Virus record (IMG/VR): IMGVR_UViG_3300022680_000066
Span: 1-63,322 of that record
DNA: 63,322 nt
From: a virus
Reading direction: 5' to 3' (one strand)
Shown: piece after piece, positions 1 through 63,322 of the stretch
Layout: the number at the start of each line of letters is the position of its first letter
How positions within the stretch are numbered: position 1 is the stretch's first letter
Translations under genes and position numbers: made by a program
The notes under the pieces: generated by a model
Database searches by the model: none
Seen by the model: only the letters and a program-made list of their open reading frames with translations
Told to the model about the DNA's origin: nothing

Positions 1-99
1 CATTCCCTATTACAGTGGTGAGAACTCATCACTAAAGGACGGCATCCAATTCGCCTGGGACAACACATCCATCGGTTGGTTCAAGACCTGCCCGCGCAA
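1..99. repeat. Terminal direct repeat, left copy
   Basis: The first 99 bases are identical to positions 63224-63322. Reading frame and sequence of the nuclease gene continue across the join, so the contig is circular or circularly permuted. The overlap equals a common assembler k-mer length, so it is more likely an assembly overlap than a biological terminal repeat. Confidence 0.95.
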
Positions 100-925
100 G
101 TACTACTTCCATATGCTTTGCGGCTGGACATACAAGGTCACACCTCCGCCCCTGGCTTTCGGCATTTACATCCACCGACTGTTCCAGACATGGCACCAGC
201 TCATCGCCTCCGACATGCCAAAGGAAGTTGCCCTCCTACGCTGTGTCATGTTGGCTGGTCTCCTTGGTGAGAAGCTTCCCAAGGGCGACACGGCTCGCGG
301 CAAAGAACAGCTCATCCGAGCATTCGTGTGGTATGTGGAGCAGTTCTGGGACGACCCAGCCAAAACCGTCATACTCTCCAACGGAAAGCCAGCCGTGGAA
401 TACTCGTTCACCCTGCCACTCTTTGAACATAACGGGGAGCAAATATTTTTGTGCGGTCACATTGACCGCTATGTTGAGTGGCAGGGCAAAATCCTGGCTG
501 CCGACTACAAGTCAACAAAGTACGGGCTTGACCGCAGGTTCTTTGACAAGTTCAAACCCAACGGACAGTTCGCCACATACACATCTGTCTCACATATCAT
601 CGCAGCCGAGACACATGACCTGCCCTCCACGGACGGGCTGTTGCTTGATGCTATCCAGCTGGGTGTGAACTTCAACCGATATCAAAGACAGGTCGTGCCT
701 TTCTGTCTCGAAGAAGTTGATGAGCACATCAACGGAACAATCCATTGGATCGCACATGCTCGTGAATGCACAGCACGAGGGTACTTCCCGGCCAACGAAG
801 AAAGCTGCGGGAACTATGGTGGGTGTGAGTTCCGGAGCATCTGCGCCAAGCCGCCAGCGCGAAGAGAGGATTACCTTCGCGGGCATTTTGTAAAGAAAGT
901 CTGGGATCCTCTGAGGAGTCGATAG
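1..925 (+). CDS. PD-(D/E)XK nuclease with probable Fe-S cluster (Cas4/RecB-like), 3' part
   Basis: Frame is open from the contig edge; the true ATG is at 63147, giving a 333-residue protein after closing the circle. Numbering from that start, the RecB-type core is visible as G80-H84, GHIDR with D181, and DYK with D194 and K196. A cysteine in a CPRKYY motif (C56) and three C-terminal cysteines (C295, C301, C307) match the four-cysteine iron-sulfur clamp of Cas4 and AddB nucleases. It probably acts as a 5' or end-processing exonuclease in phage recombination. It heads the replication module just before a MazG-like gene and a Sak4-like ATPase, which fits that role. The substrate is not shown by sequence. 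Confidence 0.85.
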   Translation, partial: IPYYSGENSSLKDGIQFAWDNTSIGWFKTCPRKYYFHMLCGWTYKVTPPPLAFGIYIHRLFQTWHQLIASDMPKEVALLRCVMLAGLLGEKLPKGDTARGKEQLIRAFVWYVEQFWDDPAKTVILSNGKPAVEYSFTLPLFEHNGEQIFLCGHIDRYVEWQGKILAADYKSTKYGLDRRFFDKFKPNGQFATYTSVSHIIAAETHDLPSTDGLLLDAIQLGVNFNRYQRQVVPFCLEEVDEHINGTIHWIAHARECTARGYFPANEESCGNYGGCEFRSICAKPPARREDYLRGHFVKKVWDPLRSR

Positions 926-926
926 A

Positions 927-1214
927 ATGAACAGACAACAGTTGTTGTTAACAAAGCTGACTGAAGAGTGTAACGAAGTAGCGCAAATCGCTCTTAAAAC
1001 TCAACAGTTTGGGTTCGATGAAATCAGGCGAGAGCAACCATATACCAACGCAGAACGTACTCACCAAGAGCTTGATGATTTAAACGCAATAATAGAGATG
1101 CTCAACGAAGAATACAACTTTAACTATAAACCAAATCGCACGCGTATCGCAGTTAAGAAAGATAAGGTTAATAGATACGCAGCGTACTCTGTTAAACTAG
1201 GAACACTAACATAA
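927..1214 (+). CDS. Small MazG-like all-alpha NTP pyrophosphohydrolase
   Basis: A 95-residue protein with the all-alpha NTP pyrophosphatase signature: E14-x-x-E17 (EECNE) followed about 30 residues later by E48-x-x-D51 (ELDDL). Members of this superfamily hydrolyse nucleoside triphosphates to monophosphate and pyrophosphate and may cleanse pools or lower ppGpp during infection. The start has a good ribosome binding site (GAGGAGT ending 7 bases upstream) and follows the nuclease stop by one base. Base composition is more AT-rich than its neighbours, which hints at separate acquisition. Family assignment rests on the acid motif and length only. Confidence 0.6.
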   Translation: MNRQQLLLTKLTEECNEVAQIALKTQQFGFDEIRREQPYTNAERTHQELDDLNAIIEMLNEEYNFNYKPNRTRIAVKKDKVNRYAAYSVKLGTLT

Positions 1215-1231
1215 TACTGGAGCCTAACCCG

Positions 1232-2137
1232 ATGCCAAAACTAAACCTATCATCCCCCGCACCCTTCATCAAACTGATGTATCTCGGATATAGTGGTGAG
1301 GGCAAATCATCATCCCTTGTCCCCCTCTCTATCCCTGGCTTCCGCTCGGCCAAAGGATACGAACTCCGCTGGCTCGACTTCGACGGCAAAGCCGAGGAGG
1401 TTGTGCGCGCAACCCTCGCAAGGTTGCTGCGTGAAAAGAAGATCGACCAAAAGCAGCACGACACTGCCCTGACCGAGAACAACGACATTGTAAAATGCAC
1501 CGAATCCACAGGCATCGTCAGTGTTAAAGCACCCAAAAAGACTGTCAAAGCTATCGGCATATCCGGGCCTGCCGTTGCGTGGCCAGCCGCAGTCAAAGCC
1601 CTGGGCACATGGGAGCGCTCATGGGATGATACAAAAATCCTCATCTGTGATTCTTTTACCTTCGCAGTCCAGGCAATGGTTCGCTATGACCAGGAGTTGA
1701 ATGGCCGCGCCAACACCCAACTCCGTTGGCAAGAATTCAGCGGCCCACAACAGATGGCCGAGACATTCATGAACCTCGCAGGCGATTTACAAACCAATGT
1801 GATTGTCTGCGGCCACCAAGATCCCTTGGAACTCTACAAGGCCACCGATCAGAAGGACGACAAAGGCCAGCAGGTCGAAGAACTCGTCGACACCTTGATG
1901 ATGCCGATCTCTATTGGCAAGGCCGGTCGGATGAAGTTGCCTGCACGATTCAACCACCTCCTCCTAGCCACGTCTGAGGGCAGTGGAACCGCAACCAAGC
2001 GCTGGATCTACACACGCTCACATAAAGGAGTCGTCACAAAGACACCGTTCTTCGGAACATGCCAAGACCGCTATCCCATTGAGACCGGCTTGGTTGACTA
2101 CTTTAAAATCCGTGAAGCCCTCGGAGGTGAAGGCTGA
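1232..2137 (+). CDS. P-loop ATPase, phage nucleotide-binding protein (Sak4/AAA_24-like)
   Basis: A 301-residue RecA-fold ATPase. The Walker A motif GYSGEGKS is at residues 19-26 and a Walker B strand ILICD ends at D140. N-terminal sequence before the P-loop is very short, typical of phage Sak4-type single-strand annealing or recombinase proteins, which work with a phage SSB. Its position between a RecB-like nuclease and RNase HI, two genes upstream of a possible SSB-like protein, supports a recombination or replication role. It overlaps the RNase HI start by one base (TGATG), so translation is coupled. Annealing activity is inferred, not shown. Confidence 0.75.
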   Translation: MPKLNLSSPAPFIKLMYLGYSGEGKSSSLVPLSIPGFRSAKGYELRWLDFDGKAEEVVRATLARLLREKKIDQKQHDTALTENNDIVKCTESTGIVSVKAPKKTVKAIGISGPAVAWPAAVKALGTWERSWDDTKILICDSFTFAVQAMVRYDQELNGRANTQLRWQEFSGPQQMAETFMNLAGDLQTNVIVCGHQDPLELYKATDQKDDKGQQVEELVDTLMMPISIGKAGRMKLPARFNHLLLATSEGSGTATKRWIYTRSHKGVVTKTPFFGTCQDRYPIETGLVDYFKIREALGGEG

Positions 2138-2541
2138 TGGCTTCCACCTCCTGGGTCGAGCTATTCACTGACGGCTCCTGCATCGGCAACCCTGGCCCCG
2201 GTGGTTGGGCTTACCTTCTCCGCTATAACAAGCATGAGAAGGAAGGCGCAGGCTCCGTCCCCGAAACAACCAACAACCGTATGGAATTACTTGCCGTTGT
2301 CGAAGGACTGAAAGCACTAAACCAGAAGTGTCGTGTGACAATCTACACCGATTCACAGTGGGTATACTACGGCATGACTGGGCGCAACAAGCGAAAGGCT
2401 CATCTGGATTTGTGGGCTGAGCTAGACGAGCTGTGCGAACACCACCTTGATGTGCTGCCCAACTGGGTGCGTGCTCATAACACACACCCAGAGAATAATC
2501 GGGTAGACGAAGCAGCAAAGAAAGCAGCTAGAAACAATTAA
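2137..2541 (+). CDS. rnhA: Ribonuclease HI
   Basis: A 134-residue protein with the complete RNase H fold signature: TDGSCIGNPG near the N-terminus (D12), E50 in NNRMELLA, D72 in YTDSQ and D124 in NRVDEAA. These are the four metal-binding acids of bacterial RNase HI, and the length is close to the usual 145-155. It removes RNA from RNA:DNA hybrids such as Okazaki primers and R-loops. A strong Shine-Dalgarno (GGAGG) lies inside the end of the preceding ATPase gene and the two overlap by one base. Directly after its stop lies a hairpin of the dispersed repeat family. Confidence 0.93.
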   Translation: MASTSWVELFTDGSCIGNPGPGGWAYLLRYNKHEKEGAGSVPETTNNRMELLAVVEGLKALNQKCRVTIYTDSQWVYYGMTGRNKRKAHLDLWAELDELCEHHLDVLPNWVRAHNTHPENNRVDEAAKKAARNN

Positions 2542-2542
2542 T

Positions 2543-2582
2543 CAAACGTATTGCTACTTGGAATCGGGCAAAGTAGCAATAC
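2543..2582. repeat. Intergenic hairpin, dispersed CAAACGTATTG family
   Basis: Begins two bases after the rnhA stop. It contains CAAACGTATTG (2543-2553) and an 11-bp perfect inverted repeat: GTATTGCTACT (2548-2558) and AGTAGCAATAC (2572-2582), loop 13 nt. The core word recurs at 44176, 47634 and 54698. There is no T tract, so a simple intrinsic terminator is unlikely. Confidence 0.75.
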
Positions 2583-2619
2583 CCAAACTCCCGCCCGTAA
2601 CACCTATGAGGAACAAACA

Positions 2620-3216
2620 ATGCCGAGCGTAAATGACTTACTCAAAAACCCAGGGTCTACATTCAAAGCCCCACCAAAATTCCCTGCAGGCAACTACATC
2701 GTAGCCATTGCATCCTACGACATGCTGCCATTCGCATGGAAAACTTCAGGCACCTATGGTCTCGCATACGTGCCCACAATCCGGTGCATCAGCAGTGTCG
2801 AAGCCGACGACGAGTCGAACCCAGAACTACAGGCCGAGCAGCAAGCCGCCCTCGACAAGTACGGCGACTGGACGGGCAAGGACTTTCACTTCCAGTACAA
2901 GGACAAAGAGTCAGGCAGCCTGCGCGCTCAAGTAGCTTCAATCAACTTTCCCCTGATCGAAACCGACGAGGACGGCGAGCCTATCGGTATCCTCGAGAAA
3001 CATGCATGGCGCTTCTTCATGCGCGAGGACGACGGCTCCGAAACCGGCTTCGTTGCTGATGCCTTGGGCATGTCCGATCTCGGGGACAAAGAGCTGGGCG
3101 ACATCATGGAAGAGACTGTAGGCAAACAGTTCATGGTTTGTTTTGATTACGAGCCGAATCAAGACCCTGCCCGACCACCCAACCTCGTCATCTCTAGCGT
3201 GACCTGTTTGGGCTAA
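2620..3216 (+). CDS. Acidic phage protein, possible single-strand DNA-binding protein
   Basis: A 198-residue acidic protein beginning MPSVNDLLKNPG. I chose ATG 2620 because GAGGA lies just upstream and the preceding in-frame codons overlap the hairpin element. Sequence is rich in D and E with a beta-rich look (NYIVAIASYD, FHFQYKD, FMVCFDYEP). In many phages the gene next to a Sak4-like ATPase encodes an SSB or SSB-like partner, and an acidic beta protein of this size would suit. I do not recognise a specific family, so the SSB idea is context only. Confidence 0.6.
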   Translation: MPSVNDLLKNPGSTFKAPPKFPAGNYIVAIASYDMLPFAWKTSGTYGLAYVPTIRCISSVEADDESNPELQAEQQAALDKYGDWTGKDFHFQYKDKESGSLRAQVASINFPLIETDEDGEPIGILEKHAWRFFMREDDGSETGFVADALGMSDLGDKELGDIMEETVGKQFMVCFDYEPNQDPARPPNLVISSVTCLG

Positions 3217-3303
3217 TATGTTTGATGGTTTCTGAGACTGAAGAACGTAAGCCAGCGGGCCACCCTTTCCCTCGAGGGATACAGCTGGGCCATAACCACA
3301 ACA

Positions 3304-3320
3304 CCGAGGAACTGACATGA
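3304..3320 (+). repeat. Duplicated translation-start context, copy 1
   Basis: The 17-mer CCGAGGAACTGACATGA covers the ribosome binding site and start codon of the gene at 3317. An identical copy at 3696-3712 covers the start of the gene at 3709. This could be duplication of a translation initiation region or strong convergence. Confidence 0.8.
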
Positions 3321-3580
3321 ACTTACTAACAGATGAAAATGAACTGGTCGGCAAGGTCATAAAAGAAGCGAAGATTAACTTATTAAAAGAAGACCTGGCT
3401 CTGGTTTTTGAAGACGGTACATACGCCGTAGTTAGTGCATCAGCCTTTGGCTGTAATTATGAGTTACGCCTCAACACAGATATAAGTGAGGCAGTACTCG
3501 CCGAGTTTGGCCTTTTAACTGATGCAGAAAAAGAAGGCACCATAGACTTCGACGACATGCTCTACATCTCCCTCTTGTGA
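3317..3580 (+). pseudogene. Small phage gene truncated by insertion of a helicase-gene fragment
   Basis: Encodes 87 residues. The first 72 look like an ordinary small phage protein. The last 16 codons (KEGTIDFDDMLYISLL) are identical at protein level to residues 180-195 of the UvrD-type helicase at 58770. The DNA from 3530-3579 matches 59307-59356 at 49 of 50 positions, and the single difference is synonymous. Deleting 3537-3586 joins this frame to the downstream ORF at 3577-3693 and restores a 108-residue protein ending in AKYPDA. So this is probably an intact gene broken by a 50-bp copy event. The truncated product may still be made. Confidence 0.8.
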
Positions 3581-3586
3581 AAGAAG
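3530..3586 (+). repeat. 50-bp duplicated segment of the UvrD-type helicase gene
   Basis: Positions 3530-3573 match 59307-59350 exactly (44 bp), and after one mismatch the match continues to 3579. The insert is bounded by the 7-mer AAAGAAG at 3530-3536 and 3580-3586; the same 7-mer starts the donor segment at 59307. That pattern is what microhomology-mediated template switching leaves behind. The 50-bp length shifts the frame. Confidence 0.9.
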
Positions 3587-3693
3587 CCATCAAAGAACGA
3601 GAGTGTGCAAGGCTGAAGCAACTTGCAGAGATTAGGAGGTGGCGAGAGCTTGCCACACTCAAACGACTCAAGGCTAAATATCCTGACGCATAG
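3577..3693 (+). pseudogene. Detached C-terminal part of the broken gene
   Basis: From GTG 3577 (overlapping the upstream TGA) a 38-codon frame encodes a basic helical peptide ending KRLKAKYPDA. Without the 50-bp insert it is the natural continuation of the gene at 3317 (DAEK joined to EAIKERECARL). It could be re-initiated by coupling at the GTGA overlap, but no Shine-Dalgarno precedes it, so I treat it as a remnant. Confidence 0.7.
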
Positions 3694-3708
3694 TGCCGAG
3701 GAACTGAC

Positions 3709-4041
3709 ATGATAAAGTGGATCAAAAACCTACTAGGTATAACAGCCCTCGAAAAAGAAAACCGAGAACTCCGTACCTGTTTAAGAGCCCACACAAATTT
3801 TGTAACCAACAAGGTTGCCGAGCTTAAAGAGTACACAAGAGTCGATGCTGATGTAGGCATACGAGGCAACAACACAATCGTCCTCACTGGAGTATACAAG
3901 AGACAAGCGTACGTACACTTCTACGACGTGGGTGACGGCGAATTCGAGCGGATGGTTGAGCACATGAGAGACTTGAAGAGTCATTGCTTGATCCGACATA
4001 TTGACGCACCGCCATCTTTTAAAGGTGCGTTCAACATATAG
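3709..4041 (+). CDS. Hypothetical protein with N-terminal coiled coil
   Basis: A 110-residue protein. Residues about 10-45 (ALEKENRELRT onward) form a likely coiled coil, followed by a beta-rich stretch (NNTIVLTGVYKRQAYVHFYD). The start has the same 17-base initiation context as the gene at 3317. I do not recognise the family. It ends eight bases before a long inverted repeat that precedes the methyltransferase gene. Confidence 0.6.
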   Translation: MIKWIKNLLGITALEKENRELRTCLRAHTNFVTNKVAELKEYTRVDADVGIRGNNTIVLTGVYKRQAYVHFYDVGDGEFERMVEHMRDLKSHCLIRHIDAPPSFKGAFNI

Positions 4042-4048
4042 TGCTTTG

Positions 4049-4125
4049 AAAGGAAGGCTCTTGTTTGGTGCCGGTGGTTCCTCCCCCCCTCCACCTGCAT
4101 CATGGCCCTGCAAGAGCCTTCCTTT
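4049..4125. promoter_or_regulatory. Long intergenic inverted repeat with nested stem
   Basis: A perfect 15-bp inverted repeat, AAAGGAAGGCTCTTG (4049-4063) and CAAGAGCCTTCCTTT (4111-4125), encloses a 47-nt loop. The loop has a second stem, GGTGG (4073-4077) with CCACC (4091-4095), around a C-rich loop. It lies in the 5' leader of the ParB-methyltransferase gene, whose ATG is at 4166. It lacks a U tract after either arm, so a structured leader or protein-binding site is more likely than a terminator. Confidence 0.7.
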
Positions 4126-4165
4126 GAGAGCATCAGTCATACCGAACCCTGAAGGAGTCACAAAA

Positions 4166-5722
4166 ATGTTCTGTAACCGCGTAGTCCTTGTCCCACTATC
4201 GGACATCATCATCAAGCCTGGTCGTCAGCGTACCCAGATCCCGCCCGAGTCCGTGCTTGAGCTAGCCGAGTCCATCGCACACAAGCAGTGGATATCCCCG
4301 ATCCTCGTTGATCAAGATACCAACCAACTCGTAGCTGGTGAGCGCCGATACACCGCAGTCAGTCTATTGTGCGCTGCTGTCAACGGAGATTATTCTTCCT
4401 TCGCTGATCCCAAGGCCGCTCAAGAAATCCTCTACCCTGTTCAATCTTGCAAGGTCGAATCATGGCAGAACTGGACAAAGATCCCTGCCCAACTCGGCAG
4501 CAACTTCACCGAGCTTGATCTCCTATCCTACGAGTTCATCGAGAATCACCAGCGCAAGGACTTGTCATGGCAGGATAAAGCCAGAGCCGTCTACCAGATT
4601 CATGTCGAGGGACTCAAGACCGAAGGCTCCAACTGGAACAACACGCTCACCGGAAAGGCCACCGGCTTAGACCACTCAACTGTAGCCAAGTACCTAAAGG
4701 TCTGGCGGCCAATGGAGGACAACCCAACAAAAGAGATCGAGCTGATCCTTAAGGAATCTCCAACGCTTAATAGCGCTCTCCAATCACTCAGTCGTCACAT
4801 CAGTCGCAGACAAGACCAAGTCATATCTCTCACCACATCGACAACCAACATCAAAAGAAGTTTGCCTGAGCTAGACCAGCCTAATCTTGTCAACCCCATC
4901 AAGAAGCCAGGTCCGCAGTCCGGCACACCGAAGACCGAGGAAGGCGGGCTAACCCTCCCTGAAGAAACAGACGAAGAGTGGGAAGACCTCGTCGAGGCGC
5001 AAGCAATTACTTTTGGTGAGACCCTGCTGATCAACGCTGACGCACATAAATGGGCTGCTGATTACACCGGCCAACCGTTCAACTTTCTTCATTGCGACTT
5101 CCCCTACGGCATTGACTTCAACACCGGGGCACAAGGCAAGACCGTCGATGCCCAGCTCACAAATGATTATGACGACAGCGAAGATGTTTATTGGGCTTTG
5201 CTTGACACATTATCCCACCGTGCAAAGAGTTTGATTGCAGATTCTGCTCATATTTTATTTTGGTACTCACAAAATTTAGAAGCAGAAACAGAAACTTATT
5301 TTGCCAAGTACTTACCTGAAGCCACAGTCCAGAAATTCAAAATGATATGGCATTGCAGCGACGGCAACGGCATTGTGCCCGATCCACAACGGTACGGACG
5401 GCGCACGTATGAAACCGCCATGCTGTTAACCTTTGGTGATCGTAAAATCGTCGCGCCCAAGGCATTGTCCTTCGCCGCCCCACGTGGCACATCATCCCGT
5501 ATCCACCGAAGTCAGAAACCCGTGGCCGTCCTCCACCATTTCATGAGCATGTTTGTAGACGATGCATCCAGCGTCCTGGATTTGACTGCGGGCAGCGGCA
5601 CATCCCTGCTCGTCGCTCATCAGCTCGGGGCCAAGAGGATTACGGGCCTGGAGATCAGCGGCGAAGCATACATGGACGCAATAGCTTTCCTTAATGCACG
5701 ACAAGAGACCATAAGCTTATGA
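4166..5722 (+). CDS. ParB/HTH-DNA methyltransferase fusion (N6-adenine or N4-cytosine type, beta order)
   Basis: A 518-residue fusion. Residues 1-70 are a ParB N-terminal nuclease-like domain with the GERR box at 58-61. Residues about 130-182 are a ParB/KorB-like helix-turn-helix (ATGLDHSTVAKYLKVW). The C-terminal half is an amino-methyltransferase: motif IV is DFPY (311-314, a DPPY variant) and the SAM-binding motif DLTAGSGT starts at D472. Motif IV before motif I is the beta order. I chose ATG 4166 because GAAGGAG lies 8 bases upstream and the open frame upstream runs through a hairpin. ParB-methylase fusions are common in phages as self-protection enzymes. Here the phage also carries a canonical parS site at 49105, so DNA targeting through the ParB module deserves attention. 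Confidence 0.85.
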   Translation: MFCNRVVLVPLSDIIIKPGRQRTQIPPESVLELAESIAHKQWISPILVDQDTNQLVAGERRYTAVSLLCAAVNGDYSSFADPKAAQEILYPVQSCKVESWQNWTKIPAQLGSNFTELDLLSYEFIENHQRKDLSWQDKARAVYQIHVEGLKTEGSNWNNTLTGKATGLDHSTVAKYLKVWRPMEDNPTKEIELILKESPTLNSALQSLSRHISRRQDQVISLTTSTTNIKRSLPELDQPNLVNPIKKPGPQSGTPKTEEGGLTLPEETDEEWEDLVEAQAITFGETLLINADAHKWAADYTGQPFNFLHCDFPYGIDFNTGAQGKTVDAQLTNDYDDSEDVYWALLDTLSHRAKSLIADSAHILFWYSQNLEAETETYFAKYLPEATVQKFKMIWHCSDGNGIVPDPQRYGRRTYETAMLLTFGDRKIVAPKALSFAAPRGTSSRIHRSQKPVAVLHHFMSMFVDDASSVLDLTAGSGTSLLVAHQLGAKRITGLEISGEAYMDAIAFLNARQETISL

Positions 5723-5730
5723 GGTGCTAT

Positions 5731-6069
5731 ATGTTAACGCCTGCAGACATAGAACTAATATTGAGTATTGTGTGCGCGATAGGAATTGTCTTTGTTTTCC
5801 TGTACTTTTTCTGTGGACGCAACGAAGTCCAGTCTGAGATATACGCAGGCAGCAAACCTGACCGAACATCACCTCCTAACCGAACAGTGATTGAAGCTTG
5901 CACAGTCGAAAAACTCATAGAAACAATAAAGCAATACCCAGCGACTGTACGTACAGAAGTTGCTGATGAAGTAATTGATTCATCAGATGATCGTGTGGTA
6001 ATTCTTTATAACGACGATGAGCTAGACATTTTCAGCTGTTCAGCTGAACAACTTGCCAAGGAATTATAA
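5731..6069 (+). CDS. Small membrane-anchored protein
   Basis: A 112-residue protein with one strong N-terminal membrane segment (ILSIVCAIGIVFVFLYFFC) followed by a charged soluble domain with several acidic residues. The overlapping ATG at 5719 is possible, but GAGGTG sits 5 bases before the ATG at 5731, so I prefer the latter. The tail probably faces the cytoplasm or periplasm; topology cannot be decided. No family recognised. Confidence 0.6.
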   Translation: MLTPADIELILSIVCAIGIVFVFLYFFCGRNEVQSEIYAGSKPDRTSPPNRTVIEACTVEKLIETIKQYPATVRTEVADEVIDSSDDRVVILYNDDELDIFSCSAEQLAKEL

Positions 6070-6079
6070 GGAGATCACA

Positions 6080-6388
6080 ATGAACCTACAAGAGTTTTTA
6101 AATAAAGTTGCATACGGAAGCACCATACCTGATCCGTTTGGAGACGGCCCAGACATACTTGTCTACAAAAGCAAGTTCGATGGCAGTGTGCTTTGCCTCA
6201 CAAAGGTCCGTACGGCAACCAGTTTGGAAGAAGTCGCAGACAATATCGACAATCTCGATGCACTACCAGAAACTCTGTTGTTCGAAAATGATTTTACCGT
6301 AGTCAAATGCGGGCGCGGAGAGTGGACAGCCCAGTCACTCGACGACGCAAAGCAGATGGCTATGGATTACCGAGACGGCGTAAGCTGA
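6080..6388 (+). CDS. Hypothetical acidic protein
   Basis: A 102-residue acidic protein beginning MNLQEFLNKVAYG. A clear AAGGAG precedes ATG 6080; an upstream in-frame ATG at 6053 lies inside the preceding gene and lacks such a site. Predicted mixed alpha/beta, no cysteine pairs or catalytic motif. Function unknown; it sits between a membrane protein and a DnaQ-like exonuclease. Confidence 0.55.
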   Translation: MNLQEFLNKVAYGSTIPDPFGDGPDILVYKSKFDGSVLCLTKVRTATSLEEVADNIDNLDALPETLLFENDFTVVKCGRGEWTAQSLDDAKQMAMDYRDGVS

Positions 6389-6421
6389 TTACGCCACTAA
6401 CCCAAAGAGAGGAAACACAAA

Positions 6422-7027
6422 ATGTTAATAGCCGTATTCGACACAGAAACCACAGGCATAGTCCGCGACTACCGAAGTCCTGATGCGCCCCACCTTGCCT
6501 CCATAACCGTCATCATCTACGACACCGAACTCGCCCGTGTCCAGGCATCATTCAACACGATGATCCGCCTGCCCGAGGACGTCGTGATGCCGCCCCAAGC
6601 AGCAGAAGTCAACGGTCTCACCGATGACATGCTTGAAATTTATGGCCTCAAACTTCCGACCGTACTCGACACAACGATGCAGCTTCTCGCCCCGGTCGAG
6701 CTTCTCGTCGGACACAACATAGCCTTTGATGTGAAGGTGTTGGCATCCGCTCTGTATCGCTCAGACAGGCTTGATGAGATTGACGAACTCATGATAGCAG
6801 AAACCTTCTGCACCATGCGGGAGTCCAAGCAACTTGTCCAGGCCAAGAACAAGAAGGGACACCTGAAGTTGCCCAAGCTCACCGAAGCCTACTACCACTT
6901 CTTCGAGCGCGAACTCGACAACGCACACAGCGCCAACGCTGATGCAGTGGGCACACTTGAAATCTACCTTGCCCTCATGCAGCACAAAGCAGAGGTTGAG
7001 GAAGCTGGCGGAGAGGTTAAGCTATGA
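6422..7027 (+). CDS. DnaQ-like DEDDh 3'-5' exonuclease
   Basis: A 201-residue protein of the DEDD exonuclease superfamily. Exo I is FDTETTG (D7, E9). A second acid region follows HNIAFDVKVL (the exo II aspartate), and the C-terminal AHSANADA supplies His and Asp of exo III, so it is the DEDDh class. Length fits a stand-alone DnaQ/epsilon-like nuclease. It may proofread, trim recombination ends or act in RNA turnover. It overlaps the next small gene by four bases (ATGA). It is separate from the polymerase-linked exonuclease at 9361. Confidence 0.85.
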   Translation: MLIAVFDTETTGIVRDYRSPDAPHLASITVIIYDTELARVQASFNTMIRLPEDVVMPPQAAEVNGLTDDMLEIYGLKLPTVLDTTMQLLAPVELLVGHNIAFDVKVLASALYRSDRLDEIDELMIAETFCTMRESKQLVQAKNKKGHLKLPKLTEAYYHFFERELDNAHSANADAVGTLEIYLALMQHKAEVEEAGGEVKL

Positions 7028-7203
7028 CCGACGCGACAGCCGCAGAAGAACTACACGAAGTCCTGCTTCTTGCTGCGGCTGTCGTGTGTGAAGATCCGCC
7101 CCCACCACTTGTGTACGGGAATGAGGAGCTATGGGAACTGGTCAAGGTTCTTCGAGCCAAAGGCTACATCACTCACAGCGATCCACCGAAGCAAACTAAA
7201 TAA
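7024..7203 (+). CDS. Small hypothetical protein (59 aa)
   Basis: A 59-codon frame starting at ATG 7024, overlapping the exonuclease stop (ATGA) and ending at TAA 7203 just before the ribosome binding site of the next gene. The sequence has an alpha-helical start (AAEELHEVLLLAAAVV), a PPPP linker and a helix ELWELVKVLRAKG. Spacing and coupling support a real gene; function unknown. Confidence 0.6.
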   Translation: MTDATAAEELHEVLLLAAAVVCEDPPPPLVYGNEELWELVKVLRAKGYITHSDPPKQTK

Positions 7204-7216
7204 GAGGAGTCGCTTC

Positions 7217-7447
7217 ATGAAAACACCACGGGAAAAATACGAGAACGATCATGAGTATCGTTACTTAGTCGATCACTTTGGGCAGCTTATCGAACGTGGG
7301 CACTTCACTCCGTCCGAACTACGTGAAGCCAGCATCTTTGCTTTTACCCTACACGAGATGCGAAGAGTACACAGCATGCAAGTTAAAGATCCTGAGCTTG
7401 CCAGTGCGCTTGAAGATTTGGATCGCCGCTTTATTAACAAGAGATAA
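7217..7447 (+). CDS. Small hypothetical helical protein
   Basis: A 76-residue, mostly helical and highly charged protein beginning MKTPREKYENDHEY. GAGGAG at 7204-7209 decides the ATG at 7217. Longer in-frame starts upstream run through the previous small gene. No recognised family. Confidence 0.6.
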   Translation: MKTPREKYENDHEYRYLVDHFGQLIERGHFTPSELREASIFAFTLHEMRRVHSMQVKDPELASALEDLDRRFINKR

Positions 7448-7479
7448 CTAACCGAGGCACACAATCCAGGAGCCCATCA

Positions 7480-8421
7480 ATGTCAAACTCAATGCGCCCC
7501 ATGCTAGCCTGCAACGACACAGTGCTAACCGAAAAGAACTACGATCGCATCGCTTATCCTGTCTTCGCTTCCACGAAGCTCGATGGCAGGCGGAACATCA
7601 TCAACCCGGCAGGCACACCACTCAGTCGGACAGGCAAACTCCTGCCCAACCTCCACACACGCAAGGTCATCCGTGAAGCCAACCTCATCGGCATGGATGG
7701 CGAGCTAATCTGCGGTAGCCCGACTGACCCGAACGCAATGCAGCATGCACATTCAGCGTTCTCATCCGTTCACGGTGAGCCCGACTTCACATTCCACATC
7801 TTCGACGACTGGCGACGAGGCAAACTCCCCTATAAAGATTATTGGCCCGAGCTAGAGGCTCAGCAAAATTGTTTGCCTTCATGGGCAACCATAGTACCAC
7901 AACTTATCATCTCCTCGCCTGAGCAGCTCAGCGACTTCGTAAAGCAAGTCACTGCCGAAGGCTACGAAGGCGTGGTCGTCCGCTCCCTCAACTCTCCATA
8001 CAAACACGGGCGCTCAACCTGGAACCAAGCATGGATGCTCAAGGCCAAGGAATACGAAACAACAGAGGGACAGATCGTTGGCCTGAAAGAAGCAATGCAT
8101 AACGCCAATGAAGCTGATCGTGACGAGCTAGGCTATGCTAAACGATCAACCCACGCATCAGGCAAAGTCCCAGCCGGGACACTTGGCTCATTCATAGTCA
8201 AGCATCCATCCTCACCTGAAGCTTTCGGCGTAGCAACCGGACACCTTAATGCTGAGGAGAAGCAGATTTTGTGGGACAATAGAAACAACCCTAAAGAAGA
8301 AGGGCTAATGTCTTCCTGCATCGGCAAGCTTATGACCTTCAAACATTTCGCCCAGTCCGGCGTAAGAAACAAACCTCGTCACGCACAGTTCGTAGCATTC
8401 CGTGACCATACTGATCTATAA
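7480..8421 (+). CDS. ATP-dependent DNA ligase
   Basis: A 313-residue ligase. Nucleotidyltransferase motif I is KLDGR with the adenylated lysine K33. Downstream are GMDGEL (motif III region), EGVVVRS (motif IV) and WMLKAK (motif V). A C-terminal OB-like domain follows. The compact size resembles T7-type phage ligases. It seals nicks in replication and repair using ATP, independent of the host NAD+ ligase. The start has GGAG 9 bases upstream. It belongs to the replication module and is followed by a DUF3310 gene. Confidence 0.92.
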   Translation: MSNSMRPMLACNDTVLTEKNYDRIAYPVFASTKLDGRRNIINPAGTPLSRTGKLLPNLHTRKVIREANLIGMDGELICGSPTDPNAMQHAHSAFSSVHGEPDFTFHIFDDWRRGKLPYKDYWPELEAQQNCLPSWATIVPQLIISSPEQLSDFVKQVTAEGYEGVVVRSLNSPYKHGRSTWNQAWMLKAKEYETTEGQIVGLKEAMHNANEADRDELGYAKRSTHASGKVPAGTLGSFIVKHPSSPEAFGVATGHLNAEEKQILWDNRNNPKEEGLMSSCIGKLMTFKHFAQSGVRNKPRHAQFVAFRDHTDL

Positions 8422-8432
8422 AGGAAACCGAC

Positions 8433-8768
8433 ATGAACCAGAAAGAACAGATTGCAAAACTCAAACGCGAGCTGGCTGCCAAAGAGCGTGAGATCAAAAA
8501 GCTCCAAGCACAGGTCACTCCTACTTCAGCCCTCGACACGCAACACGGAGGTGACCACTACAAGAAGCTCGGAATGTACCAACCCTGGATGGTGGCCCAA
8601 GCCCAGATGAATCGGATGGAGTTCCGGGGCGCGGCCAAGTTCACAGCCACAACCTATCTGGCCCGTGAGGAAGACAAGGGCGGTGATGAAGATATCTACA
8701 AAGCCTATCACACTCTCGCGATATGGATCGAGCTAGACAAACGGTATGACGAGCAAGGGAGAGGCTGA
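8433..8768 (+). CDS. DUF3310-type protein with N-terminal coiled coil
   Basis: A 111-residue protein. Residues 1-30 are a coiled coil (KEQIAKLKRELAAKEREIKKL). The rest matches the DUF3310 pattern: GGDHYKKLGMYQPWM, an FRGAAKFTATTYLAR segment in place of the usual GNAIKYVLR, then GGDEDIYKAYHTLAIW. DUF3310 proteins are widespread in phages, are sometimes labelled SaV-like nucleotide kinases, and have no firmly known role. Overlaps the next gene by one base. Confidence 0.75.
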   Translation: MNQKEQIAKLKRELAAKEREIKKLQAQVTPTSALDTQHGGDHYKKLGMYQPWMVAQAQMNRMEFRGAAKFTATTYLAREEDKGGDEDIYKAYHTLAIWIELDKRYDEQGRG

Positions 8769-9013
8769 TGCAACAAACTAAACTAGGCTCCTGGATCGAG
8801 TCATGCATGAATGTCCTTATCGGTTACGGCGTGGCGTTGCTTTCCCAAATCGCAGTCTTTCCTTGGTTCGGCATCCACGTATCGTTGGAGACTAACTTGT
8901 GGATAGGAGCCTGGTTCACTGTTATCAGTCTTATTCGCAGCTACGTTATCCGGCGCTGGTTTAATGCGCGGCTGCACAGAGCAGCTATGAAACTAGCAGG
9001 AGAGGAGGAATGA
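8768..9013 (+). CDS. Small two-helix membrane protein common in phages
   Basis: An 81-residue protein with two membrane segments (about 14-35 and 41-60) and a basic tail. The pattern LIGYGVALLSQIAVFPWFGIHV followed by NLWIGAWFTVISLIRSYVIRRWFN is a phage family I have seen as an uncharacterised membrane protein (DUF7220-like). It sits at an overlapping junction between DUF3310 and a tiny signal-peptide-like ORF. Function unknown. Confidence 0.7.
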   Translation: MQQTKLGSWIESCMNVLIGYGVALLSQIAVFPWFGIHVSLETNLWIGAWFTVISLIRSYVIRRWFNARLHRAAMKLAGEEE

Positions 9014-9108
9014 AAAGCTTTCTAATCTTAGTCCTTGCCTTCGCAACCTCGTCAACTCAGCAGGTATTGATTGGTTCTAAAGCTGCTCACTCTGTGACAG
9101 TGACTTGA
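9010..9108 (+). CDS. Tiny hydrophobic peptide (32 aa)
   Basis: A 32-codon frame beginning MKSFLILVLAFATSS, overlapping the previous stop (ATGA) with GAGGAGGA directly upstream. The N-terminus looks like a signal or membrane peptide. Its last codons overlap the consensus promoter at 9105. Likely translated because of the strong ribosome binding site; role unknown. Confidence 0.45.
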   Translation: MKSFLILVLAFATSSTQQVLIGSKAAHSVTVT

Positions 9109-9133
9109 CAACACATAAACAACACGATATAAT
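9105..9133 (+). promoter_or_regulatory. Perfect sigma-70 consensus promoter ahead of the polymerase operon
   Basis: TTGACA (9105-9110), 17-bp spacer, TATAAT (9128-9133): both hexamers are perfect. Predicted start near 9140, just before the Shine-Dalgarno of the 70-residue gene at 9152. It should fire the UDG/exonuclease-polymerase-thymidylate synthase block independently of upstream transcription. Confidence 0.85.
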
Positions 9134-9151
9134 GGTGTGGTGAGGAAACAA

Positions 9152-9364
9152 ATGACAACTACATATATGCTAGCCCTTGTACCGACAAAGGCCGAAGTAC
9201 CGAACAACTGCTTAGGCTGTGCCCTTGCGCCGCCAGCTACTGTGGTTGATTGCGAGTGTAAGTTCCGCGAGCACTGCGGCAGTGGTGTGTTCAAAGCGCG
9301 CTTCATGCCGATTGATTCTGCCTTCCTTCTCGACGAGCCGCCAAGCAATCAGGAGCTTCCATGA
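9152..9364 (+). CDS. Small cysteine-containing protein, leader gene of the polymerase operon
   Basis: A 70-residue protein with C20, C23, C34, C36 and C42, a possible metal-binding pattern (CLGC, CEC, C). ATG 9152 is preceded by GAGGA; GTG codons upstream are less well placed. It is the first gene after the consensus promoter and overlaps the UDG/exonuclease gene by four bases (ATGA). No known family. Confidence 0.55.
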   Translation: MTTTYMLALVPTKAEVPNNCLGCALAPPATVVDCECKFREHCGSGVFKARFMPIDSAFLLDEPPSNQELP

Positions 9365-10440
9365 CCTCCATTGTCTTTATCGGTGAGGCCTGGGGCGAAG
9401 CCGAGGCTCGATTTCAAACTCCCTTTGTCGGCCCGACTGGCCAGGAGCTTGCGCGCATGATGGCTCAAGCAGGTTTCGGAAACGAGCACCTCCCTTATAA
9501 CTATGTGTCCTCCGTGCGCATGATATCATACTGGGAAAGAACTGAGTTCGTTTTCCTCAACGTATTCAATGAGCGGCCAGAGAAGAACAACGTCGAGAGG
9601 TTCTATGCCAAGCCATCCGACCAAGTGCCCCTGGACAAGAAGCTGCCGCCTCGCAAGTTCGGGACATCCAACCATTATGTCAGACAAGAGCACGCTTACC
9701 ACGTTTATGATCTGCACAAGGAGCTTGAAGACCTCCAACCGAATGCGATTGTCGCTCTGGGCAACACTGCATTGTGGGCCTTGCGCCTGAATCCTGCCAT
9801 ATCGAAATTGCGGGGCAACATCATCGAATCCAAGTGGGGCAAGGTCATCCCCACCTACCACCCGGCAGCCGTCTTGCGGAACTGGTCGAACAGAACCATA
9901 AGTGTGCTCGATCTGAACAAGGCCAGACGTGAGGCCAAGTTCCCCGGCACAAAACTGCTTGACCGCTTTATCTGGACTGAACCCACAATCGAAGACCTCT
10001 ACCAATGGTGGGACGAGCATGGAAGCAAAGCTAAGGAGCTGGCTGTGGATATCGAAACCGTGCGCCGAACTCAAGTGGCTGAGATGGGATTTGCATCCAG
10101 CCCCACAATGGCACTCCATATCCCCTTCGTATATAAAGATTCGGGCCAGTATATATCCTATTGGAAGACAGCCGAGGAAGAAACCAAAGCCTGGGATTTT
10201 GTTGACATGGTGTTCCGATCAAGTGTGCCAAAGATCGGCCAGAACGTGTGCCAGTATGATGCTTATTTTATGGGCAAAGCACTAGGGATACCGCTGCTTA
10301 ATATTGCTAACGATACTATGACCTTGGCTCATTGCTGGCAACCAGAACTGGAGAAGAGCCTAGGCTTTCTTGGTTCGATATTCCTAACTGAGAGAGAGTG
10401 GAAAAGTATCCGCACTCATACTGATAAGGAGGATTTCTGA
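9361..10440 (+). CDS. UDG-like domain fused to 3'-5' exonuclease (N-terminal part of a split family-A DNA polymerase)
   Basis: A 359-residue protein. Residues 1-200 resemble family 4/SPO1-polymerase-type uracil-DNA glycosylase folds: GEAWGEAE with TPFVGPTGQEL near the N-terminus and TYHPAAVLR near 166. Residues about 220-345 are a DnaQ-type proofreading domain with exo I AVDIET and exo II QNVCQYDAYFM. The ORF stops after LTEREWKS, before any exo III motif. That motif (LYSGMD) is at the start of the polymerase ORF two genes on. So the proofreading site would need both proteins. Translation is coupled to a zinc-ribbon ORF by a TGATG overlap. UDG catalysis is uncertain. Confidence 0.82.
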   Translation: MTSIVFIGEAWGEAEARFQTPFVGPTGQELARMMAQAGFGNEHLPYNYVSSVRMISYWERTEFVFLNVFNERPEKNNVERFYAKPSDQVPLDKKLPPRKFGTSNHYVRQEHAYHVYDLHKELEDLQPNAIVALGNTALWALRLNPAISKLRGNIIESKWGKVIPTYHPAAVLRNWSNRTISVLDLNKARREAKFPGTKLLDRFIWTEPTIEDLYQWWDEHGSKAKELAVDIETVRRTQVAEMGFASSPTMALHIPFVYKDSGQYISYWKTAEEETKAWDFVDMVFRSSVPKIGQNVCQYDAYFMGKALGIPLLNIANDTMTLAHCWQPELEKSLGFLGSIFLTEREWKSIRTHTDKEDF

Positions 10441-10586
10441 TGATCATTACTTGTCCACGATGTAAAAGAGAAAACGTAAATATGCCCTCCTTTTTCAGTG
10501 AGTATTTGTGTACAAAGTGTCTTCGTACTGAATCGCTCTCTTTAAGAGAACGCCAGATACAGGCAAGAAGGAGGGCAGCTGAATGA
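10440..10586 (+). CDS. Zinc-ribbon miniprotein between the two polymerase parts
   Basis: A 48-residue protein, MIITCPRCKREN then YLCTKCLR, i.e. two CxxC pairs 20 residues apart, followed by a basic helix. It overlaps the upstream stop (TGATG) and the polymerase start (ATGA), so all three are translationally coupled. It sits exactly where the exonuclease domain is interrupted. It could be an insertion that split the polymerase or a subunit that joins the halves. Both overlaps and the intact CxxC pairs argue it is expressed. Confidence 0.65.
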   Translation: MIITCPRCKRENVNMPSFFSEYLCTKCLRTESLSLRERQIQARRRAAE

Positions 10587-13291
10587 AAGTTATCAACACA
10601 GCCAAAGCCAAGCCCGCGCTCATGTCCACCCTTGAGAGACTAGCACTCTATAGCGGCATGGACAACCTCACATTGTTCGAAATCCGTGACGGACTCATGG
10701 AGCAGATGGACGAGGGCAGGCTAAAGACTTACCACTTCGAGATGGAACTCCAAGCCGCTCTGCTTGACATGTCCTTCAATGGCATCCCTGTCGATCAGCA
10801 GGAGCGGCGCAAGATGCAAAAGGAATTCACCAAGATCCGTGAAGACCTGACTGAGTATCTCAACGAGATGCTCGATGCCATCGGCTACTTCGACTACTAC
10901 ATTCGCATGGCTGTGCATGAGTTCTCCATCGCCAGCGGAATATCCATATCCGAACTCCCTATCACCTGGGACGAGTGGAAGATGCGCTCTGTCCAGTGGC
11001 GCAGGCAGGTCAAGCAACTAACCCCAAACGAATATGATCTGAAGATTTATCACAAGGCTTTAAAAGAAGGCTACAGGTTCAACCCGAACTCACCAGCTCA
11101 AAAGCTCAAGCTGTTCTACCATTTCTTCGGCCACCCTGACAACACCACAGCAGCCGGGTATCTCTATGCCCCGCCGTGGCTCAAGACCTACGGCATTAAG
11201 GAGCACAAAGGAAAAAAATCTGACGGAACATACGGGCCCACAACCAACCGCGAGGCCCTAGAGAAGATCATCACCGCCTCCACAAAGGGCGAGAAGCACG
11301 CAGCATATTGGGCATCAGCCCTAGCCAAAGTCTGTCTCGAAATAGCCGATGTTACTAAATCTTTGGGCTTCCTCAATTGCAAGCTCGACAACGGAATCTT
11401 CCGCTCCAGTTTCGGGGCCGTGACCGAAACCGGCAGGCTCAATAGTAATAAGAACCCTATGGATCTAGGCAGTAATGGTCAAAATATCACGCCCAAACTT
11501 CGCCACATTCTGACGTGCCCACCTGGATGGAAGATCGCCGCTCCCGACTACAGCCAGATCGAGTCCCAGAACGTGGGCGCAATTTGCTTCAGCCGGTTTG
11601 ATATGGACGCATACTTGACAGCCTGCGCCTGCGGCGACCTTCACACCCTTGTATGCTCCATGGTCTGGGAGGACATGCCTTGGCCCGAGGACTTCAACAT
11701 CAAAGCCCTTCAACAACACGGTAAGTTCCCCAAGGATATTGTGAAGGCGGCTAAGAAAGTAGCAGGCGGAATCTTCTACCGACATTTCACTTTCAGAGAT
11801 GCCGTTAAACGCCTAGGCCATGGCTGCCTTACGGCAGGACACGAAGTATTAACTCCTTCTGGTTGGGCTCCTATTGAATCAAAGCCTCCAGTGATAATGC
11901 AAAAAGATGGAACATTTACTCGCGTATCTAATTGGATTGACAAAGAATATACAGGTAGTTTTGTTCAATGGGAAGGGCTATCTATTTCTACTACCATGAC
12001 AGCCAATCACCGAGTGTATTACACAACCACAGCTGATGGAGCTTTGTCCGTCAAGCCTGCAAGTCGTGTACCGCAATCAGCTCGCGTTGCACTAAACGGA
12101 TACCATCGTGGCGGCCCAATAAGCGAGCCCTATGCTAAGTTGCTAGCTGCTTATCATTGTGATGGGCACTGGCAAGGCTATCACCAAACAGAGTTCCATT
12201 TCCACAAACACAGAAAAATCGAGAGAATCAAAAAGCTTGCTGCAGAGGCAGGTATCTCAATCGCGCATCGACAAGATGCTACAAAAGTAATTTTAAACTG
12301 GGTTCCGAGACTACATGCACCAGATTGGGCTATGCTTAATTGGGATCGTAAGTCTTTGCAAGCTTACATGAGTGAACTTAAATGGTGGGACGGACACATC
12401 AGTGAAACAGCTGTATCTCTTCATTCAGCAAAACAAGATTGGTTAGAGATGTGGCAGACCTTTAACAGGCTCCTTGGTAAAGGGGGTAACCTGCAGAAGC
12501 CTCGTTTATCAGGGTACGGAACTGTCATGTATTCTCTTCAAGAGAATAATAGAAAGTATGCTAATCGTCCATCATTTAAAGTAGATAAAACCTTTGAAGC
12601 CACTGAGCAAGTGTATTGTCCAACTGTTCCGAACGCAGCGTTTTACATTCGACGTAACGGTAAAATCTCTTTGACAGGGAATAGCAACTACATGGGCAAA
12701 CCAGCACACATGGCCACACAAACTCGTATACCGAAGAAGTTGATCGAGCATTTTCAAGAAGGTTACTTTGAGGCCTTCCCCGAAATCCCTCGGTGGCACG
12801 ATTGGGTGGCCGAGCAGATCCAGACTGAGGGCGAGATCATCACACTCCTTGGCCGAGCGCGCAGGTTCTTCGGTCGGCCCAATGAGGACAAAACAATCCG
12901 CGAAGCCGTAGCATATGAGCCTCAATCAATGGGGGCGGATTACACCAACAAAGCCCTATTGGATTTACATAAGGCGTCCATGAGCGGTGAGTTACCTATC
13001 AAAATCTTTCTTCAAAAACACGATGAGATCGGTTTTCGCTTTCTTGAGAAAGACGAGGATTTTTGTGTAGCTCAGGCTCAGAAGATCATGGAACATCACG
13101 TCACCCTCACAAGCCCGAGCGGGCGAACACGAGATTGGTATGTGCCTACGGAGTTTGAAAGTGGTTGGAATCTTGGTGTTGTTGGTACGGAATACTATGC
13201 GCCCAATGGCCCGAACCCGAACGGGCTAAGCCATGTAGACAGTTCACGAGTACGAATCAAACCCAGATCTTGGGAACACTGGAAACTATAG
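10583..13291 (+). CDS. polA: Family-A DNA polymerase (palm/fingers/thumb) with intein
   Basis: A 902-residue precursor; removal of a 286-residue intein leaves 616 residues. The N-terminus carries the displaced exo III motif (LALYSGMDNLTLFEI). Polymerase motif A is APDYSQIESQNVGA and motif C is LQKHDEIGF. Motif B is FRDAVKRLGHG interrupted by the intein and resumed as SNYMGK. Aligned to E. coli Pol I, the residue at position 762 is His (R-x3-K-x3-H-x3-Y). The exonuclease core is on the protein encoded at 9361. It replicates the phage genome. Neighbours are a Zn-ribbon gene upstream and thymidylate synthase downstream. Confidence 0.92.
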   Translation: MKVINTAKAKPALMSTLERLALYSGMDNLTLFEIRDGLMEQMDEGRLKTYHFEMELQAALLDMSFNGIPVDQQERRKMQKEFTKIREDLTEYLNEMLDAIGYFDYYIRMAVHEFSIASGISISELPITWDEWKMRSVQWRRQVKQLTPNEYDLKIYHKALKEGYRFNPNSPAQKLKLFYHFFGHPDNTTAAGYLYAPPWLKTYGIKEHKGKKSDGTYGPTTNREALEKIITASTKGEKHAAYWASALAKVCLEIADVTKSLGFLNCKLDNGIFRSSFGAVTETGRLNSNKNPMDLGSNGQNITPKLRHILTCPPGWKIAAPDYSQIESQNVGAICFSRFDMDAYLTACACGDLHTLVCSMVWEDMPWPEDFNIKALQQHGKFPKDIVKAAKKVAGGIFYRHFTFRDAVKRLGHGCLTAGHEVLTPSGWAPIESKPPVIMQKDGTFTRVSNWIDKEYTGSFVQWEGLSISTTMTANHRVYYTTTADGALSVKPASRVPQSARVALNGYHRGGPISEPYAKLLAAYHCDGHWQGYHQTEFHFHKHRKIERIKKLAAEAGISIAHRQDATKVILNWVPRLHAPDWAMLNWDRKSLQAYMSELKWWDGHISETAVSLHSAKQDWLEMWQTFNRLLGKGGNLQKPRLSGYGTVMYSLQENNRKYANRPSFKVDKTFEATEQVYCPTVPNAAFYIRRNGKISLTGNSNYMGKPAHMATQTRIPKKLIEHFQEGYFEAFPEIPRWHDWVAEQIQTEGEIITLLGRARRFFGRPNEDKTIREAVAYEPQSMGADYTNKALLDLHKASMSGELPIKIFLQKHDEIGFRFLEKDEDFCVAQAQKIMEHHVTLTSPSGRTRDWYVPTEFESGWNLGVVGTEYYAPNGPNPNGLSHVDSSRVRIKPRSWEHWKL
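11825..12682 (+). mobile_element. Intein with degenerate LAGLIDADG homing endonuclease, in polymerase motif B
   Basis: Encodes residues 415-700. Block A is CLTAGHEVLTPSG starting at Cys415; block B is MTANHRVYY; two LAGLIDADG-like helices appear as AKLLAAYHCDGHW and LQAYMSELKWWDGH; block F/G is FYIRRNGKISLTGN with Asn700 followed by Ser701. The penultimate His common in inteins is replaced by Gly699. Its DNA is visibly more AT-rich than the flanking extein, as expected for a recent mobile insertion. Insertion into the active-site O-helix region guarantees strong selection for splicing. Confidence 0.88.
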
Positions 13292-13301
13292 GAGACATAA
13301 G

Positions 13302-13907
13302 ATGAACGAAACAGCACATTCAGCGTTTGAAGCTATACACCTAAAACCTAAAGAACTTTTTTATGACCCGGACAAAAAGAAATACCAAATCACAAATGAA
13401 GCTGCTTGTGTAGAAGAGGCTGCACTAACTGCGGTGCGTCTTCTATGCAGTCAGTATAATGAGGCTTGGTTTTCATTTCTTCGATATGGCGACAATCTAT
13501 ATGACTGGAAAGAAGAGGCTGAAGCAGTAGCTATTCAATGTTGGGAAGAAGCTGGAATGAAGGATCTTGATGCGGAGGCAGGAAGTAAATTATCTGCCGC
13601 GTTCGCTAGGCACCTCGCTTCTTGGGTGCAGACCGCTGCCCAGAACCAACGCAACACAGAGTTCTATCGTGACCTAATCCAGCGTTGTGGCAAGGCCATC
13701 GGCGAACGAGCTTACACTGCTGACGACGGCTCACGAGCACAAGACGTACTGGCTTTGAAAGTGCCTGAGATTATCGAAGCTGATTATGCGAAGCTTAATT
13801 CAATTGTCTGCCCTACCTGCCACTTTGTATCTATTGTTCTTAGCAAAACCTGTCAGAACGAGAATTGCCCCACAAACAAAGAGGAGAACCGAGATGCCCA
13901 AAGATAA
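13302..13907 (+). CDS. Hypothetical protein with C-terminal zinc ribbon
   Basis: A 201-residue mostly helical protein. Residues about 169-188 contain CPTC and CQNENC, a likely zinc knuckle. The start has AGGAG 8 bases upstream. It follows the polymerase directly and overlaps the next gene by 14 bases. No recognised family; a DNA- or polymerase-associated role is only suggested by position. Confidence 0.55.
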   Translation: MNETAHSAFEAIHLKPKELFYDPDKKKYQITNEAACVEEAALTAVRLLCSQYNEAWFSFLRYGDNLYDWKEEAEAVAIQCWEEAGMKDLDAEAGSKLSAAFARHLASWVQTAAQNQRNTEFYRDLIQRCGKAIGERAYTADDGSRAQDVLALKVPEIIEADYAKLNSIVCPTCHFVSIVLSKTCQNENCPTNKEENRDAQR

Positions 13908-14214
13908 AAACATTTACACTGATCCCAAGAACGAAGACCTACGCATCCGTGCTGCCAAAGGCATGGCTGGACAACTGGAAGAGCCACCAACAGTCAAGGC
14001 CCTGCGTGAACGCATCTACACGCAGGCCCAGGAGATCGACAGCCTGCGCACCCTATGTGCCGTCCTATACACAGGCCCAGCACTGGACACCGACGAAGGA
14101 GAGTTACAAGACAAGCGTGAGCATCCGTTCATCAACTTTCGTACTGACTCGCCCGAGACCATACGACAGAAGATCATTGAGCGCGCAGACAAACACAACC
14201 AATCAAGCAACTAA
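13894..14214 (+). CDS. Hypothetical protein
   Basis: A 106-residue polar protein starting MPKDKNIYTDPKN. GAGGAG ahead of ATG 13894 decides the start, which lies inside the end of the previous gene. A helical middle section (VKALRERIYTQAQEIDSLRTL) may form a short coiled coil. The family is unknown; it is followed by thymidylate synthase. Confidence 0.55.
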   Translation: MPKDKNIYTDPKNEDLRIRAAKGMAGQLEEPPTVKALRERIYTQAQEIDSLRTLCAVLYTGPALDTDEGELQDKREHPFINFRTDSPETIRQKIIERADKHNQSSN

Positions 14215-14224
14215 GGAGACAACC

Positions 14225-15076
14225 ATGCAACAATATCTAGACCTACTCCAGCGTGTCATCGACGAGGGCGTTCGCAAACCTAACCGCACTGGCATTGACA
14301 CAATTGGCATTCAGGGAGCAATGATGCAATTCGACCTTGCCGATGGCTTCCCAGCTGTGACCACAAAGAAACTCAAAACCAAAGCTTGTTTCATGGAGAT
14401 GCTCGGCTTCCTTCGCGGGTATGATAACGCGGCTCAGTTCCGAGAGCTTGGTTGCAATGTGTGGAATGCCAATGCTAATGAGAACCAACAGTGGCTAAAC
14501 AACTCTGCCCGTAAAGGCGAGGACGATCTGGGCGAGATCTATGGTGTTCAAGCCCGTCGATGGAGAGCCGACCCATTCGCACTAACCCCCATCATTGATC
14601 AACTCCGTAATGTCTACAACGATCTTCGTCAAGGCATCGACAACCGGCGTGAGATTGTGACCCACTGGAACCCAGGCAAAACATCTCACATAGCCTTACC
14701 TCCCTGCCACCTCCTCTACCAATTCGGCATCCAAGGTGATCGCCTGAACATGTGCATGTACCAACGCAGCTGCGACATGCCTCTAGGCGTCCCATTCAAC
14801 ATGGCGGGCTATGCTTGGTTGCTCTCCGTCATGGCCCAGATCACCGGACACAAACCAGGAGTCTTTACTCACTTCTTGTGGGACGTACATATCTATGTCA
14901 ATCAGCTTGAAGGTGTTTACGAGCAGCTCAGTCGCACACCGCATGAGCTGCCCCAGTTGTTGATCAACCCAGCAATCACAGATCTTGAATATTTGGAGGA
15001 GCACGCAACCGCTTCAGACTTTGTCTTGAAAAATTACAACCACGAACCAGCAATCCACTTTCCATTCGCAGTATAA
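14225..15076 (+). CDS. thyA: Thymidylate synthase (ThyA type)
   Basis: A 283-residue enzyme that methylates dUMP to dTMP with methylene-tetrahydrofolate. The catalytic cysteine is C161 in ALPPCH, the phosphate-binding arginine lies in QRSCD, and the pyrimidine-selecting Asn is N192 in GVPFN, which indicates dUMP rather than dCMP. HIYVNQ replaces the usual HxYxNH, a mild variant. AAGGAG precedes ATG 14225; the longer frame upstream is not coding-like. Together with two MazG-like proteins it points to phage control of the dNTP pool. Confidence 0.93.
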   Translation: MQQYLDLLQRVIDEGVRKPNRTGIDTIGIQGAMMQFDLADGFPAVTTKKLKTKACFMEMLGFLRGYDNAAQFRELGCNVWNANANENQQWLNNSARKGEDDLGEIYGVQARRWRADPFALTPIIDQLRNVYNDLRQGIDNRREIVTHWNPGKTSHIALPPCHLLYQFGIQGDRLNMCMYQRSCDMPLGVPFNMAGYAWLLSVMAQITGHKPGVFTHFLWDVHIYVNQLEGVYEQLSRTPHELPQLLINPAITDLEYLEEHATASDFVLKNYNHEPAIHFPFAV

Positions 15077-15088
15077 GGAGCACCAAGC

Positions 15089-15472
15089 ATGACAAATGAA
15101 ACCGAGAACCCAATCGAATACCAAACTATGGTCGGCCGCCTCGCCAAAGACGGAGAACTAATTCTTGAAGAAATGACCCCACTCCGCTGTCATCTAGACC
15201 ACATGGCTATGGGCATCGCAGGTGAAGCAGGAGAAGTTCTTGACCTCATCAAGAAAACAACTAAGTACAACAAGCCACTCGATCGTGAGAAACTTATCGA
15301 GGAGCTGGGTGATCTCGAATTCTATCTCGAAGGCTTGCGCCAAGGTGTCGGTCTTACCCGTGAAGAGGTCCTCGAAGCCAACATGGAGAAACTCCTCACG
15401 GGCAAGAACGCCCGCTACAAGGAGGGCGAGTTTTCTAACGAGGCTGCCATCGAACGGAGGGATAAAAAGTAA
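15089..15472 (+). CDS. MazG-like nucleotide pyrophosphohydrolase
   Basis: A 127-residue protein with the MazG signature GEAGEVLDLIKK (E-x-x-E) and EELGDLEFYLEGL (E-x-x-D). These all-alpha enzymes hydrolyse NTPs or dNTPs to monophosphates. AAGGAG precedes the ATG. It is the second such protein in the genome (the other is at 927) and is better conserved. Adjacent thyA fits nucleotide-pool control. Confidence 0.8.
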   Translation: MTNETENPIEYQTMVGRLAKDGELILEEMTPLRCHLDHMAMGIAGEAGEVLDLIKKTTKYNKPLDREKLIEELGDLEFYLEGLRQGVGLTREEVLEANMEKLLTGKNARYKEGEFSNEAAIERRDKK

Positions 15473-15486
15473 CACAGCTTTACGAG

Positions 15487-15524
15487 CAATACATTTGGCC
15501 TTGTGCCAATCGTACATACAATAC
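15487..15524. repeat. Degenerate member of the dispersed hairpin family
   Basis: In the gap after the MazG gene: CAATACATTTGGC, CTTGT, GCCAATC, GTACATACAATAC. TTGGC/GCCAA form a short stem, and the left arm resembles CAATACGTTTGGC at 54698. Weaker than the other members, so placed here with reserve. Confidence 0.4.
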
Positions 15525-15542
15525 CTACAAGTGGAATAGTTA

Positions 15543-16796
15543 ATGCGGCAAAAGCAACTCCCGAGAGTATTACCCGACCTGCTAGATACTCTTGCTGAGT
15601 ATTTCGAGTACACCCACGCAGCAGATATATTTAAAAAATGGGGAGGTCTCTTTCTCCTGAGTGGTACTTTGTCGCGGAAATGTTGGGTCATAGCTGACCC
15701 TACCTTTCCACCCCTCTATCCCAACCTCTACATCTTGTTGACTGGTGCGCCCGGCTCAGGCAAAGACGCAATCATCAACAAGATTGTGGAGATCCTGCGC
15801 GGTGCGCATGAGGGCCTCGAACAGGGTGCGGGCTTCCAGTTCTCAGGTCGCTCCCTCTCACCCAAGGGCGTAATTGATTTGTTGGCCAGTGAAGATTCTG
15901 AATTTACTTTCAAAGTCAGGATAGCAGGCAAAAGCCGGACAGAAAAATACCACTCATTCCTCTTATGTGCGCCCGAACTCACAACCGTAATGCCCGTCTA
16001 CAACACACAGTTGGTTGCCTTCCTGAACGAGCTTTACAACTGCTCACCCCTCTTTGAAGAGCAAGTCCGGGGCCGGGGCACAGTATCTCAAGTATCTATC
16101 AAGAACCCACACGTAGCCGCCTTCATGGGAATCCAACCGGCCACCCTGTTTGAGATCTTTCCCGAGCAAGCATTCCGCATGGGCTTCTTCTCCCGTGTCA
16201 ATCTTGTGTATGCTGACGAAACTTTTGCAGCCAGACCGTTCGACCGGAGCCGCCCTGATCGGTCGCATCTCCTGGCCAAGCTTGTCTCTGATGTCCGTAG
16301 CATCTCCCAACTGTCGGGGGAGTTCAAGCTCACAATCGAGGCCGAAGAAATCATCACGGACTTTGCTCAAAACGCACCAGGCAAACTAAAGCAATCTCGC
16401 TACGTAGACTACAACGTCCGACGTTGGATGCACCTCACAAAGATCTCCATGTTGTGCGCAGTCAGTGAAGGAAACAAACTGTTGATCGAGGCCAAGCATG
16501 TGCAGCGAGCAATGACCTTCCTGCTTGAGGCTGAAAAGGAGATGCCCAAGGTATTTGAAAACATCACAACCTCTGATGGGTTTGAGTCCACAGTCGAGCA
16601 ACTGCTCGTGAACACAAAGGACGCAACCATCACCCACCAGCAACTCGAACGGGCTTTGCGTCGCACCCATAAACCATACGAAGTCGGCCAGATCATTGCG
16701 TCCATGCTTCGTGCAGGAGATTTAGAGGAAATACCTACCAAGGCAGGATTACCCAAATACAAAGTTACAGAAGAAACCAAACGTAGTTTACACTAG
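15543..16796 (+). CDS. P-loop ATPase of DUF3987/phage helicase-primase type
   Basis: A 417-residue protein with Walker A TGAPGSGKD (K74) and a body like DUF3987 proteins, in which a helicase-like ATPase domain often follows a primase domain. Only the ATPase half is present here. The C-terminal 90 residues look like a small winged-helix domain (ATITHQQLERALRR onward). It probably contributes to replication fork loading. No DnaB-like helicase or DnaG-like primase is otherwise seen, so it is the best candidate for that function. Start ATG 15543 is forced by an in-frame stop two codons upstream; the ribosome binding site is poor. Confidence 0.65.
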   Translation: MRQKQLPRVLPDLLDTLAEYFEYTHAADIFKKWGGLFLLSGTLSRKCWVIADPTFPPLYPNLYILLTGAPGSGKDAIINKIVEILRGAHEGLEQGAGFQFSGRSLSPKGVIDLLASEDSEFTFKVRIAGKSRTEKYHSFLLCAPELTTVMPVYNTQLVAFLNELYNCSPLFEEQVRGRGTVSQVSIKNPHVAAFMGIQPATLFEIFPEQAFRMGFFSRVNLVYADETFAARPFDRSRPDRSHLLAKLVSDVRSISQLSGEFKLTIEAEEIITDFAQNAPGKLKQSRYVDYNVRRWMHLTKISMLCAVSEGNKLLIEAKHVQRAMTFLLEAEKEMPKVFENITTSDGFESTVEQLLVNTKDATITHQQLERALRRTHKPYEVGQIIASMLRAGDLEEIPTKAGLPKYKVTEETKRSLH

Positions 16797-16806
16797 GAGA
16801 TCAACC

Positions 16807-17034
16807 ATGACCGACAAAACAGACCTAACCTTACGGGAGCCAACCAGGAAACAAACAATCACCAGCAGTTTCGGAAACAACACCTCAGCTTCACAAGGGG
16901 CTGTGTCAGGTGCAGCTGCCACTCTTTTGTGGGGCTGTGCTGTTCACTACTTTGGAGTCGAGCCACCTCCGACAGATATCTATGGAGCCAGCATCGTCTT
17001 GGGTACGTGGCTTTGGCAGCTGTTGGTTAAGTGA
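16807..17034 (+). CDS. Small membrane protein at the end of the rightward arm
   Basis: A 75-residue protein with a polar N-terminus and one or two hydrophobic segments (GAVSGAAATLLWGCAVHYFG and YGASIVLGTWLWQLLV). A holin-like role is possible, but the gene at 36607 is a better holin candidate. AGGAG precedes the ATG. It is followed by the convergence-point terminator. Confidence 0.55.
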   Translation: MTDKTDLTLREPTRKQTITSSFGNNTSASQGAVSGAAATLLWGCAVHYFGVEPPPTDIYGASIVLGTWLWQLLVK

Positions 17035-17043
17035 CATAAAGAA

Positions 17044-17062
17044 TCCCGGCATCCTGCCGGGA
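17044..17062. terminator. Bidirectional hairpin between convergent operons
   Basis: TCCCGGCA (17044-17051), loop TCC, TGCCGGGA (17055-17062): a perfect 8-bp GC-rich stem in the 34-bp gap between the rightward arm and the leftward arm. Leftward transcripts continue into TTCTTTAT after it, rightward ones into CATCCCTC, so termination should be better leftward. Confidence 0.75.
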
Positions 17063-17068
17063 CATCCC

Positions 17069-20000
17069 TCACTTCTTCATCCTACTTTCAAACGTAGCCA
17101 CAAACCTTCTCTGCACAGACTGTATCCGCTCCTTCAGCATCTCAACTCGCTTCTTGTCTCCCCTTCCTTGTGCCGCCCTCATCCGCGTCCGTAGACTTTT
17201 GAGCTGTCTCTCCACATCCTTCACATGACTCACAAGCCGCAGTTCCTTCTTATACTTCTCCTTAGCCTCAGCCCGCTTCTCCAAATCCCTCGTTGGCCCA
17301 CGACCGTAGTCTTTGACTGCCCGTTCAGCCGACAAGACAGCGGCCACCCGATCATAATACTTCTGTGTGTCGATCGAGGTTCCAGGACGAGTTGTTAGCT
17401 GTCGGAGAATTGGCACGTTCCGTAGCTCAAGCTCTTGCTCCGCAATATCCTGTGGCATACCCAAGACGTTCATCCCAAAGCGGGCAAGTCCGCCACCCAG
17501 GAAGTTTACAGTATTCTGGATCGTTGAGGGCGCGACATCAATCCAGCCCGAGTGCGCCACATCTCCACCTGACCACTCATTGATCTTCCGGGCCAACCAC
17601 TTATACTCATCAGGAGTTGACTGCCATGCGAGTTGTGAATCTGGCTTGTGTCCTGCGCCAGGGAAATTGATCGGGCGTAATTGGTTCCCGGCAAAATCCT
17701 TATTCTCAATAACTTGTATCAGGGGATCTAATGCCGTGGGGGTAAGCGCCTGAGCAACCGTTCCGCCGCCCATTGGATTAAACGTGGACAAAACCAATGA
17801 TGCAGTTTCGCTGGCCGTATCCGCCGCCGTACGTGCGCCAGCTGCCGTTTCACTTAACATACCGCCCAAACGCCATACGGTGTTATACACCCACGGAGCA
17901 GGGATCTTGATATACGTCCCATCAATCGGTATGGGCAGTATAATGTTCCGATCCTTCCCGGTTATCTTGTCCCATTCATTGTTCCCCTGTTCATCCTCAT
18001 CAGCCAACGCTCGTCCGATCAGATCAAACAAGGCAGCCATTACAATCGTGCCGCCTACCATGCTGGCCAGCTTCTTGCTCTTCGAGATATTCCGAATAAC
18101 CTGAGCGTTGCCCTGGATAGTGGCGTTAAAGAACAAATACAGCAGGCCCATTGCCGAGGACTTAAACCCGCGCCGATCAAAGTTAGTGGTGAGGTCCTTG
18201 GCTATCCGAGCTGCTTTATCCGCCCCAACCTTATCGTGCAAGACTTCGAATGTAGAAAGTCGCATCACATTCTCAATAGCAATATTCGTGTTCTCAATCT
18301 GCTCAAACAACCGCACGACCTGCTTGATGCCTGGAGTCCCCTCCGCCTTCATTGCGCGCTCAAAGCTCTTGAACGAGCTGTCCATCTCCTTCAGGGACTG
18401 AGTGAATGAGATCTTGCCGCCCGCCTTCTCAAACCGCTCAACCATCTGCACAGCCGGAGAGTCTGGATCACGATTCCCCCGCACAAACACATCAATCAAC
18501 GCACTAAAGGACTCTTTATATTTGCCCTTGATCTCGTTGGTGTAGTTCCCTGCTTCAGTCGCCTGCATATTATAGAGTGCGGTCAACGGATCACGAATCA
18601 TATTGGCAAGCAAGAACGAGGGCGAGGCACTAATTGCTGTGAACCGTACAATACTATTCACCCACCCAAAGACCTTGAACACACCTGAGGCTTCTTGCGC
18701 GCCCAACCGATTCGCGGCCGCAGCAAACAACATAGCCCGCTCGTTCTGCTCAATAGGACTAATGACCAGCCGCTTCCCATCACGCAGCACGACTAAGTCT
18801 GTGGGCTCTAGCCCCTTCGTGACTCCTTCTACAACGAAGCCCAGCTCTGTGTGTCGCTCCCTTGCTTTGTCCTCACCAACCGTAAACCAACCTGTCCAGT
18901 TCTTCCGATCAGCCATAATCTCTTCATAGAGGAAATTGTTGGCCAAGTTCCTCTGTGCACTTCCTGCCGCCCCGTGCAGCTTAGCAAAAGTGTTCTGCAT
19001 CACATGGATAGGTGGGCTTACGTCAGCCGAGCCGCCCCGCACAGACACACCCTTTGAAGGCCCAGGACTGCCCTGTTTAAGGAAGCCAAACTGAGACTCG
19101 TAGTCAAATTTCTCGCGACGCAAAGGTACGTAGTGAGGATTCTCCGCAAGCAAATTCGTGCGCTCATCTGTCGTAATCGTGCCGCCCTCTTGCAGCATGT
19201 CCAGCTGCTCAGTCGTCATCTTGTCATACAGCTCAGCAACCTTTGCGACTTTTGGATCTTCCGCATACCGGCCATAGACTTCTGCTGCATCCATGGCTCC
19301 GCCCCGATTGTCCAACCCAGAACGAGCGTCGTACATTCCCGAAGCATGGCGTTTGAAGTCTTCCCACTCTTCCTTGGTCGCCTGTCGTTGTGTGCCTGTC
19401 CGCTGATCAAGACTCGTTTGTTCCTGATCAGCGTACTCATTCATCAAGTTGAACATCTTCTTACGGATCTGTTTTGGCTCGAGTTTTTGCTGTAACAGCT
19501 CTGTCTTCTTGGCCTCCAGCTCAATCCGCGCAGGCTTGTCCAGGTGCTTGACCAGCTTGTTGATGTACTGGAGGGACGACCGCTCAGCCAGATTCTGATT
19601 CACGTTGTCGAGCATGATGTGACGAGCCGCGAGCCAGTCATCGACCTGTTTTAAATCAAGTCCTGTCTCCCGCACAAGCCCTTTCATTGGCTCAAGAAAA
19701 TTCCTATTGACCTCATCAATCATAGCAGACCGACGAGATTTGGACAGGTCATAACGATCCCAGACTGCCTCACTCTTCTTCTCCATCGTCCACATGTCGT
19801 CGTAATAGTCAGCCAGGAATCGCTGTGCCCGGCTCAGTTGGAGAGACTCTTCTGGTTTCGGCCACAACTTTTTACGAGCAGCTTCCGTTAGGTCGGCAGC
19901 ACTCTCCAACTCGGTCTGTTCCCTCAAATTATCAAGCAATTGTTGCTCAGGTAGACTGACAGCTGGCCCAGGCTTAACAGGTTTGGCCCAGGCCTCACTA

Positions 20001-22915
20001 TCTTGTGCGGGAGGTAGTCCGGCAGCCTCAAGAAACCTATCACTAATCAAATCCCCTGCAGCCGCAAGGTTTTGTTGATAGTCGCTTGTCTCACTAAACA
20101 ACTCAAACCCTTCGTCAAGGACCTCTTCTCGCATCTCAGGTGTGATAGGGAATGACCAAGCTCTTTGTGCCACATGATCGGCCGCTCCAATATCTTCTCC
20201 CATAACCTCTCTTACAGTTCTAAGTTGACTATATGCTTCTGCATCGAGAATCACTTCATCCGTGCCTACGCGCACCTTAAAGCGCTTAAGAAGTTTGTTT
20301 GCCTGATTGCGCAAGATGTTGTCGTAAAAGGCCTGCATCCCTTCGCCACCAATTTCTAGGTCAAGTCCGCTGAGATAAATATCTCCTTCTGCATCAGGTT
20401 GTGTTTGTGTAAGTTTTTCTGCCATTTCCTTGCCAACATGATCAGCCAGTTCATTTGTAGTCACTCCTTCAACTAACTCTTGCATTGAACTCCCGGGCGT
20501 CTTTGCCTTAGCAAATAACGTCCAAGTTCCATCTTCTTCTTGTCGAGCAGAAAGGGCTTCGATTTGCTTATTCAGAGCGTATCTCTCCGCTTGTGTCTTG
20601 CCGCTCGTCCAAGCAACCTGTTGAAACCCTCGCTTAGCTGCGTGCCGAATCATGCGTTTCAAAACAAGCGAAGGCCAAGAAGTTTTGAAAGGCGCGTCGG
20701 GGACGCCAGCGCCCTGTAAAAGCTGCCCTACACCTGACTGCTTTAAATCTGCAAAGGCCTCCGCTTTTGTATCCCCAAACCCAGAATAAGAGCCTTGTCC
20801 GTCCTTTCGAGTAAATTTAAACTCAACCTCGCTTATTTGAACAACAGTAAAGTCTTCAAGAGATACCTCTCTCTGATACCCTCTCTTCCTTCCCTCTTGG
20901 TGCCAATCACTCTGTACTTCTTCAATAAACAGTGTTTTCTTTCTGTCCAGATACCGCTCATTAAACCTTACGTGCGCAAGAACATTCGGTTCATCGTAGT
21001 GACCTGCACGAAATTGTTCTGCGCTTTCCGGGAGCCGCAGCAATACTTCATGGTAGTTTTTTGAAGCACCTGAAGATTGATATCCTGTGTACTTTGGCTC
21101 GCTTACATCTGTCTCTTCAAGCTGTACTCCGTCTTGCTCAATAAAACTTACCAGCTCCTCACGAGTCAACTTGTCTTGTTCCTCTGCCCACTCCTTGACT
21201 CCAAGCCACTCAAGCTCTTCCTTCTTTACTCCAGGTTGCTTAGCAAGCATCTGATACATCTGCTTGCCTGTACCTTTAGCCTGCTTCAATTCTTGGGCAG
21301 CCCGCGCAGTCTGCGAGTAGAACCCTTCAACCGCACTTTCCAGCACGCTTTCAACAACAGCCGCTGATTCGGGATCAGTCATCCAGCGCTTGATCTCTCT
21401 CTGCACTGTCACATCTCCTGACTGGGCAAACAGTTGCCCTATTGCAGGATAATCCCCTGGAGTCTTCTCCCCTTCAAATCCGAGCCATCCATCTTGATCG
21501 GCCATAATCTTATCGACTTGGCTGAGCACCATCTCCCGTATCTCGCCTGAGTCTTCTGCACGAGAGTCAATGTAAATTACATCTCCATTCCGAGTGGCTT
21601 CTCCCGTATCCATACGAGCGTACCGAACGCTATAATTCCGTAACTCAGGATAGTTCTCGAACAACAGGTTGTCTTCCAGGATATCTTCCAGCGTCTTGAC
21701 TTTCTCTTGATCAATCCGCTCCTTGATCAATATCTCACTCTCATCAACACTGACCTTCGGCTTCCCGTCCTGTACATAAACACCGGTGTCCCGCAACACG
21801 AGTGCTTGCACTGCTGGGTCTGGGTCTGTTCCAAGCATCTCTTCTGCCGAGGCCAGCTGCTCTTTAGTCGGTGCTTTAGTCGAGTTGACACTTCCTCCCG
21901 TACCGGACTTCGCGTCAAGTGTCTGCTGTAGTTGCTGTCTGGTTTTAGCGATTTCGAGAGTAGATCTCAGCGCTTCTTTAGCCAGCTCCACTGCCATCTC
22001 TGGTGTAAGCTCAATCTTGATCCCAACAGCTCTGGCCGCATGACCAAGCAGGGATAATTCAAACGTAACCTTCAAAGCATTCATGATGCGACGAAAGATA
22101 CCGCTGGCTTGGCCTTGATCCACGGAGTGTTGAATATAATAAGCCACAATCTCTTCACGAGCCACGAACCCAGCTTTGTCGTTTGCCAGGATCTGTGCAG
22201 GAGTCATCTCTGCTGCTTTCGCCTGTGCAACTGCGCGCTGGGCTATCTCACCTCCGGCCGCAGCTTGCCTTACAATGTCACTCGCATATTCACCGAGCCG
22301 CCCGCTCAGCAACCTGTTCATCCCACTGTGCGAGCCTTCATGCAGAAGCAGTCCAACCGTTGAGCGGTCAACGTGCTGAGTCCCGCCGTATAAGGTGATC
22401 GTTTTGTCTCTGAGATTGTACACACCCTGTAATGAACGATAGCCGCCTTTTGGATTCTTTTGTATCTTTCGGCCTGCGTCCAGAGTCAACACACCTGTCT
22501 CTTCCAGAGCGTCAACCACACTCTTACCAAAGAATTCATAAAGCTCCTGCCGCATCTCGTCTGGGGTCTTCACCACAAGCTCAGCTTCTTGCTTTGGAGT
22601 CAGTTTCGCATGAGGGTCGACAGGAGCAACCGGCTCAACAGGAGCAGCTTCTGGTGCTGCTTCAGGGGCTGGCGTCGGAGCCACCTCCTCTATCTTGGGC
22701 TGCACATACTGAGGCATGCCTGCTGCTTCGCGCGCCAGTGAATCGACCTCCAGCTGACTCTGAACCTCCGTACCCAGGAGCTCCTGCACAGCCTGTAGTC
22801 TGGCCTTCGGAGCATCCATACCTCCGTGACGCAAAGCACCAATGTTCCTTTGCAGCTGTTTTATTTCATCAGGTTTAAAAACGCCATCAAGTACTTTTAT
22901 ACACTCGTTGCTCAT
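17069..22915 (-). CDS. Large polyvalent virion protein (metallopeptidase-like and LPD-type domains)
   Basis: A 1948-residue protein, about 9% of the genome. Residues 70-105 are a Pro/Ala/Glu linker. Residues about 115-300 form a metallopeptidase-like domain with HEGSH at 192-196. Near 665 an IEEVQSDWHQEG motif begins a domain frequent in phage polyvalent proteins (with PFKTSWPSLVLKRM downstream). Residues about 1390-1720 resemble the LPD38-type domain with hydrophobic helices, and the C-terminus is a basic coiled coil. Such proteins are packaged and ejected with DNA and act early on the host. It is the last gene of the leftward arm. DNA for the 590-925 region is more AT-rich than its surroundings, suggesting a swapped-in domain. 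Confidence 0.8.
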   Translation of the reverse strand: MSNECIKVLDGVFKPDEIKQLQRNIGALRHGGMDAPKARLQAVQELLGTEVQSQLEVDSLAREAAGMPQYVQPKIEEVAPTPAPEAAPEAAPVEPVAPVDPHAKLTPKQEAELVVKTPDEMRQELYEFFGKSVVDALEETGVLTLDAGRKIQKNPKGGYRSLQGVYNLRDKTITLYGGTQHVDRSTVGLLLHEGSHSGMNRLLSGRLGEYASDIVRQAAAGGEIAQRAVAQAKAAEMTPAQILANDKAGFVAREEIVAYYIQHSVDQGQASGIFRRIMNALKVTFELSLLGHAARAVGIKIELTPEMAVELAKEALRSTLEIAKTRQQLQQTLDAKSGTGGSVNSTKAPTKEQLASAEEMLGTDPDPAVQALVLRDTGVYVQDGKPKVSVDESEILIKERIDQEKVKTLEDILEDNLLFENYPELRNYSVRYARMDTGEATRNGDVIYIDSRAEDSGEIREMVLSQVDKIMADQDGWLGFEGEKTPGDYPAIGQLFAQSGDVTVQREIKRWMTDPESAAVVESVLESAVEGFYSQTARAAQELKQAKGTGKQMYQMLAKQPGVKKEELEWLGVKEWAEEQDKLTREELVSFIEQDGVQLEETDVSEPKYTGYQSSGASKNYHEVLLRLPESAEQFRAGHYDEPNVLAHVRFNERYLDRKKTLFIEEVQSDWHQEGRKRGYQREVSLEDFTVVQISEVEFKFTRKDGQGSYSGFGDTKAEAFADLKQSGVGQLLQGAGVPDAPFKTSWPSLVLKRMIRHAAKRGFQQVAWTSGKTQAERYALNKQIEALSARQEEDGTWTLFAKAKTPGSSMQELVEGVTTNELADHVGKEMAEKLTQTQPDAEGDIYLSGLDLEIGGEGMQAFYDNILRNQANKLLKRFKVRVGTDEVILDAEAYSQLRTVREVMGEDIGAADHVAQRAWSFPITPEMREEVLDEGFELFSETSDYQQNLAAAGDLISDRFLEAAGLPPAQDSEAWAKPVKPGPAVSLPEQQLLDNLREQTELESAADLTEAARKKLWPKPEESLQLSRAQRFLADYYDDMWTMEKKSEAVWDRYDLSKSRRSAMIDEVNRNFLEPMKGLVRETGLDLKQVDDWLAARHIMLDNVNQNLAERSSLQYINKLVKHLDKPARIELEAKKTELLQQKLEPKQIRKKMFNLMNEYADQEQTSLDQRTGTQRQATKEEWEDFKRHASGMYDARSGLDNRGGAMDAAEVYGRYAEDPKVAKVAELYDKMTTEQLDMLQEGGTITTDERTNLLAENPHYVPLRREKFDYESQFGFLKQGSPGPSKGVSVRGGSADVSPPIHVMQNTFAKLHGAAGSAQRNLANNFLYEEIMADRKNWTGWFTVGEDKARERHTELGFVVEGVTKGLEPTDLVVLRDGKRLVISPIEQNERAMLFAAAANRLGAQEASGVFKVFGWVNSIVRFTAISASPSFLLANMIRDPLTALYNMQATEAGNYTNEIKGKYKESFSALIDVFVRGNRDPDSPAVQMVERFEKAGGKISFTQSLKEMDSSFKSFERAMKAEGTPGIKQVVRLFEQIENTNIAIENVMRLSTFEVLHDKVGADKAARIAKDLTTNFDRRGFKSSAMGLLYLFFNATIQGNAQVIRNISKSKKLASMVGGTIVMAALFDLIGRALADEDEQGNNEWDKITGKDRNIILPIPIDGTYIKIPAPWVYNTVWRLGGMLSETAAGARTAADTASETASLVLSTFNPMGGGTVAQALTPTALDPLIQVIENKDFAGNQLRPINFPGAGHKPDSQLAWQSTPDEYKWLARKINEWSGGDVAHSGWIDVAPSTIQNTVNFLGGGLARFGMNVLGMPQDIAEQELELRNVPILRQLTTRPGTSIDTQKYYDRVAAVLSAERAVKDYGRGPTRDLEKRAEAKEKYKKELRLVSHVKDVERQLKSLRTRMRAAQGRGDKKRVEMLKERIQSVQRRFVATFESRMKK

Positions 22916-23166
22916 AGCATGTTTCTCGTCACAGCATTAATAATTACAGCGAGAATAATCTCATCCTCTCGCAATCGTTGTTCCAACAATTCATCTTTCT
23001 CCGGCTTGCGCCTGCGCACATGAAAGGTTGGCTGAGGAAACTCGCTTTGGCCTCCACCACCGTGCTCCACATACAAGGTCAGGTATCCATCCGAGGCCAG
23101 AGCAAGCGGGCTACGCTCAGGAACGTGCCCACGAGTCGTAACCAATAGAGGGATGATACCGGCCAT
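22912..23166 (-). CDS. Small hypothetical protein upstream of the polyvalent protein
   Basis: An 84-residue protein; ATG 23166 overlaps the previous stop (TGATG) and its own stop overlaps the next start (ATGA). The middle is Gly-rich and basic (HVRRRKPEKDELLEQRLRED). Probably a minor virion or assembly protein by position. Family unknown. Confidence 0.55.
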   Translation of the reverse strand: MAGIIPLLVTTRGHVPERSPLALASDGYLTLYVEHGGGGQSEFPQPTFHVRRRKPEKDELLEQRLREDEIILAVIINAVTRNML

Positions 23167-23426
23167 CAATCGACCCGAGTTGCCTTGCTGGTAGTTTTAC
23201 CATCGCCAGAGATAACAAGCGAGATGTCTCCTGCAACACGGTCTGCAGGAGTCACTGTCATCGGGTTAGCGCTGTCCAAGCCTTGGAGCTGCCACAGCTC
23301 CTTGAGCTTGGTATCGTTAGTTACGTCTCCCAAAGACAGCGGTATGAACACGTCGTCCCACTCAGCTCCGGCTGCATCAACACCCCAGATATTAATATTC
23401 AAGGCGGCCAGAAGGACGGTTACCAC
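23166..23426 (-). CDS. Small hypothetical protein, GTG start
   Basis: An 86-residue protein. GGAGGT lies 6 bases upstream of GTG 23426 and overlaps the end of the preceding gene, so this start is preferred over a TTG at 23450. The N-terminus is hydrophobic (MVTVLLAALNINIWGVDAAGA), and the rest resembles a small beta domain. Unknown function in the late operon. Confidence 0.55.
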   Translation of the reverse strand: MVTVLLAALNINIWGVDAAGAEWDDVFIPLSLGDVTNDTKLKELWQLQGLDSANPMTVTPADRVAGDISLVISGDGKTTSKATRVD

Positions 23427-23430
23427 GTGA

Positions 23431-23727
23431 CTACCTCCGAGCTTTTGCAACGATACGCTTCAAGCGACCGTCTTTATCTTGAATGACATCAAAAACCCAC
23501 TCGGTAATAGGCTCAGGTGTTTGGACAACAGTCTCCTGTTTTGGAGGAAGTTTTGCAAGCTGCTTAGTCAATGCCTCAAGTATCTTGGTTGTGCGTTCAG
23601 AATACTCCTCCTGCGACTGTTCCACACTCTTCAACGCAGCAGTCAACGCGTTTCCTACCTCCTGCCCAAGAGTGGTAGGCGACTCGTCCTGCAGATCATC
23701 AAACAAACCATCTACTTGCTTAGGCAT
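23431..23727 (-). CDS. Small coiled-coil protein
   Basis: A 98-residue protein with a long amphipathic helix (about residues 20-65, TTLGQEVGNALTAALKSVEQ onward) and a short beta C-terminus. Its start lies within the end of the 719-residue gene. Probably virion-associated by context; no recognised family. Confidence 0.55.
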   Translation of the reverse strand: MPKQVDGLFDDLQDESPTTLGQEVGNALTAALKSVEQSQEEYSERTTKILEALTKQLAKLPPKQETVVQTPEPITEWVFDVIQDKDGRLKRIVAKARR

Positions 23728-25871
23728 GTTACCATCTCTCTCAAGGCATCTACCCTACGTTTGGTCAGTGCGACTGCTTTTCGCGCATTGACCTGCTTAG
23801 TTATTGTCCGTTGCCCCCGCGTACGAGTCAGCGAAATCTTGGCCGATGGTGGAACAGCAGCTTCCTCCAACAAATTAACCGGCATCTGCACATCGCCAAT
23901 CATTTCGGGAGCAGCGGCAGGTTCAGCCACCGCAGGCTCTGCTTCCACCGGCCCAAGATCCCGAACAACGAAGCGCTGTTGGCCCCCAATCTGCCGCTCA
24001 TCAACAGTAAAATTCTCCATCCCTAGCTTTTGAGCCGACAAGGTCGCGGCTTTCCGAGTCGTGAACGGTTGGCCCTTCACATTCGTGGCGACCTCACCGA
24101 AGTTGGCGGTAGATTCCAAGACTACAGCTGCTTCCGCTTGATCTGCAGCCACAACCAGAGCATCAGCTGCTTGCTTTGCTTGTGCTGCGGACTGTCCACT
24201 CCAGGCCGCAAATGCTTCAGGCTCCTGTTGGATCTGCTCTGCCATCTGCCGAGCCAATTCAGGGCTTTCATTTGCAACCTGCTCAGGCAGATATGTGCTC
24301 ATGGCCTCACCCGTGTCGACAGCTTCGTCCCGAGACAGTGGATCTTGCCCAGCAGCTACCTTCCCAAGCCGTTCACCGTACTGCCGAAGTGTTAATGGTG
24401 CCCATTTACCCGGCTCAGTCTCGGTGCGACCAGGAAGAGGAGCTGCAGTAACAGGCTCAGCAACAGGCTCAACCACCTCAGGTGGCACAGGCGGTACAGC
24501 TTCTTCAACTACTGGTGCTTCAGGCACAATCTCAGGTGTAATCGGCTCAGCAACCAGCTCCTTCTGTCGGAGCTTACTAACCACATCAACAGGTGTGTCA
24601 GTTGGTGCGACCTCCACACCATTCTCTTGGGCAATTCGAGCCAGACCCTCAGTCATGTTGGCTGGTAAATCCTCATCTCGGGCCTGTGTCAAGGCAATAG
24701 CATCGGGAGTCAACGCAGGAACAGGCGCAGGAACAACAGCTGCAGGCTCAGCGGGCGTAACTGTTGGTTCAGCCGCAGGGGCTGCAGGAGCTGGCTCCAC
24801 AACTGGCTCGGCGTCAGACGTCACAACCTCTGGCTCAACAATCCTAGGCCCAACAAACGGGCCAGCTGCACCTGCAACACCACCACCAAGCAAAGCACCA
24901 GCAGCAGTTGCATTAGCAATTTGACTCCAGTCCTCATCAGTCAATTCCCCAAAAAGTTCTTCATCTTTTGCCCAGCGCAAAGCAGCAATATTGGTCAGTT
25001 CTTGCAGGCCTTCAGTCAATCCCTCGGCTGTCGCACCCACAGCCGCAGCGCCACTAGCCCGTCGAGCCAACTCAACAGCCGCCGCACCTAGTTCCTTGTC
25101 TTTAAGAATCGCCTCCCTTACTCCTTTTTGGGCAAAATCACCCATGCCCATGCGCTTAGCCATTTGGTAAAGTGGTGTGAACTCCAATGCACCACTTATA
25201 CCCGCTACAGTTGTAGCCGGGCCAACCGCTTCCTCTGGTGCCACACCTTCACCCGTAATCTCTCCAAACGCTGCGCCGCCTTCGTACGCAGCAGCCGGAA
25301 TGAATCCACCCAGAAACGTACCCTTAGCCAGCGAACTCTTTATCTGACTGGCTGCCTCATCCTTCATCTCCTGTGTAACTGCTTTGCCTGCGACCTTCTT
25401 TCCGACCTCAGCTCCAGCAAGATGCTTCAGTCCCTTCTTAACACCGGCCTTAGCCAGCTGCCGTCCAATCACACCACCTACACCAAAACCCGCTATCTGG
25501 GGCAGCCCCTTACCGGCTTGATAAGCCGCCCAATCTCCAAGATCTCCAACACCTTTAATCTCTTCAATCGTCGCAATTTTGGGAGCCTGAGCACCAGCCG
25601 TCGATGCAGCCATCTCACGCTGGAAAGTCTCCAAGCCGCCCGCAACCACAGGATCAAGATACGGAGCCGCCGCCTCAGGCAGTACTGTCTTCAGTTGCTG
25701 AGCACCCAAGGCTAAGGCACCTCCACCAATCCCAACTGTCTCGCCCTTGAAAGCTTCAAACCCCTTTTCAAGCTCAGACAAGTTGCGCAGGTCAAGAGGT
25801 GCATCAAGCCCGCCTGGAGTCGGGGCCAGGTACCGAGCGAGCTGGTTTTTGGTGAAATCAGGTGCAGCCAT
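23712..25871 (-). CDS. Internal virion protein candidate, Ala/Gly/Pro-rich
   Basis: A 719-residue protein. The N-terminal half has many Gly/Ala helices (VGIGGGALALGAQQL, GFGVGGVIGRQLAKAGVKKG, ATAAGALLGGGVAGAAGP), typical of podovirus internal or ejection proteins that form membrane channels. Residues about 350-480 are an extended Pro/Ala/Glu/Val linker. The C-terminus is basic (TRTRGQRTITKQVNARKAVALTK is split by several K/R). GGAG precedes ATG 25871. It lies next to the giant polyvalent protein, the usual neighbourhood for ejected proteins. Confidence 0.65.
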   Translation of the reverse strand: MAAPDFTKNQLARYLAPTPGGLDAPLDLRNLSELEKGFEAFKGETVGIGGGALALGAQQLKTVLPEAAAPYLDPVVAGGLETFQREMAASTAGAQAPKIATIEEIKGVGDLGDWAAYQAGKGLPQIAGFGVGGVIGRQLAKAGVKKGLKHLAGAEVGKKVAGKAVTQEMKDEAASQIKSSLAKGTFLGGFIPAAAYEGGAAFGEITGEGVAPEEAVGPATTVAGISGALEFTPLYQMAKRMGMGDFAQKGVREAILKDKELGAAAVELARRASGAAAVGATAEGLTEGLQELTNIAALRWAKDEELFGELTDEDWSQIANATAAGALLGGGVAGAAGPFVGPRIVEPEVVTSDAEPVVEPAPAAPAAEPTVTPAEPAAVVPAPVPALTPDAIALTQARDEDLPANMTEGLARIAQENGVEVAPTDTPVDVVSKLRQKELVAEPITPEIVPEAPVVEEAVPPVPPEVVEPVAEPVTAAPLPGRTETEPGKWAPLTLRQYGERLGKVAAGQDPLSRDEAVDTGEAMSTYLPEQVANESPELARQMAEQIQQEPEAFAAWSGQSAAQAKQAADALVVAADQAEAAVVLESTANFGEVATNVKGQPFTTRKAATLSAQKLGMENFTVDERQIGGQQRFVVRDLGPVEAEPAVAEPAAAPEMIGDVQMPVNLLEEAAVPPSAKISLTRTRGQRTITKQVNARKAVALTKRRVDALREMVTCLSK

Positions 25872-25882
25872 CAAGAAACTCC

Positions 25883-25915
25883 GTATTTACGTTTGGCATC
25901 GTGCAAAACATATTG
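25883..25915. repeat. Member of the dispersed hairpin family
   Basis: Between two late genes: TTACGTTTGGCA (25887-25898), TCG, TGCAAAAC (25902-25909), then ATATTGCTACT. The half GTTTGGCA pairs with TGCAAAAC with one mismatch. It resembles 54698 (CAATACGTTTGGCACGG) and shares ATTGCTACT with the element at 2548. Confidence 0.55.
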
Positions 25916-26131
25916 CTACTTACCTGGGCGCCTAACTAGTTGAGCCAGCGGAATCACGCCTATCTCACGAGGGATCACCCGCTGCAGGCCCTGTGCCCGC
26001 GCAAGCGAGGCAGTATTGACCATTTCTTCCGTCATACGCCGATCTCCACCAGTCCGAGTAAGAGGATTCTTGGCATTAGCCTTATTACGTTTATCAGCTT
26101 GCTGATGCAGCTTGCCTATTGCGTCTGTCAT
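25916..26131 (-). CDS. Small basic hypothetical protein
   Basis: A 71-residue basic protein beginning MTDAIGKLHQQADKRN. ATGA overlap with the preceding gene stop and AGGTGG upstream support the start. Low-complexity KR/NA-rich N-terminus. Followed by a hairpin element. Possibly a minor virion protein; no family recognised. Confidence 0.5.
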   Translation of the reverse strand: MTDAIGKLHQQADKRNKANAKNPLTRTGGDRRMTEEMVNTASLARAQGLQRVIPREIGVIPLAQLVRRPGK

Positions 26132-27093
26132 TGTGCCACCTGTGGCCTCTGAGGCAGTCTTCCAGGGTACATCTGGTTAAGTGTTTGGACCAACCGCTTG
26201 TTAAACACCTGTGCGTTTTCAGCTGTGGACAAATCGACCTCTCCTGCTTGTGCAGCCTGCTCCTGAATCTGCCTCGCCACCCGAATCACGGCATCTGGTG
26301 GATAAACATCAGCCAATTGTCTCCCAGTAGCCGCAACAGTCTGGCCCTCTAAATCCGGAGCTGACAAAGGAAGCATCTCCTCGAATTGTTGACCGGCCTC
26401 AATCTGTTTCATAGCCCCGACCATACCCTTGTCCCCTGCTCCAGCGGCTCGAATGCGGGCAGCTTCCAATGTAGTCTCCTGGCCCCTCAATTTGAGAGCC
26501 CGTTCAGCCGCACCAGCTGCTTGTCTTTGCCCAAGCTCGACCTCCTTCAAACCCAGTTGTGCTTCCTGTGCTGCCTCTTCCCGCTGCGTCCTCCGTTGTG
26601 CAGCCTCAGCCACACGAGGAATCAGCTGTTGGCCTGTCCCAATCATACCCAGGCGAAATCTCATCAAGTCACCCAAATTGACATTGCCTTGCAGCTGGGG
26701 CATCGTAATCCCCTTGAGAGGACTCTCAGCCCGAACCGGCTTTCTAAAGAGAGTCCGTGGCATCGGCCGAGCCTGCTGCGTACGAAGAGCTTCTTCATGA
26801 AGTTGCTCAGGCGTCATAGGTGGCCGAATAGGTGCGGTCGGAGTAGCCAATTGATCTGCCCCTGCAGGCAAGGCCAGCTGAGCAGCGGTAGGTACAGGTG
26901 TGGGAAGCAAAGCTTCGTCATCAATCAAGGCCGCTTCCGGGGCCATCCCCATCGTACCAAAAGCCACATCTTGAAAAGCTCCTGGCGCAATCGGCTCAGC
27001 CCTCTTCGTTCGCTTAGGAAACTTAGGGATTTTGACTGTCGGAAAACCCACAGTAGGGGACAGACCTAAGTAGTCAAGTTCATTTTGTGGCAT
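26128..27093 (-). CDS. Virion protein candidate with helical core
   Basis: A 321-residue protein: a Pro-rich N-terminus (about 1-110), then a long helical, Gln/Ala/Arg-rich region (about 150-235, AAQRRTQREEAAQEAQLGL onward) likely to be coiled coil. It sits in the block of internal and tail-associated genes and is probably an ejection or tail-interior protein. AGAGGA precedes the ATG. Confidence 0.55.
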   Translation of the reverse strand: MPQNELDYLGLSPTVGFPTVKIPKFPKRTKRAEPIAPGAFQDVAFGTMGMAPEAALIDDEALLPTPVPTAAQLALPAGADQLATPTAPIRPPMTPEQLHEEALRTQQARPMPRTLFRKPVRAESPLKGITMPQLQGNVNLGDLMRFRLGMIGTGQQLIPRVAEAAQRRTQREEAAQEAQLGLKEVELGQRQAAGAAERALKLRGQETTLEAARIRAAGAGDKGMVGAMKQIEAGQQFEEMLPLSAPDLEGQTVAATGRQLADVYPPDAVIRVARQIQEQAAQAGEVDLSTAENAQVFNKRLVQTLNQMYPGRLPQRPQVAQ

Positions 27094-27104
27094 CTTTATT
27101 TCCT

Positions 27105-27932
27105 CTAGTCAAAAACAGTTGGGTTGTAGTTGCCGTCGCTATCGTGGTATCCGTCAAGCCAAGTAGTTACACCACCTTCTTTTATTCCGTGTCCTGTCTG
27201 GCTCGGTGGCGACACCCCATTGACATAGGCGCGAAAAGACGTCAATCCTGCTGAAGGATCTAATTTAGTCGACGGCAATGCAGTAGCGATACTTACCAAA
27301 CCACTGCCGCCCTGTGCAGTTAGTGAGTGTGCTCCACGTACTACCCCAGATGGGCTGACTCCCCAAGACACACTGTACGACGGTTCTATTGCTATACCTG
27401 CATTCCCAGAAACATCCAAAGCAGCGCTGTTTCCCTGACGACTACCAAAAGCAGACATCATACCACCAACAGTATTTCCACTGGCAGACAAATACAAACA
27501 TACAGAAACTGTCACAGTCCCTACATTAACCGGGACATTAAACTCCAGTTCTGCTGTGTAGCTACCTCTCAGTCTTGCCTGATACGTAGCCACCCCGGCA
27601 CTTAAGATAGATGATCCTACTCCCCAACCGTTGTATGCATCTGGATATCCAACAAGCGGCTCTATAACGTCTAAGATTCCTGTCCCACCATAACTTGTAT
27701 CGTAGTTGCCTGTGTCCGTTGTCCGATTAGCCCCACCTACAATATCAGCCCCAGCTCCATTCGGAGCAAACGCGCCGGAATAATTCCAATACTTGCCCAT
27801 ACCTCCTGAGCGGTCAAACTTATCAACAATAAAATCCACTTCAGGCAGAGCATTCGGATCAGGCTTAGCCATCAAAGATCTCACCAAATTCAAGATCTGA
27901 TTTATCTTCTGAAAAGATACCTTATCGTTCAT
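27105..27932 (-). CDS. Virion or tail-fibre-like beta protein
   Basis: A 275-residue protein rich in Gly, Ser, Thr, Val and Tyr. The pattern (TAELEFNVPVNVGTVTVSVC and LYLSASGNTVGGMMSAFGSR) suggests a jelly-roll or lectin-like receptor-binding domain. The N-terminal 35 residues are helical. Overlaps the coiled-coil gene by four bases (ATGA). Receptor binding is inferred. Confidence 0.5.
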   Translation of the reverse strand: MNDKVSFQKINQILNLVRSLMAKPDPNALPEVDFIVDKFDRSGGMGKYWNYSGAFAPNGAGADIVGGANRTTDTGNYDTSYGGTGILDVIEPLVGYPDAYNGWGVGSSILSAGVATYQARLRGSYTAELEFNVPVNVGTVTVSVCLYLSASGNTVGGMMSAFGSRQGNSAALDVSGNAGIAIEPSYSVSWGVSPSGVVRGAHSLTAQGGSGLVSIATALPSTKLDPSAGLTSFRAYVNGVSPPSQTGHGIKEGGVTTWLDGYHDSDGNYNPTVFD

Positions 27933-29752
27933 GCTGCACTCTCCGCAAGGCTAGCAATAGAACTCAAGGCTCCTTCTGCCCCGGCAATCTGAGTCTCATA
28001 CAGCCCAATTGCAGACTTAGCCGCGCCAGCCTTAAGCTCATCATAATCATTAATAACCCCCATAGAGGTGTTCAAATGGCTAGTGTTTTCCCTGGTTGCA
28101 GCTAAATACTTATTCGTCATCTCCACATTTCGTTCATAGGAAATACGAGAATTGAACTGCTGTACGTCGAGCCCAGTCTTCCAAAGCGAGATATCTTCAT
28201 TATTGGCCTTAGCAAAAGCATCCGTCTCTGCAACCTTAGTTCGTAGCTCAGTCTCGACCCTTTGGAGTTGCAAGTTTAAATTCTGCCGTTGCTCCGTCAA
28301 GTTCCTCAACTCCGCATCAAACTGGCTCTGTTTGAGTTGCGAAGTTTTCAACACAGTCCCGACCTGTTGATCATGAGCCGTAAGCTGACTGTTAAATACG
28401 TCCAGTTTCAGGCGCTCTCCCTGAATCTCAGTAGCAAACGCATCAAAAGCATCTCGTCGCCCACGGGTTTGAGCAATATAGACTTCTGTCTCAGATTTGG
28501 ACTGCTCCAGCTTCAGTGTCTCAATCTGGACTTCAACCTCCGTACGTCGGTCACGGGCAATCTGGGCATCGTAAAATAACTTCACAGCCCCAAGCAACTG
28601 CTGATACAGCTGAACACGGGTAGTATTCCGTTTGTCCTCGGCATCAATATGCTGAAGCTTCATTCGATATTCTTCGACCTTGGCCAGCACTGTCTGCAAA
28701 TGCTCAGCATGAAGATCTCGGTACAACTGACGCAAGGAAATATCCAGCTCAAACAACGACACAGCTGCGTTATGGAATCGAATAGCAAAATCAGCCGTGC
28801 TCTCAGCTGCCCGCAAAGCCCGATCCTCTTTGGAGGAGGTATACGATAGCAGGGCTTGTTCCAAACTCAAGCCTTGTTGCACAGCAAATTGCCTTGCCTG
28901 CACATATCGCTCACTGCGTTGGAGAAGAATTTCCTTATTCACGTCCGATAGTGCTGCCGCGCCCCTCTGAACTTCTTGTTGCTCAGCCTCATAAAGCATG
29001 CCGGGTGGAACAGGGAATTTACGAGCAGCCACCCTTTCCCGTACTTGTCTGACATTCACACTTGACTGCCGATTCTCTCGATCTCGTGCCCGATCAAAGA
29101 GTGCCTGCTCATCCGCCGAGTCAATCCCATAACCACCATTCGTGAGATCCTCAACCAACAGAGTATCTAGCGCCGTCAACAGCTCAGTCGAATATGCAGC
29201 CTCCTCAAACGAAAAGACATTCTCAGGAGCAACCAACGTGTTGACAGGCAAAGTCATATCTACAGCCAATACATTCAACTCATCTGGAGCAGGCAACGGA
29301 CTCTCATCCAACGACGGTTGGTCTGGAAAAGTTGTTTCTATCCAATCGTGCAGAGTCACATCCTGAACCACATGTGCGCTAGGTGCAGTCGGCAGTGGAA
29401 CATCTGGTTTTTCTGGAATAGTTATTTCCGGTGCAGTAGCTGTAAGCTCAGGAACAGTATCATCTGTCCACAAAGTCGGAAGCACCGAGTCAGCTACATC
29501 AGGAACCGTCGGCTTCTGAAAAGCTGCCAAATCCTCCAACCCGGAAGGCTCAGCATAACTGACCTGAGTCGGCTCCGTGATATTAATATTATCCCAGATT
29601 AAAGTAAGCCCAGGCTTAAGAATCCAACTTCCGCTTAAATTAAGCTTATCCTCAGTCGCAATCTCGCCCAACTCATTCAGATAATATTGAGCATCCGATA
29701 TAGCAGCGTCAGCTCGTGCATTTGAATCAGCAATAATCGTACTAACAGCCAT
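27929..29752 (-). CDS. Long coiled-coil virion protein
   Basis: A 607-residue protein. Residues 60-190 are Pro/Thr/Glu-rich and extended; residues about 200-560 form an almost continuous alpha-helical coiled coil rich in Q, E, R and L (for example LQLQRVETELRTKVAE). The C-terminus is Ala-rich. Such a shape suits a tail-interior, appendage or scaffolding role. Start overlaps the previous stop (TAATG). Not matched to a named family. Confidence 0.6.
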   Translation of the reverse strand: MAVSTIIADSNARADAAISDAQYYLNELGEIATEDKLNLSGSWILKPGLTLIWDNINITEPTQVSYAEPSGLEDLAAFQKPTVPDVADSVLPTLWTDDTVPELTATAPEITIPEKPDVPLPTAPSAHVVQDVTLHDWIETTFPDQPSLDESPLPAPDELNVLAVDMTLPVNTLVAPENVFSFEEAAYSTELLTALDTLLVEDLTNGGYGIDSADEQALFDRARDRENRQSSVNVRQVRERVAARKFPVPPGMLYEAEQQEVQRGAAALSDVNKEILLQRSERYVQARQFAVQQGLSLEQALLSYTSSKEDRALRAAESTADFAIRFHNAAVSLFELDISLRQLYRDLHAEHLQTVLAKVEEYRMKLQHIDAEDKRNTTRVQLYQQLLGAVKLFYDAQIARDRRTEVEVQIETLKLEQSKSETEVYIAQTRGRRDAFDAFATEIQGERLKLDVFNSQLTAHDQQVGTVLKTSQLKQSQFDAELRNLTEQRQNLNLQLQRVETELRTKVAETDAFAKANNEDISLWKTGLDVQQFNSRISYERNVEMTNKYLAATRENTSHLNTSMGVINDYDELKAGAAKSAIGLYETQIAGAEGALSSIASLAESAA

Positions 29753-30846
29753 TAGTTCACCCGCCCTTGCAGTACCTGCTCAATAAGACTCATCGAAGCG
29801 ATTTCAAAGTCAACCCCTTTCACATTCCTCAAGCCGGGTTGCCAATATCTGCCCTTGTGCCCACGGCCCGGCTTCACCCTCGTGTTGTGTATGCCTTCCT
29901 TTCGAGGAGAGAAAGCCAACGCATATTCCGGCTCATCATCCACACTCACAGAAAACATCAAATCCCCTTCCGCTTTGCAGCCCACATAAACAAACGGAAC
30001 TCGCTTGTTTTGATCAGAGCCAAAATCGTCAAAACCAAACTTAATCTCTGTGTTGATTTCCGCTCCGGCATCATCCGCACCCTCAAGCAAATATATTCCA
30101 TCTGAGGCCACACCAAAGTATTGGCCTCCATGACAAACAAGAGCCGTAAACGGGAACTCTGTATAATTCGCGACCTTTGCATTCTCCACATTCATACACC
30201 AAGCTTCAAAAACCTCAGCCAGCACAGCCTCGGCTTCGATCAGCAGTTCCGGCAAAGGAGCAATCAACGTGATCGTGCTGCTTGATCCAGCCAAAGCTGT
30301 TACATCCAGTTTTGGAAGCGGAGCCTCCAACGAAACAGAAGACTCGCCAAGCCCAAAAGCTTCAACCAACAGGGTAGGTAGAGCTGCCTCAAGCTCAACC
30401 GTTGCGACGCTGCCCGATACGGCAGTGACAGCCAACACAGGGAGACCGGGTTGTAAGGAAACAGAAGCAACCTGATCTCCAAAACCATCAATACCCAGCG
30501 TCGGCAACGGTGCTACAAGGCTAACAGAAGCAACCCCACCTGTTATTGCAGTAACTTCAAGTGACGACTCACCGACCAGCTCTACTGTTGCCCCAGTTTC
30601 AAGTAACAAATTGGGCAGAGGGGCCTCAAGATCAACTGTGGATACCCCTCCAACTACAGCAGTGACAACGCAGTCAGTTGGCTCAGGCTCGTTCTCAAGC
30701 GTAACACTTGCAACAGTGCCAGTTAAAGCAGTGACCTCCAGAGTCGGATCATCTGGGGTCAGCTCAACAACAACCTGATCCGATATAGAGGTTATCTCTA
30801 AAGTCGGATAGTCTGCAACAAGCGAGACTGTAGAGGTAGTCGACAT
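29752..30846 (-). CDS. Tandem-repeat tail or fibre protein (21-residue repeats)
   Basis: A 364-residue protein. Residues 1 to about 212 consist of about nine imperfect 21-residue repeats with consensus ASVSLEAPLPTLxVTAxxG. The C-terminal 150 residues are non-repetitive and contain Cys and aromatic residues, ending in a likely beta-sandwich. The repeat region should fold as a beta solenoid or beta-strand stalk, as in tail fibres. The neighbours are other tail-like proteins. Confidence 0.6.
   Translation of the reverse strand: MSTTSTVSLVADYPTLEITSISDQVVVELTPDDPTLEVTALTGTVASVTLENEPEPTDCVVTAVVGGVSTVDLEAPLPNLLLETGATVELVGESSLEVTAITGGVASVSLVAPLPTLGIDGFGDQVASVSLQPGLPVLAVTAVSGSVATVELEAALPTLLVEAFGLGESSVSLEAPLPKLDVTALAGSSSTITLIAPLPELLIEAEAVLAEVFEAWCMNVENAKVANYTEFPFTALVCHGGQYFGVASDGIYLLEGADDAGAEINTEIKFGFDDFGSDQNKRVPFVYVGCKAEGDLMFSVSVDDEPEYALAFSPRKEGIHNTRVKPGRGHKGRYWQPGLRNVKGVDFEIASMSLIEQVLQGRVN
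30210..30840 (-). repeat. 63-bp tandem coding repeats
   Basis: About nine imperfect 63-bp units encoding the 21-residue repeats. The clearest four are consecutive: ASVSLVAPLPTLGIDGF, ASVSLQPGLPVLAVTAV, ATVELEAALPTLLVEAF and SSVSLEAPLPKLDVTAL. One unit near residues 75-100 carries an insertion. Confidence 0.75.
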
Positions 30847-30854
30847 GAATTACT

Positions 30855-31715
30855 TTAGCCAGCTTGTTCAGTGTACTCGAACTCAGTCACAGTCTGAGTC
30901 GCCCCATTAGCAATCGAGGTACTAGACATATTCATCTGAGCTCCAGAAGTCGCACATGCTCCATCAAGCCGAGCAAAAGTAGTCGAAGCCGATCCAGGAG
31001 TATCGCCATCTTCGTAAAAGCGAAACCAGCCCGCAGTCCCTGCGTTGCTGGCCACACCCTGCCAAGTCTCAGCATCAGCCTTAGTCACCACACCACCGAC
31101 CGATACATCAAAAGTCAAGCCTGTCGACCCATCACCACTCTCAGTCAGAGTATACAGCAGCGTACCGCTTGCTGCTGTGTCTGCATCAGTTGGTTGCGAA
31201 CCAGTATACACGTTGCACTTACAGTTCCGCATGATCCCACGGAATCCGTCTTCAGCTTCATGAAATACAAGTTCATCAAACAACGAAGTCTCTGTGGCGG
31301 TTGCATCATCAGACTGCAAGGTAATCCGTGTAGTCGTGGCTGTGGCCACAAATGGCACACTGTAGAGCGTCCAAGCTGCATCACTTAACGGAATACCCAC
31401 GTTGATCGAGTCAGCATCGCCAGTAGTTCCAATCAATAAACGACCTGAAGCAGCGGTGCCCTGTTTGAAATAAAAATCAACCATATAGGCTCGACCAACT
31501 ACAGTCGTAATATCCTGATAAGCTTGTCCAGGATTGACTCCGCCTGTCTCAGCAATCTGCAAACAATTTCCAGACTGTCCGCCAGCAACACTCGAAAGCG
31601 TTGCGCTGTCTGATGTCCACCCAGTCGTATCGGAATCAAAAGTCCCATTAGTCGCCATTTGTGCTTCAATGCCTAGCATCTTATTGCGTAGGCCAGTAGA
31701 ACGTCTGAAAGCCAT
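30855..31715 (-). CDS. Tail protein with carbohydrate-binding-like N-terminal domain
   Basis: A 286-residue protein. Residues 18-150 (NGTFDSDTTGWTSDSATLSS, LQIAETGGVNPGQAYQDI, YMVDFYFKQG) follow the CBM4/9-like jelly-roll pattern seen in phage adhesins. Residues 160-286 form a second beta domain with CKCNVYTGSQP. AGAGGAG precedes the ATG. Probably a receptor- or capsid-decoration-associated protein. Confidence 0.6.
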   Translation of the reverse strand: MAFRRSTGLRNKMLGIEAQMATNGTFDSDTTGWTSDSATLSSVAGGQSGNCLQIAETGGVNPGQAYQDITTVVGRAYMVDFYFKQGTAASGRLLIGTTGDADSINVGIPLSDAAWTLYSVPFVATATTTRITLQSDDATATETSLFDELVFHEAEDGFRGIMRNCKCNVYTGSQPTDADTAASGTLLYTLTESGDGSTGLTFDVSVGGVVTKADAETWQGVASNAGTAGWFRFYEDGDTPGSASTTFARLDGACATSGAQMNMSSTSIANGATQTVTEFEYTEQAG

Positions 31716-31727
31716 GATTATCTCCTC

Positions 31728-32897
31728 TTAGCTTTGTAATACAGTAATAAAATGGTTTTGGCCGTCATACTGCCTAAACATTGACGTACCCTTCTCTCCA
31801 GCAAGAGAATCAATCTTGCGCTCAGTTAAATTGACCAGCCGTCCTCCCGGCAACCCGGCACAAATTCCACGAGGACTAGCCCACACAGGTATACGATCAT
31901 CAATACCCTCGCCCAACAGCCGACCATCCACCATCGTCAATGAGCCCGGAATCATCCCATAGTCTGCTTTTCCGTCAGCAACCAACTCTCTAGGATTCGT
32001 GCCGCCCAGGAAATAAACATGATCTGTAGTCCCTACAAACAGCCCATCAGACACAACTCCGAAATCCTCCACTCGCTCACCGAAGCCAATAAAGTTGGTC
32101 GGCCTAGGCATCGAATGGTATTCTTCAGAATACACAAGAGATGAATCAAGCTTGAGCCATAGCCGTCCAGCAAAGTACCGAATCGAGCCGCCAACTGGCA
32201 TAGGCAAAAACCCTTCCAGATCGGCAGGAACACCCAGTTCCGTACAGTCTCCCACATACGAAGGGGCTACAGCTATGTCGAAGTCTCCGGCCTGATACAG
32301 TTCCTTCCCGTTCGGAGTCGATAAATACAACCGGACTTGATCAACATCACTCAGTGTATCAGCACTATCAAGCAAAGTGAAATCAATTCCCGTATCGCCC
32401 TCATACACACCTGCATGAGACATCGGGCCTTCATTTCCATCTTTCAAAAAGGCCAGGGCAAAAAGGTAACGTGCATCATTCAATGTCCCGACAAGGGCCG
32501 AAGATGTACCTGGTATTTGCGGTCTGGGTATATTCCAACTCCGATTAACACCTTCAACCAACACACCACTGTCTTGTTGGGTGCTCCAATAAATCTTACC
32601 CTCAGGAGTTCGGCAGGCATACAACTCAGATGAGTCAAGCAACCCAGAGACAAGAGTTGTGGCTGTATAATCACTCTCCAGCCGCTTCAACGCATCACCT
32701 TCAGTAAACAAGAAGTATGACTGCCCACCTGCAGCTGCAACAGGAGTCCCACTATAAACTTGTGTCCGCCCTGGCCGACGTTTAGCTTTTCCGCCCCGCA
32801 AATGATCTATGTTATTGGCAACTGTCAGTCCAGCCAAGCCAATTTCATAATCCTCGTCTGCAGTATTCAAGCCAGGAATGCCATCAAGCTTAGGCAT
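31728..32897 (-). CDS. Beta-rich tail protein
   Basis: A 389-residue protein with many short beta segments and Gly/Asp turns (RLYLSTPNGKELY, FAGRLWLKLDSSLVYSEEY, GLFVGTTDHVYFLGG), reminiscent of a beta-propeller. Proteins of this look are found next to podovirus tail genes. The start overlaps the previous stop (TGATG). Exact family not recognised. Confidence 0.6.
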   Translation of the reverse strand: MPKLDGIPGLNTADEDYEIGLAGLTVANNIDHLRGGKAKRRPGRTQVYSGTPVAAAGGQSYFLFTEGDALKRLESDYTATTLVSGLLDSSELYACRTPEGKIYWSTQQDSGVLVEGVNRSWNIPRPQIPGTSSALVGTLNDARYLFALAFLKDGNEGPMSHAGVYEGDTGIDFTLLDSADTLSDVDQVRLYLSTPNGKELYQAGDFDIAVAPSYVGDCTELGVPADLEGFLPMPVGGSIRYFAGRLWLKLDSSLVYSEEYHSMPRPTNFIGFGERVEDFGVVSDGLFVGTTDHVYFLGGTNPRELVADGKADYGMIPGSLTMVDGRLLGEGIDDRIPVWASPRGICAGLPGGRLVNLTERKIDSLAGEKGTSMFRQYDGQNHFITVLQS

Positions 32898-33235
32898 CAG
32901 GGTTTTACCTCTAATACAAGATCACGCACCCATATTAACCCGTTAGTGTTTGTTGTGTCAAATGTAATAAGTTGGCAACCTCTGTAGATCCCTTCGGTCA
33001 GCAGACCTGATGTTCCAAGCTGAAATTTAATAACCGGCCTGCTCACCCCAGGTCGCCAATCCTCAGACTCACTCCAATCAATATGACCGCTTCCATTCCC
33101 AGACGAATCAATTGTCAGGTCATCCACTACCAAATAGACTTTCGTGATGTGAGTCAAGCTCGTTAAAGGAACACCCGCTTCGAGAAGGAAGAGCGCAAAT
33201 TTATTATCACGGCTTAAACTAAATGACTCTCGCAC
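32897..33235 (-). CDS. Small beta-rich tail-associated protein, GTG start
   Basis: A 112-residue protein. GAGGAG lies 6 bases upstream of GTG 33235 and inside the end of the repeat protein gene, which it overlaps by 17 bases. The sequence resembles a small jelly-roll (VYLVVDDLTIDSSGNGSG, CQLITFDTTNTN, WVRDLVLEV). Probably pairs with one of the adjacent tail proteins. Confidence 0.6.
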   Translation of the reverse strand: MRESFSLSRDNKFALFLLEAGVPLTSLTHITKVYLVVDDLTIDSSGNGSGHIDWSESEDWRPGVSRPVIKFQLGTSGLLTEGIYRGCQLITFDTTNTNGLIWVRDLVLEVKP

Positions 33236-34127
33236 TGGCTACTCCTCTGATAATAGTTGCGTCAGCTACACCTAGTACCTGTGTAGCGCTGCTAATGCCA
33301 GGATCTGTTATGATAGGAACAACAACAGATGCGTCAATAAGTTGCGCAGATTCACCAAATACAATAGTTGATGTGCCACTAAGAGCGCCCGAACCAACCA
33401 ACTGAACCGATTCACCAAAACTCAGTGTCGATGTTCCTGAGACTGCGCCAGACGAAATACCACTCAACTGAGCCGATTCGCCAAACAGCAAATCTGCCGA
33501 GCCACTCAACGTTCCATCAGCAACCAGCTGAGCCGACTCACCAAATGTCAAAGTCGACGTACCACTCAGTATCCCACCCGAAGACAACTGGGCAGACTCA
33601 CCGAATACAATCGTTGACGTACCGCTCAATTGCCCATCTGCAATTAACTGGGCAGATTCACCAAACAGCACTGCAGCAGTACCACTGATTGCGCCATCTG
33701 TCAGCCCTGATAACTGAGCCGATTCGCCAAACACAACCACAGAACTACCGGATAAGGCTCCGTCAGCCAAAAGCTGAGCAGACTTACCAAACAAGACTGG
33801 AGCTGTTCCGGCTAAAGCACCTGAAGCAATAAGCTGTGCTGACTCACCCACGATCAGGGAAGAAGTCCCTGCAACAGCTCCCGTGCCACTCAGCTGTGCT
33901 GATTCGCCAAACACTACAGCGGAACTACCACTCAGCTGTCCTGCTCCCTGCAGCTGAGCTGACTGGCCAACAGAAATAGCACACGTACCACTCAAGCTAC
34001 CTGTAGCAGTCAGCTGAGCAGACTCAGCAAAACTTACCGCTGCGGTTCCAGAGATGGCACCAGCAGCCGCAACGGCCGAAAGAACTATCGGCCGAATGCT
34101 GCGGTAATTAAAGCGACGACGAAACAC
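33219..34127 (-). CDS. Solenoid-like repeat protein (twelve 20-residue FGESAQL repeats)
   Basis: A 302-residue protein. After a basic N-terminus (MFRRRFNYRSIRP) it has twelve copies of a 20-residue unit, consensus STxVFGESAQLxADGxLSGT; copies 6 and 10 have two extra residues. The last 40 residues are unique. Regular spacing of FGESAQL suggests a beta-solenoid with stacked Gln/Ser ladders. It overlaps the next gene. No known family; tail fibre or virion decoration by position. The first codon is GTG. Confidence 0.65.
   Translation of the reverse strand: MFRRRFNYRSIRPIVLSAVAAAGAISGTAAVSFAESAQLTATGSLSGTCAISVGQSAQLQGAGQLSGSSAVVFGESAQLSGTGAVAGTSSLIVGESAQLIASGALAGTAPVLFGKSAQLLADGALSGSSVVVFGESAQLSGLTDGAISGTAAVLFGESAQLIADGQLSGTSTIVFGESAQLSSGGILSGTSTLTFGESAQLVADGTLSGSADLLFGESAQLSGISSGAVSGTSTLSFGESVQLVGSGALSGTSTIVFGESAQLIDASVVVPIITDPGISSATQVLGVADATIIRGVASARVI
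33332..34082 (-). repeat. 60-bp tandem coding repeats (12 copies)
   Basis: Twelve tandem units of 60 bp (two of 66 bp) encoding the FGESAQL repeats. The most conserved block is GESAQL; the DNA has diverged at third positions, so the array is old or under protein-level selection rather than freshly amplified. Confidence 0.85.
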
Positions 34128-34138
34128 GAAAACGCTCT

Positions 34139-34588
34139 TTAGTCAAGGGTTACGTTGAGAGCATTTATCGCAAACTCAGGCGTAATGCCGCTGCTAATAG
34201 CCAAACCAGAATCAAGTGCGCCAGAGAAATTCAGAGTTCCTGCACCTGAAGAATTTGCTCCGATACCAAAGTGCGTAGCTGTCTCAGATCCACCTGTTGC
34301 TTGAGGGAAAGAAATAGCAGCATCGTTTGTAGCTACAGCTGGATCAGCCGTTGTAACTGTCCACCCAGCCGTCGATCTGGCTACCGCAACGCGAGCATAA
34401 CTGGTGTACGCACATTCGTTAGTAGTCTGACTCCCAGTCTCTCCTGGATCACCCGTATGCAAAGAAATATAAAACGAACCTGCTACAGTTGATCCCTGCA
34501 GCCCTGCAGCATCACCCACATTCGTATGATCTGCATTTTCAAAATAAAGCGACAATACCGCAGCCGCTGTTGCATTAGTTGCTGACAT
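34139..34588 (-). CDS. Phage virion protein (LHTGDPGETG family)
   Basis: A 149-residue protein with the recurrent phage motif SFYISLHTGDPGETGSQTTN followed by YARVAVAR, and AINALNVTLD at the end. This family occurs among tail and decoration genes of many phages; role not known. AGGAGG precedes the ATG. It probably forms a beta sandwich. Confidence 0.7.
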   Translation of the reverse strand: MSATNATAAAVLSLYFENADHTNVGDAAGLQGSTVAGSFYISLHTGDPGETGSQTTNECAYTSYARVAVARSTAGWTVTTADPAVATNDAAISFPQATGGSETATHFGIGANSSGAGTLNFSGALDSGLAISSGITPEFAINALNVTLD

Positions 34589-34592
34589 TCGT

Positions 34593-35075
34593 CTAGCCTC
34601 CTATTTCTTCAAAAGTAACATGACCGCTCATGGTGATTGAATCTGTAGGTGTATCATCCAGAGAGAGTGTCCATCTGTCAGATGGAGAAATTGTTGGATA
34701 TGTTTCAGGTGTGTAGATCTTTTCCATCCCAACTCTCACATTCCAGCCGTACTGTTCAAGAATATCCAGCACGCCTGTACCAACAGCCATTCGAGTGGTA
34801 TTGTTTGCCTCTACCGTTGACGACGCAGCCCCATCACCGTTGTCTATTGGTTGCGGTGTCAGAGTCGATCCGCCTGAGCCACTCGTGACAGTACCGTCAC
34901 CCCGTACAGTTTCAATCCGCAAAATCTCATCTTCAGCATCACCTGCGTCAGTGTTCTGTAGGATAGACCAGTTATGTATCCTTACAATACCTGTCGATGG
35001 AGCCACAATCTCAAACAAGTCCTGTGCAGCAGTAACCGCTACTTCGTTGAACTGAGCAATGTATATTCTGCCCAT
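34593..35075 (-). CDS. Virion-associated beta protein
   Basis: A 160-residue protein beginning MGRIYIAQFNEVAVTAAQDL, beta-rich with ILEQYGWNVRVG near residue 110 and a FEEIGG terminus. Similar proteins are common beside fibre and decoration genes in marine and soil phages. GAGGTG precedes the ATG. Function unknown beyond probable virion location. Confidence 0.6.
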   Translation of the reverse strand: MGRIYIAQFNEVAVTAAQDLFEIVAPSTGIVRIHNWSILQNTDAGDAEDEILRIETVRGDGTVTSGSGGSTLTPQPIDNGDGAASSTVEANNTTRMAVGTGVLDILEQYGWNVRVGMEKIYTPETYPTISPSDRWTLSLDDTPTDSITMSGHVTFEEIGG

Positions 35076-35078
35076 ATA

Positions 35079-35261
35079 TCACCTCGTTAATAGTGTGTTC
35101 ATGTTGCTGTATGTGTTTCTTTTCAGTGCGCTTGGCGGCAGTGATTTAGCCTGCACAGCTGCCTGCTGCTCATTGATAAAAGCGTTGAACAATGAGGGAT
35201 ACTGTCTAGAGCCCTGCTCATTGATAACACAGTTAAACGGAGTCTGATATTGCTTAGCCAT
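35079..35261 (-). CDS. Small hypothetical protein (60 aa)
   Basis: A 60-residue protein with two similar segments, TPFNCVINEQGSRQYPS and SLFNAFINEQQAAVQAK, i.e. an internal FNxxINEQ duplication. The start overlaps the upstream stop (TAATG), which supports expression. Function unknown. Confidence 0.6.
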   Translation of the reverse strand: MAKQYQTPFNCVINEQGSRQYPSLFNAFINEQQAAVQAKSLPPSALKRNTYSNMNTLLTR

Positions 35262-36607
35262 TACGAGACAACCAACAAAGGATCAACATAAAGTGTCTCC
35301 GGACTAGCAGAGAAACGTTTCATAAAGTGTACACGCGCATAAGCCAACCCACTAAAGTCCGGTGTAAGTGTGGCAGAAAGCTTCTGTGCGTTACTTGCTC
35401 CAGTTCCCCAACTGCTTGTCGCATCATCAGTAATAGCTGTAGTGCTTCCATTCACAATATCCCCGTCAATAGTAAAGTCGTGTTTTGTTGTGCCACCGTC
35501 GTCTGGGGTCAAGATCTCCAAACGAACATCGTCTGTATTATAATCGCTAGCTCCGCTGTTCGCAATATGCACGGTAAACGTCTTCGATGTTGAACCGTCT
35601 CCGTCAACCCAAACAGGAAACCATTTAGTGGTTAGTCCTATTCCGCACTCATTCGTAGAATCAACATTCGGAGTTAGCGCCAAAGAGAAACCACCGTCTG
35701 CGCCATCATCAGCTCCGTCTGTGCGAACAGCTGTTATTTCATGAGCAACAGTACCAGCTAAAGAGTATTTTTCGTAGTCCCTAACACTTTCTCCAGTTCC
35801 CAACGCAGTCTCATTACTGCTGCCGACAGTTTCTATATAAACCAAGTTGCTGTTCGGCAACCCAGTTGCAATTGTCATGCTTGCAGGAAGCGAACAGTTC
35901 GCCACCTTAATAAATCCACCTTTCCATGAACCTGCGTTTACCAGTGTGCTTCCTGCGTTAGTAAGGTCGACACCAAACAACCTGGCTGTACCTATCCAAC
36001 CTGTATTAGTAAACAAGTAAGTAGGAGATGTTCCAGAAATTAAACCGCCATACAATTCTATTGCGTTTCCACTATTCATCAAGATATAGGAACTTGCTGA
36101 ACCAATCGCTAAATCACAATTCTTGCCAACAAAAATACTGCCACTAGTACTTAGAAAGAAGATACCGCCAAAACTTATCTCCGAATTAATTGCATATATT
36201 TGCGAATTACCAGACTGTGTGTAACGGTCAACAGATACTATACGTATGCCAGCCATGTGTAAAGTGCCAGCTAGGTTGATATCGTTACCTGATCCTGTAC
36301 ACTCAAAAATCGGAAGATTATCTGTCCCTCTTGTGCAGATGTCTGAATCAGTCGGTGGCTCAGCTGTCGTCGTACTTACCACACCGATAAGAAACGTAGT
36401 ATTTGATTTTGTACCAGGACTCGTAAGAGTACGAGTAGATGCTGCTGTATCCTTGTTAGTCGCTGAGGAATCTGTCTTTACAAAGCAACGACCACCGGCA
36501 CCAGCCTGAGTCAAGCCAGTTTGTATAGAGCTAGTAGCTTTAGCCCAAGTATCATAGGGGCTCGTAGCGGAGCCCCCACCAGTCAGGTCTACATAAGTAT
36601 CTGCCAT
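35261..36607 (-). CDS. Tailspike- or decoration-like beta-helix protein
   Basis: A 448-residue protein. Residues about 100-250 look like a right-handed parallel beta-helix (alternating short hydrophobic and Gly/Asn turns such as LHMAGIRIVSVDRYTQ and GIFFLSTSGSIFVGKNCD). Residues about 280-448 form a beta-sandwich (KTFTVHIANSGASDYNTDDV). Could be a receptor-binding or polysaccharide-binding tailspike; no catalytic residues can be assigned. TAATG overlap with the holin gene. Confidence 0.6.
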   Translation of the reverse strand: MADTYVDLTGGGSATSPYDTWAKATSSIQTGLTQAGAGGRCFVKTDSSATNKDTAASTRTLTSPGTKSNTTFLIGVVSTTTAEPPTDSDICTRGTDNLPIFECTGSGNDINLAGTLHMAGIRIVSVDRYTQSGNSQIYAINSEISFGGIFFLSTSGSIFVGKNCDLAIGSASSYILMNSGNAIELYGGLISGTSPTYLFTNTGWIGTARLFGVDLTNAGSTLVNAGSWKGGFIKVANCSLPASMTIATGLPNSNLVYIETVGSSNETALGTGESVRDYEKYSLAGTVAHEITAVRTDGADDGADGGFSLALTPNVDSTNECGIGLTTKWFPVWVDGDGSTSKTFTVHIANSGASDYNTDDVRLEILTPDDGGTTKHDFTIDGDIVNGSTTAITDDATSSWGTGASNAQKLSATLTPDFSGLAYARVHFMKRFSASPETLYVDPLLVVS

Positions 36608-36930
36608 TAGAAAGGCCCATCCTGTTTAGTTGCGCCTGTAATACGAGCGCGGATTGCACCAAATACTGCAGCAACCAAGTCAGTCGCACCTATTCCACCC
36701 AAGATGGAAATCGCAAAATGTTTAGTAGGGTCATCAGACATAGAAGTCCAAGTCCACAAATACACCACTACAGCAAAAATCGCAGAAAGCACAAAAAGAG
36801 CCACAACCCTTTTCATGCTGATTTTATCCCCAGACCAAATGTGCCAAGCAATAGCACCGGCCCCAGCGGTTGCACCAAGATATAGCATATCAAAAATCTC
36901 AATAAACTTATATGAACCCTCGAACTGCAT
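36607..36930 (-). CDS. Putative holin
   Basis: A 107-residue protein with three hydrophobic segments (about 15-32, 40-60 and 72-92) and a short charged C-terminus, typical of small holins (LydA/phage_holin-like). It would form membrane lesions timing lysis. AAGGA precedes the ATG, and a 75-bp AT-rich gap lies upstream. No endolysin gene is adjacent, which is unusual. Confidence 0.6.
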   Translation of the reverse strand: MQFEGSYKFIEIFDMLYLGATAGAGAIAWHIWSGDKISMKRVVALFVLSAIFAVVVYLWTWTSMSDDPTKHFAISILGGIGATDLVAAVFGAIRARITGATKQDGPF

Positions 36931-37005
36931 AGCGCATCCTTTAGTAAATTAATGTTTTGTTAGTTGTTGATTAGTTATTAATTATGATAATACACAGTAA
37001 TGTAA
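36931..37005 (-). promoter_or_regulatory. AT-rich gap upstream of the holin, possible leftward promoter
   Basis: The longest AT-rich gap inside the late operon (75 bp). On the minus strand it contains TATTAT and TAATTAATAACTAAT stretches that could serve as -10 elements, but no good -35 at the proper distance. Could allow separate timing of holin expression. Weak evidence. Confidence 0.25.
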
Positions 37006-37749
37006 TTAGCTGGCCTCCGTATTGCTGGTTGGAACCGTGCCAATTGTATTGCCACCTGGCTGAGCAAAGAACGAGCCAGTAGGCAAAGGCAACACTCGGT
37101 CCGTCCGGCGAGTAGCTGTCTGCAAAGCGGTCTGGGCAGACCCAATATATTTCGTCCACTTGGTTGCGTACAACACAGCCCGATTTATGTCATAAATCTC
37201 CAGATCCGGGATATCAAACAAATAAGCCAAGGCACCATAAACAAGTCCTGTATGATAAGCACTAGGTATTTCCGCCTCAACATCTGGAGCTGCTTCCAGA
37301 TCCATCTGTGTAGGCAGTGTGTACCGTTCGACAGTAATATTGCCGCTGCTATCTGGTTGAGGAACCAACCGAGCAGCCAACGGGCCATAGTCTGTTACGA
37401 TAAATTTTGGTGTACCTGTTGCCGTGCGCCAAGCAGAGAATCGCGCAGAATCTTCCGACCCATTCAGCTCAAAGTGACCATGATCCAACTCATGCTGCGT
37501 GACGCGACGAAGAGGTGTGCCACCCAATTCAGCACCGATTATCCAGACAGTCCCGGCCGCAGGAGTAACATATGAATCGCCACTAGTGTATGCCACAGGA
37601 CCAGAAGCAAATATGCACAAAGTCTCTGTAGCAAACTCATTCTGAGCTGCATTCAGAGCCTCAACAACAAGATCTTCGTCTAGAGAAGTCTTGCCAACAA
37701 GATCATCAAGCTTGCGCCGAACAGCCGTGATTAATTCTGCAAGTGTCAT
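37006..37749 (-). CDS. Head-tail adaptor protein, second copy type (P22 gp4-like)
   Basis: A 247-residue protein starting with the helical pattern MTLAELITAVRRKLDD, followed by VVEALNAAQNEFATETLCIF, as in podovirus adaptors (gp4/DUF6682-like) that bind the portal. It overlaps the other adaptor gene by four bases (ATGA). Its position after capsid genes is standard for connector proteins. Confidence 0.65.
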   Translation of the reverse strand: MTLAELITAVRRKLDDLVGKTSLDEDLVVEALNAAQNEFATETLCIFASGPVAYTSGDSYVTPAAGTVWIIGAELGGTPLRRVTQHELDHGHFELNGSEDSARFSAWRTATGTPKFIVTDYGPLAARLVPQPDSSGNITVERYTLPTQMDLEAAPDVEAEIPSAYHTGLVYGALAYLFDIPDLEIYDINRAVLYATKWTKYIGSAQTALQTATRRTDRVLPLPTGSFFAQPGGNTIGTVPTSNTEAS

Positions 37750-38393
37750 ACCATTGCCCCCGCACTACCGATAGAGGGAAGATACCGGCTAGTAAAAGCC
37801 TTTCGAAGGGGAGGCAGGAAGTTTGTGATCTCCTGCATCGCAGACTGGCTCATAGGATGGTCAGGTCGAAGACTCACAGCAATCTTCAGCGCCTCATAAA
37901 GAACAACCTTGTGGTATTCCTCTTCCCACAAAGGCTCGTCAGTTCCGGCAGTCATTTCCGTAGGGCGCAACCAACGATCAGCGTAGATAACATATATCCC
38001 ATCTGGCTCAGGATCAACCTTCCAACTCTGGTCAGGATTCTTAATCAACCACTGAGGTGGGCCAGGAGAGAGCTCAGCCGACCGCTGCTCATACTCCCAA
38101 TCCTGATAGGTTTTCATGATCAACGGTTGACGGGCAGTCGTACCATCTTTAATATAATACAGGGATTGTTGGTCAAGATATTTAACAAGTGTTGATGTAT
38201 AATCAGCCGTGCCAGCCACAGTAGTAATGAAAGAATCTCGCACATGATGAAATCCCCATTGGTCAGACTCAAGTTGAATAGCCATATACGCAGTGTTGAT
38301 CCAGCCCTCAATCAGGTTAGATGAATACGTATATGGCTCTTCTTCGTCACCAATCCTGACGCGAATCTGCCTTTTAATCTCATCACGATCCAT
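37746..38393 (-). CDS. Head-tail adaptor protein (P22 gp4-like)
   Basis: A 215-residue protein with the adaptor-type N-terminus DEIKRQIRVRIGDEEEPYTY then LIEGWINTAYMAIQLESDQW and a C-terminal helical domain (EEEYHKVVLYEALKIAVSL). These proteins form a ring below the portal. Two consecutive adaptor-like genes occur in some podoviruses. The call is from pattern and position. Confidence 0.65.
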   Translation of the reverse strand: MDRDEIKRQIRVRIGDEEEPYTYSSNLIEGWINTAYMAIQLESDQWGFHHVRDSFITTVAGTADYTSTLVKYLDQQSLYYIKDGTTARQPLIMKTYQDWEYEQRSAELSPGPPQWLIKNPDQSWKVDPEPDGIYVIYADRWLRPTEMTAGTDEPLWEEEYHKVVLYEALKIAVSLRPDHPMSQSAMQEITNFLPPLRKAFTSRYLPSIGSAGAMV

Positions 38394-38398
38394 GACAA

Positions 38399-38854
38399 TT
38401 ACATACTCTTGTTACGGATGCTCTCATACCACGCATCACCTTTAGGATTCTTATCCCGATACTGATGTGGGTAGCGCAGTATCTTATTCATCTGGTTGAT
38501 GTCAGAGGTCGAGCCATCAGAATTTTTCTTGTAACCAAAATTCCAGCTCTCCCGCTTAGCGCGAGCAATAATCTCCAACACGAAGCGAGGACATGTGCGC
38601 CATTGGCCGCGCATGAAGAAGTAAGGCTTCCCATTGACAGTAATTGTCACAAGCCGAGTTGTGTCATTTGGATTCTGCGTATCCATAAGCATGACCTCAA
38701 CCTTCTCGTGCATGAAAGCCAAGTCGCTCGCATACTTAGCAGTTGCCTCATTATCCTGCACGACAATCGGCTGAGTAACACCGTCGTCCTCATGAACAGT
38801 CTCGTCCAAACCCACTTTGGGCTTGTTGTCACTTTCTTTCTCAATTGTAGCCAT
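38399..38854 (-). CDS. Virion-associated hypothetical protein
   Basis: A 151-residue protein with an acidic N-terminus and a conserved-looking core (LVTITVNGKPYFFMRGQWRT, FVLEIIARAKRESW, PHQYRDKNPKGDAWYESIR). I recall similar proteins beside capsid genes in podoviruses with N4-gp56-type capsids, but they have no assigned role. It follows a hairpin that separates it from the decoration-like gene. Confidence 0.6.
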   Translation of the reverse strand: MATIEKESDNKPKVGLDETVHEDDGVTQPIVVQDNEATAKYASDLAFMHEKVEVMLMDTQNPNDTTRLVTITVNGKPYFFMRGQWRTCPRFVLEIIARAKRESWNFGYKKNSDGSTSDINQMNKILRYPHQYRDKNPKGDAWYESIRNKSM

Positions 38855-38865
38855 AGTATTTGGTA

Positions 38866-38884
38866 AGGGAAACCGGGCTTCCCT
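38866..38884 (-). terminator. Possible attenuator hairpin after the capsid block
   Basis: AGGGAA (38866-38871), 7-nt loop, TTCCCT (38879-38884), in the 43-bp gap between the capsid-associated genes and downstream connector genes. No U tract follows, so it may stabilise or attenuate the abundant capsid transcript rather than terminate it. Confidence 0.4.
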
Positions 38885-38897
38885 CCTCCGTAGTTAA

Positions 38898-39245
38898 TTA
38901 ACCCCAGGCTTCCCAGACGACATCATCATCATCTGTTTCAAGCCCGACAGTAGCAACGACCACATCAAAGCTCTTGCCATCAGAACCTACTGTGATACCC
39001 ACATCTGCATAAGTCGTGGTGCCTGCTGCAACCTGCAACAGCCCCTCAACATTGCTCGTACCTAGAGCAGAGTCAACAAACAGCGTTGCATCTACACGAT
39101 CAGTCAGGTTAATGACCCGAATCTTCTTCGGCGTGAACCCCAAGGTGATTGAAAAGTCTGCAGCCGTCCGAGTACCAGTACGAGTACCAGTTGAATACTG
39201 ACCCTCATTGGCTGCAAAGTTATGTTGTGCGCTGGCTAGTGCCAT
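38898..39245 (-). CDS. Capsid-associated beta protein
   Basis: A 115-residue protein with Thr/Val/Ala-rich beta strands (DFSITLGFTPKKIRVINLTD, GLLQVAAGTTTYADVGITVG), typical of small decoration proteins. Located two genes after the major capsid gene. GAGG precedes the ATG. Decoration role inferred. Confidence 0.55.
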   Translation of the reverse strand: MALASAQHNFAANEGQYSTGTRTGTRTAADFSITLGFTPKKIRVINLTDRVDATLFVDSALGTSNVEGLLQVAAGTTTYADVGITVGSDGKSFDVVVATVGLETDDDDVVWEAWG

Positions 39246-39278
39246 AATAATTTACCTCATCAAGTCAAACAACCAGAA

Positions 39279-39860
39279 TCAAGAAACACTCTTGCGAGTG
39301 TATTCGATCCAGACAGCATAAATATAAACGGCATCTCCGTCATTGGTGCCGCCAAGAGACAGGACAACTGTCAGTCCGCCAGGAGCAGCCAGTACACCAT
39401 CAGCTCCACAAGTAAAGACCAGTTCACTTGCGGCCTCAGTAATAGCTGTTGCCGCAGTGTCTTGGATGTCTGCGTTTGCTACGTCACCTACAGCAACAGG
39501 ATAGACCTCACAATCTAAGGTCAGAACATCCAAAGCAGCTGCTTTACCCACGAGCGCATGAACAGTAATGTCTTCGTCTGAATCCAAATCCTGCGGAACA
39601 GCAACAGAGAAGCCAAGCGATTCACCGGCAGTCGCATTGACAGGAATCATGATAACCTGCTCTTTATTAGCAAGCTGGGCATAGCCCGCAACAGTTGTCG
39701 CCTGCTTTAAAAGAGCCGTACCGTCTTCCTGGGTGATTGAGCCAAGAGCAATAGGGATCGTGCCTTTCTGCGTCCCCTCCAAATACTGGCGGAGTGCTTC
39801 GGCTCCGCCAGCAGGGAGGTGAGATTGCAGGGCACTCATTGTTTCATTGAGTGATGCCAT
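39279..39860 (-). CDS. Capsid-associated protein, possible decoration protein
   Basis: A 193-residue protein starting MASLNETMSALQSHL at 39860; this ATG has GAGGA upstream, and the longer frame from 39902 would run into the capsid gene. A short helical N-terminus is followed by a beta-rich body (EQVIMIPVNATAGESLGFSV, DAVYIYAVWIEYTRK). Directly downstream of the major capsid gene. Confidence 0.6.
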   Translation of the reverse strand: MASLNETMSALQSHLPAGGAEALRQYLEGTQKGTIPIALGSITQEDGTALLKQATTVAGYAQLANKEQVIMIPVNATAGESLGFSVAVPQDLDSDEDITVHALVGKAAALDVLTLDCEVYPVAVGDVANADIQDTAATAITEAASELVFTCGADGVLAAPGGLTVVLSLGGTNDGDAVYIYAVWIEYTRKSVS

Positions 39861-39865
39861 GGTTT

Positions 39866-40945
39866 TTAGTCCTCTGTTCCAACAAACGCAACAGCCATCC
39901 ATGCGTCATTGAGAACTGCTTGCGCCTGCCACGTAATACCACCAACATAGCCGCGTTGACCGAGAGGATCCGATTTGGACTCCTGATCCGGCCGAAGATG
40001 AGTAGCCTTCAACGCACTCTTGCCGCGCAGCGCAACCTGACCAAACGCATCACCGCCAGCCTTGCCTCGACCAATGCAGATCAACGGATACACGTCGATG
40101 TTCGTTGCATCGTCAGCCTTCGGCGTGGTGGAAGGTACCCACGAAGCAATGACTGCGCCTGCCCCGACTTGATAAGTCAGGATAGGATTGATAATGATAC
40201 GAAAGCGACCAAGAGCGCCAATTTCGTAATCAGGATCGAGCAGCTGCACATTCGAGCCATAGTCAGCTACCTTAGTAAAGCCGACAACATTCTCGAAAGT
40301 CTTCTCCATATCTGTGTGACAGTAGACGGGCCAAGACGCTTGCACACTCTGCGTACCATAGTTAGTGCCCGACTTCAGCATCTTGTTAACGGTGATGCCG
40401 TGCGCACCCAGAATAGCTCGAGAAATGTCCTGAAACAGTGCCTTCGTAGGCGGGCCATTGACAGTCGCCACAGAAACACCTGTGCCACCAAAGAACTGAT
40501 TAGTACAGCCCTTCATCTCGCCATAGACCATCATTTCACGAGCAAGCACCAGTCGAGCCGCGCACTGATCTTCCATCTCAGGAGGAACAGTGTTGCCCTC
40601 TTCATGCACGTATTTGAACTTGTCGGTGTAAGAATACAAGCACCCAATCTGCTGCAACGTGGTGCTGAGGGTTGTCCAAGCAATTGAATCCGGTGTAGGG
40701 GTTACGCCATCACTGATTAGGTGCTCATTGATAAAGGTTGTGTCGCCGCCAGCAGCAATCCACTGGTTGTCCACACCACCATAGGGAAGGAAACGCTTCC
40801 ACTCGATCAGCTCGGATTGATTCTGAGGAATCTCATCCATAGCGCCGACTTTGGTCAGCATTTCTTGTGCTTGTGCTTTCGCAAGAATACGGCCTTTAAA
40901 TTTCTCGTGCTGGCCGACCTGAGTTGTATAAGTTTGTCCAGTCAT
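39866..40945 (-). CDS. Major capsid protein, N4-gp56 family
   Basis: A 359-residue protein with the pattern of N4-gp56 capsid proteins: WKRFLPYGGVDNQWI, TPTPDSIAWTTLSTTLQQIGC, YTDKFKYVHEE, and near the C-terminus DPLGQRGYVGGITWQA. HK97-like fold by family. It forms the icosahedral shell. Its start overlaps the scaffold stop (TAATG), the usual scaffold-capsid order. Confident from several separate motifs and context. Confidence 0.87.
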   Translation of the reverse strand: MTGQTYTTQVGQHEKFKGRILAKAQAQEMLTKVGAMDEIPQNQSELIEWKRFLPYGGVDNQWIAAGGDTTFINEHLISDGVTPTPDSIAWTTLSTTLQQIGCLYSYTDKFKYVHEEGNTVPPEMEDQCAARLVLAREMMVYGEMKGCTNQFFGGTGVSVATVNGPPTKALFQDISRAILGAHGITVNKMLKSGTNYGTQSVQASWPVYCHTDMEKTFENVVGFTKVADYGSNVQLLDPDYEIGALGRFRIIINPILTYQVGAGAVIASWVPSTTPKADDATNIDVYPLICIGRGKAGGDAFGQVALRGKSALKATHLRPDQESKSDPLGQRGYVGGITWQAQAVLNDAWMAVAFVGTED

Positions 40946-41775
40946 TAGCTCATCTCTTTTATAACTTCATCGAATCCCGCTTGCATTGCCTCATCAGGGG
41001 TCAGAGGTTTTGGTTTCGGGGGCAGGTTTTTTCGACTGGAGGGCACTTGCCCGTTCTGCAGTCGTTGCGTTTGCTTGCCAGCATTAGCCGCACGATCCTC
41101 ATTAGTCTTGGCTTCCCACTTCTCAAACTGACGCAGGGCTTGTACATAAGGGGCACCGAACGAAAGAAGAGCTTGCTGGGTTTGATAACCCTGCTTAGTA
41201 TACCAAGATATAAAGTCTTTGTGCCGCTCTCCTTGCGGCTCAAATCTCCCGTCTTTCACAGGCGGAACAATATCCGCAAGCGCTTCAGGAGAATAAGCGC
41301 TCAATACCAGCTGTTGGCCCATCCAGTCCTGCATCTCAGTTTTCATAGGACTAAGATGCGGGCTTAGAGTGGCTTCATCCAAGGCTGATGTTTTAAATGC
41401 GTCCTGCAATAGTGGCCCAAGAACTTCTGCAAGTTTTGGGTCATAGGCTTCAAGTCCTTTTTGAATCTTTTCTGCATCAAAACTAGACTGCGTAGGCAGC
41501 CCCTTTTGATACTCATCAAATCGCCGAGTCAAATCTCCCAAACCGCCCTGCACACGGTTTTCCATAGCAGTCAGGTTGTCAGGTAGTTCACGAGCACGGG
41601 AGAGAATCCCATAAGCTGTCTCTTCGTCGAAGTCACGAATGAACGGCGCAGGCTCAGGCGGGTCGCCAGGATCGCCAGGTGGTTCAGGGTTGTTGGGGTC
41701 AATCAGGTTAGGGTCGTCAAGATTGCCGGGATCGCCAGGTGCAATCCCTGGATTGCTGTCATCGGGTTGTGACAT
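40945..41775 (-). CDS. Scaffolding protein candidate
   Basis: A 276-residue acidic, Pro/Asp-rich N-terminus (residues 1-50, with repeated PGDPG) followed by helical segments and a short C-terminus ending in a helix rich in K/E (LTPDEAMQAGFDEVIKEMS). Acidic, helical, located immediately before the capsid gene: typical of scaffolds. No cleavage motif seen. Confidence 0.7.
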   Translation of the reverse strand: MSQPDDSNPGIAPGDPGNLDDPNLIDPNNPEPPGDPGDPPEPAPFIRDFDEETAYGILSRARELPDNLTAMENRVQGGLGDLTRRFDEYQKGLPTQSSFDAEKIQKGLEAYDPKLAEVLGPLLQDAFKTSALDEATLSPHLSPMKTEMQDWMGQQLVLSAYSPEALADIVPPVKDGRFEPQGERHKDFISWYTKQGYQTQQALLSFGAPYVQALRQFEKWEAKTNEDRAANAGKQTQRLQNGQVPSSRKNLPPKPKPLTPDEAMQAGFDEVIKEMS

Positions 41776-42010
41776 TTTTCAGTTCCTCTTTGATATCTCT
41801 AATCAGCATTAAACAATGGAGGCGTTGGCCTCTAGCTAATTCAGTTTTCGTAGGGTCAAGTCCGGGCTTGGCTGTTTCCTCAGCTAAAATATTAGCATAA
41901 TTGTCCAAATATTGCAAAAGCTGTACGGGGTCAATACACTGGCCCTCACGCGGGCCAAGAAAGAAAGCCGCAGAGAGAGATGGCACGTTGGTTTTGGCTG
42001 CTACACTCAT
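41759..42010 (-). CDS. Small protein between portal and scaffold
   Basis: An 83-residue mostly helical protein (LLQYLDNYANILAEETAKPG). The start overlaps the portal stop (TGATG) and its end overlaps the scaffold start. Such small genes often encode chaperones or portal-associated peptides, but no family is recognised. Confidence 0.6.
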   Translation of the reverse strand: MSVAAKTNVPSLSAAFFLGPREGQCIDPVQLLQYLDNYANILAEETAKPGLDPTKTELARGQRLHCLMLIRDIKEELKNVTTR

Positions 42011-44151
42011 CAGGCTTGGCCTCCTTCCAGTACAGTTAGAGCCTGTTCAACCTCGGCAGGATCAACAACCTCACCCTCGATAGGCGGCACGGCAGCTGGT
42101 TGATCTTGGCCCTCGCCAGTCACTCGAACAGTCTGCAACAACCCAGCCGCCTCAGCCAAACTCTCCAGCCGCTTCATATGATCAGCCTGCGTAGTCGTGA
42201 AGTCATCTTGCATCGCCTTCAAAGCCGTTTGCAAATCTTCTGACTCCCGCTTCATCTGAGCAATTCGAACATCGGCAGCAGCCTCGATCTGAGCAACCTG
42301 GATCTTCGGATCAGGCGTCTTCTCCGCCTCCTCCAACCGCAGACGCTCTTCCTTGGTCATAGCCAGCTGTTCATAATTCATCTGGAAGCCTTCAAGATAG
42401 AGCTTCATCCACTTGGAAGGACTAAGGCCATAAATGGGTTGAACCGCCTTATCACCAAGTTGGAGAAGTGCCTGCTGCTGAAGCTCACGCACGATCAAAG
42501 ACGACGACCCGAGCGGCTCAATGACTGCATCGCCCTTAACTTCTTTAGGCCCGTATAATTGGCTCCACTCATAAAATGCCGAGATTTGTGGTCGACAAGT
42601 CCCATTATCCCAAGCCTTCACCACCTGGCGCAGAACAGTCGTAGCGTTGTTCATGAGCTGCTGGCTCACGCCTACAGCCTCAGTCACGGCCTTGCCCTGG
42701 AGAAGCAAGGACAATCCAGTCGTGTCCTCAGCCATCTTGAGCCAAAAGTTAATGGCAGGCATGATCTCATTCATGTAGTTCGGAAACTCCAAGAACGTCA
42801 GCGCTTTTGAAGCCTCGGCCACAGCATCAACACCAGGAAGAGGACTCTTGACACGCCAGCGTTTGTAAGGGAACAGCTCCCAATTACCATCACACGGCTC
42901 AATCAAGCCCTCCATCTCCAGAACCTGCGGCCCAACAGAGTATCCCATATTATCCATCAAGGCCCGCACAGACGCAGTCACACCTCGTTGAGGAGTCTCA
43001 GCCTGCTCGGCAATCCCGATCCCAGTCCAACACCCGTCACGAGGCAACCATTGAAGCAGCCAATAAGGAAACTTCTGATCCTCCAACCAATAAGCCTCAC
43101 TCTTAATAATACGCTTATTACACAAGACAGTGACTTGGAAACCGAACTCCTTGGTCTCTTCCTGACCCTTATACGTCAACGTGCCTGTCCGGACCCAGAG
43201 TTCAAACGGCCCCTTCTCGGCCTCCCTGTCGCTTTTGCCTACAATCTGCGGCCCCTCTTTCAAACACTCGTCAATCTGCCCAGAGTCATAAGCTGGATCT
43301 TCCTTATAATCTGTCAACTGACGCCGAGTAGTTTCGGGTACGTGCTCATAAAAATACCGCCCATTCTGAATATCCGTGCCGCAGCCAGGATCAGGATAGC
43401 AATTCTCAACCTTGACACACTCTGTGCCGGGAGTATATTGGAGTTGGGCAAGTAACCGCTGTTGGATCTCCTTTCCTCGATTAGGGTCTTTAAAAGCACC
43501 CGGCAAACGATCAAGGAACTGCTCTATCTCGCTATTCATCTTCCGCATCTGAGGGAATGGGCCCTTGATCACACCTGTGCCGACCTTGCCCGCCTCCATA
43601 ATCTGCTCGCGAGTATCAGCATCCCATTGAGCTTCTTTGAGCCAGTCCTCAATATACTTCAGAGCCTGGGCTGCCGGACCGGTTTCTGTATCTTCCTGCA
43701 CATTCATACGCTGGGCAAGCTCTGGAGCAACCGAGCCAAGCAACTCAAGCGCCTCCGGATAGTCACTCAACGCACTCAGCAGGGTTTGAGCATCAGAAAC
43801 AGGTGTCGAGCGCAAAGAGAATGGCAGCTTTCCAGACTGCAACAGAATATCCGCCACCATAGCCGTGCCTGCATTCACATAGGGGCGTGTAATATTCAGC
43901 ACCACAGTCGAGCCGCGCCCATGTTTGGGTTTGTCTACGTTGGTATATACAGGAGCGTCCAAGGTGTCAGGTTTTTCAAACGCAGATGCAGAAGAATCAA
44001 CCGGCTCTTTGCCCTCATACCGTGCTCGGGCGTTCGACCAGACTGCATCCAGTCCCTTTGTCTTGCGCTTTTTAACCGCATAGTCTCGTTCTTCACAAAG
44101 CTGCTGGGTTAGCGCCTCGCGTTCTTCATCAGATAAGTCTTTTATAGTCAT
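42010..44151 (-). CDS. Portal protein
   Basis: A 713-residue protein; ATG 44151 (MTIKDLSDEERE) preceded by AAGG lies after the hairpin element, and the upstream in-frame extension runs through it. Features fit podovirus portals: AMVADILLQSGKLPFSLRST, PGTECVKVENCYPDPGCGTD, FPYWLLQWLPRDGCWTGIGI, then a C-terminal helical barrel-like segment with coiled-coil character (about 600-690). It is the DNA entry vertex and docks terminase. Neighbours are terminase and scaffold. Confidence 0.85.
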   Translation of the reverse strand: MTIKDLSDEEREALTQQLCEERDYAVKKRKTKGLDAVWSNARARYEGKEPVDSSASAFEKPDTLDAPVYTNVDKPKHGRGSTVVLNITRPYVNAGTAMVADILLQSGKLPFSLRSTPVSDAQTLLSALSDYPEALELLGSVAPELAQRMNVQEDTETGPAAQALKYIEDWLKEAQWDADTREQIMEAGKVGTGVIKGPFPQMRKMNSEIEQFLDRLPGAFKDPNRGKEIQQRLLAQLQYTPGTECVKVENCYPDPGCGTDIQNGRYFYEHVPETTRRQLTDYKEDPAYDSGQIDECLKEGPQIVGKSDREAEKGPFELWVRTGTLTYKGQEETKEFGFQVTVLCNKRIIKSEAYWLEDQKFPYWLLQWLPRDGCWTGIGIAEQAETPQRGVTASVRALMDNMGYSVGPQVLEMEGLIEPCDGNWELFPYKRWRVKSPLPGVDAVAEASKALTFLEFPNYMNEIMPAINFWLKMAEDTTGLSLLLQGKAVTEAVGVSQQLMNNATTVLRQVVKAWDNGTCRPQISAFYEWSQLYGPKEVKGDAVIEPLGSSSLIVRELQQQALLQLGDKAVQPIYGLSPSKWMKLYLEGFQMNYEQLAMTKEERLRLEEAEKTPDPKIQVAQIEAAADVRIAQMKRESEDLQTALKAMQDDFTTTQADHMKRLESLAEAAGLLQTVRVTGEGQDQPAAVPPIEGEVVDPAEVEQALTVLEGGQA

Positions 44152-44152
44152 T

Positions 44153-44186
44153 CGTATTGCCTTTTTGCCCCGTGCCAAACGTATTG
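44153..44186. repeat. Dispersed CAATACGTTTGG element between terminase and portal
   Basis: On the minus strand it begins directly after the terminase stop codon with CAATACGTTTGGCACGG, a 17-base exact match to 54698-54714, and ends in GGCAATACG just before the portal start codon. Here the second arm is direct rather than inverted, so the full hairpin is not formed. Confidence 0.75.
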
Positions 44187-45797
44187 TTAGTAGCCCATCA
44201 CACTGTCTTTGGGCTGCCACCCGGACGAGCCCCTTCTGCCAAAGAATTCTTCATCATTCGAAATCGCCCTGATGAGGGGTGCGCGAGTTTGAGCAAAGGA
44301 AAGAGTAAAACTATCCCACCGATCAGGGGAACGGGAAGCAGCTTTGTCCTGCTTAGACCGGCCTGTTGCAAATCGAGCCCGATAATCGTCTTTGGACTCA
44401 ATAAGGAGCAGGCCGCCCTTGTGCGTGGATTGGATTGCCGAGGCCTGGCTCTCGAAAATATGGTCATTCGGCAGGGAACATTCGGTTTCCTTCACATAAT
44501 CATAAGCCTGTTGATGTAGCCAGGCCCGCACATTGTAATTTTTGCCGTCCTTCAGCTTCGCGCCCGTGTGGAGAGCGACAAGAATAGAAGCGAACGGGCC
44601 ATAGGCAAGCTGATCGGCACATGAGCCGCCCGGCCCGTCGCGTTCAATAGCGATAACACGCAAAGGGCCAGTAGAAAGCAGGGCTGTGCACTTGCGCTCA
44701 ACCACAGCAGCCAGCTGAACACCATCCATGCCCTTGTAAGTCTCAGGCTCAACACTGATGCGCCCCTTTCGCGCCCATATCACGATCTCATCGTTGCCCT
44801 GGCCGGCTGCGTCGATACCTACAGACCAAGGCGTGTCAGGAGCCTGCTGAATATCTTGGGTCTTCCTCGCAATCGCGGCCTTCAGTGCATCCACATCCAT
44901 AAAAGTATTCGCGGCGGAGGCATGATAATTACGATTGACCTGGCTTGCAAGCGTGGTAGGCAACAATTCCCGGACCTGCTTCTTGTACCAGGGCTCCTCT
45001 TCAGGCGGCAGGTCAGGATTCAGGCGTTTGCGTGGATCATCTTTCCAATCAAAGATGAAAATCTGGTCATTTGGCAGAAAATGCCGCAGCCTATAGAAGA
45101 GATTGCCTGGCCCATTCACGGTCGAGACATATATACGGCAATCAGTGTTGGCACTCAGGGCGCTCTCTGCCATGTCAGGGTGCTCAAGATGAGCGAACTC
45201 GTCCACAAAGTAAATGCCTGCGCGGCCACCTCGCCCAATCTCATCACCAATCTCGCCCTTTATAACAGACTTGTTGGAATGATTGGGAACTGACATCAGC
45301 TTACGACCCTGTTTAATATTTGAGGGCAAGAACTCAACAGGTAAATGGTCGATGAACATCCTGATCTTCCAGAAGATAGAGTCAGGATCGGCTTCACCAT
45401 TGTCTACGAGTTCCTTTTTACGCGAGCCAAAGCCAACAACAGCATGAGGCACAAACAGCCATATACAGACCGCGCAGGCGACACAGAGCCAAGTGAATCC
45501 GACCTCGCGACTTTTCTCCGCAAGCCCACGTCGGCCACTCAGGAACAACCCTTGAACCCACTCAACGTACTCCTCTTGCTTGGGGAACAAGATAAATGGA
45601 GAGTATTTCTCTCCCTGCTTCCGGGGATCATAAGTCATTCCCCAGTCATTAATAAAATCGACCCAGTTCTCAGCATAATATGCCTTCAGCTGGGCCAAGG
45701 CTTGAGGATTCTCACGCAAACGACTCAGAGCTTCCGTCCGCAATTCATAGATCTTGGTGTAGTCCGGGGCTCGCCAATCAAGCTCGATGCCTTTCAT
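44187..45797 (-). CDS. terL: Terminase large subunit
   Basis: A 536-residue protein. The ATPase P-loop variant is AEKSREVGFTW (K95), and Walker B is GIYFVDEFAHLE (D199, E200). The nuclease domain has VGIDAAGQGNDE (D329), VIAIERDG (near 385), and PDRWDSFTL near the C-terminus. It packages DNA and cuts concatemers. It overlaps terS by four bases and is followed by a dispersed repeat and the portal gene. Packaging type (pac or cos) is not evident. Confidence 0.9.
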   Translation of the reverse strand: MKGIELDWRAPDYTKIYELRTEALSRLRENPQALAQLKAYYAENWVDFINDWGMTYDPRKQGEKYSPFILFPKQEEYVEWVQGLFLSGRRGLAEKSREVGFTWLCVACAVCIWLFVPHAVVGFGSRKKELVDNGEADPDSIFWKIRMFIDHLPVEFLPSNIKQGRKLMSVPNHSNKSVIKGEIGDEIGRGGRAGIYFVDEFAHLEHPDMAESALSANTDCRIYVSTVNGPGNLFYRLRHFLPNDQIFIFDWKDDPRKRLNPDLPPEEEPWYKKQVRELLPTTLASQVNRNYHASAANTFMDVDALKAAIARKTQDIQQAPDTPWSVGIDAAGQGNDEIVIWARKGRISVEPETYKGMDGVQLAAVVERKCTALLSTGPLRVIAIERDGPGGSCADQLAYGPFASILVALHTGAKLKDGKNYNVRAWLHQQAYDYVKETECSLPNDHIFESQASAIQSTHKGGLLLIESKDDYRARFATGRSKQDKAASRSPDRWDSFTLSFAQTRAPLIRAISNDEEFFGRRGSSGWQPKDSVMGY

Positions 45798-46423
45798 GAC
45801 GATGGCTCCGTGGATTGGGTTTCTTTCTCGGCTGCGTCAATGATCCTGAACATAGCCGGACGAGCGTTGGTAGTTGTTTTGCGATCAAGCACCGGTGTCG
45901 TGCTGGCCTTGTTCCGAATAGGAGTCTTGATTACTGAGAGATACACATCAAGCGGATCAGCCCCTTCGTAATCGTCACCTGCCGAAGCCGCGCCCACAAC
46001 ATCATGGGTGAGGGTGATTTCTTTGCGGTCGTTGAAGAACAACACAGCCGGATCGCCATCAGGTTCTTCAGGATCGAAGTCGGGCAAGTTCTTGAGCATG
46101 AACGCAGGGCCAGTCGCATTGCCAGCTCCAATCATCAACTCATATTCGTGAGCAATGGCGGTGATGGATCGAGAAAGACAATAACGGAGTTCAGGGATAC
46201 GCTGACCAAGCCGAAGAAGGGTAGTCGGGCCAGGCAGTCCTGTAGCAAGAGCAAGTCCAGTTATAGTTGGGCGCTCCTCCCGATTGATACAATCTTTGAA
46301 ATAAGTGTTGGCCCGCTCTTCGAACTCTGCAACCGATTTAAGCGGCACAACCGTAGCAGGGCTCTTCTTCCACTCAGGTGTTTCCGCCAGAAGCTTTTCA
46401 CCAGACTTGAGAACTAAGGTCAT
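45794..46423 (-). CDS. terS: Terminase small subunit
   Basis: A 209-residue protein. The N-terminal segment VAEFEERANTYFKDCINREE followed by RPTITGLALATGLPGPTTLL is the helix-turn-helix of phage small terminases that recognise the packaging site. The rest is likely oligomerisation. ATGA overlaps on both sides place it between a nuclease gene and terL. Confidence 0.82.
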   Translation of the reverse strand: MTLVLKSGEKLLAETPEWKKSPATVVPLKSVAEFEERANTYFKDCINREERPTITGLALATGLPGPTTLLRLGQRIPELRYCLSRSITAIAHEYELMIGAGNATGPAFMLKNLPDFDPEEPDGDPAVLFFNDRKEITLTHDVVGAASAGDDYEGADPLDVYLSVIKTPIRNKASTTPVLDRKTTTNARPAMFRIIDAAEKETQSTEPSS

Positions 46424-46947
46424 GAGCGCATCTGCAAAACGCAGCCATCGTAGATATCATCGAGAGAGCGGACGATCTTGGCTCGATCCACACCATGACA
46501 AAGATTCTTGCACACAGTCACCTTTATCACACCTGTAAAGCCCAAAACATTCAAAAGTGCTTCATACAAAGCAAGCTGCTGCGTGGTGTCGACCCAGGTC
46601 AGTTTGGCTTCAAAGAGGATGGCGCGATTGTCTGGGAAGAACAACACAAAGTCTGGCTGGGCTAAGCGACCATCATATTCGATCCACTCACCAACCCAAC
46701 AAGCACATACATCATGAAGCGCGGCCCAAAGAAGAATCTTCTTTCCCACACGCTTTTCGTATTGAATGCCCTTGCGCTGGCTGAAGGTAAGCTCGTCTGC
46801 AGCAAACGGGCGCACTGGGCCAAGGTGCTTGACACACGAGAAGGTCATCGTCGGCACGGCAGTCATGTGTGAATCCAGAATCCGAGTAAGCGCAGGAACA
46901 GGAGTCGTGTCAGTGTAGATTTCTTGACTATGTGGCTGCGTGGTCAT
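46420..46947 (-). CDS. PD-(D/E)XK-type nuclease, VRR-NUC-like
   Basis: A 175-residue protein. The core QPDFVLFF, then ILFEAKLTW, then TQQLALYEALL matches the PD-x-n-(E)xK nuclease signature (D from PDF, E-x-K from FEAK). Overlaps terS by four bases. A nuclease beside terminase could resolve branches or assist packaging. The substrate is unknown. Confidence 0.65.
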   Translation of the reverse strand: MTTQPHSQEIYTDTTPVPALTRILDSHMTAVPTMTFSCVKHLGPVRPFAADELTFSQRKGIQYEKRVGKKILLWAALHDVCACWVGEWIEYDGRLAQPDFVLFFPDNRAILFEAKLTWVDTTQQLALYEALLNVLGFTGVIKVTVCKNLCHGVDRAKIVRSLDDIYDGCVLQMRS

Positions 46948-46953
46948 GAGAGA

Positions 46954-47241
46954 CTACTCGCAGGCCGTGCCACAATAACTGATTGCAAGCCCACTGTCTC
47001 CTTCAAACTTGTCCTGGAAAGACAACGGTGCAGATGAGTTGCTGTACCAAAGAGATGGCGAAGTATAAGGCCATCTATCGCGCTCGATGACAACAGGTGT
47101 CGACGGCACAAAGACCTCTTTCTTCCCAAACAGCGTATCAAGCTGCTGGTGTAATTCCTGGGCCTCTTCAAGTGATAAAGGAACTTCTTTGCCTGCTTTT
47201 GTCTCCAAGATAATTTTAGACAGTTTCAATTTATCGCTCAT
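46954..47241 (-). CDS. Hypothetical protein, first confident gene of the leftward arm
   Basis: A 95-residue protein beginning MSDKLKLSKIILE. Helical (VPLSLEEAQELHQQLDTLFG) with a C-terminal beta-like, aromatic segment. Start chosen at 47241; longer upstream frames cover the low-complexity control region. Transcription probably starts from the candidate promoter at 47534-47562. Confidence 0.55.
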   Translation of the reverse strand: MSDKLKLSKIILETKAGKEVPLSLEEAQELHQQLDTLFGKKEVFVPSTPVVIERDRWPYTSPSLWYSNSSAPLSFQDKFEGDSGLAISYCGTACE

Positions 47242-47497
47242 TGTAGGTCTCGGGTTGGTTTGGGCTGTGGTTGTTTGGTAGACTACTCGCTTCGCTCGCA
47301 GGCCCGCACGATCGACAGCCTGAGTGGTTTTGGTAGAGGTCTCGCTTTGCTCGGGCTGCTCGGGTATGGATCTCTGCCACAACAGGCGACCCAGCCATGA
47401 CCGGGTGGGTAAGCCCGTCACGGAGCTGTTGCTGAAGCCTGTGCAAAGCCGGGGCGCGACTCAGGTCATTGGTTGTCGGGGCTGGCGGTGTGGGCAT
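47231..47497 (-). CDS. Questionable ORF in the divergent control region
   Basis: An 88-codon frame (MPTPPAPTTNDLSRAPALHR onward) ending in an 11-base overlap with the gene at 47241. Composition is Pro/Arg/Ala/Ser-rich, no Shine-Dalgarno precedes it, and much of it could be leader RNA. Listed because the overlap is typical of this genome. Confidence 0.25.
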   Translation of the reverse strand: MPTPPAPTTNDLSRAPALHRLQQQLRDGLTHPVMAGSPVVAEIHTRAARAKRDLYQNHSGCRSCGPASEASSLPNNHSPNQPETYNER

Positions 47498-47533
47498 AGT
47501 TGGCGGCTCAAGGTTGTCGGGGGGCTGGTTGGG

Positions 47534-47562
47534 AATATGGCACATTCGGGCGCGGTTGTCAA
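47534..47562 (-). promoter_or_regulatory. Candidate leftward promoter for the structural arm
   Basis: On the minus strand: TTGACA (47562-47557, perfect), 17-bp spacer, CATATT (47539-47534, four of six to TATAAT). Start would be near 47527, giving a leader of about 290 nt before the gene at 47241. The -35 and spacing equal those of the four rightward promoters. Confidence 0.45.
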
Positions 47563-47633
47563 CCCATATATAAGGAATGGCGGCAAGCGTACATACAATA
47601 TGCTGGACAACCAAGCGACTATGGGTTGGGAGG

Positions 47634-47644
47634 CAAACGTATTG
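47634..47644. repeat. CAAACGTATTG core of the dispersed element
   Basis: Exact 11-mer copy in the divergent control region, continuing as GC then CCGTTT, which can pair with AAACG in a short stem. It lacks the full hairpin of 48180 and 54698. Confidence 0.6.
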
Positions 47645-47845
47645 CTCCGTTTCATTTGGGTAGAGTAGATTCGTCAAGGCCGATAGAAGAGGACCAACTC
47701 GAAAAAAGAACACCTGGGGGCCGAATAGAATACCCACAAACACAGCATGGATATACATGGTGGCTCGGTCGCGTGGTGGTGGCTCGGTCACTCTATATAG
47801 TGCAGGATTATTTGTGATGATGTGTATTTATTTTGTATTTTGTTG

Positions 47846-47874
47846 TTGACATCCGCCCTGTCATGCACTAATCT
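47846..47874 (+). promoter_or_regulatory. Rightward early promoter
   Basis: TTGACA (47846-47851), 17-bp spacer, TAATCT (47869-47874, five of six). A TGACA-7-TGTCA inverted repeat (47847-47863) overlaps the -35 and could be an operator. Predicted start near 47881, giving a leader of about 88 nt that contains two ACCGGCC copies and two GGCCAAAG copies. Confidence 0.75.
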
Positions 47875-47968
47875 GTTTGTGTCGGCGGGGCATAACGCCT
47901 TGTTGACCGGCCATATCACCGGCCTATGTTCATTCAACCCGGCCAAAGAAAGGCCAAAGGATAAGATT

Positions 47969-48169
47969 ATGCACACAAAACAAAAGCTAGCCGCACAATA
48001 TGCGGGACAAATCGACGAACCTGTCACCATACGGAAAGATGGTGAAGAGTTGGGCGGATTCATACGTGGCGTAGCCAGTGACCAAGACGGCTTGCAGATA
48101 TTGGTAGGGTGCTCCCCGTGCAGTCCGACCGTTGCCGTGAGTGTATTGGATATTGTGGATATTGGATGA
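47969..48169 (+). CDS. Hypothetical early protein
   Basis: A 66-residue protein, MHTKQKLAAQYAGQIDEPVT onward, with a short beta-rich core (RKDGEELGGFIRGVASDQDG). AAAGGA upstream of ATG 47969 decides the start; the longer frame reads through the promoter and leader. First gene of the rightward arm and therefore probably early. Function unknown. Confidence 0.6.
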   Translation: MHTKQKLAAQYAGQIDEPVTIRKDGEELGGFIRGVASDQDGLQILVGCSPCSPTVAVSVLDIVDIG

Positions 48170-48179
48170 TAGGCAAAGG

Positions 48180-48214
48180 GTATGTATGTTTGGCACGGTT
48201 CCAAACATACATAC
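48180..48214. repeat. Perfect hairpin of the dispersed family
   Basis: GTATGTATGTTTGG (48180-48193), loop CACGGTT, CCAAACATACATAC (48201-48214): a 14-bp perfect inverted repeat. The TTTGGCACGGTTCCA centre is identical to that at 54705-54719 while the outer arms differ but stay complementary, a sign of selection for structure. Located between two early genes. Confidence 0.85.
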
Positions 48215-48241
48215 CCCAGGCCAGATAAAAGGTAAATAACC

Positions 48242-48439
48242 ATGCAAACATACTACGAAGTAATAGCAACCATTGAAAATGCACCAGAAATCATGTATGG
48301 TTCTTTTGACCGTCAAGATTGTGTGGACGAAATCGACGCGGAAAAAGAAACCTGGAAACAACAAGGATATAAGAGTATTAAAATTAAAAGCCGTCAAACA
48401 ACCGACCAACCTGACAAAGATATCTATCCGAATTTATAG
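48242..48439 (+). CDS. Small early hypothetical protein
   Basis: A 65-residue protein, MQTYYEVIATIENAPEIMYG onward, resembling a small ferredoxin-like alpha/beta fold (beta strand, helix, KSIKIKSRQ strand). AAAAGG precedes the ATG. Unknown function; between two intergenic hairpins. Confidence 0.6.
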   Translation: MQTYYEVIATIENAPEIMYGSFDRQDCVDEIDAEKETWKQQGYKSIKIKSRQTTDQPDKDIYPNL

Positions 48440-48452
48440 GCGGCCAACACGT

Positions 48453-48477
48453 AATACCCATTCTCTGAGTGGGTATT
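48453..48477. repeat. Short intergenic hairpin AATACCCA/TGGGTATT
   Basis: AATACCCA (48453-48460), 9-nt loop, TGGGTATT (48470-48477), in the gap between two early genes. Same type of position as the CAAACGTATTG elements and shares AATAC/GTATT ends, but the core is different. Confidence 0.6.
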
Positions 48478-48536
48478 GCGGGCAATCCGCCCTATGGAAC
48501 ACACAACAAGCCAGAAGTGGCTAAGGATACATAAAA

Positions 48537-49064
48537 ATGAACATCAAATTAAACGCAACCGTAGGTGGCCATCCATACCAATTAGACCAACAGGTCATCA
48601 ATGAAGCAGGGGAATTGACCCCGATTGCCATAGGTCTACTAACACGAGGCTTTCAAAAGATCCTAACTGACGCACACAGCACATCAAAACGCGGATCAGG
48701 CGAAAATGAACGCAAATCCACACCAGAAGAACGTCAAGAGGATGTGGAAAAACGACTAGCCAAACTCATAGATGGAACGTACTCATTCGGTGGTGGCGGA
48801 AGAACCACATCAACACCAGAACAAAAAGCACTAAAACACACGTTACAAAAGTATGGCATCAAATTCGCCAAAGGCCAAACCATCGAAAATGGTTTAGAAG
48901 CACTAGCAAAAGCCATCGCAGGACAAGCCAATAAGGATTTTGAACCCGAAATGACCCAAACCATCAAAACCCAATTGGAAGAAACCGACATATACAAGAC
49001 AAAACTCGAGGCAGAACGCCAATCAAACAATCCTATCCCAACAGCAGCCATGTTGAAACTCTAA
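48537..49064 (+). CDS. Hypothetical early protein, helical
   Basis: A 175-residue polar protein. Residues about 50-75 are rich in Glu, Lys and Arg; a central helical stretch (EQKALKHTLQKYGIKFAKGQ) is followed by a charged C-terminus. It is the last gene before the intrinsic terminator at 49074. No family recognised; possibly a host-interacting protein given its early position. Confidence 0.6.
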   Translation: MNIKLNATVGGHPYQLDQQVINEAGELTPIAIGLLTRGFQKILTDAHSTSKRGSGENERKSTPEERQEDVEKRLAKLIDGTYSFGGGGRTTSTPEQKALKHTLQKYGIKFAKGQTIENGLEALAKAIAGQANKDFEPEMTQTIKTQLEETDIYKTKLEAERQSNNPIPTAAMLKL

Positions 49065-49073
49065 AAACCGCAC

Positions 49074-49100
49074 AAAATTGGTCAAGGATGACCAATTTTT
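49074..49100 (+). terminator. Intrinsic terminator of the first early operon
   Basis: AAAATTGGTC (49074-49083), loop AAGGAT, GACCAATTTT (49090-49099), then T. A 10-bp stem with U-rich 3' side 10 bases after the stop codon of the gene at 48537. It separates the early operon from the parS region. Confidence 0.82.
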
Positions 49101-49104
49101 GATA

Positions 49105-49120
49105 TGTTTCACGTGAAACA
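49105..49120. other. parS: parS site (ParB-binding centromere sequence)
   Basis: TGTTTCACGTGAAACA, a perfect 16-bp palindrome and an exact copy of the canonical chromosomal parS recognised by ParB/Spo0J in most bacteria. Single copy as far as I can see. It lies five bases after the terminator and at the edge of a non-coding region. It could load host ParB onto phage DNA, or be bound by the phage ParB-HTH-methyltransferase (4166). No ParA gene is recognised. Confidence 0.9.
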
Positions 49121-49229
49121 TCACAAGCAATACACAATCTCCCAGCAAATCCCTACAAAAAACCCCAAACTCCCATCAAATCACCCAAAAACTATCACAA
49201 AAACCCAGTTCAAACATATTCACGTCATG

Positions 49230-49297
49230 CGTTTTTTGCACAACCAATTTCTGTAACCCGTTAATTTTAAACGAGTTTTTCCGTTTTCCGCACAACC
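49230..49297 (+). repeat. Iteron-like repeats CGTTTTxxGCACAACC
   Basis: CGTTTTTTGCACAACC (49230-49245) and CGTTTTCCGCACAACC (49282-49297) differ at two of 16 positions and are 52 bp apart. Two more ACAACC words follow at 49324 and 49333. Iteron-like, close to parS and the AT-rich tract. Confidence 0.6.
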
Positions 49298-49436
49298 TGT
49301 ACCATACCTCCACCACATCACGTACAACCGACACAACCAGCACTACCACCTAATGCACAAAACACAAAGCAAACCCCCAAAAAACGCGCCGACCCCCTGA
49401 AATATGAAAAATATATTATATGTATATACCCTCCTT

Positions 49437-49510
49437 AGGGCTTCGCCCTGCGGAGCAGGCAGAGCCACTCACCCAACCTACCTCCCACGCTCTCAGGCAG
49501 AGCCACTCAC
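49437..49510 (+). repeat. Hairpin plus 17-bp direct repeat
   Basis: AGGGC-TTC-GCCCT (49437-49449) forms a short GC stem. CAGGCAGAGCCACTCAC occurs exactly at 49456-49472 and 49494-49510, spacing 38 bp. Non-coding; function unknown. Confidence 0.75.
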
Positions 49511-49925
49511 AGCCTATCACCCATCTCACCTATCACCCGCTCAGCCCCGCTATATTCACGTTTCGCCCCCATTTTCCGTCATGTGCATTGCGCCCCAAGG
49601 GGTTGTGTAGGTTGTTTTGGTTGAGCGCAATATGGTGCAGGTATGATGCTGGTTATACAAAACGCCACCACACGACGATCACCCAAAACCACGACCGCCC
49701 CATCAACAAACCACAATAACCCCGCACAACGCACCACACGCGCCACACACCCCCATCACACCCACCATATAAGGAACAACCCCGCGCCGCCAACCAACCC
49801 GCCGCCAATGCGAATTAAAAGTTGCATTCCCGCCCCACATGACATACCATACCAATACGGCGCGGCAAAACCACGCCCCAACCTGCCCAACCGGCAGCCA
49901 CACAACCCGACAAGGAGCACACAAC

Positions 49926-50129
49926 ATGCCACAAAAATATCTGACAACAGACGATAAGCGAGAGAAGATCCTCGAAATCCTCACCACTACCCACCGACAC
50001 GCCTCCCAGCGCATCAAGCAAAAAATCCGTGCGCTCGGAGCCGCCAACATCCACATACAGCTCCACGACAGCGGCCAGTACTGCATCGTGGGGCAGATAG
50101 ACAATCAACCATTCAACTACTATTATTAA
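49926..50129 (+). CDS. Small hypothetical protein
   Basis: A 67-residue protein, MPQKYLTTDDKREKILEILT onward, with an N-terminal helical part that could be a winged-helix-like DNA-binding motif (TTTHRHASQRIKQKIRALGA) and a beta-like end (IHIQLHDSGQYCIVGQI). AAGGAGC precedes the ATG. First gene after the candidate origin, so replication control is possible but unproven. Confidence 0.55.
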   Translation: MPQKYLTTDDKREKILEILTTTHRHASQRIKQKIRALGAANIHIQLHDSGQYCIVGQIDNQPFNYYY

Positions 50130-50140
50130 GGACAGCCACC

Positions 50141-50320
50141 ATGCCAGACATATATCGCCAAAACGGCTACACCTCTCGCCAAGACTACCTCAACCAGCTG
50201 GCCGAGGACTACGTCACTGACCCCGAAACCGTCCAAGCCCTCGCAACAATCCTAGGCCCAGAAGAAGACTTCGACCAACTCCCAGCCGAGCTACAAGGGC
50301 TGCACGGAGACGACGAATGA
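50141..50320 (+). CDS. Small acidic protein (59 aa)
   Basis: A 59-residue acidic protein, MPDIYRQNGYTSRQDYLNQL onward, ending in QGLHGDDE. AAGGA precedes the ATG, and its stop overlaps the SprT-like start (ATGA). Short acidic phage proteins of this kind often accompany regulators. Function unknown. Confidence 0.6.
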   Translation: MPDIYRQNGYTSRQDYLNQLAEDYVTDPETVQALATILGPEEDFDQLPAELQGLHGDDE

Positions 50321-50742
50321 CACACGAAGACGCCGAACTCGCCTGGAACTACGCTTGCCGCGCCGCAGCCGAAAGACTCAGGCTCCACCTCACCGAAGAG
50401 AAACAAATCGAAGCCATTGACGTGCTCAATCGGCTAGGTTTCTCAATCAATGACCGGCTGACCTCAACAGCCGGAAAAGCCAAATACCTCTCCCTCACAG
50501 TAGAGATATCTGGCCCTATATTTCGTCAAACCTACGTTCTAGCCCAGCTCATAGATACTATCTTGCACGAAATAGCACATCACCTTGCCCTACGTATCGA
50601 CGGCGAAACAGGTCACGGGCCGACCTGGATCAAATGGGCCGAGCGCATCGGTTGCTCAGCCGAACGCACCCACTCAATGCCTCGCGCACGTCGGCGTAGC
50701 CAACAAGAAGCCTTCGAACTCAGAAGCGAACTAAAACTATAG
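50317..50742 (+). CDS. SprT-like zinc metallopeptidase
   Basis: A 141-residue protein with HEIAHH (H84, E85, H88), the HExxH zinc motif, and GHGPTWIKWAERIG downstream as in SprT-like proteins, whose relatives include SPRTN DNA-protein crosslink proteases. It may clear proteins from DNA or process a host target. A C-terminal Arg-rich tail may bind nucleic acid. ATGA coupling to the gene upstream. Confidence 0.8.
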   Translation: MTHEDAELAWNYACRAAAERLRLHLTEEKQIEAIDVLNRLGFSINDRLTSTAGKAKYLSLTVEISGPIFRQTYVLAQLIDTILHEIAHHLALRIDGETGHGPTWIKWAERIGCSAERTHSMPRARRRSQQEAFELRSELKL

Positions 50743-50750
50743 GAACTCTC

Positions 50751-51158
50751 ATGATCTACGCACTATTCACATACAAAGAAACCTCACCATCAGGCGAAAC
50801 CCTCGCCACCGGAGTCATCCAACCATCCGACCTGCAAAAGCTACCCCTGATCTCCCAGGGCCGCGTCCAGGCAGCCAACAACCAAGCCCACGCAGAAGCC
50901 CAATACATCGTTACCCAGGTCGGTCGCATCCTGCACATAGCCCAACAACTGCATATTGTCTGGGATAAACAAGAGGCCAGCTTCATGTCGTACTACGAAG
51001 ACACAGACCCGGCCACAGGCACAACCACATCCATCTACATGGATCTGCGCTGCAAACCAAGCACAAAACAACTCGTAAAAGCATTTCTACAGCGAGAAAT
51101 GGACAAGAAACTCCAAAACACGACACAGAAGTCCTCTCAGGAGAACGAAAATGCGTAA
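50751..51158 (+). CDS. Hypothetical protein
   Basis: A 135-residue protein, MIYALFTYKETSPSGETLAT onward. Mixed alpha/beta, with a helical C-terminus (KQLVKAFLQREMDKKLQNTT) overlapping the deformylase start by eight bases. No recognised family; possible partner of the SprT-like protein or deformylase by coupling only. Confidence 0.55.
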   Translation: MIYALFTYKETSPSGETLATGVIQPSDLQKLPLISQGRVQAANNQAHAEAQYIVTQVGRILHIAQQLHIVWDKQEASFMSYYEDTDPATGTTTSIYMDLRCKPSTKQLVKAFLQREMDKKLQNTTQKSSQENENA

Positions 51159-51591
51159 AATCCTCACCAAAAAGGCACCAGAACTGTCAGCAACCGCCAT
51201 TCCTATCCCTCACGGAGCCAACACCAGACCGCTCCTAGCCGAATTGTTCGATACAATGTACGGACGACAGGGCCTCGGCCTTGCCGCCAACCAGATCGGC
51301 ATCCTGAGTCGCGCAATCGTCATGGATGTCCAAGGGCTGCGGCTGGCAGTCATCAACCCCGTAATCACACCACGAGGAAAAGCCACACGATTCAGCATCG
51401 AATCCTGCCTCTCCTGCCCTGGCAAACGTGTAAGGGTCAAGCGGCACAAGCGCATCACCCTGACAGGTTATAACAGTGAATGGCAGCCAATCAAGCACAA
51501 GCTCAGTGGCCTCGCCGCGGCCTGCGCTCAGCACGAGGTCGATCACCTCAACGGCATCCTCATCACAGACAAAGTAAAGGAGCAGGCATGA
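51151..51591 (+). CDS. def: Peptide deformylase
   Basis: A 146-residue enzyme with all three deformylase motifs: GLGLAANQ (Q48), ESCLS (C86, variant of EGCLS) and QHEVDHLNG (H128, E129, H132). It removes the formyl group from nascent proteins using a bound metal. Phage deformylases are known from cyanophages and vibriophages and are typically short, like this one. It could maintain protein maturation late in infection. Confidence 0.9.
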   Translation: MRKILTKKAPELSATAIPIPHGANTRPLLAELFDTMYGRQGLGLAANQIGILSRAIVMDVQGLRLAVINPVITPRGKATRFSIESCLSCPGKRVRVKRHKRITLTGYNSEWQPIKHKLSGLAAACAQHEVDHLNGILITDKVKEQA

Positions 51592-51911
51592 CCCAACCAT
51601 CGACCCTCGGCGAACGCCTCCGCTGCAAACGACGCGAGAAGAAATGGACTCAAGAGCAGCTAGCCGTCCAGGCCGGAACCAACCAGCCCGTCATACAGAA
51701 GATTGAAAACAACCGCAGCCTCCGGCCACGCAAGATCGCAGCCATCGCCAAAGCTCTCGGCTGCTCCCCCTCGTGGCTCATGTACGGAGAACAACCCAGC
51801 GAGCTGAGCCACGAGGCCATCCAGGTCGCTGAAGCCTGGGCCAAGCTCCCAGAACCACACCAGCTGCAGATCAAAGCCGAAATCTTCCACCTCCTGAGGC
51901 AACAATCATGA
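51588..51911 (+). CDS. XRE-family helix-turn-helix regulator (Cro/CI-like)
   Basis: A 107-residue protein. Residues 7-65 form a classic HTH_3 domain (LGERLRCKRREKKWTQEQLA, NQPVIQKIENNRS, PRKIAAIAKALGCSPSWLMY). The short C-terminal helix may dimerise. It overlaps the deformylase stop (ATGA). Possibly represses an early promoter such as those with TGACA-TGTCA repeats. It has no peptidase domain, so it is not a LexA-type repressor. Confidence 0.82.
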   Translation: MTQPSTLGERLRCKRREKKWTQEQLAVQAGTNQPVIQKIENNRSLRPRKIAAIAKALGCSPSWLMYGEQPSELSHEAIQVAEAWAKLPEPHQLQIKAEIFHLLRQQS

Positions 51912-52243
51912 CAAAGGACACCCAAAACGACTGGCTCGCCCTCATCCCGCCTGAACAATTGGGCGAGATTCTCATCGGCAAGCCCACAAAACGGGCAAAA
52001 TCGTCGGCCAAGCCACGCAATCCCAAGAAGATGACCGGCAAAACCAAGGCCACCTTCAAGGAAATGGCTCCAAAAGTCATTGCGCCGCCCATCCGGGAGC
52101 CTCGCAGAGTCGGCCCCGACCAATCATGCGGTCTGGGGGACAAAAAGGCCGCCATCATGAATGCCACTTATCGACCCGAACACCTTCTCGGTATGAGCCC
52201 ATTCTGCACATGCCACCTGCTAATCGACTGGAGCAACCAATGA
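51908..52243 (+). CDS. Basic hypothetical protein
   Basis: A 111-residue basic protein, rich in Lys and Pro in residues 25-55 (GKPTKRAKSSAKPRNPKKMT), with CTCH near the C-terminus. ATGA overlap with the XRE gene and with the next gene. Possibly nucleic-acid-binding; family unknown. Confidence 0.5.
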   Translation: MTKDTQNDWLALIPPEQLGEILIGKPTKRAKSSAKPRNPKKMTGKTKATFKEMAPKVIAPPIREPRRVGPDQSCGLGDKKAAIMNATYRPEHLLGMSPFCTCHLLIDWSNQ

Positions 52244-52491
52244 CAAACTTCGCACCAACTATCCAAATAGACGGACAAACTGTCACTCCTAAAGGCTACA
52301 TGTGGGTTCTAGGCTTTGCCTTGGCCGGGTGTGACTGGGCCATTAAGGAAGCCAGCAAGCCCGAGTTTTTAAAAACAGTCCGTGCTGGCCTAGAGCAAGA
52401 AGCAATAAAGCGACTAGAGGCAGAAATAGCCCGATACGAATCCAAACTCCTAAAGCTAAAAGAAGAGTTGAGAACAAACCATGCTGAGTAA
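52240..52491 (+). CDS. Small protein with C-terminal coiled coil
   Basis: An 83-residue protein. Residues about 45-80 are a coiled coil (EAIKRLEAEIARYESKLLKL). ATG 52240 overlaps the preceding stop, and its end overlaps the zinc-ribbon gene. Unknown function. Confidence 0.55.
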   Translation: MTNFAPTIQIDGQTVTPKGYMWVLGFALAGCDWAIKEASKPEFLKTVRAGLEQEAIKRLEAEIARYESKLLKLKEELRTNHAE

Positions 52492-52669
52492 AAGCGGAAA
52501 GGTTGAATGGAGCTGCCCAAAGTGCGGGAGCACCGACATTTACACTCTCGACCACCAAGGCGGAGGCTGTATGTCCTGCAAATCGTGGTTTCTTTGGAAA
52601 AGCAGGATTAAAAAGAGTGTAGCTAAGCAAATATACCTGGCAAAAAGAGCCGCTTTTGTTACAAAATGA
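52481..52669 (+). CDS. Zinc-ribbon small protein
   Basis: A 62-residue protein with CPKC (12-15) and CMSC (30-33) pairs, a zinc ribbon, followed by a basic C-terminal helix (WKSRIKKSVAKQIYLAKRAA). Overlaps the previous gene by eleven bases. Probably nucleic-acid-binding or a host-RNAP-binding mimic; no family assigned. Confidence 0.6.
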   Translation: MLSKSGKVEWSCPKCGSTDIYTLDHQGGGCMSCKSWFLWKSRIKKSVAKQIYLAKRAAFVTK

Positions 52670-52760
52670 CCATGAGCCAGCTTGCTACTAAGCCGCATTC
52701 CCCCGAGTGTGGCTTGTTGGCAATTCTGCCACTCAAGGCCAAACCAACAAGGAGCCTAAA

Positions 52761-52973
52761 ATGACATACAAAATCTTTGAAGAACTCAAAATCACCCTCC
52801 GCCTCTACGAGCACCACGAACTCGTCGATTTGGCCGAAGAAGCCGGCGTACATGCCTCCACCCTACGCAACTGGGTCAACGACAACACCCTATGCCCCCA
52901 GCTTCGCACATTCTACCCAGTTGCCTTCGCTCTGGGCTACGACCTGAAGCTCGTCAAACAATCCAAGAGGTAA
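52761..52973 (+). CDS. Small helix-turn-helix protein
   Basis: A 70-residue protein with an HTH of the XRE-like type: ELVDLAEEAGVHASTLRNWV, then FYPVAFALGYDLKLV. AAGGAGC precedes ATG 52761. Could be a transcription regulator of the phage or a Cox/excisionase-like protein, although no integrase exists. Confidence 0.65.
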   Translation: MTYKIFEELKITLRLYEHHELVDLAEEAGVHASTLRNWVNDNTLCPQLRTFYPVAFALGYDLKLVKQSKR

Positions 52974-52976
52974 AAT

Positions 52977-53099
52977 ATGTGCAAACTCAACAAATCCCTA
53001 TACATCCGGCTGCTTGACTGGTGGACAAAACACGAAGACATCGTGCTTGTGCTCGTCCTCCTTGCCGCCGTGCTTCTCAGCCACACCCTTAGAGGATAA
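52977..53099 (+). CDS. Single-span membrane miniprotein (40 aa)
   Basis: A 40-residue protein with one membrane segment (IVLVLVLLAAVLLS) preceded by an aromatic, charged segment (LYIRLLDWWTKHED). It starts three bases after the HTH stop. Phage miniproteins like this may modify membranes; function unknown. Confidence 0.5.
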   Translation: MCKLNKSLYIRLLDWWTKHEDIVLVLVLLAAVLLSHTLRG

Positions 53100-53103
53100 A
53101 TCA

Positions 53104-53409
53104 ATGGAACTTACATTCAAAAACTACAAAGGTCAAATAACCGTCACCACTTATGCCAACGGAGATTATTCACTCTCCTTGACCAGTCTCAAACACGGCC
53201 CTATTGCCCGCATTGCCCGCATAACCACATGGGTTCCTGACCTCGCCCCCGACGAGTATGCCATAAAGAACTGGAGCGAAAATGAAGGCATGCTTGAAGC
53301 CCTCGTCGACCAAGACATTGTCCACCCAAGCCACCGAGACGTGGACACTGGTTTCGTCACAGTCCCTATCGTCAAACTTAAAGTCAGCATCAACCAGCTC
53401 AAAGGATAA
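53104..53409 (+). CDS. Hypothetical beta-rich protein
   Basis: A 101-residue protein, MELTFKNYKGQITVTTYANG onward, predicted largely beta. AGAGGA precedes ATG 53104. No cysteine or active-site signature; function unknown. Confidence 0.55.
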   Translation: MELTFKNYKGQITVTTYANGDYSLSLTSLKHGPIARIARITTWVPDLAPDEYAIKNWSENEGMLEALVDQDIVHPSHRDVDTGFVTVPIVKLKVSINQLKG

Positions 53410-53413
53410 ATCA

Positions 53414-53548
53414 ATGAAGCTCACCAAAATACTGTGTGCCCTCGGCTGGCACAACTACAAAATAATCCAAGAAGGCGGGCTCACCCACCTTGCTTGGTGG
53501 CCCAGAATTGAAAAATGCCGACGCTGTGGCAAGGAGATCAGACAGTGA
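53414..53548 (+). CDS. Small CxxC protein, phage zinc-finger type
   Basis: A 44-residue protein, MKLTKILCALGWHNYKIIQE followed by CRRCGKEIRQ. The C8 and GWH with C35-x-x-C38 give a potential zinc site, a pattern common in small phage proteins. Overlaps the next gene's GTG by four bases. Confidence 0.65.
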   Translation: MKLTKILCALGWHNYKIIQEGGLTHLAWWPRIEKCRRCGKEIRQ

Positions 53549-53817
53549 ACCGCACAATCACCATCACATCATGCAAAGGCTGTCCCTATCGCAGGCAGCG
53601 CCGCTCACATACATCTCACACAACCGTACCAACATGCAAAGCAGTCACTCTAGAAGACATCGATCAATCATATCAGTGCGGCTATTATAAGAAAGAAGCC
53701 GTGCTCCCGCACACGAGACACAATTTCCGAGGCACGACCTACCGCTCCCCGACCTTCGTCATCCCCCGCTGGTGCCCGCTTCCCAAAGCAACCAGCTATG
53801 TTGACGAGTCGGGTTGA
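53545..53817 (+). CDS. Cysteine-rich phage protein, GTG start
   Basis: A 90-residue protein with cysteines at CKGC, CKAV, QCGYY and WCPLP, consistent with a small zinc or Fe-S cluster protein. GTG 53545 overlaps the previous stop (GTGA). The stop overlaps the -35 of the promoter at 53814. Function unknown. Confidence 0.6.
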   Translation: MNRTITITSCKGCPYRRQRRSHTSHTTVPTCKAVTLEDIDQSYQCGYYKKEAVLPHTRHNFRGTTYRSPTFVIPRWCPLPKATSYVDESG

Positions 53818-53842
53818 CAACCAAACATCAATATGATATACT
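53814..53842 (+). promoter_or_regulatory. Rightward sigma-70 promoter
   Basis: TTGACA (53814-53819), 17-bp spacer, TATACT (53837-53842, five of six). A second TTGAC lies 13 bases upstream at 53801. Predicted start near 53849, 42 nt before the gene at 53891. Confidence 0.78.
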
Positions 53843-53890
53843 GGCGATTAGCTACAAAACAACGAGACATAACCACAACGGGAGCCAACA

Positions 53891-54076
53891 ATGGACTTTT
53901 ACACAAAACTATTCTTAATCAACCTAGTCGTGCTCATTCTCACCGTGTGCGCAGGCATCTTCATACCCAACGACGCACTCGATCGCAGTCGTATTGTGCC
54001 CTTGCTCAGCCTGTGGGTAGTGGTCACAGCAGTATCCATACCTGCCTGGGTCATATACGCAATCATCACCTCATAA
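53891..54076 (+). CDS. Two-span membrane protein (61 aa)
   Basis: A 61-residue protein with two membrane segments (about 7-26 and 38-58) joined by a short charged loop (PNDALDRSRI). GGGAG precedes the ATG. It is the first gene behind the promoter at 53814. Might alter the host membrane or exclude other phages; no family. Confidence 0.6.
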   Translation: MDFYTKLFLINLVVLILTVCAGIFIPNDALDRSRIVPLLSLWVVVTAVSIPAWVIYAIITS

Positions 54077-54086
54077 GGTCACAACC

Positions 54087-54293
54087 ATGAAACAGCCCTG
54101 GATAGTCATCAGAAAGTGCCTGCGCCAAGCCCCGTGCTCAACCCAGTCCGGCAACCACCCATGCTCACCCCGAGGCGAGGCCATAACCGGGCACCTCTCT
54201 GAAACCCAGGCCAAGCGAATAGCCCAACAGCTGAGCAATTCGCCCAAACTATCCAGCTACACATATGAGGCCATAAAGGCTACAGACCGCTAA
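54087..54293 (+). CDS. Small hypothetical protein
   Basis: A 68-residue protein with three cysteines (C12, C17, C26) in the first third and a helical C-terminus (SETQAKRIAQQLSNSPKLSS). Its start follows the membrane protein closely. Unknown function. Confidence 0.55.
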   Translation: MKQPWIVIRKCLRQAPCSTQSGNHPCSPRGEAITGHLSETQAKRIAQQLSNSPKLSSYTYEAIKATDR

Positions 54294-54305
54294 CAGGAGA
54301 TTAAA

Positions 54306-54425
54306 ATGGCCCGACAAGTAACCCGATGGCTCAGCCGCGACAACCAAGAGTTCTCAACCGAAGCAGAAGCTGACAAACAAGACGCCTTGCTCGACCTAGC
54401 AACTGAATACGAAGGAGAACCCTGA
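54306..54425 (+). CDS. Miniprotein (39 aa)
   Basis: A 39-residue protein, MARQVTRWLSRDNQEFSTEA onward, helix-rich and acidic at the end. AGGAG lies 9 bases upstream of ATG 54306, and the stop abuts the next start. Position supports expression; function unknown. Confidence 0.55.
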   Translation: MARQVTRWLSRDNQEFSTEAEADKQDALLDLATEYEGEP

Positions 54426-54686
54426 ATGAAACTTAGCCACGATCGAGCTGTATTTTACTTTGGCTTCCTGTCCATCGAGATTTATTGGCCAAAAGTATTA
54501 CACACCTCCTCAGACACAGGCATCTATCTACCGACCCAGCTCTCTATCAAGAGAGCTACCAAATGGGTTACCTGGATGTTAAAGTGGGCATTTGTACTAA
54601 AGATTCTTGGTTTTGGATTTGGCCTAGCTTGGGAGCACTGTGATAACCCCAACTGTCAACCGAAAGACCTCATAGAATCGGCTTGA
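54426..54686 (+). CDS. Small protein with a possible membrane segment
   Basis: An 86-residue protein. Residues about 50-70 are hydrophobic (WMLKWAFVLKILGFGFGLAW) and may insert in the membrane. C-terminal CDNPNC could bind metal. The start directly follows the 39-residue gene. Ends 11 bases before the hairpin at 54698. Confidence 0.55.
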   Translation: MKLSHDRAVFYFGFLSIEIYWPKVLHTSSDTGIYLPTQLSIKRATKWVTWMLKWAFVLKILGFGFGLAWEHCDNPNCQPKDLIESA

Positions 54687-54697
54687 GAGGCAAGCGT

Positions 54698-54728
54698 CAA
54701 TACGTTTGGCACGGTTCCATACGTATTG
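54698..54728. repeat. Hairpin of the dispersed family
   Basis: CAATACGTTTGG (54698-54709), loop CACGGTT, CCATACGTATTG (54717-54728): 12-bp arms with one mismatch. Loop and inner stem match 48190-48204 exactly, and the left arm plus loop matches 44170-44186 for 17 bases. In the 75-bp gap between two genes. Confidence 0.85.
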
Positions 54729-54761
54729 CCAGTTACCTCCCACCCAACAACGGAGATTCAG

Positions 54762-55178
54762 ATGAACGAAGACACTAAAAAGGAGCAACAACCAGTGATC
54801 CGAATATACAGCGGCACATGCTGCATGTGCGACATAGGCATACCCACCCATGAGCGGGACATGCACGGCAACGAGCTATTTTCCGGCGACATAGTCCAAC
54901 TCTGGCACGGCAACTACATCGGAACCGACTATGAAGAGTGGATGCCCTCCAGCGGTCTCACAGCCATCGTCGGCAACCAATATCAATCCTTCTACAACAG
55001 TGACAGAATAGACAAACTAACTGACTCACCCAGACTCTTCACAATGGGAATTGCTGGTTGCGGGATTCAAGATCATGAATGGAAAGTCTCCCTCGTCAAG
55101 AGCCACAAAGACATCATTCCAGGCGAACGATTTCAATCCTTAGGCTTCAACTACAAAGAGCACGGAAACAACCAATAA
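54762..55178 (+). CDS. Hypothetical protein, YopX-like tone
   Basis: A 138-residue protein. CCMCD near residue 20 is followed by ELFSGDIVQLWHGNYIGTDY, which resembles the GDIV motif of YopX-type phage proteins. GGAG precedes ATG 54762. The assignment is tentative; function of YopX proteins is unknown as well. Confidence 0.5.
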   Translation: MNEDTKKEQQPVIRIYSGTCCMCDIGIPTHERDMHGNELFSGDIVQLWHGNYIGTDYEEWMPSSGLTAIVGNQYQSFYNSDRIDKLTDSPRLFTMGIAGCGIQDHEWKVSLVKSHKDIIPGERFQSLGFNYKEHGNNQ

Positions 55179-55203
55179 CACTATTAACTGTTAGGAGCCA
55201 CAC

Positions 55204-55500
55204 ATGCTGATAATACTCCAAAACCGAGTCTACAACCTGAGCAGGTTCGATACTATCTTTCCAACTGACGGAAAGATTCAATACCGGATCGACTTCTGCC
55301 GTGGAGAGGATAGAGAGGAGTGTGCTTTCTACAAAACAAAAGACGAACGCGATGCTGACTGGCTCCGAATCACGAGCCTTATCGAAAGGAGCAACTATCC
55401 TTTCATCGGAATCGACTCCGGCTCCCCAGAAGGAGACCAAACCGTAAAGGCCACCTACAAGGACGGCCAACTTCACATCAACCAAGAGGATCAATCCTAA
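55204..55500 (+). CDS. Hypothetical protein
   Basis: A 98-residue acidic alpha/beta protein (MLIILQNRVYNLSRFDTIFP onward). TAGGAG precedes the ATG. It overlaps the next start by one base (TAATG). No motif recognised. Confidence 0.55.
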   Translation: MLIILQNRVYNLSRFDTIFPTDGKIQYRIDFCRGEDREECAFYKTKDERDADWLRITSLIERSNYPFIGIDSGSPEGDQTVKATYKDGQLHINQEDQS

Positions 55501-55796
55501 TGTGCCAAAAGCAACCCAAAAACAAAAACTACCTCAAACCTATGTTCTGGTACATAGTCGAGGTATCTTTCAGCAGAGGCAATCCAATCCACCGCTGCAT
55601 AGCCTTCCATCGAGAAAAGGGCTGTGTCGAGCTAATCGGCTCATATGACCTGGATGACATGCCTTGTCGCAAGCACATTTCCGAACTAGCCTATTTCAAC
55701 GTTATCAAGCCATTACCCGAAATGGAGGGCGAGCCTGAAGCTTTCCTTCCAAAAGACGCACCTCTCGTAATCTTTGTCGAAGTCCAAACCTCATAA
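55500..55796 (+). CDS. Hypothetical protein
   Basis: A 98-residue protein with a basic N-terminus and a beta-rich centre (FWYIVEVSFSRGNPIHRCIA). Coupled to the preceding gene by a TAATG overlap. No family recognised. Confidence 0.55.
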   Translation: MCQKQPKNKNYLKPMFWYIVEVSFSRGNPIHRCIAFHREKGCVELIGSYDLDDMPCRKHISELAYFNVIKPLPEMEGEPEAFLPKDAPLVIFVEVQTS

Positions 55797-55806
55797 GGAG
55801 ACCGAC

Positions 55807-56571
55807 ATGAAAACAGTCCACCAACACACCGAAGCTGAACTTCTTGCCCTCACTCCCGAAGCCAAACAGCAGCTAATCGAACTTCAATGCGCCCTCGACG
55901 GCGTGCCCCTGCTGCCCACACATCCACAGTGCCCTGAAGCACCACACATCGAATACGATACAGAGAGCTTCAGAGTAGTCATGAGCTACTCTACTGTGGC
56001 TGCGTACAAAACCAGAGACGCTGCCCAATCTGTAGCTGACGCAATCAACACACATAATCAAGTCTATCTTGACTACGAATACTTTGGAGGCCGTCGTGTA
56101 GATTGCCTCAAAGACAACACACCAGCATCCGCAACTGTGGAGCATGTAAAATGCGCTTCCCTCGGTCTCATGGCCGAGCGCAAGGCCGAGCTAACCCAGT
56201 ATAAAAAGGACAAATCCACCTACGACACACTCAAAGAAGCCTATGACAAAGCATCCACCGCTCGGGCCGACTCCATAGCAACAGTCGAAGACGCAATTGC
56301 TGAAGCCCATGCCAACGACTTCAAGCGCAAAGACGCCCTGGCTAAATACAACCACTATGTTGTTATCGCGGACAACAACACAGAAATGGCCATGATATTC
56401 TTTTGCGCCAACTACGCTGATCTGCGCGAGTTCCTGCCGGAGGAATATGTAGCAGATCTACCTAAACGAACTTTGGACGAGATAACTAAAGAAAGAGAAC
56501 CTTATTCCAACGCACTCGGATGTGCCGAAACCACTGACCCTGATGAGATCAAAGTCGACGGAACAGAATAG
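55807..56571 (+). CDS. Hypothetical protein with coiled-coil middle
   Basis: A 254-residue protein. ATG 55807 follows AAGGAG; the ATG at 55774 lies inside the upstream gene. Residues about 125-180 form a probable coiled coil (ERKAELTQYKKDKSTYDTLK onward). It is the largest uncharacterised product in this block. Confidence 0.6.
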   Translation: MKTVHQHTEAELLALTPEAKQQLIELQCALDGVPLLPTHPQCPEAPHIEYDTESFRVVMSYSTVAAYKTRDAAQSVADAINTHNQVYLDYEYFGGRRVDCLKDNTPASATVEHVKCASLGLMAERKAELTQYKKDKSTYDTLKEAYDKASTARADSIATVEDAIAEAHANDFKRKDALAKYNHYVVIADNNTEMAMIFFCANYADLREFLPEEYVADLPKRTLDEITKEREPYSNALGCAETTDPDEIKVDGTE

Positions 56572-56605
56572 CCCTAAAATCAAGTCAACTGTCTTACCGC
56601 TCGTC

Positions 56606-56770
56606 ATGACGCAAGCTCAATTTGACGAGCATTTTTATACGGCACTCAAGCGGCAAAGACAGTTGACACCTAACTCTAACTTCCATATCAAAGGTTTTGC
56701 CATACACAAGTACAGCAGCCTGTTGCAAGCCTTTGCTGAGGAATTCGGACTCATAAAGATCGAGGAATAG
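56606..56770 (+). CDS. Small hypothetical protein, start uncertain
   Basis: From ATG 56606 it encodes 54 residues (MTQAQFDEHFYTALKRQRQL onward). No clear ribosome binding site precedes this codon; in-frame ATGs at 56522 and 56543 would lie inside the previous gene. Residue pattern is helical. Low confidence in the start. Confidence 0.4.
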   Translation: MTQAQFDEHFYTALKRQRQLTPNSNFHIKGFAIHKYSSLLQAFAEEFGLIKIEE

Positions 56771-56774
56771 TTAC

Positions 56775-57005
56775 ATGCGTGCCTGGACATGTACAACTTT
56801 CAAAGGCCATCACCCTGTAGGTGCTGCGGCGGTAGTTGTAGCCGAATGTGAAGAAACAGCATTGCATTGGTTAAAGAAAGAGCTTCAATCCCACGGCCTC
56901 ACTGGCCTAAGATCTGACAGCTCCGAATTAACCAACGTCGATTTAAAACCTTTGCCTGTCCACAGCGGCAGGCTTTGTCGGGTTTTAAATGACGGAAACT
57001 ATTAA
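56775..57005 (+). CDS. Small hypothetical protein
   Basis: A 76-residue alpha/beta protein (MRAWTCTTFKGHHPVGAAAV onward). GAGGA precedes the ATG. Pattern resembles a small ACT- or ferredoxin-like fold, but no function can be given. Confidence 0.55.
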   Translation: MRAWTCTTFKGHHPVGAAAVVVAECEETALHWLKKELQSHGLTGLRSDSSELTNVDLKPLPVHSGRLCRVLNDGNY

Positions 57006-57014
57006 GGAGGTTTT

Positions 57015-57287
57015 ATGACTAACCAAATCCCACCAATAGCCAACCCTCTGGACGAACATTGGAGTCAACCAGACAGTGATGAAATTCTGATCGACAGCTC
57101 CGTCGCAATGATGACTGAAATCAACTTGAATAAACTCAAAGATTGTACTGGCTCGCCCCCGTATCCACCCATAGCAGGCAAGATGTGGCGAACCAAGTGG
57201 CAAGGCAAATGGTGGCTCTGGTGGTACAGCAAGCCAGATCTGTCCGGCAACCACATCGCCCACCGCCGACCAATAACCCTGATATAG
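57015..57287 (+). CDS. Hypothetical protein, Trp-rich C-terminus
   Basis: A 90-residue protein. A very strong Shine-Dalgarno (AAGGAGG) lies 5 bases upstream of the ATG, suggesting high expression. The C-terminal half is Trp-rich (KWQGKWWLWWYSKPDLSG). Not recognised. Confidence 0.58.
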   Translation: MTNQIPPIANPLDEHWSQPDSDEILIDSSVAMMTEINLNKLKDCTGSPPYPPIAGKMWRTKWQGKWWLWWYSKPDLSGNHIAHRRPITLI

Positions 57288-57376
57288 GAGCGCACAATGG
57301 CGAAGCAGATACAATTTTAGATTCAGATTTTGGACGCTCACTTATCCGAGAATGCGAACTTATATAGGAGCCCATC

Positions 57377-57619
57377 ATGGGACAAGCTAAACAACGCGGA
57401 ACCTACAAGCAACGCCGAGAGGCCGCAATCGAACGCATCGCCAAAGAACAAGCAAAGCAACAGAAGGATCGTCAATGCCAAAAACTTTTACGTCACGGAG
57501 AAAACTACAACACCGGCTCTGGCGCAATGACCGCACTTCTCCTGGGTGCGAGCATGGCCGCGCTTCATTCACCTATGCTTTGCGAACCTCTCACCCACAA
57601 ACCCAAACACCGCAGATAA
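57377..57619 (+). CDS. Small basic MGQAKQRGTY-type protein
   Basis: An 80-residue protein beginning MGQAKQRGTYKQRREAAIER, a start seen in many small phage and plasmid proteins of unknown function. The N-terminal 40 residues are a basic helix; a hydrophobic segment follows (GAMTALLLGASMAALHS). AGGAG precedes the ATG. Confidence 0.65.
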   Translation: MGQAKQRGTYKQRREAAIERIAKEQAKQQKDRQCQKLLRHGENYNTGSGAMTALLLGASMAALHSPMLCEPLTHKPKHRR

Positions 57620-57629
57620 GGAATCTCCG

Positions 57630-58067
57630 ATGACCCCACACAAACAACTATTCCGCCATGACCCAGACAACAACATCTATGGTGACTGTTGGCGGACGTG
57701 CATCGCCTGTCTCCTAAATGTCGAGCCAGACACTATCCCTCACTTCTACAACAAAGACTGTCAAGACCCTCAACAGGCTCAACACGAGATGAATCGTTTC
57801 CTTGAAGCCAGCTACGGCGTTAAAGAGATTAGCATCCCATTTGACGGAGCCAGTCTCGACGCCGTACAGTCTAATTTCAAAGAACGGAATGACAACCTGT
57901 ACTACATGTTAACAGGCACAAGTGCAAACGGCACCAACCACTGTGTTATCTGTTACAACGGCGAGATCATCCACGACCCTGCCCTTGACAACAGCGGCAT
58001 TGTCGGCCCATGTGACGACGGCTTTTACTGGATCAGTTTCTTAGCCTTCGAAGAGGAGCCCTCATGA
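57630..58067 (+). CDS. Predicted papain/C39-like cysteine peptidase
   Basis: A 145-residue protein with the circularly arranged peptidase signature: GDCWRTCIACLLN (candidate nucleophile C20), GTNHCVICYNGEIIHDP (H104, then D116 in HDP). C39-like phage proteins with this pattern are usually 120-160 residues. It could cleave a host protein or act in virion or lysis functions. AAGGA upstream of ATG 57630 decides the start. Overlaps the next gene by four bases. Confidence 0.65.
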   Translation: MTPHKQLFRHDPDNNIYGDCWRTCIACLLNVEPDTIPHFYNKDCQDPQQAQHEMNRFLEASYGVKEISIPFDGASLDAVQSNFKERNDNLYYMLTGTSANGTNHCVICYNGEIIHDPALDNSGIVGPCDDGFYWISFLAFEEEPS

Positions 58068-58393
58068 AAAAGACAACCACAACCTATATCTGTGACTGGT
58101 GCCAGCTTGAACTCGATTCAACAGGCCGGACACTGCCGCCCGACTGGCTCAAACTACCCCTGCGTGTGGCCGGGCGAGCCACTCCCATAGACAAACACCT
58201 GTGCCCCGACTGCAAGACCTCTTTGAAAGGCAACTTGTTGGGTCTGTCTGCAATAGAAGACACTGTAGCTGCTCTAACACAAGAGCTAGAGAAGCGTTAC
58301 TTGGACGACCCTAAAGGCCAGGACACGAAAACCGACCGCATCATTCGTCAAGGAAAAGAAACACTTGGAGACCTTCGAGGAGACCAGCAATGA
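58064..58393 (+). CDS. Zinc-finger-like small protein
   Basis: A 109-residue protein with CDWC (10-13) and CPDC (48-51), a treble-clef or ribbon-like zinc site, followed by a helical tail (EDTVAALTQELEKRYLDDPK). ATGA overlaps on both sides. Similar proteins occur in many phages; function unknown. Confidence 0.65.
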   Translation: MKKTTTTYICDWCQLELDSTGRTLPPDWLKLPLRVAGRATPIDKHLCPDCKTSLKGNLLGLSAIEDTVAALTQELEKRYLDDPKGQDTKTDRIIRQGKETLGDLRGDQQ

Positions 58394-58728
58394 GAGACCG
58401 ATTCCAAGCAACACTAGTAGAAGGCGTACCAGCCACAGTACACTTTGACTACTTTCCTGGCCAAAAGGAAATCCGTCATCCACCTGACCGAGCGCAGGAA
58501 GGTCGCCCAGAGAGAGTCGAAATAACCTCAGTCATCTTGGTTACAACCGAGAAGCTCATCTTCGACGCAACCAAAGACAAAATAACCACAGAGGACACAG
58601 AACACGACATCCTAAAATATCTCAACTACGCAGGCTTAGACCGACTAGAAAAGCAGGTCTGGGAATACATTGAAGCCCAACGACAGGAGTCAAACGAACC
58701 AAAGATACCTACATCATTTATCCTGTAA
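58390..58728 (+). CDS. Hypothetical protein
   Basis: A 112-residue beta-then-helical protein (MRDRFQATLVEGVPATVHFD onward). Coupled to the preceding gene by an ATGA overlap. Lies just upstream of the helicase; no family recognised. Confidence 0.55.
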   Translation: MRDRFQATLVEGVPATVHFDYFPGQKEIRHPPDRAQEGRPERVEITSVILVTTEKLIFDATKDKITTEDTEHDILKYLNYAGLDRLEKQVWEYIEAQRQESNEPKIPTSFIL

Positions 58729-58769
58729 CAACCCAAAACCTTAAGAGGCACAAAGCCCAAGGAACCAAC

Positions 58770-60251
58770 ATGACCGACAAACTTACACCACAACAAGAAA
58801 CCTTTCTTGCCACGGCTGAGCCAGGCAACCGAGAGTCCATCGCTCTCCGTGCGAGAGCGGGTACGGGCAAGACTTACAGTCTCCGAGGCTGGGCCTCCAG
58901 TGCAAAGGGCGGAGGCCTCGCAACATCCTTCAGCAAATCCACCGTCATGGAGCTGGGCAACAAGATGCCCACCAAATTCCAGTGCAAGACCCAACACGGC
59001 CTAGGTTACGCAGCTATCCGAAGCTCCGGCAAGTTCACCCAGATGGACTCATCCAAGATCTTCAACCTCGTCGGAGACTTCGGCAAGGACAACGACATTG
59101 ACTTCCGTGATCAGGGTGACTTGCGCAAGCTCATTTCCTTGGCCAAGACCTTCGGCATCCAACCAGACCGGAATGGGCCGGAAGGCCTCATCCAAGACAC
59201 CTATGATAACTGGGAGCAGATGGCTGAAAACTTCGACATCGACATCGGAAAGCACACAATCGAACACGCTCGCCACCTCCTAAAGGAATCCAACCACCTC
59301 GCCTTGAAAGAAGGCACCATAGACTTCGACGACATGCTCTACATCTCCCTTTTGTGGCCGCACCGATTCCCACGCTACCCCACAATCCTAGCCGACGAGG
59401 TTCAGGACTTCAACAGCCTCCAGCACCTCATGCTTCGTCGCCTTCTTCTTCCGAATGGCCGCCTCATCGCAGCCGGTGACGACCGCCAAGCAATCTACGC
59501 ATTCCGTGGAGCCCTTGCCGACTCATACACTCAGCTCGTCCAGGACTTCGGCATGACCGAGCTTCCCCTAACCGTATCCTTCCGATGCCCACGAGCAGTC
59601 GTGCTTGAGGCCCAGCAATACGTGCCAGATATCGAGCCAGCCCCAGGAGCCATCGAGGGCAGTGTCACATACCCCTCTTCCTTGGCCCTGGCCGACGTTC
59701 CAAAGACAGTCCTATGCCGCAACAACGCTCCCCTAATCCGCCTAGCCCTGGCCCTCCTCGTGAGCGGACGCACGGTTGAGGTCGCGGGCCAGGATATAGG
59801 CAAAGGGCTCGTAACCCTCACCAAACGCATAACCAAGAAGAACCTGCCAAGCCAGGAATTCCAAGCCCGCCTCACCAAATGGCGTGACCGCGAAACGGCT
59901 AAGTATCCACGCAGAAAGGGACGCATCAACGACAAGTTCATGGCCCTGCATGCTTTGTCCCAACACCACCGAGACTTGGCCGGAATACAGAAGCACCTGT
60001 CCGAGTTGTACCCTAATCTAGACAACAAGAACCGACGCCCAGCCGATGTCCACCTCACGACTATCCACCGGGCAAAGGGCCGCGAGTGGCCGCAAGTCCT
60101 CTTCCTCGACCCCCAGCTCCTCCCATCCGAGTACGCAACATCCGAGCAGGATCGTTTGCAGGAGGCCAACCTTGCCTACGTGGGCGTGACTCGGGCACAG
60201 GAGGAACTTGTTTATTGTCCATCTCACAACATCGAAGGACTGGAGGAATAA
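58770..60251 (+). CDS. UvrD/Rep-like superfamily 1 DNA helicase
   Basis: A 493-residue helicase. Motif I ARAGTGKT (K34), motif II LADEVQD (D209, E210), motif III GDDRQAIYAFRGA, motif V TTIHRAKGREW and motif VI YVGVTRAQEEL are all present, so it should be active 3'-5'. Shorter than UvrD, like other phage SF1 helicases. The segment 59307-59356 (residues 180-195) is the donor of the 50-bp copy at 3530. It may work in replication restart or recombination. Confidence 0.9.
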   Translation: MTDKLTPQQETFLATAEPGNRESIALRARAGTGKTYSLRGWASSAKGGGLATSFSKSTVMELGNKMPTKFQCKTQHGLGYAAIRSSGKFTQMDSSKIFNLVGDFGKDNDIDFRDQGDLRKLISLAKTFGIQPDRNGPEGLIQDTYDNWEQMAENFDIDIGKHTIEHARHLLKESNHLALKEGTIDFDDMLYISLLWPHRFPRYPTILADEVQDFNSLQHLMLRRLLLPNGRLIAAGDDRQAIYAFRGALADSYTQLVQDFGMTELPLTVSFRCPRAVVLEAQQYVPDIEPAPGAIEGSVTYPSSLALADVPKTVLCRNNAPLIRLALALLVSGRTVEVAGQDIGKGLVTLTKRITKKNLPSQEFQARLTKWRDRETAKYPRRKGRINDKFMALHALSQHHRDLAGIQKHLSELYPNLDNKNRRPADVHLTTIHRAKGREWPQVLFLDPQLLPSEYATSEQDRLQEANLAYVGVTRAQEELVYCPSHNIEGLEE

Positions 60252-60255
60252 CCTG

Positions 60256-60483
60256 ATGCTCAAAAACCCCTACATAAAATTCCGAGCCATGGGAATTATA
60301 GCCATGCTGATCCTAGTCTGGCCCTCCTGCTGGCTTCTCTTCGCTATCGACCTTGGCTGGGCAACTCTACCTGCTTTGCTAATGGTAGCAGCTGTTTACG
60401 GCTTTCTTCTTGCATACGACAAAGCAGCAAGAGACTCAATAGCACAATGGAAACGTGACGAGGAGCCCTCCCAATGCCCTTAA
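60256..60483 (+). CDS. Two-span membrane protein (75 aa)
   Basis: A 75-residue protein with two membrane segments (about 12-31 and 36-55) and a charged C-terminus (DKAARDSIAQWKRDEEP). GGAGG before ATG 60256 decides the start. Overlaps the next gene by ten bases. Function unknown; holin-like topology is possible. Confidence 0.6.
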   Translation: MLKNPYIKFRAMGIIAMLILVWPSCWLLFAIDLGWATLPALLMVAAVYGFLLAYDKAARDSIAQWKRDEEPSQCP

Positions 60484-61049
60484 CCCCACAACAAGAGAGA
60501 GAAATCTACCCCCTGCTCGACGAGATCGACGATCTCGAACCAAAACAGGGCATCCTGTACAAATGCTCTGTCCGTCGGGCAAACTACCTCACCCGCATGA
60601 TCCAGGGTGTCCGCTACGACTCTGCTATTGAATCTATCCAGATGTACCAGCGCGGCCACCCTCTCTACGGCCAAGGCCTATATGGACTTTTGTGGGTCGA
60701 AGTCCAGCCTGAAGGCTTGCTCGTGACCAAGCTTACAGAACCACATGATTCTGCGAAATGGCGAATGATACAATGTGCGGCTTTCAAAGAAGCAATGGCT
60801 CTGCCTTTAGGAACTAAGTTCAATCATGCTAGAGTACTTTTAGGTCGGATGCAAAAGAAATACCCAGATATCATGGGCAGCCTTTACGTTACTCGCGATG
60901 AGCCTATCACAGTTCATTATGGTGAGCCTAGTGTGGAAGAGCTTGTCGTCGTTGATATTGACTTCAGTCCAGATTGCATGCTGGCTGACCCAACCGAAGA
61001 GCAGATAGCAAAACAGGAGGCGACAACACCCTATAAAAAACCTCGATAA
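60474..61049 (+). CDS. Hypothetical protein
   Basis: A 191-residue protein (MPLTPQQEREIYPLLDEIDD onward), helical at first, then beta-rich (GLYGLLWVEVQPEGLLVTKL). Its second half is encoded by noticeably more AT-rich codons. Ends before the promoter at 61068. No recognised family. Confidence 0.6.
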   Translation: MPLTPQQEREIYPLLDEIDDLEPKQGILYKCSVRRANYLTRMIQGVRYDSAIESIQMYQRGHPLYGQGLYGLLWVEVQPEGLLVTKLTEPHDSAKWRMIQCAAFKEAMALPLGTKFNHARVLLGRMQKKYPDIMGSLYVTRDEPITVHYGEPSVEELVVVDIDFSPDCMLADPTEEQIAKQEATTPYKKPR

Positions 61050-61067
61050 ATATTTTGCGGAGCGGGG

Positions 61068-61096
61068 TTGACAATGTTTTGTCAATATGGTTTAAT
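61068..61096 (+). promoter_or_regulatory. Rightward sigma-70 promoter with operator-like inverted repeat
   Basis: TTGACA (61068-61073), 17-bp spacer, TTTAAT (61091-61096, five of six). A perfect TTGACAA-4-TTGTCAA inverted repeat (61068-61085) overlaps the -35, an operator candidate. Predicted start near 61103, leader about 74 nt. Confidence 0.78.
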
Positions 61097-61137
61097 TGAT
61101 TTGTGGATGCGGAAAACCAACCCGATCCCATAAACCC

Positions 61138-61151
61138 AATACTATAGTATT
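61138..61151. promoter_or_regulatory. 14-bp perfect palindrome in the leader
   Basis: AATACTATAGTATT at 61138-61151, between the promoter at 61068 and the gene at 61177. Could be a protein-binding site or a transcript stem. It shares the AATAC end with the dispersed elements. Confidence 0.6.
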
Positions 61152-61176
61152 AAATAATTTTTAGGAGCCAAGCAAG

Positions 61177-61866
61177 ATGATCAAAACCGAAAACACTCCC
61201 ATGCGTGCCCGAGTCATTCAAGGCGATGCCTACGCTGACGCTGGCCAACCAGATTTTGCCTTCCAAATTCCACAGCCATTCGTAGCCGAGCACTTTGCCA
61301 ACCTAGCCGACATCGGTGTGGTAGGTGTTGGCTTTGCCAATGCAGCCAACCAACTGCTTGCAGAGAATCTGGGCAACAACATGGCAGGCCGCATCAAGAA
61401 AGCTGTCAAAGACGGAACACCTCTGCCCACCCAAGAAGACATGGACAAGCTGTACGAAGCCTATGATTTCTCTGGTGTTCGCATCTCTTCCCTGGCTGCA
61501 GGAACCTTGTTCGACAAGATCATGTTCCGCAACGCCAGCACTTTCATCCGTCGCCTTGTTAAGCAGCTGGGCTACCAAGATATGCCTGCTCCAGTCACTG
61601 TTGCCAAGAAGAATGATGAGCCTACTGAAGGGCAGATCTCCTACGACACTTTCGAGGACGAAGTTGGCAAGCTAATCCGTGGCGAAGGCCCATGGGGCGA
61701 AGTCCAGAACTTCATTGACACTCGCGACGAGATGGTGGCCTCAGCCAAAGCTGAGGAAGAGCGTGTTCGTGCTTCTGAGCAGGCCGTTGAAAGTCGATTG
61801 ACTGCGCTGACTCTTGGTAGTGGTGCCGAAGCACCTGCCGATGAAACAGATGGTTCAGTAGAGTAA
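61177..61866 (+). CDS. Promoter-proximal hypothetical protein, probably well expressed
   Basis: A 229-residue protein. It has its own promoter, a good Shine-Dalgarno (AGGAG) and a strong terminator right after, so it is a monocistronic unit; such genes often encode abundant proteins. Its middle is mixed alpha/beta (VRISSLAAGTLFDKIMFRNA), and the C-terminus is an acidic helical tail, a pattern seen in phage SSBs. No OB-fold motif is recognised, so the SSB idea is speculative. Confidence 0.6.
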   Translation: MIKTENTPMRARVIQGDAYADAGQPDFAFQIPQPFVAEHFANLADIGVVGVGFANAANQLLAENLGNNMAGRIKKAVKDGTPLPTQEDMDKLYEAYDFSGVRISSLAAGTLFDKIMFRNASTFIRRLVKQLGYQDMPAPVTVAKKNDEPTEGQISYDTFEDEVGKLIRGEGPWGEVQNFIDTRDEMVASAKAEEERVRASEQAVESRLTALTLGSGAEAPADETDGSVE

Positions 61867-61893
61867 GCAACAAACATAAATAGCACCTGTACG

Positions 61894-61926
61894 AAAAGAA
61901 GAGGGATTCGTTCCCTCTTCTTTTTT
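61894..61926 (+). terminator. Strong intrinsic terminator
   Basis: AAAAGAAGAGGGA (61894-61906), loop TTCGT, TCCCTCTTCTTTT (61912-61924), then TT. A 13-bp stem with U tract just after the 229-residue gene, closing the unit begun at 61068. Confidence 0.9.
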
Positions 61927-61968
61927 ACCGCCCTGATAATACGTTGTAAATAGTTTGGAGTCAACCAG

Positions 61969-62265
61969 ATGGCACAAAGAAAACTACCAGACGTGGCGCC
62001 TCGCACTGTGCGAGTCCACGTCCCGTCATACAACAACATTCTAGAGTTCTTTCGGTTGTCTCCTTCTGGCCTCCGTGGTTCAGACGCCATCCGTCAAGTC
62101 CTCATGAACTTTGGAAACTACTGCGAGACACAGATGAAAGCTGGACGGCAGGCATCAAGCAAAGACCTGCTCGAAGCCGAGCAAACCTTCCACCGCATGA
62201 TGGACAAACAAACTACCCCTGTCCAACTCGGTACGCCATCCGAAGAGGAGACGACACATGACTGA
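61969..62265 (+). CDS. Ribbon-helix-helix-like DNA-binding protein candidate
   Basis: A 98-residue protein. RTVRVHVPSYNNILEFFRLS with SGLRGSDAIRQVLMNFGNYC matches a beta strand followed by two helices, as in ribbon-helix-helix regulators. The first gene after the terminator. No promoter was found directly upstream, so it may be read by readthrough. Might regulate the downstream replication module. Confidence 0.55.
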   Translation: MAQRKLPDVAPRTVRVHVPSYNNILEFFRLSPSGLRGSDAIRQVLMNFGNYCETQMKAGRQASSKDLLEAEQTFHRMMDKQTTPVQLGTPSEEETTHD

Positions 62266-62494
62266 GGCAACTGTTCCTGCTGACTTCACCCTCACACTCA
62301 ACGATCTCCTAACCTCGGCTGCGGCTGAGTGGTCGCCCGTCCACCGGCTCCGCCTTGTCGAAGCCCTCCGAACTCAGCGCGAGCGCTGGAACCAAGAACA
62401 AGCCATTGGCTCTAAGAAGCGAGTGACAAGCAAACAGATCAAAGCACCCACGAAGGGCAAAGCAAAGTTATCATTTGAAGGTTTGAAACTTTAA
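62258..62494 (+). CDS. Small basic hypothetical protein
   Basis: A 78-residue protein; residues about 48-70 are Lys-rich (SKKRVTSKQIKAPTKGKAK). It overlaps the upstream gene by eight bases. Possibly nucleic-acid-binding; function unknown. Confidence 0.55.
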   Translation: MTEATVPADFTLTLNDLLTSAAAEWSPVHRLRLVEALRTQRERWNQEQAIGSKKRVTSKQIKAPTKGKAKLSFEGLKL

Positions 62495-62518
62495 CCCATT
62501 GACTCGAAGGAGTCCAAC

Positions 62519-62695
62519 ATGAAATTCTTGCGTGAAGTAAACAACACCCTCACTGCCCCTATGTGGTTGCTCGTGTTTGCACGACTATTTGGTAAGCAAA
62601 GCATCGCCTATGATGAGTTCGGCACAGCAGTCACGCTCTACACTTGGCTGGACAAAAGATACTATTTTAAATCTCACAAGAAAAAGGATGCCTGA
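62519..62695 (+). CDS. Small hypothetical protein (58 aa)
   Basis: A 58-residue protein (MKFLREVNNTLTAPMWLLVF onward), with a short hydrophobic segment and a basic, aromatic end (LDKRYYFKSHKKKDA). AAGGAG precedes ATG 62519, and the stop overlaps the next start (TGATG). Not recognised. Confidence 0.6.
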   Translation: MKFLREVNNTLTAPMWLLVFARLFGKQSIAYDEFGTAVTLYTWLDKRYYFKSHKKKDA

Positions 62696-63147
62696 TGAGC
62701 ATACAACCAGAGAATTTATTCGGCCCTATCCCTCAAGAAGTTCTCAACGAACTCTCAAGCGAAGAGCACATGCAGCACGCAATCGAGGCAGGCGCTGAAG
62801 AGGCAAAAAGCCTGCTGTCTGTCACAGTGTATAACGGAAAATACACCGTCATCCAAGAAGCCAATGGAGCAGTACGTGCCCTTCGATACAACGAAGAGTG
62901 GCGAGATTGCTGCGGTGATGGGCTTATCCTTGCGCTTGCTCAAGAAGTAGACACACTGAGACAGATGCCTGAAGAAGCTACCAGCACAATTGCGAAAGAA
63001 TTACGCAATGCATTAGATCGGGCTGCCTACGCACTGTTTCAGGTAAAACGAATGAGTGGAGCAACCGACGATATTATCAGTCATGTATCTGCTGCACACG
63101 AGAAAGCTTGCAACACGTTAAATAAAATTGACGAGGAATCTCATTGA
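62695..63147 (+). CDS. Hypothetical protein before the nuclease gene
   Basis: A 150-residue acidic protein. N-terminal helices and a central beta strand (VTVYNGKYTVIQEANGAVRA) precede a helical C-terminus. Coupled on both sides by TGATG overlaps. No family recognised. Confidence 0.6.
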   Translation: MSIQPENLFGPIPQEVLNELSSEEHMQHAIEAGAEEAKSLLSVTVYNGKYTVIQEANGAVRALRYNEEWRDCCGDGLILALAQEVDTLRQMPEEATSTIAKELRNALDRAAYALFQVKRMSGATDDIISHVSAAHEKACNTLNKIDEESH

Positions 63148-63322
63148 TGCAATTCTACAACCCCTGGACAGACGAAGTCCTTCCTTCTGGCGATGAGCAC
63201 GACTACGGTATAGTCCCTCTCGGCATTCCCTATTACAGTGGTGAGAACTCATCACTAAAGGACGGCATCCAATTCGCCTGGGACAACACATCCATCGGTT
63301 GGTTCAAGACCTGCCCGCGCAA
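63147..63322 (+). CDS. PD-(D/E)XK nuclease, 5' part (continues at position 1)
   Basis: ATG 63147 overlaps the preceding stop (TGATG). The frame is open to the contig end and continues at position 1-925. It encodes the N-terminal 58 residues, including the CPRK cysteine (C56) of the predicted iron-sulfur cluster. See the entry at 1-925. Confidence 0.88.
   Translation, partial: MQFYNPWTDEVLPSGDEHDYGIVPLGIPYYSGENSSLKDGIQFAWDNTSIGWFKTCPR
63224..63322. repeat. Terminal direct repeat, right copy
   Basis: Identical to positions 1-99; see the left copy. Evidence that the contig is a complete circular or circularly permuted genome of about 63,223 bp. Confidence 0.95.

Follow-up and report, generated by a model that had tools for sequence, protein, structure and literature searches.

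How does a phage proofread its DNA, when the nuclease of its polymerase is encoded by two separate genes? The question is raised by the window analyzed here, the whole 63,322-nucleotide stretch of IMG/VR virus record IMGVR_UViG_3300022680_000066, where the proofreading nuclease is cut between motifs exo II and exo III, and the two halves lie on two open reading frames (ORFs). The favored answer, to which a probability of about 0.8 is given, is an ancient and fixed fission in the nuclease, with a slot for cargo genes at the break: the products act, we infer from conservation and modeling, as a two-subunit enzyme.

All parts of the locus lie on the plus strand. The first ORF (9361-10440, 359 aa) codes for a family-4-like UDG domain, followed by exo I (DIET, 10048-10056, with catalytic D230 and E232) and exo II (QNVCQYD, with catalytic D300 at 10258-10260), and ends before exo III. 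The latter motif, YSGMD (residues 23-27, with Y23 and D27; 10649-10663), is found at the N-terminus of the second ORF (10583-13291, 902 aa), ahead of a family A polymerase domain. The gap is occupied by a 48 aa, zinc-ribbon-like ORF (10440-10586) of the CxxC...CxxC type (CPRC...CTKC), without family match above cut-off, which overlaps the upstream ORF by one base and the downstream one by four. Two AAGGAGG sequences, resembling Shine-Dalgarno sites, are present: one (10426-10432) within the final codons of the exo half, coding for its DKEDF tail, 7 nt upstream of the next ATG; the other (10568-10574), for the polymerase half, 8 nt upstream of the ATG at 10583. Motifs, overlaps and coordinates are those given by the initial annotation, whose description of the N-terminus as UDG-like also holds.

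Domain assignments were obtained from several sources. Pfam finds UDG in the first ORF (5.8e-18) and DNA_pol_A in the second (4.9e-22), where polymerase motifs A and C (DYSQIE, KHDEIGF) are also present. The PHROG profile for UDG-exo-pol proteins, phrog_17, is covered by the exo half from position 518 to 798 (3e-17) and picked up by the polymerase half from 803 (7.3e-41), only four profile positions falling between the halves: as the profile runs on from one ORF into the next, a single protein has been cut cleanly in two. Of the DEDDy signature, D-x-E of exo I and D of exo II are found in the exo half (D230, E232, D300); Y-x3-D of exo III, on the same polypeptide in unsplit relatives, is on the other ORF in 88 out of 88 split contigs. 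The best structural match of the UDG domain is the family-4 UDG 1vk2 (Z 17.5, 148 residues, rmsd 1.9, 37% identity), the structural alignment matches of the exo half being taken up by this domain. Residues 1-200 contain no cysteine, so that the four required for the [4Fe-4S] cluster of family 4 enzymes are missing; the TIGR00758 score is 62 bits, below the cut-off of 125.

The polymerase domain contains an in-frame, intein-like insert of 286 aa (11825-12682), located between HG and SNY of the O-helix, with C1 and GN/S at its ends. It is missing from the polymerases of locus L001 and of Caulobacter phage Kuura, and similar inserts (about 30-33% identity) are found in unsplit polymerases (L158-L161 and L164). 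Pfam reports no intein match for the insert, and solved structures give no convincing relative. Farther upstream in the window, an ORF at 4001-5722 appears as a fusion of a ParB-like protein with a DNA methyltransferase, kept near the polymerase in 116 split and unsplit loci.

The same junction is broken in 88 contigs from many metagenomes, featuring 75 distinct exo halves. The set results from two IMG/VR profile scans, plus Kuura, L001 and the window, and in each member both halves are split at the junction; relatives were collected with split queries, and the share of split phages is therefore not a census. Kuura (OQ067476) is the sole member of the split clade found among 50,697 phage records and the only cultured member found: in gp029-gp026 the break falls at the same junction, the gap is filled by two different small genes, and the polymerase half starts with TTG. 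Its exo half is annotated as a hypothetical protein, a failure of recognition that the split explains. No relatives were found in the genome contigs scanned for prophage hosts.

Unsplit relatives include Mel-JY34, ctMlz233, LS06, vir526, ctfzr933 and MScarn. Alignment with these UDG-exo-pol homologues, encoded by single ORFs, confirms that the nuclease is split, and places the break between a WK motif and exo III. A third IMG/VR scan, performed with unsplit queries, mostly returned single ORFs, with few breaks at other places; within this polymerase family, other breaks fall in the polymerase domain (L009, L156, L178, L180, L183) or at the UDG/exo boundary (L163, L184). In a tree of 110 concatenated proteins, built by quick maximum likelihood with SH-aLRT as the only support, 64 split loci, gathered with split queries, form one group (SH-aLRT 100), neighboring the unsplit UDG-exo-pol relatives; unsplit and otherwise split sequences are excluded from it. 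A single change accounts for the split, a value as low being reached in none of 500 shuffles. One ancient break, never followed by refusion, is the simplest reading of these sequences.

Such a break might have left behind a relic. The polymerase could be non-proofreading, or proofreading could be provided by a stand-alone protein, similar to DnaQ/epsilon and of the DEDDh type, encoded at 6422-7027 in the window, upstream of the split polymerase; the UDG-exo half would then play another role, such as DNA binding. Within the flanks examined, homologues of the DnaQ-like protein are present only in three other loci (L001, L029, L030), yet the split is clade-wide. Moreover, neither half varies at its catalytic positions throughout the clade. 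D and E of exo I are found in 75 of the 75 distinct exo halves, as is an acidic residue in exo II (D in 74, E in one); W347 and K348, beside the break, are also invariant in all 75. YxxxD of exo III is found near the N-terminus in 88 out of 88 polymerase halves, 86 by the pattern used and two as YNGTD. The halves are mostly just 35-45% identical to those of the window, and a dead nuclease would not be expected to show such invariance: a relic is accordingly regarded as unlikely. Between the window and L001, dN of the exo half is 0.095, with dS saturated.

The possibility that the two halves join was evaluated by structure prediction. Folded alone, the exo half of the window is modeled with a pLDDT of 91.7 and a pTM of 0.86, only the tail being low. 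The joined model was made for locus L014, about 55% identical to the window, where exo half, cargo and polymerase half share one frame, with two TAA codons between, and produce a read-through chain of 1029 residues. AlphaFold2 folds this chain with a mean pLDDT of 84.0 and a pTM of 0.81, the halves joining as one Klenow-like exo and polymerase unit. The exo III helix (442-467) scores 90-97, the cargo stretch below 50. Residues from about 200 to 1011 align with Klenow and Taq fragments; comparison with Klenow 1kln extends across both halves (Z 29.0, 553 aligned residues, rmsd 3.8). Being a single chain aligned with unsplit homologues, the model is biased toward the native arrangement.

According to the explanation preferred here, a single ancient event would have cut a UDG-exo-pol family A polymerase gene in the loop that separates exo II from exo III, the pieces having been kept since then as separate genes, usually translationally coupled. 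The two proteins would associate after translation, the active site of the nuclease on the UDG-exo subunit being completed by the exo III helix of the polymerase subunit, to give a two-subunit polymerase with proofreading. The initial annotation had indicated that a functional exonuclease needs an assembly of either two or three parts: the two-part version is supported by the invariant catalytic residues, taken together with the confident joined model. For its proofreader, then, the phage probably needs to bring two proteins together.

A single full-length product might still be obtained, by RNA splicing, programmed frameshift, stop read-through or ribosome bypassing of the gap: the halves lie side by side in the same direction, and phage polymerase genes with introns are known (PMC10580990). 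The relative frame of the halves, however, is evenly distributed (24, 21 and 19 over 64 loci), which excludes any single recoding event as the mechanism. Rfam, used with E up to 5, reports no intron RNA at positions 9000-13500 of the window, where just two chance matches to snoRNA/sRNA families are found, and no intron in 15 loci. Most filled gaps are almost wholly covered (about 100%) by called, coupled ORFs. The polymerase halves, in addition, feature a start of their own, with a common new N-terminus, M-x-I-I-x-T, often preceded by Shine-Dalgarno-like sequences; a KRDE-like tail closes the exo halves, and in 38 of the 64 loci its codons hold a Shine-Dalgarno core, versus a background of 23%. 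A full-length product is therefore considered very improbable.

An equally small chance is left to the zinc ribbon as a third subunit, or an assembly chaperone, joining the halves in the window phage. Its tight coupling, by overlaps of one and four bases, would fit this role, but the gap content of related loci argues against it. The nearest relatives, L001, L029 and L014 (exo halves 86%, 74% and 55% identical, respectively), carry other genes in the gap, which in L001, broken at the same point, are two small ORFs (58 and 65 aa). Homologues of the zinc ribbon were found neither in any other locus examined nor in phage records, and the three-part version of the assembly finds no support. Gap length ranges from -4 to 3,314 nt, and of the 86 contigs where a gap was called, 16 have no gene in it at all.

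The gap content is highly heterogeneous: clustering of 102 distinct cargo proteins gives 72 clusters, with 60 singletons among them, the genes being called by a simple ORF scheme, which may miscall single cargo genes and on which gap sizes also depend. Recognized families include nucleoside deoxyribosyltransferase-like proteins (phrog_355, 14 members), MazG, HNH, LAGLIDADG, RNase H and ribonucleotide reductase. Empty and filled junctions may be compared in close relatives: L045, with a gap of -4, has flanks 94% identical to those of L050, with a gap of 332; L068 and L074 (gap 1) may be set against L075, with an HNH gene in the gap. In the window itself, an ORF upstream of the exo half (8768-9013) codes for an 81 aa, membrane-type protein, whose homologues in L016, L058 and L026 lie within the gap, an indication that genes enter and leave the slot. 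The gap is best interpreted as a slot for unrelated cargo genes, with the zinc ribbon of the window as its current occupant, rather than a subunit; a break in a replication gene would thus act as a long-lived site for cargo.

A sequencing frameshift or an assembly error, finally, is ruled out, as is chance, by the recurrence of the break in 88 contigs, which come from many metagenomes and include an isolate genome: neither a read error restoring a single ORF nor a first ORF with a complete exo III, either of which would have undone the initial annotation, is found, close homologues being equally split.

As for its origin, the break may have been caused by insertion of a homing endonuclease gene, other cargo replacing it later. 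This is plausible, at slightly less than even odds. Homing-endonuclease-like cargo amounts to five proteins only, HNH in L035, L063, L075 and L085, and LAGLIDADG in L086, and the gap of the window contains no such gene. These five gaps, along with the empty and HNH-filled junction pair, fit an endonuclease origin; they fit later invasion of an existing break equally well. The same ambiguity is described for gene 43 of phage 25 (PMC2988022).

The split might also be useful in itself. Proofreading could be tuned by the amount of exo subunit associated with the polymerase, the replicase switching between proofreading and non-proofreading forms; this is a speculative reading, with rather little probability assigned to it. 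Were it true, exo III on the polymerase, with exo I and II on a separate, UDG-bearing subunit, would make a switchable replicase. Independently of its use, a cut through the proofreading active site is kept across a diverse, almost entirely uncultured phage clade, and, cultured phage Kuura being available, a direct test may be made of whether a family A replicase of two subunits proofreads in trans.

Split phage polymerases are already known. In Aeromonas phages 25 and 44RR, related to T4, the family B polymerase is divided into gp43A and gp43B, and the two proteins of phage 25 co-purify and polymerise (Petrov et al. 2010, as described in PMC2988022). As in the window, a phage replicative polymerase is made of two proteins, with inserts differing between phages (a seg endonuclease or an untranslated stretch). 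Their enzyme, however, belongs to family B and is split in few phages, while the polymerase described here is of family A, carries a UDG domain, is broken between exo II and exo III, and belongs to a single fixed clade, whose different cargo genes number in the dozens. The split NrdA of phage Aeh1, where insertion of MobE leaves two polypeptides rebuilding one active enzyme (PMC2988022), resembles the homing endonuclease model; it is, however, a different enzyme, in a single phage, whose insert is still an endonuclease, whereas such cargo is rare in the present clade.

Family A polymerases encoded by two ORFs, separated by a small unknown ORF, are found in OM43 phages MEP401 and MEP402 and in most group I genomes (PMC10580990). 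There the break falls in the polymerase domain and the exonuclease is whole in the first ORF, while here the exonuclease is cut. The unsplit phrog_17 polymerases (Mel-JY34, ctMlz233, PaBG gp205; PMC7412058) feature the same order of three domains, and Mel-JY34 and ctMlz233 also share gene neighbours with the split loci; unlike these loci, they have exo I to III together on one ORF. In the literature searched, most subscription journals being outside its scope, no paper was found that describes a break within the exonuclease, and the known cases are single phages, small groups, or breaks outside the nuclease. What sets the present case apart from these, as judged from sequence, is a break inside the proofreading exonuclease itself, kept throughout a clade.

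Follow-up and report, generated by a model that had tools for sequence, protein, structure and literature searches.

Chromosomal parS usually lies between genes, close to the replication origin. It is established that ParB is loaded at parS, shuts into a CTP clamp that can slide along the DNA, and contacts both ParA and SMC (PMC12704722; PMC7333895, PMC12511625). A related palindrome, TATTTCCCGGGAAATA, is the binding site of the ParB paralog Noc. The nearest viral case is phi29, whose genome holds four exact TGTTTCACGTGGAACA sites, one of which lies against the stop codon of gene 16 and against a bidirectional terminator; host Spo0J is described as trapping the phage's DNA in spores (PMC9437464, citing Meijer 2005). 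The use of parS by a virulent phage is already known from phi29, a precedent absent from the original prediction made for the DNA analysed here. To our knowledge, phi29-type phages are the only ones for which the action of host ParB on the genome of a virulent phage is an accepted idea, and a search of a literature lying mostly outside subscription journals found no published survey of parS in virulent phages.

We examined a 63,322-bp virus record (hereafter the window, meaning the whole stretch of DNA analysed) for the setting of one candidate parS site. The features of the locus are as follows.

48537 to 49064, + strand: gene for a 175-aa protein, the marker of the locus in relatives.
49074 to 49099, + strand: intrinsic-terminator-like hairpin (11-bp stem, 4-nt loop, T-rich tail).
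49105 to 49120, no strand assigned: parS, TGTTTCACGTGAAACA, within an 18-bp perfect palindrome ATGTTTCACGTGAAACAT (49104-49121).
49065 to 49925, no strand assigned: 861-bp non-coding region, a candidate replication origin or control region.

The 16-mer TGTTTCACGTGAAACA is the consensus chromosomal parS, the same as the consensus parS of the experiments in PMC7383237; as a 16-bp palindrome it fits TGTTNCACGTGNAACA and, as first claimed, it is present exactly and only once in the record, the second-best match in the window (at 63035) having 3 mismatches. Both half-sites are TGTTTCAC, no Noc-type TATTTCCC half-site was found at the window site, and the site, unlike that of Noc, is pure parS at both of the positions that discriminate the two. 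A first-order Markov model, the source of the expected counts for the 4-word family TGTTYCACGTGRAACA, gives 7e-5 expected matches in the window; the earlier chance estimate of 1.5e-5, made for one word, was of the right order of magnitude.

The placement described by the original prediction, after a terminator and at a non-coding edge, was also correct. The hairpin, predicted from sequence to terminate the transcript of the 175-aa gene, ends 5 bp before parS; the RNA fold of 49060-49135 has z = -4.0, and the parS palindrome, as RNA, forms a 7-bp stem 3' of the terminator. No PHROG or Pfam match was obtained for the 175-aa protein, and an Rfam search of the window gave no match. parS itself is intergenic, at the edge of the long non-coding region, where no supported gene was found but only short, overlapping ORFs on both strands. 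The + strand of this region is G-poor with strong strand asymmetry (A 0.32, C 0.36, G 0.14, T 0.18), the motif ACAACC occurs at 6.9 per kb vs 0.9 genome-wide, and an AT tract is also present; the region is probably a replication origin or control region. Non-coding counterparts in seven related contigs (G004, G013, G006, G007, G021, G025, G026) are likewise G-poor on the early-gene strand, with recurring ACAACC-type motifs and TATATA tracts, and are a candidate phage replication origin.

Two further genes of the window, together with that for the 175-aa protein, served as queries by which relatives were recruited from IMG/VR.

44187 to 45797, - strand: terminase large subunit, TerL (phrog_2, E 1.4e-21).
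58770 to 60251, + strand: UvrD/Dda-type helicase (phrog_1967, E 1.1e-78; PF00580).

The window also encodes PolA, primase, ligase, RNase H and portal proteins. Among about 30 window proteins examined there was no integrase, ParA or repressor; this content is consistent with the lytic type originally proposed, a lifestyle that gene content does not itself prove. No tRNA genes were found in the window. Positions 17069-22915 encode a 1948-aa protein that combines an LPD38 large-polyvalent-protein domain with an endolysin-like stretch. No cultured relative was found at the DNA level, the best TerL identity to cultured phages being about 42% or less, and a search of genome contigs gave no match.

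Homologs of the 175-aa gene stand at the same place in G004, G013, G006, G007, G021 and G025 (the last two weaker); G026 is a further relative with the non-coding region, but the contig end cuts off its upstream part. parS-like sites were found in three of these relatives.

G007 (TerL 73%), position 60477: TGTTCCACGTGGAACT, directly after a terminator and downstream of the 175-aa gene homolog.
G006 (TerL 73%), positions 21270 and 21323, 53 bp apart: TGTTCCACGTGGAACA and TGTTTTACGTGAAACA.
G026 (helicase 58%), positions 54017 and 54049: a pair of sites that follow a terminator, on the margin of a similar non-coding region.

Matches to TGTTYCACGTGRAACA with at most 1 mismatch numbered 5, vs 0.011 expected, in 8 group contigs (265 kb), so the site is not a product of chance; all 5 were at the locus or its apparent counterpart, with none elsewhere in the 265 kb. 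The layout of G007 is that of the window (gene, terminator, parS), whereas the G006 sites stand just upstream of the 175-aa gene homolog with no preceding terminator. For G026 the counterpart is assigned by layout, the upstream gene being beyond the contig end; its site at 54017 is within 1 mismatch and that at 54049 has 2. This pair (L164, 54017-54064) has parS/Noc hybrid half-sites, TGTTTCACGGGAAATA being half parS and half Noc-type and the other site being TGTTTCCCGTGAAACA, which suggests, from sequence, that the host ParB or Noc has a specificity between the two, or that the site is changing. The window site, the G007 site and one member of the G006 pair keep the CACGTG core; positions 5 and 12 swap jointly among relatives (TTT/AAA to TCC/GGA), and both common parS variants occur within the phage group.

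The conservation expected of related phages was found in part: variants are present at the locus or its counterpart in G007, G006 and G026, and no parS-like sequence is at the locus in G004, G013, G021 or G025. Since these four do without it, parS is dispensable in the group, in which, judged by this distribution, it has been gained and lost. G004 and G013 are the closest relatives that include the locus. The original prediction was to be abandoned if close relatives with otherwise conserved flanks lacked the site; the site is indeed absent from both, but their non-coding flanks give no detectable alignment to the window, although the genes do align, and we therefore read the absence as turnover of a fast-evolving region and not as a clean refutation.

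At least 120 IMG/VR stretches contain the exact 16-mer and at least 120 the TCC variant, compared to 1 match for each of two control palindromes of the same base composition (one reversed, one with a single swap). This amounts to an over-representation of parS in viral contigs of at least 100-fold; the parS counts are minimum values, and bacterial DNA wrongly classed as viral may be among the contigs. Among the matches listed, 73 of 146 exact sites were intergenic, vs a non-coding share of about 13% in that DNA as given by a simple ORF caller. None of the 43 parS-bearing viral records checked (most of at least 25 kb) had a ParB HTH domain over cutoff. Annotated cultured phages with the extended site came to 374 records vs 12 for the control; they include phi29-like, Listeria A511-type, Lactobacillus, Microbacterium, Gordonia and Ruegeria phages, and part of the matches fall inside annotated genes. 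In Ruegeria phage DSS3P8 the 18-mer falls between genes, as does CGTTTCACGTGAAACA in Pelagibacter phage HTVC027P (record position 16412). A separate marine phage family also carries exact parS (L101, L007, L027, L045, L066, L097, L119 and others); in L101 the site occupies 3451-3466, between genes and immediately upstream of TerL. The GenBank relatives of this family include HTVC027P and DSL-LC04, and parS is absent from the first 50 kb of the latter. Four other records (L017, L044, L010, L063) have 3-5 exact copies each, some tightly arrayed, and no HTH_ParB over cutoff in any of them; these may be either genuine phages with parS arrays or bacterial DNA wrongly assigned to viruses.

Our preferred explanation, which taken whole we consider probable, is that the phage borrows host ParB by means of a chromosomal-type parS that serves genome segregation. 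Host ParB (Spo0J) would recognise parS at 49.1 kb, form a closed CTP clamp and spread by sliding across the adjoining non-coding region; host ParA (and SMC) would then tether phage genomes to the host segregation machinery. A genome that is infecting, or replicating slowly, may thereby be positioned and inherited while the host is unready for a productive burst. The parts of this account differ in strength. Binding of host ParB to the phage site is, on sequence grounds, very likely: parS is over-represented, it recurs at one locus among the relatives and phi29 offers a precedent, all of which uphold the original suggestion of a functional host-type parS, and we infer loading at 49.1 kb, and with it the binding, from the established clamp mechanism. 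That the benefit would be segregation or retention of the phage genome while infection is deferred, argued by analogy, we put at even chances; phi29 points this way, and so small a number of sites (one or two) close to a likely origin looks more like a centromere than like a sink.

Local silencing of transcription is our next choice. Host ParB might be recruited for regulation, its spreading silencing promoters or insulating the late/early junction and origin region, and we regard this as unlikely, though a serious competitor. The site adjoins a terminator at the edge of a control region, the two G006 sites lie just upstream of a gene, and in Pseudomonas aeruginosa ParB represses promoters adjoining parS3 and parS4 (per the accessible text of PMC5521831); but the position of the site relative to genes differs among relatives, and no promoter adjoining the window parS rises above shuffle expectation.

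The phage's own proteins offer another possible ligand. ParA (PF13614) was found in 0 of 13 group records while 14 of 14 controls were positive, and no HTH_ParB domain over cutoff was found in the phage. The only ParB-like protein found in the group is a fusion, conserved there and of an architecture (ParB-HTH-methyltransferase) reported to be common in phages (PMC12704722).

4166 to 5722, + strand: ParB-CTPase-fold + HTH + N6/N4 DNA methyltransferase fusion, 518 aa from the ATG at 4166.

The fusion was recognised by PF02195 and PF01555 and by a PDB ParB/Noc profile match that includes the HTH; homologs are in G022, G007 and G026, and its gene is about 18 kb from parS even on a circular genome. 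It has an insert of ~35 aa between the ParB boxes and a divergent recognition helix (window 4166-5722; L222, L224, L225), and a structure predicted for it from four sequences had a mean pLDDT of 54, with only the HTH helices moderately confident. That this protein targets the site, as the original prediction had allowed, for example to guide methylation or to regulate phage genes, is now improbable. All three near-complete parS-bearing genomes of the group (window, G007, G026) encode it, and it carries the ParB boxes GERR and EN-QR and a ParB-type HTH. However, an ungapped profile alignment of the recognition helix to Spo0J and Noc, with position 201 aligned by eye, gave residues H-Y-R-N, H-Y-R-N, H-C-R-Q and K-S-R-K at 173/179/184/201, and not RTAG; the equivalents of R173 are H/H/H/K and those of G201 N/N/Q/K, whereas both residues are invariant among ParB orthologs (PMC7383237). 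parS is, moreover, widespread in viruses without a ParB HTH domain. Because the fusion lacks the invariant R173 and the group lacks ParA, the likely ligand is host ParB.

That the site is a decoy, soaking up host ParB and upsetting segregation of the host chromosome (the "disturb" or "sequester" of the original prediction), is very improbable. With phage DNA at high copy number, even a single site on each genome could compete with the few chromosomal ones; but there are one or two sites per genome and no arrays, and the site is lost in close relatives. Chance, or an RNA hairpin element such as a second terminator or stabiliser stem, we reject as scarcely credible: although the palindrome folds to its short stem after a terminator, relatives preserve parS-specific bases and not just any paired bases, the G006 sites follow no terminator, and both the counts and the control palindromes speak against it. 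A partition cassette of the phage's own is rejected too, there being no ParA gene and no canonical ParB adjoining parS.

If borrowing of host ParB is the true explanation, a single parS would make host ParB treat a phage genome as a chromosome origin in a deferred or slow infection, and host-centromere mimicry would reach well past the sporulating Bacillus case. Recurrence of parS at one locus in a phage group unrelated to the phi29 type, with its excess in viral contigs that have no ParB genes, suggests that the host segregation machinery is a common phage target. We offer only tentatively, as somewhat doubtful, the wider proposal that such mimicry is a widespread and repeatedly gained strategy of otherwise lytic phages without partition proteins.

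Compared to known systems, the locus is closest to phi29, which also has exact host-type parS in a phage genome that lacks its own ParA/ParB partition pair, and one such site at a terminator between gene blocks. phi29 differs in having four sites of mixed TTT/GGA form genome-wide, protein-primed replication and a sporulating host, whereas the window phage, known here from sequence alone, is a 63-kb PolA phage with one perfect palindrome. SGI1, in the accessible text of PMC10954446, hijacks the parABS of an IncC plasmid and is alike as a mobile element exploiting the partition system of another replicon; it concerns a plasmid system in Gammaproteobacteria, in contrast to a chromosomal-type parS in a virus. 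The CtrA-binding regions of Alphaproteobacteria phages, for which "lytic deferment" was proposed (PMC9437464), are alike in that a virulent-type phage maintains, within a large intergenic region, sites bound by a cell-cycle protein of its host; their protein is the transcription factor CtrA and not ParB, and the CtrA motif TTAA-N7-TTAA has zero occurrences in the whole window. The parABS-carrying extrachromosomal mycobacterial prophages (PMC7157519) likewise bear a parS-type site on a phage genome, but they have partition genes of their own and replicate in plasmid form, whereas the window is without ParA or canonical ParB. New to us, against this background, are the lineage itself, the locus that its members share and at which the site varies, and the census of parS in viruses without ParB.
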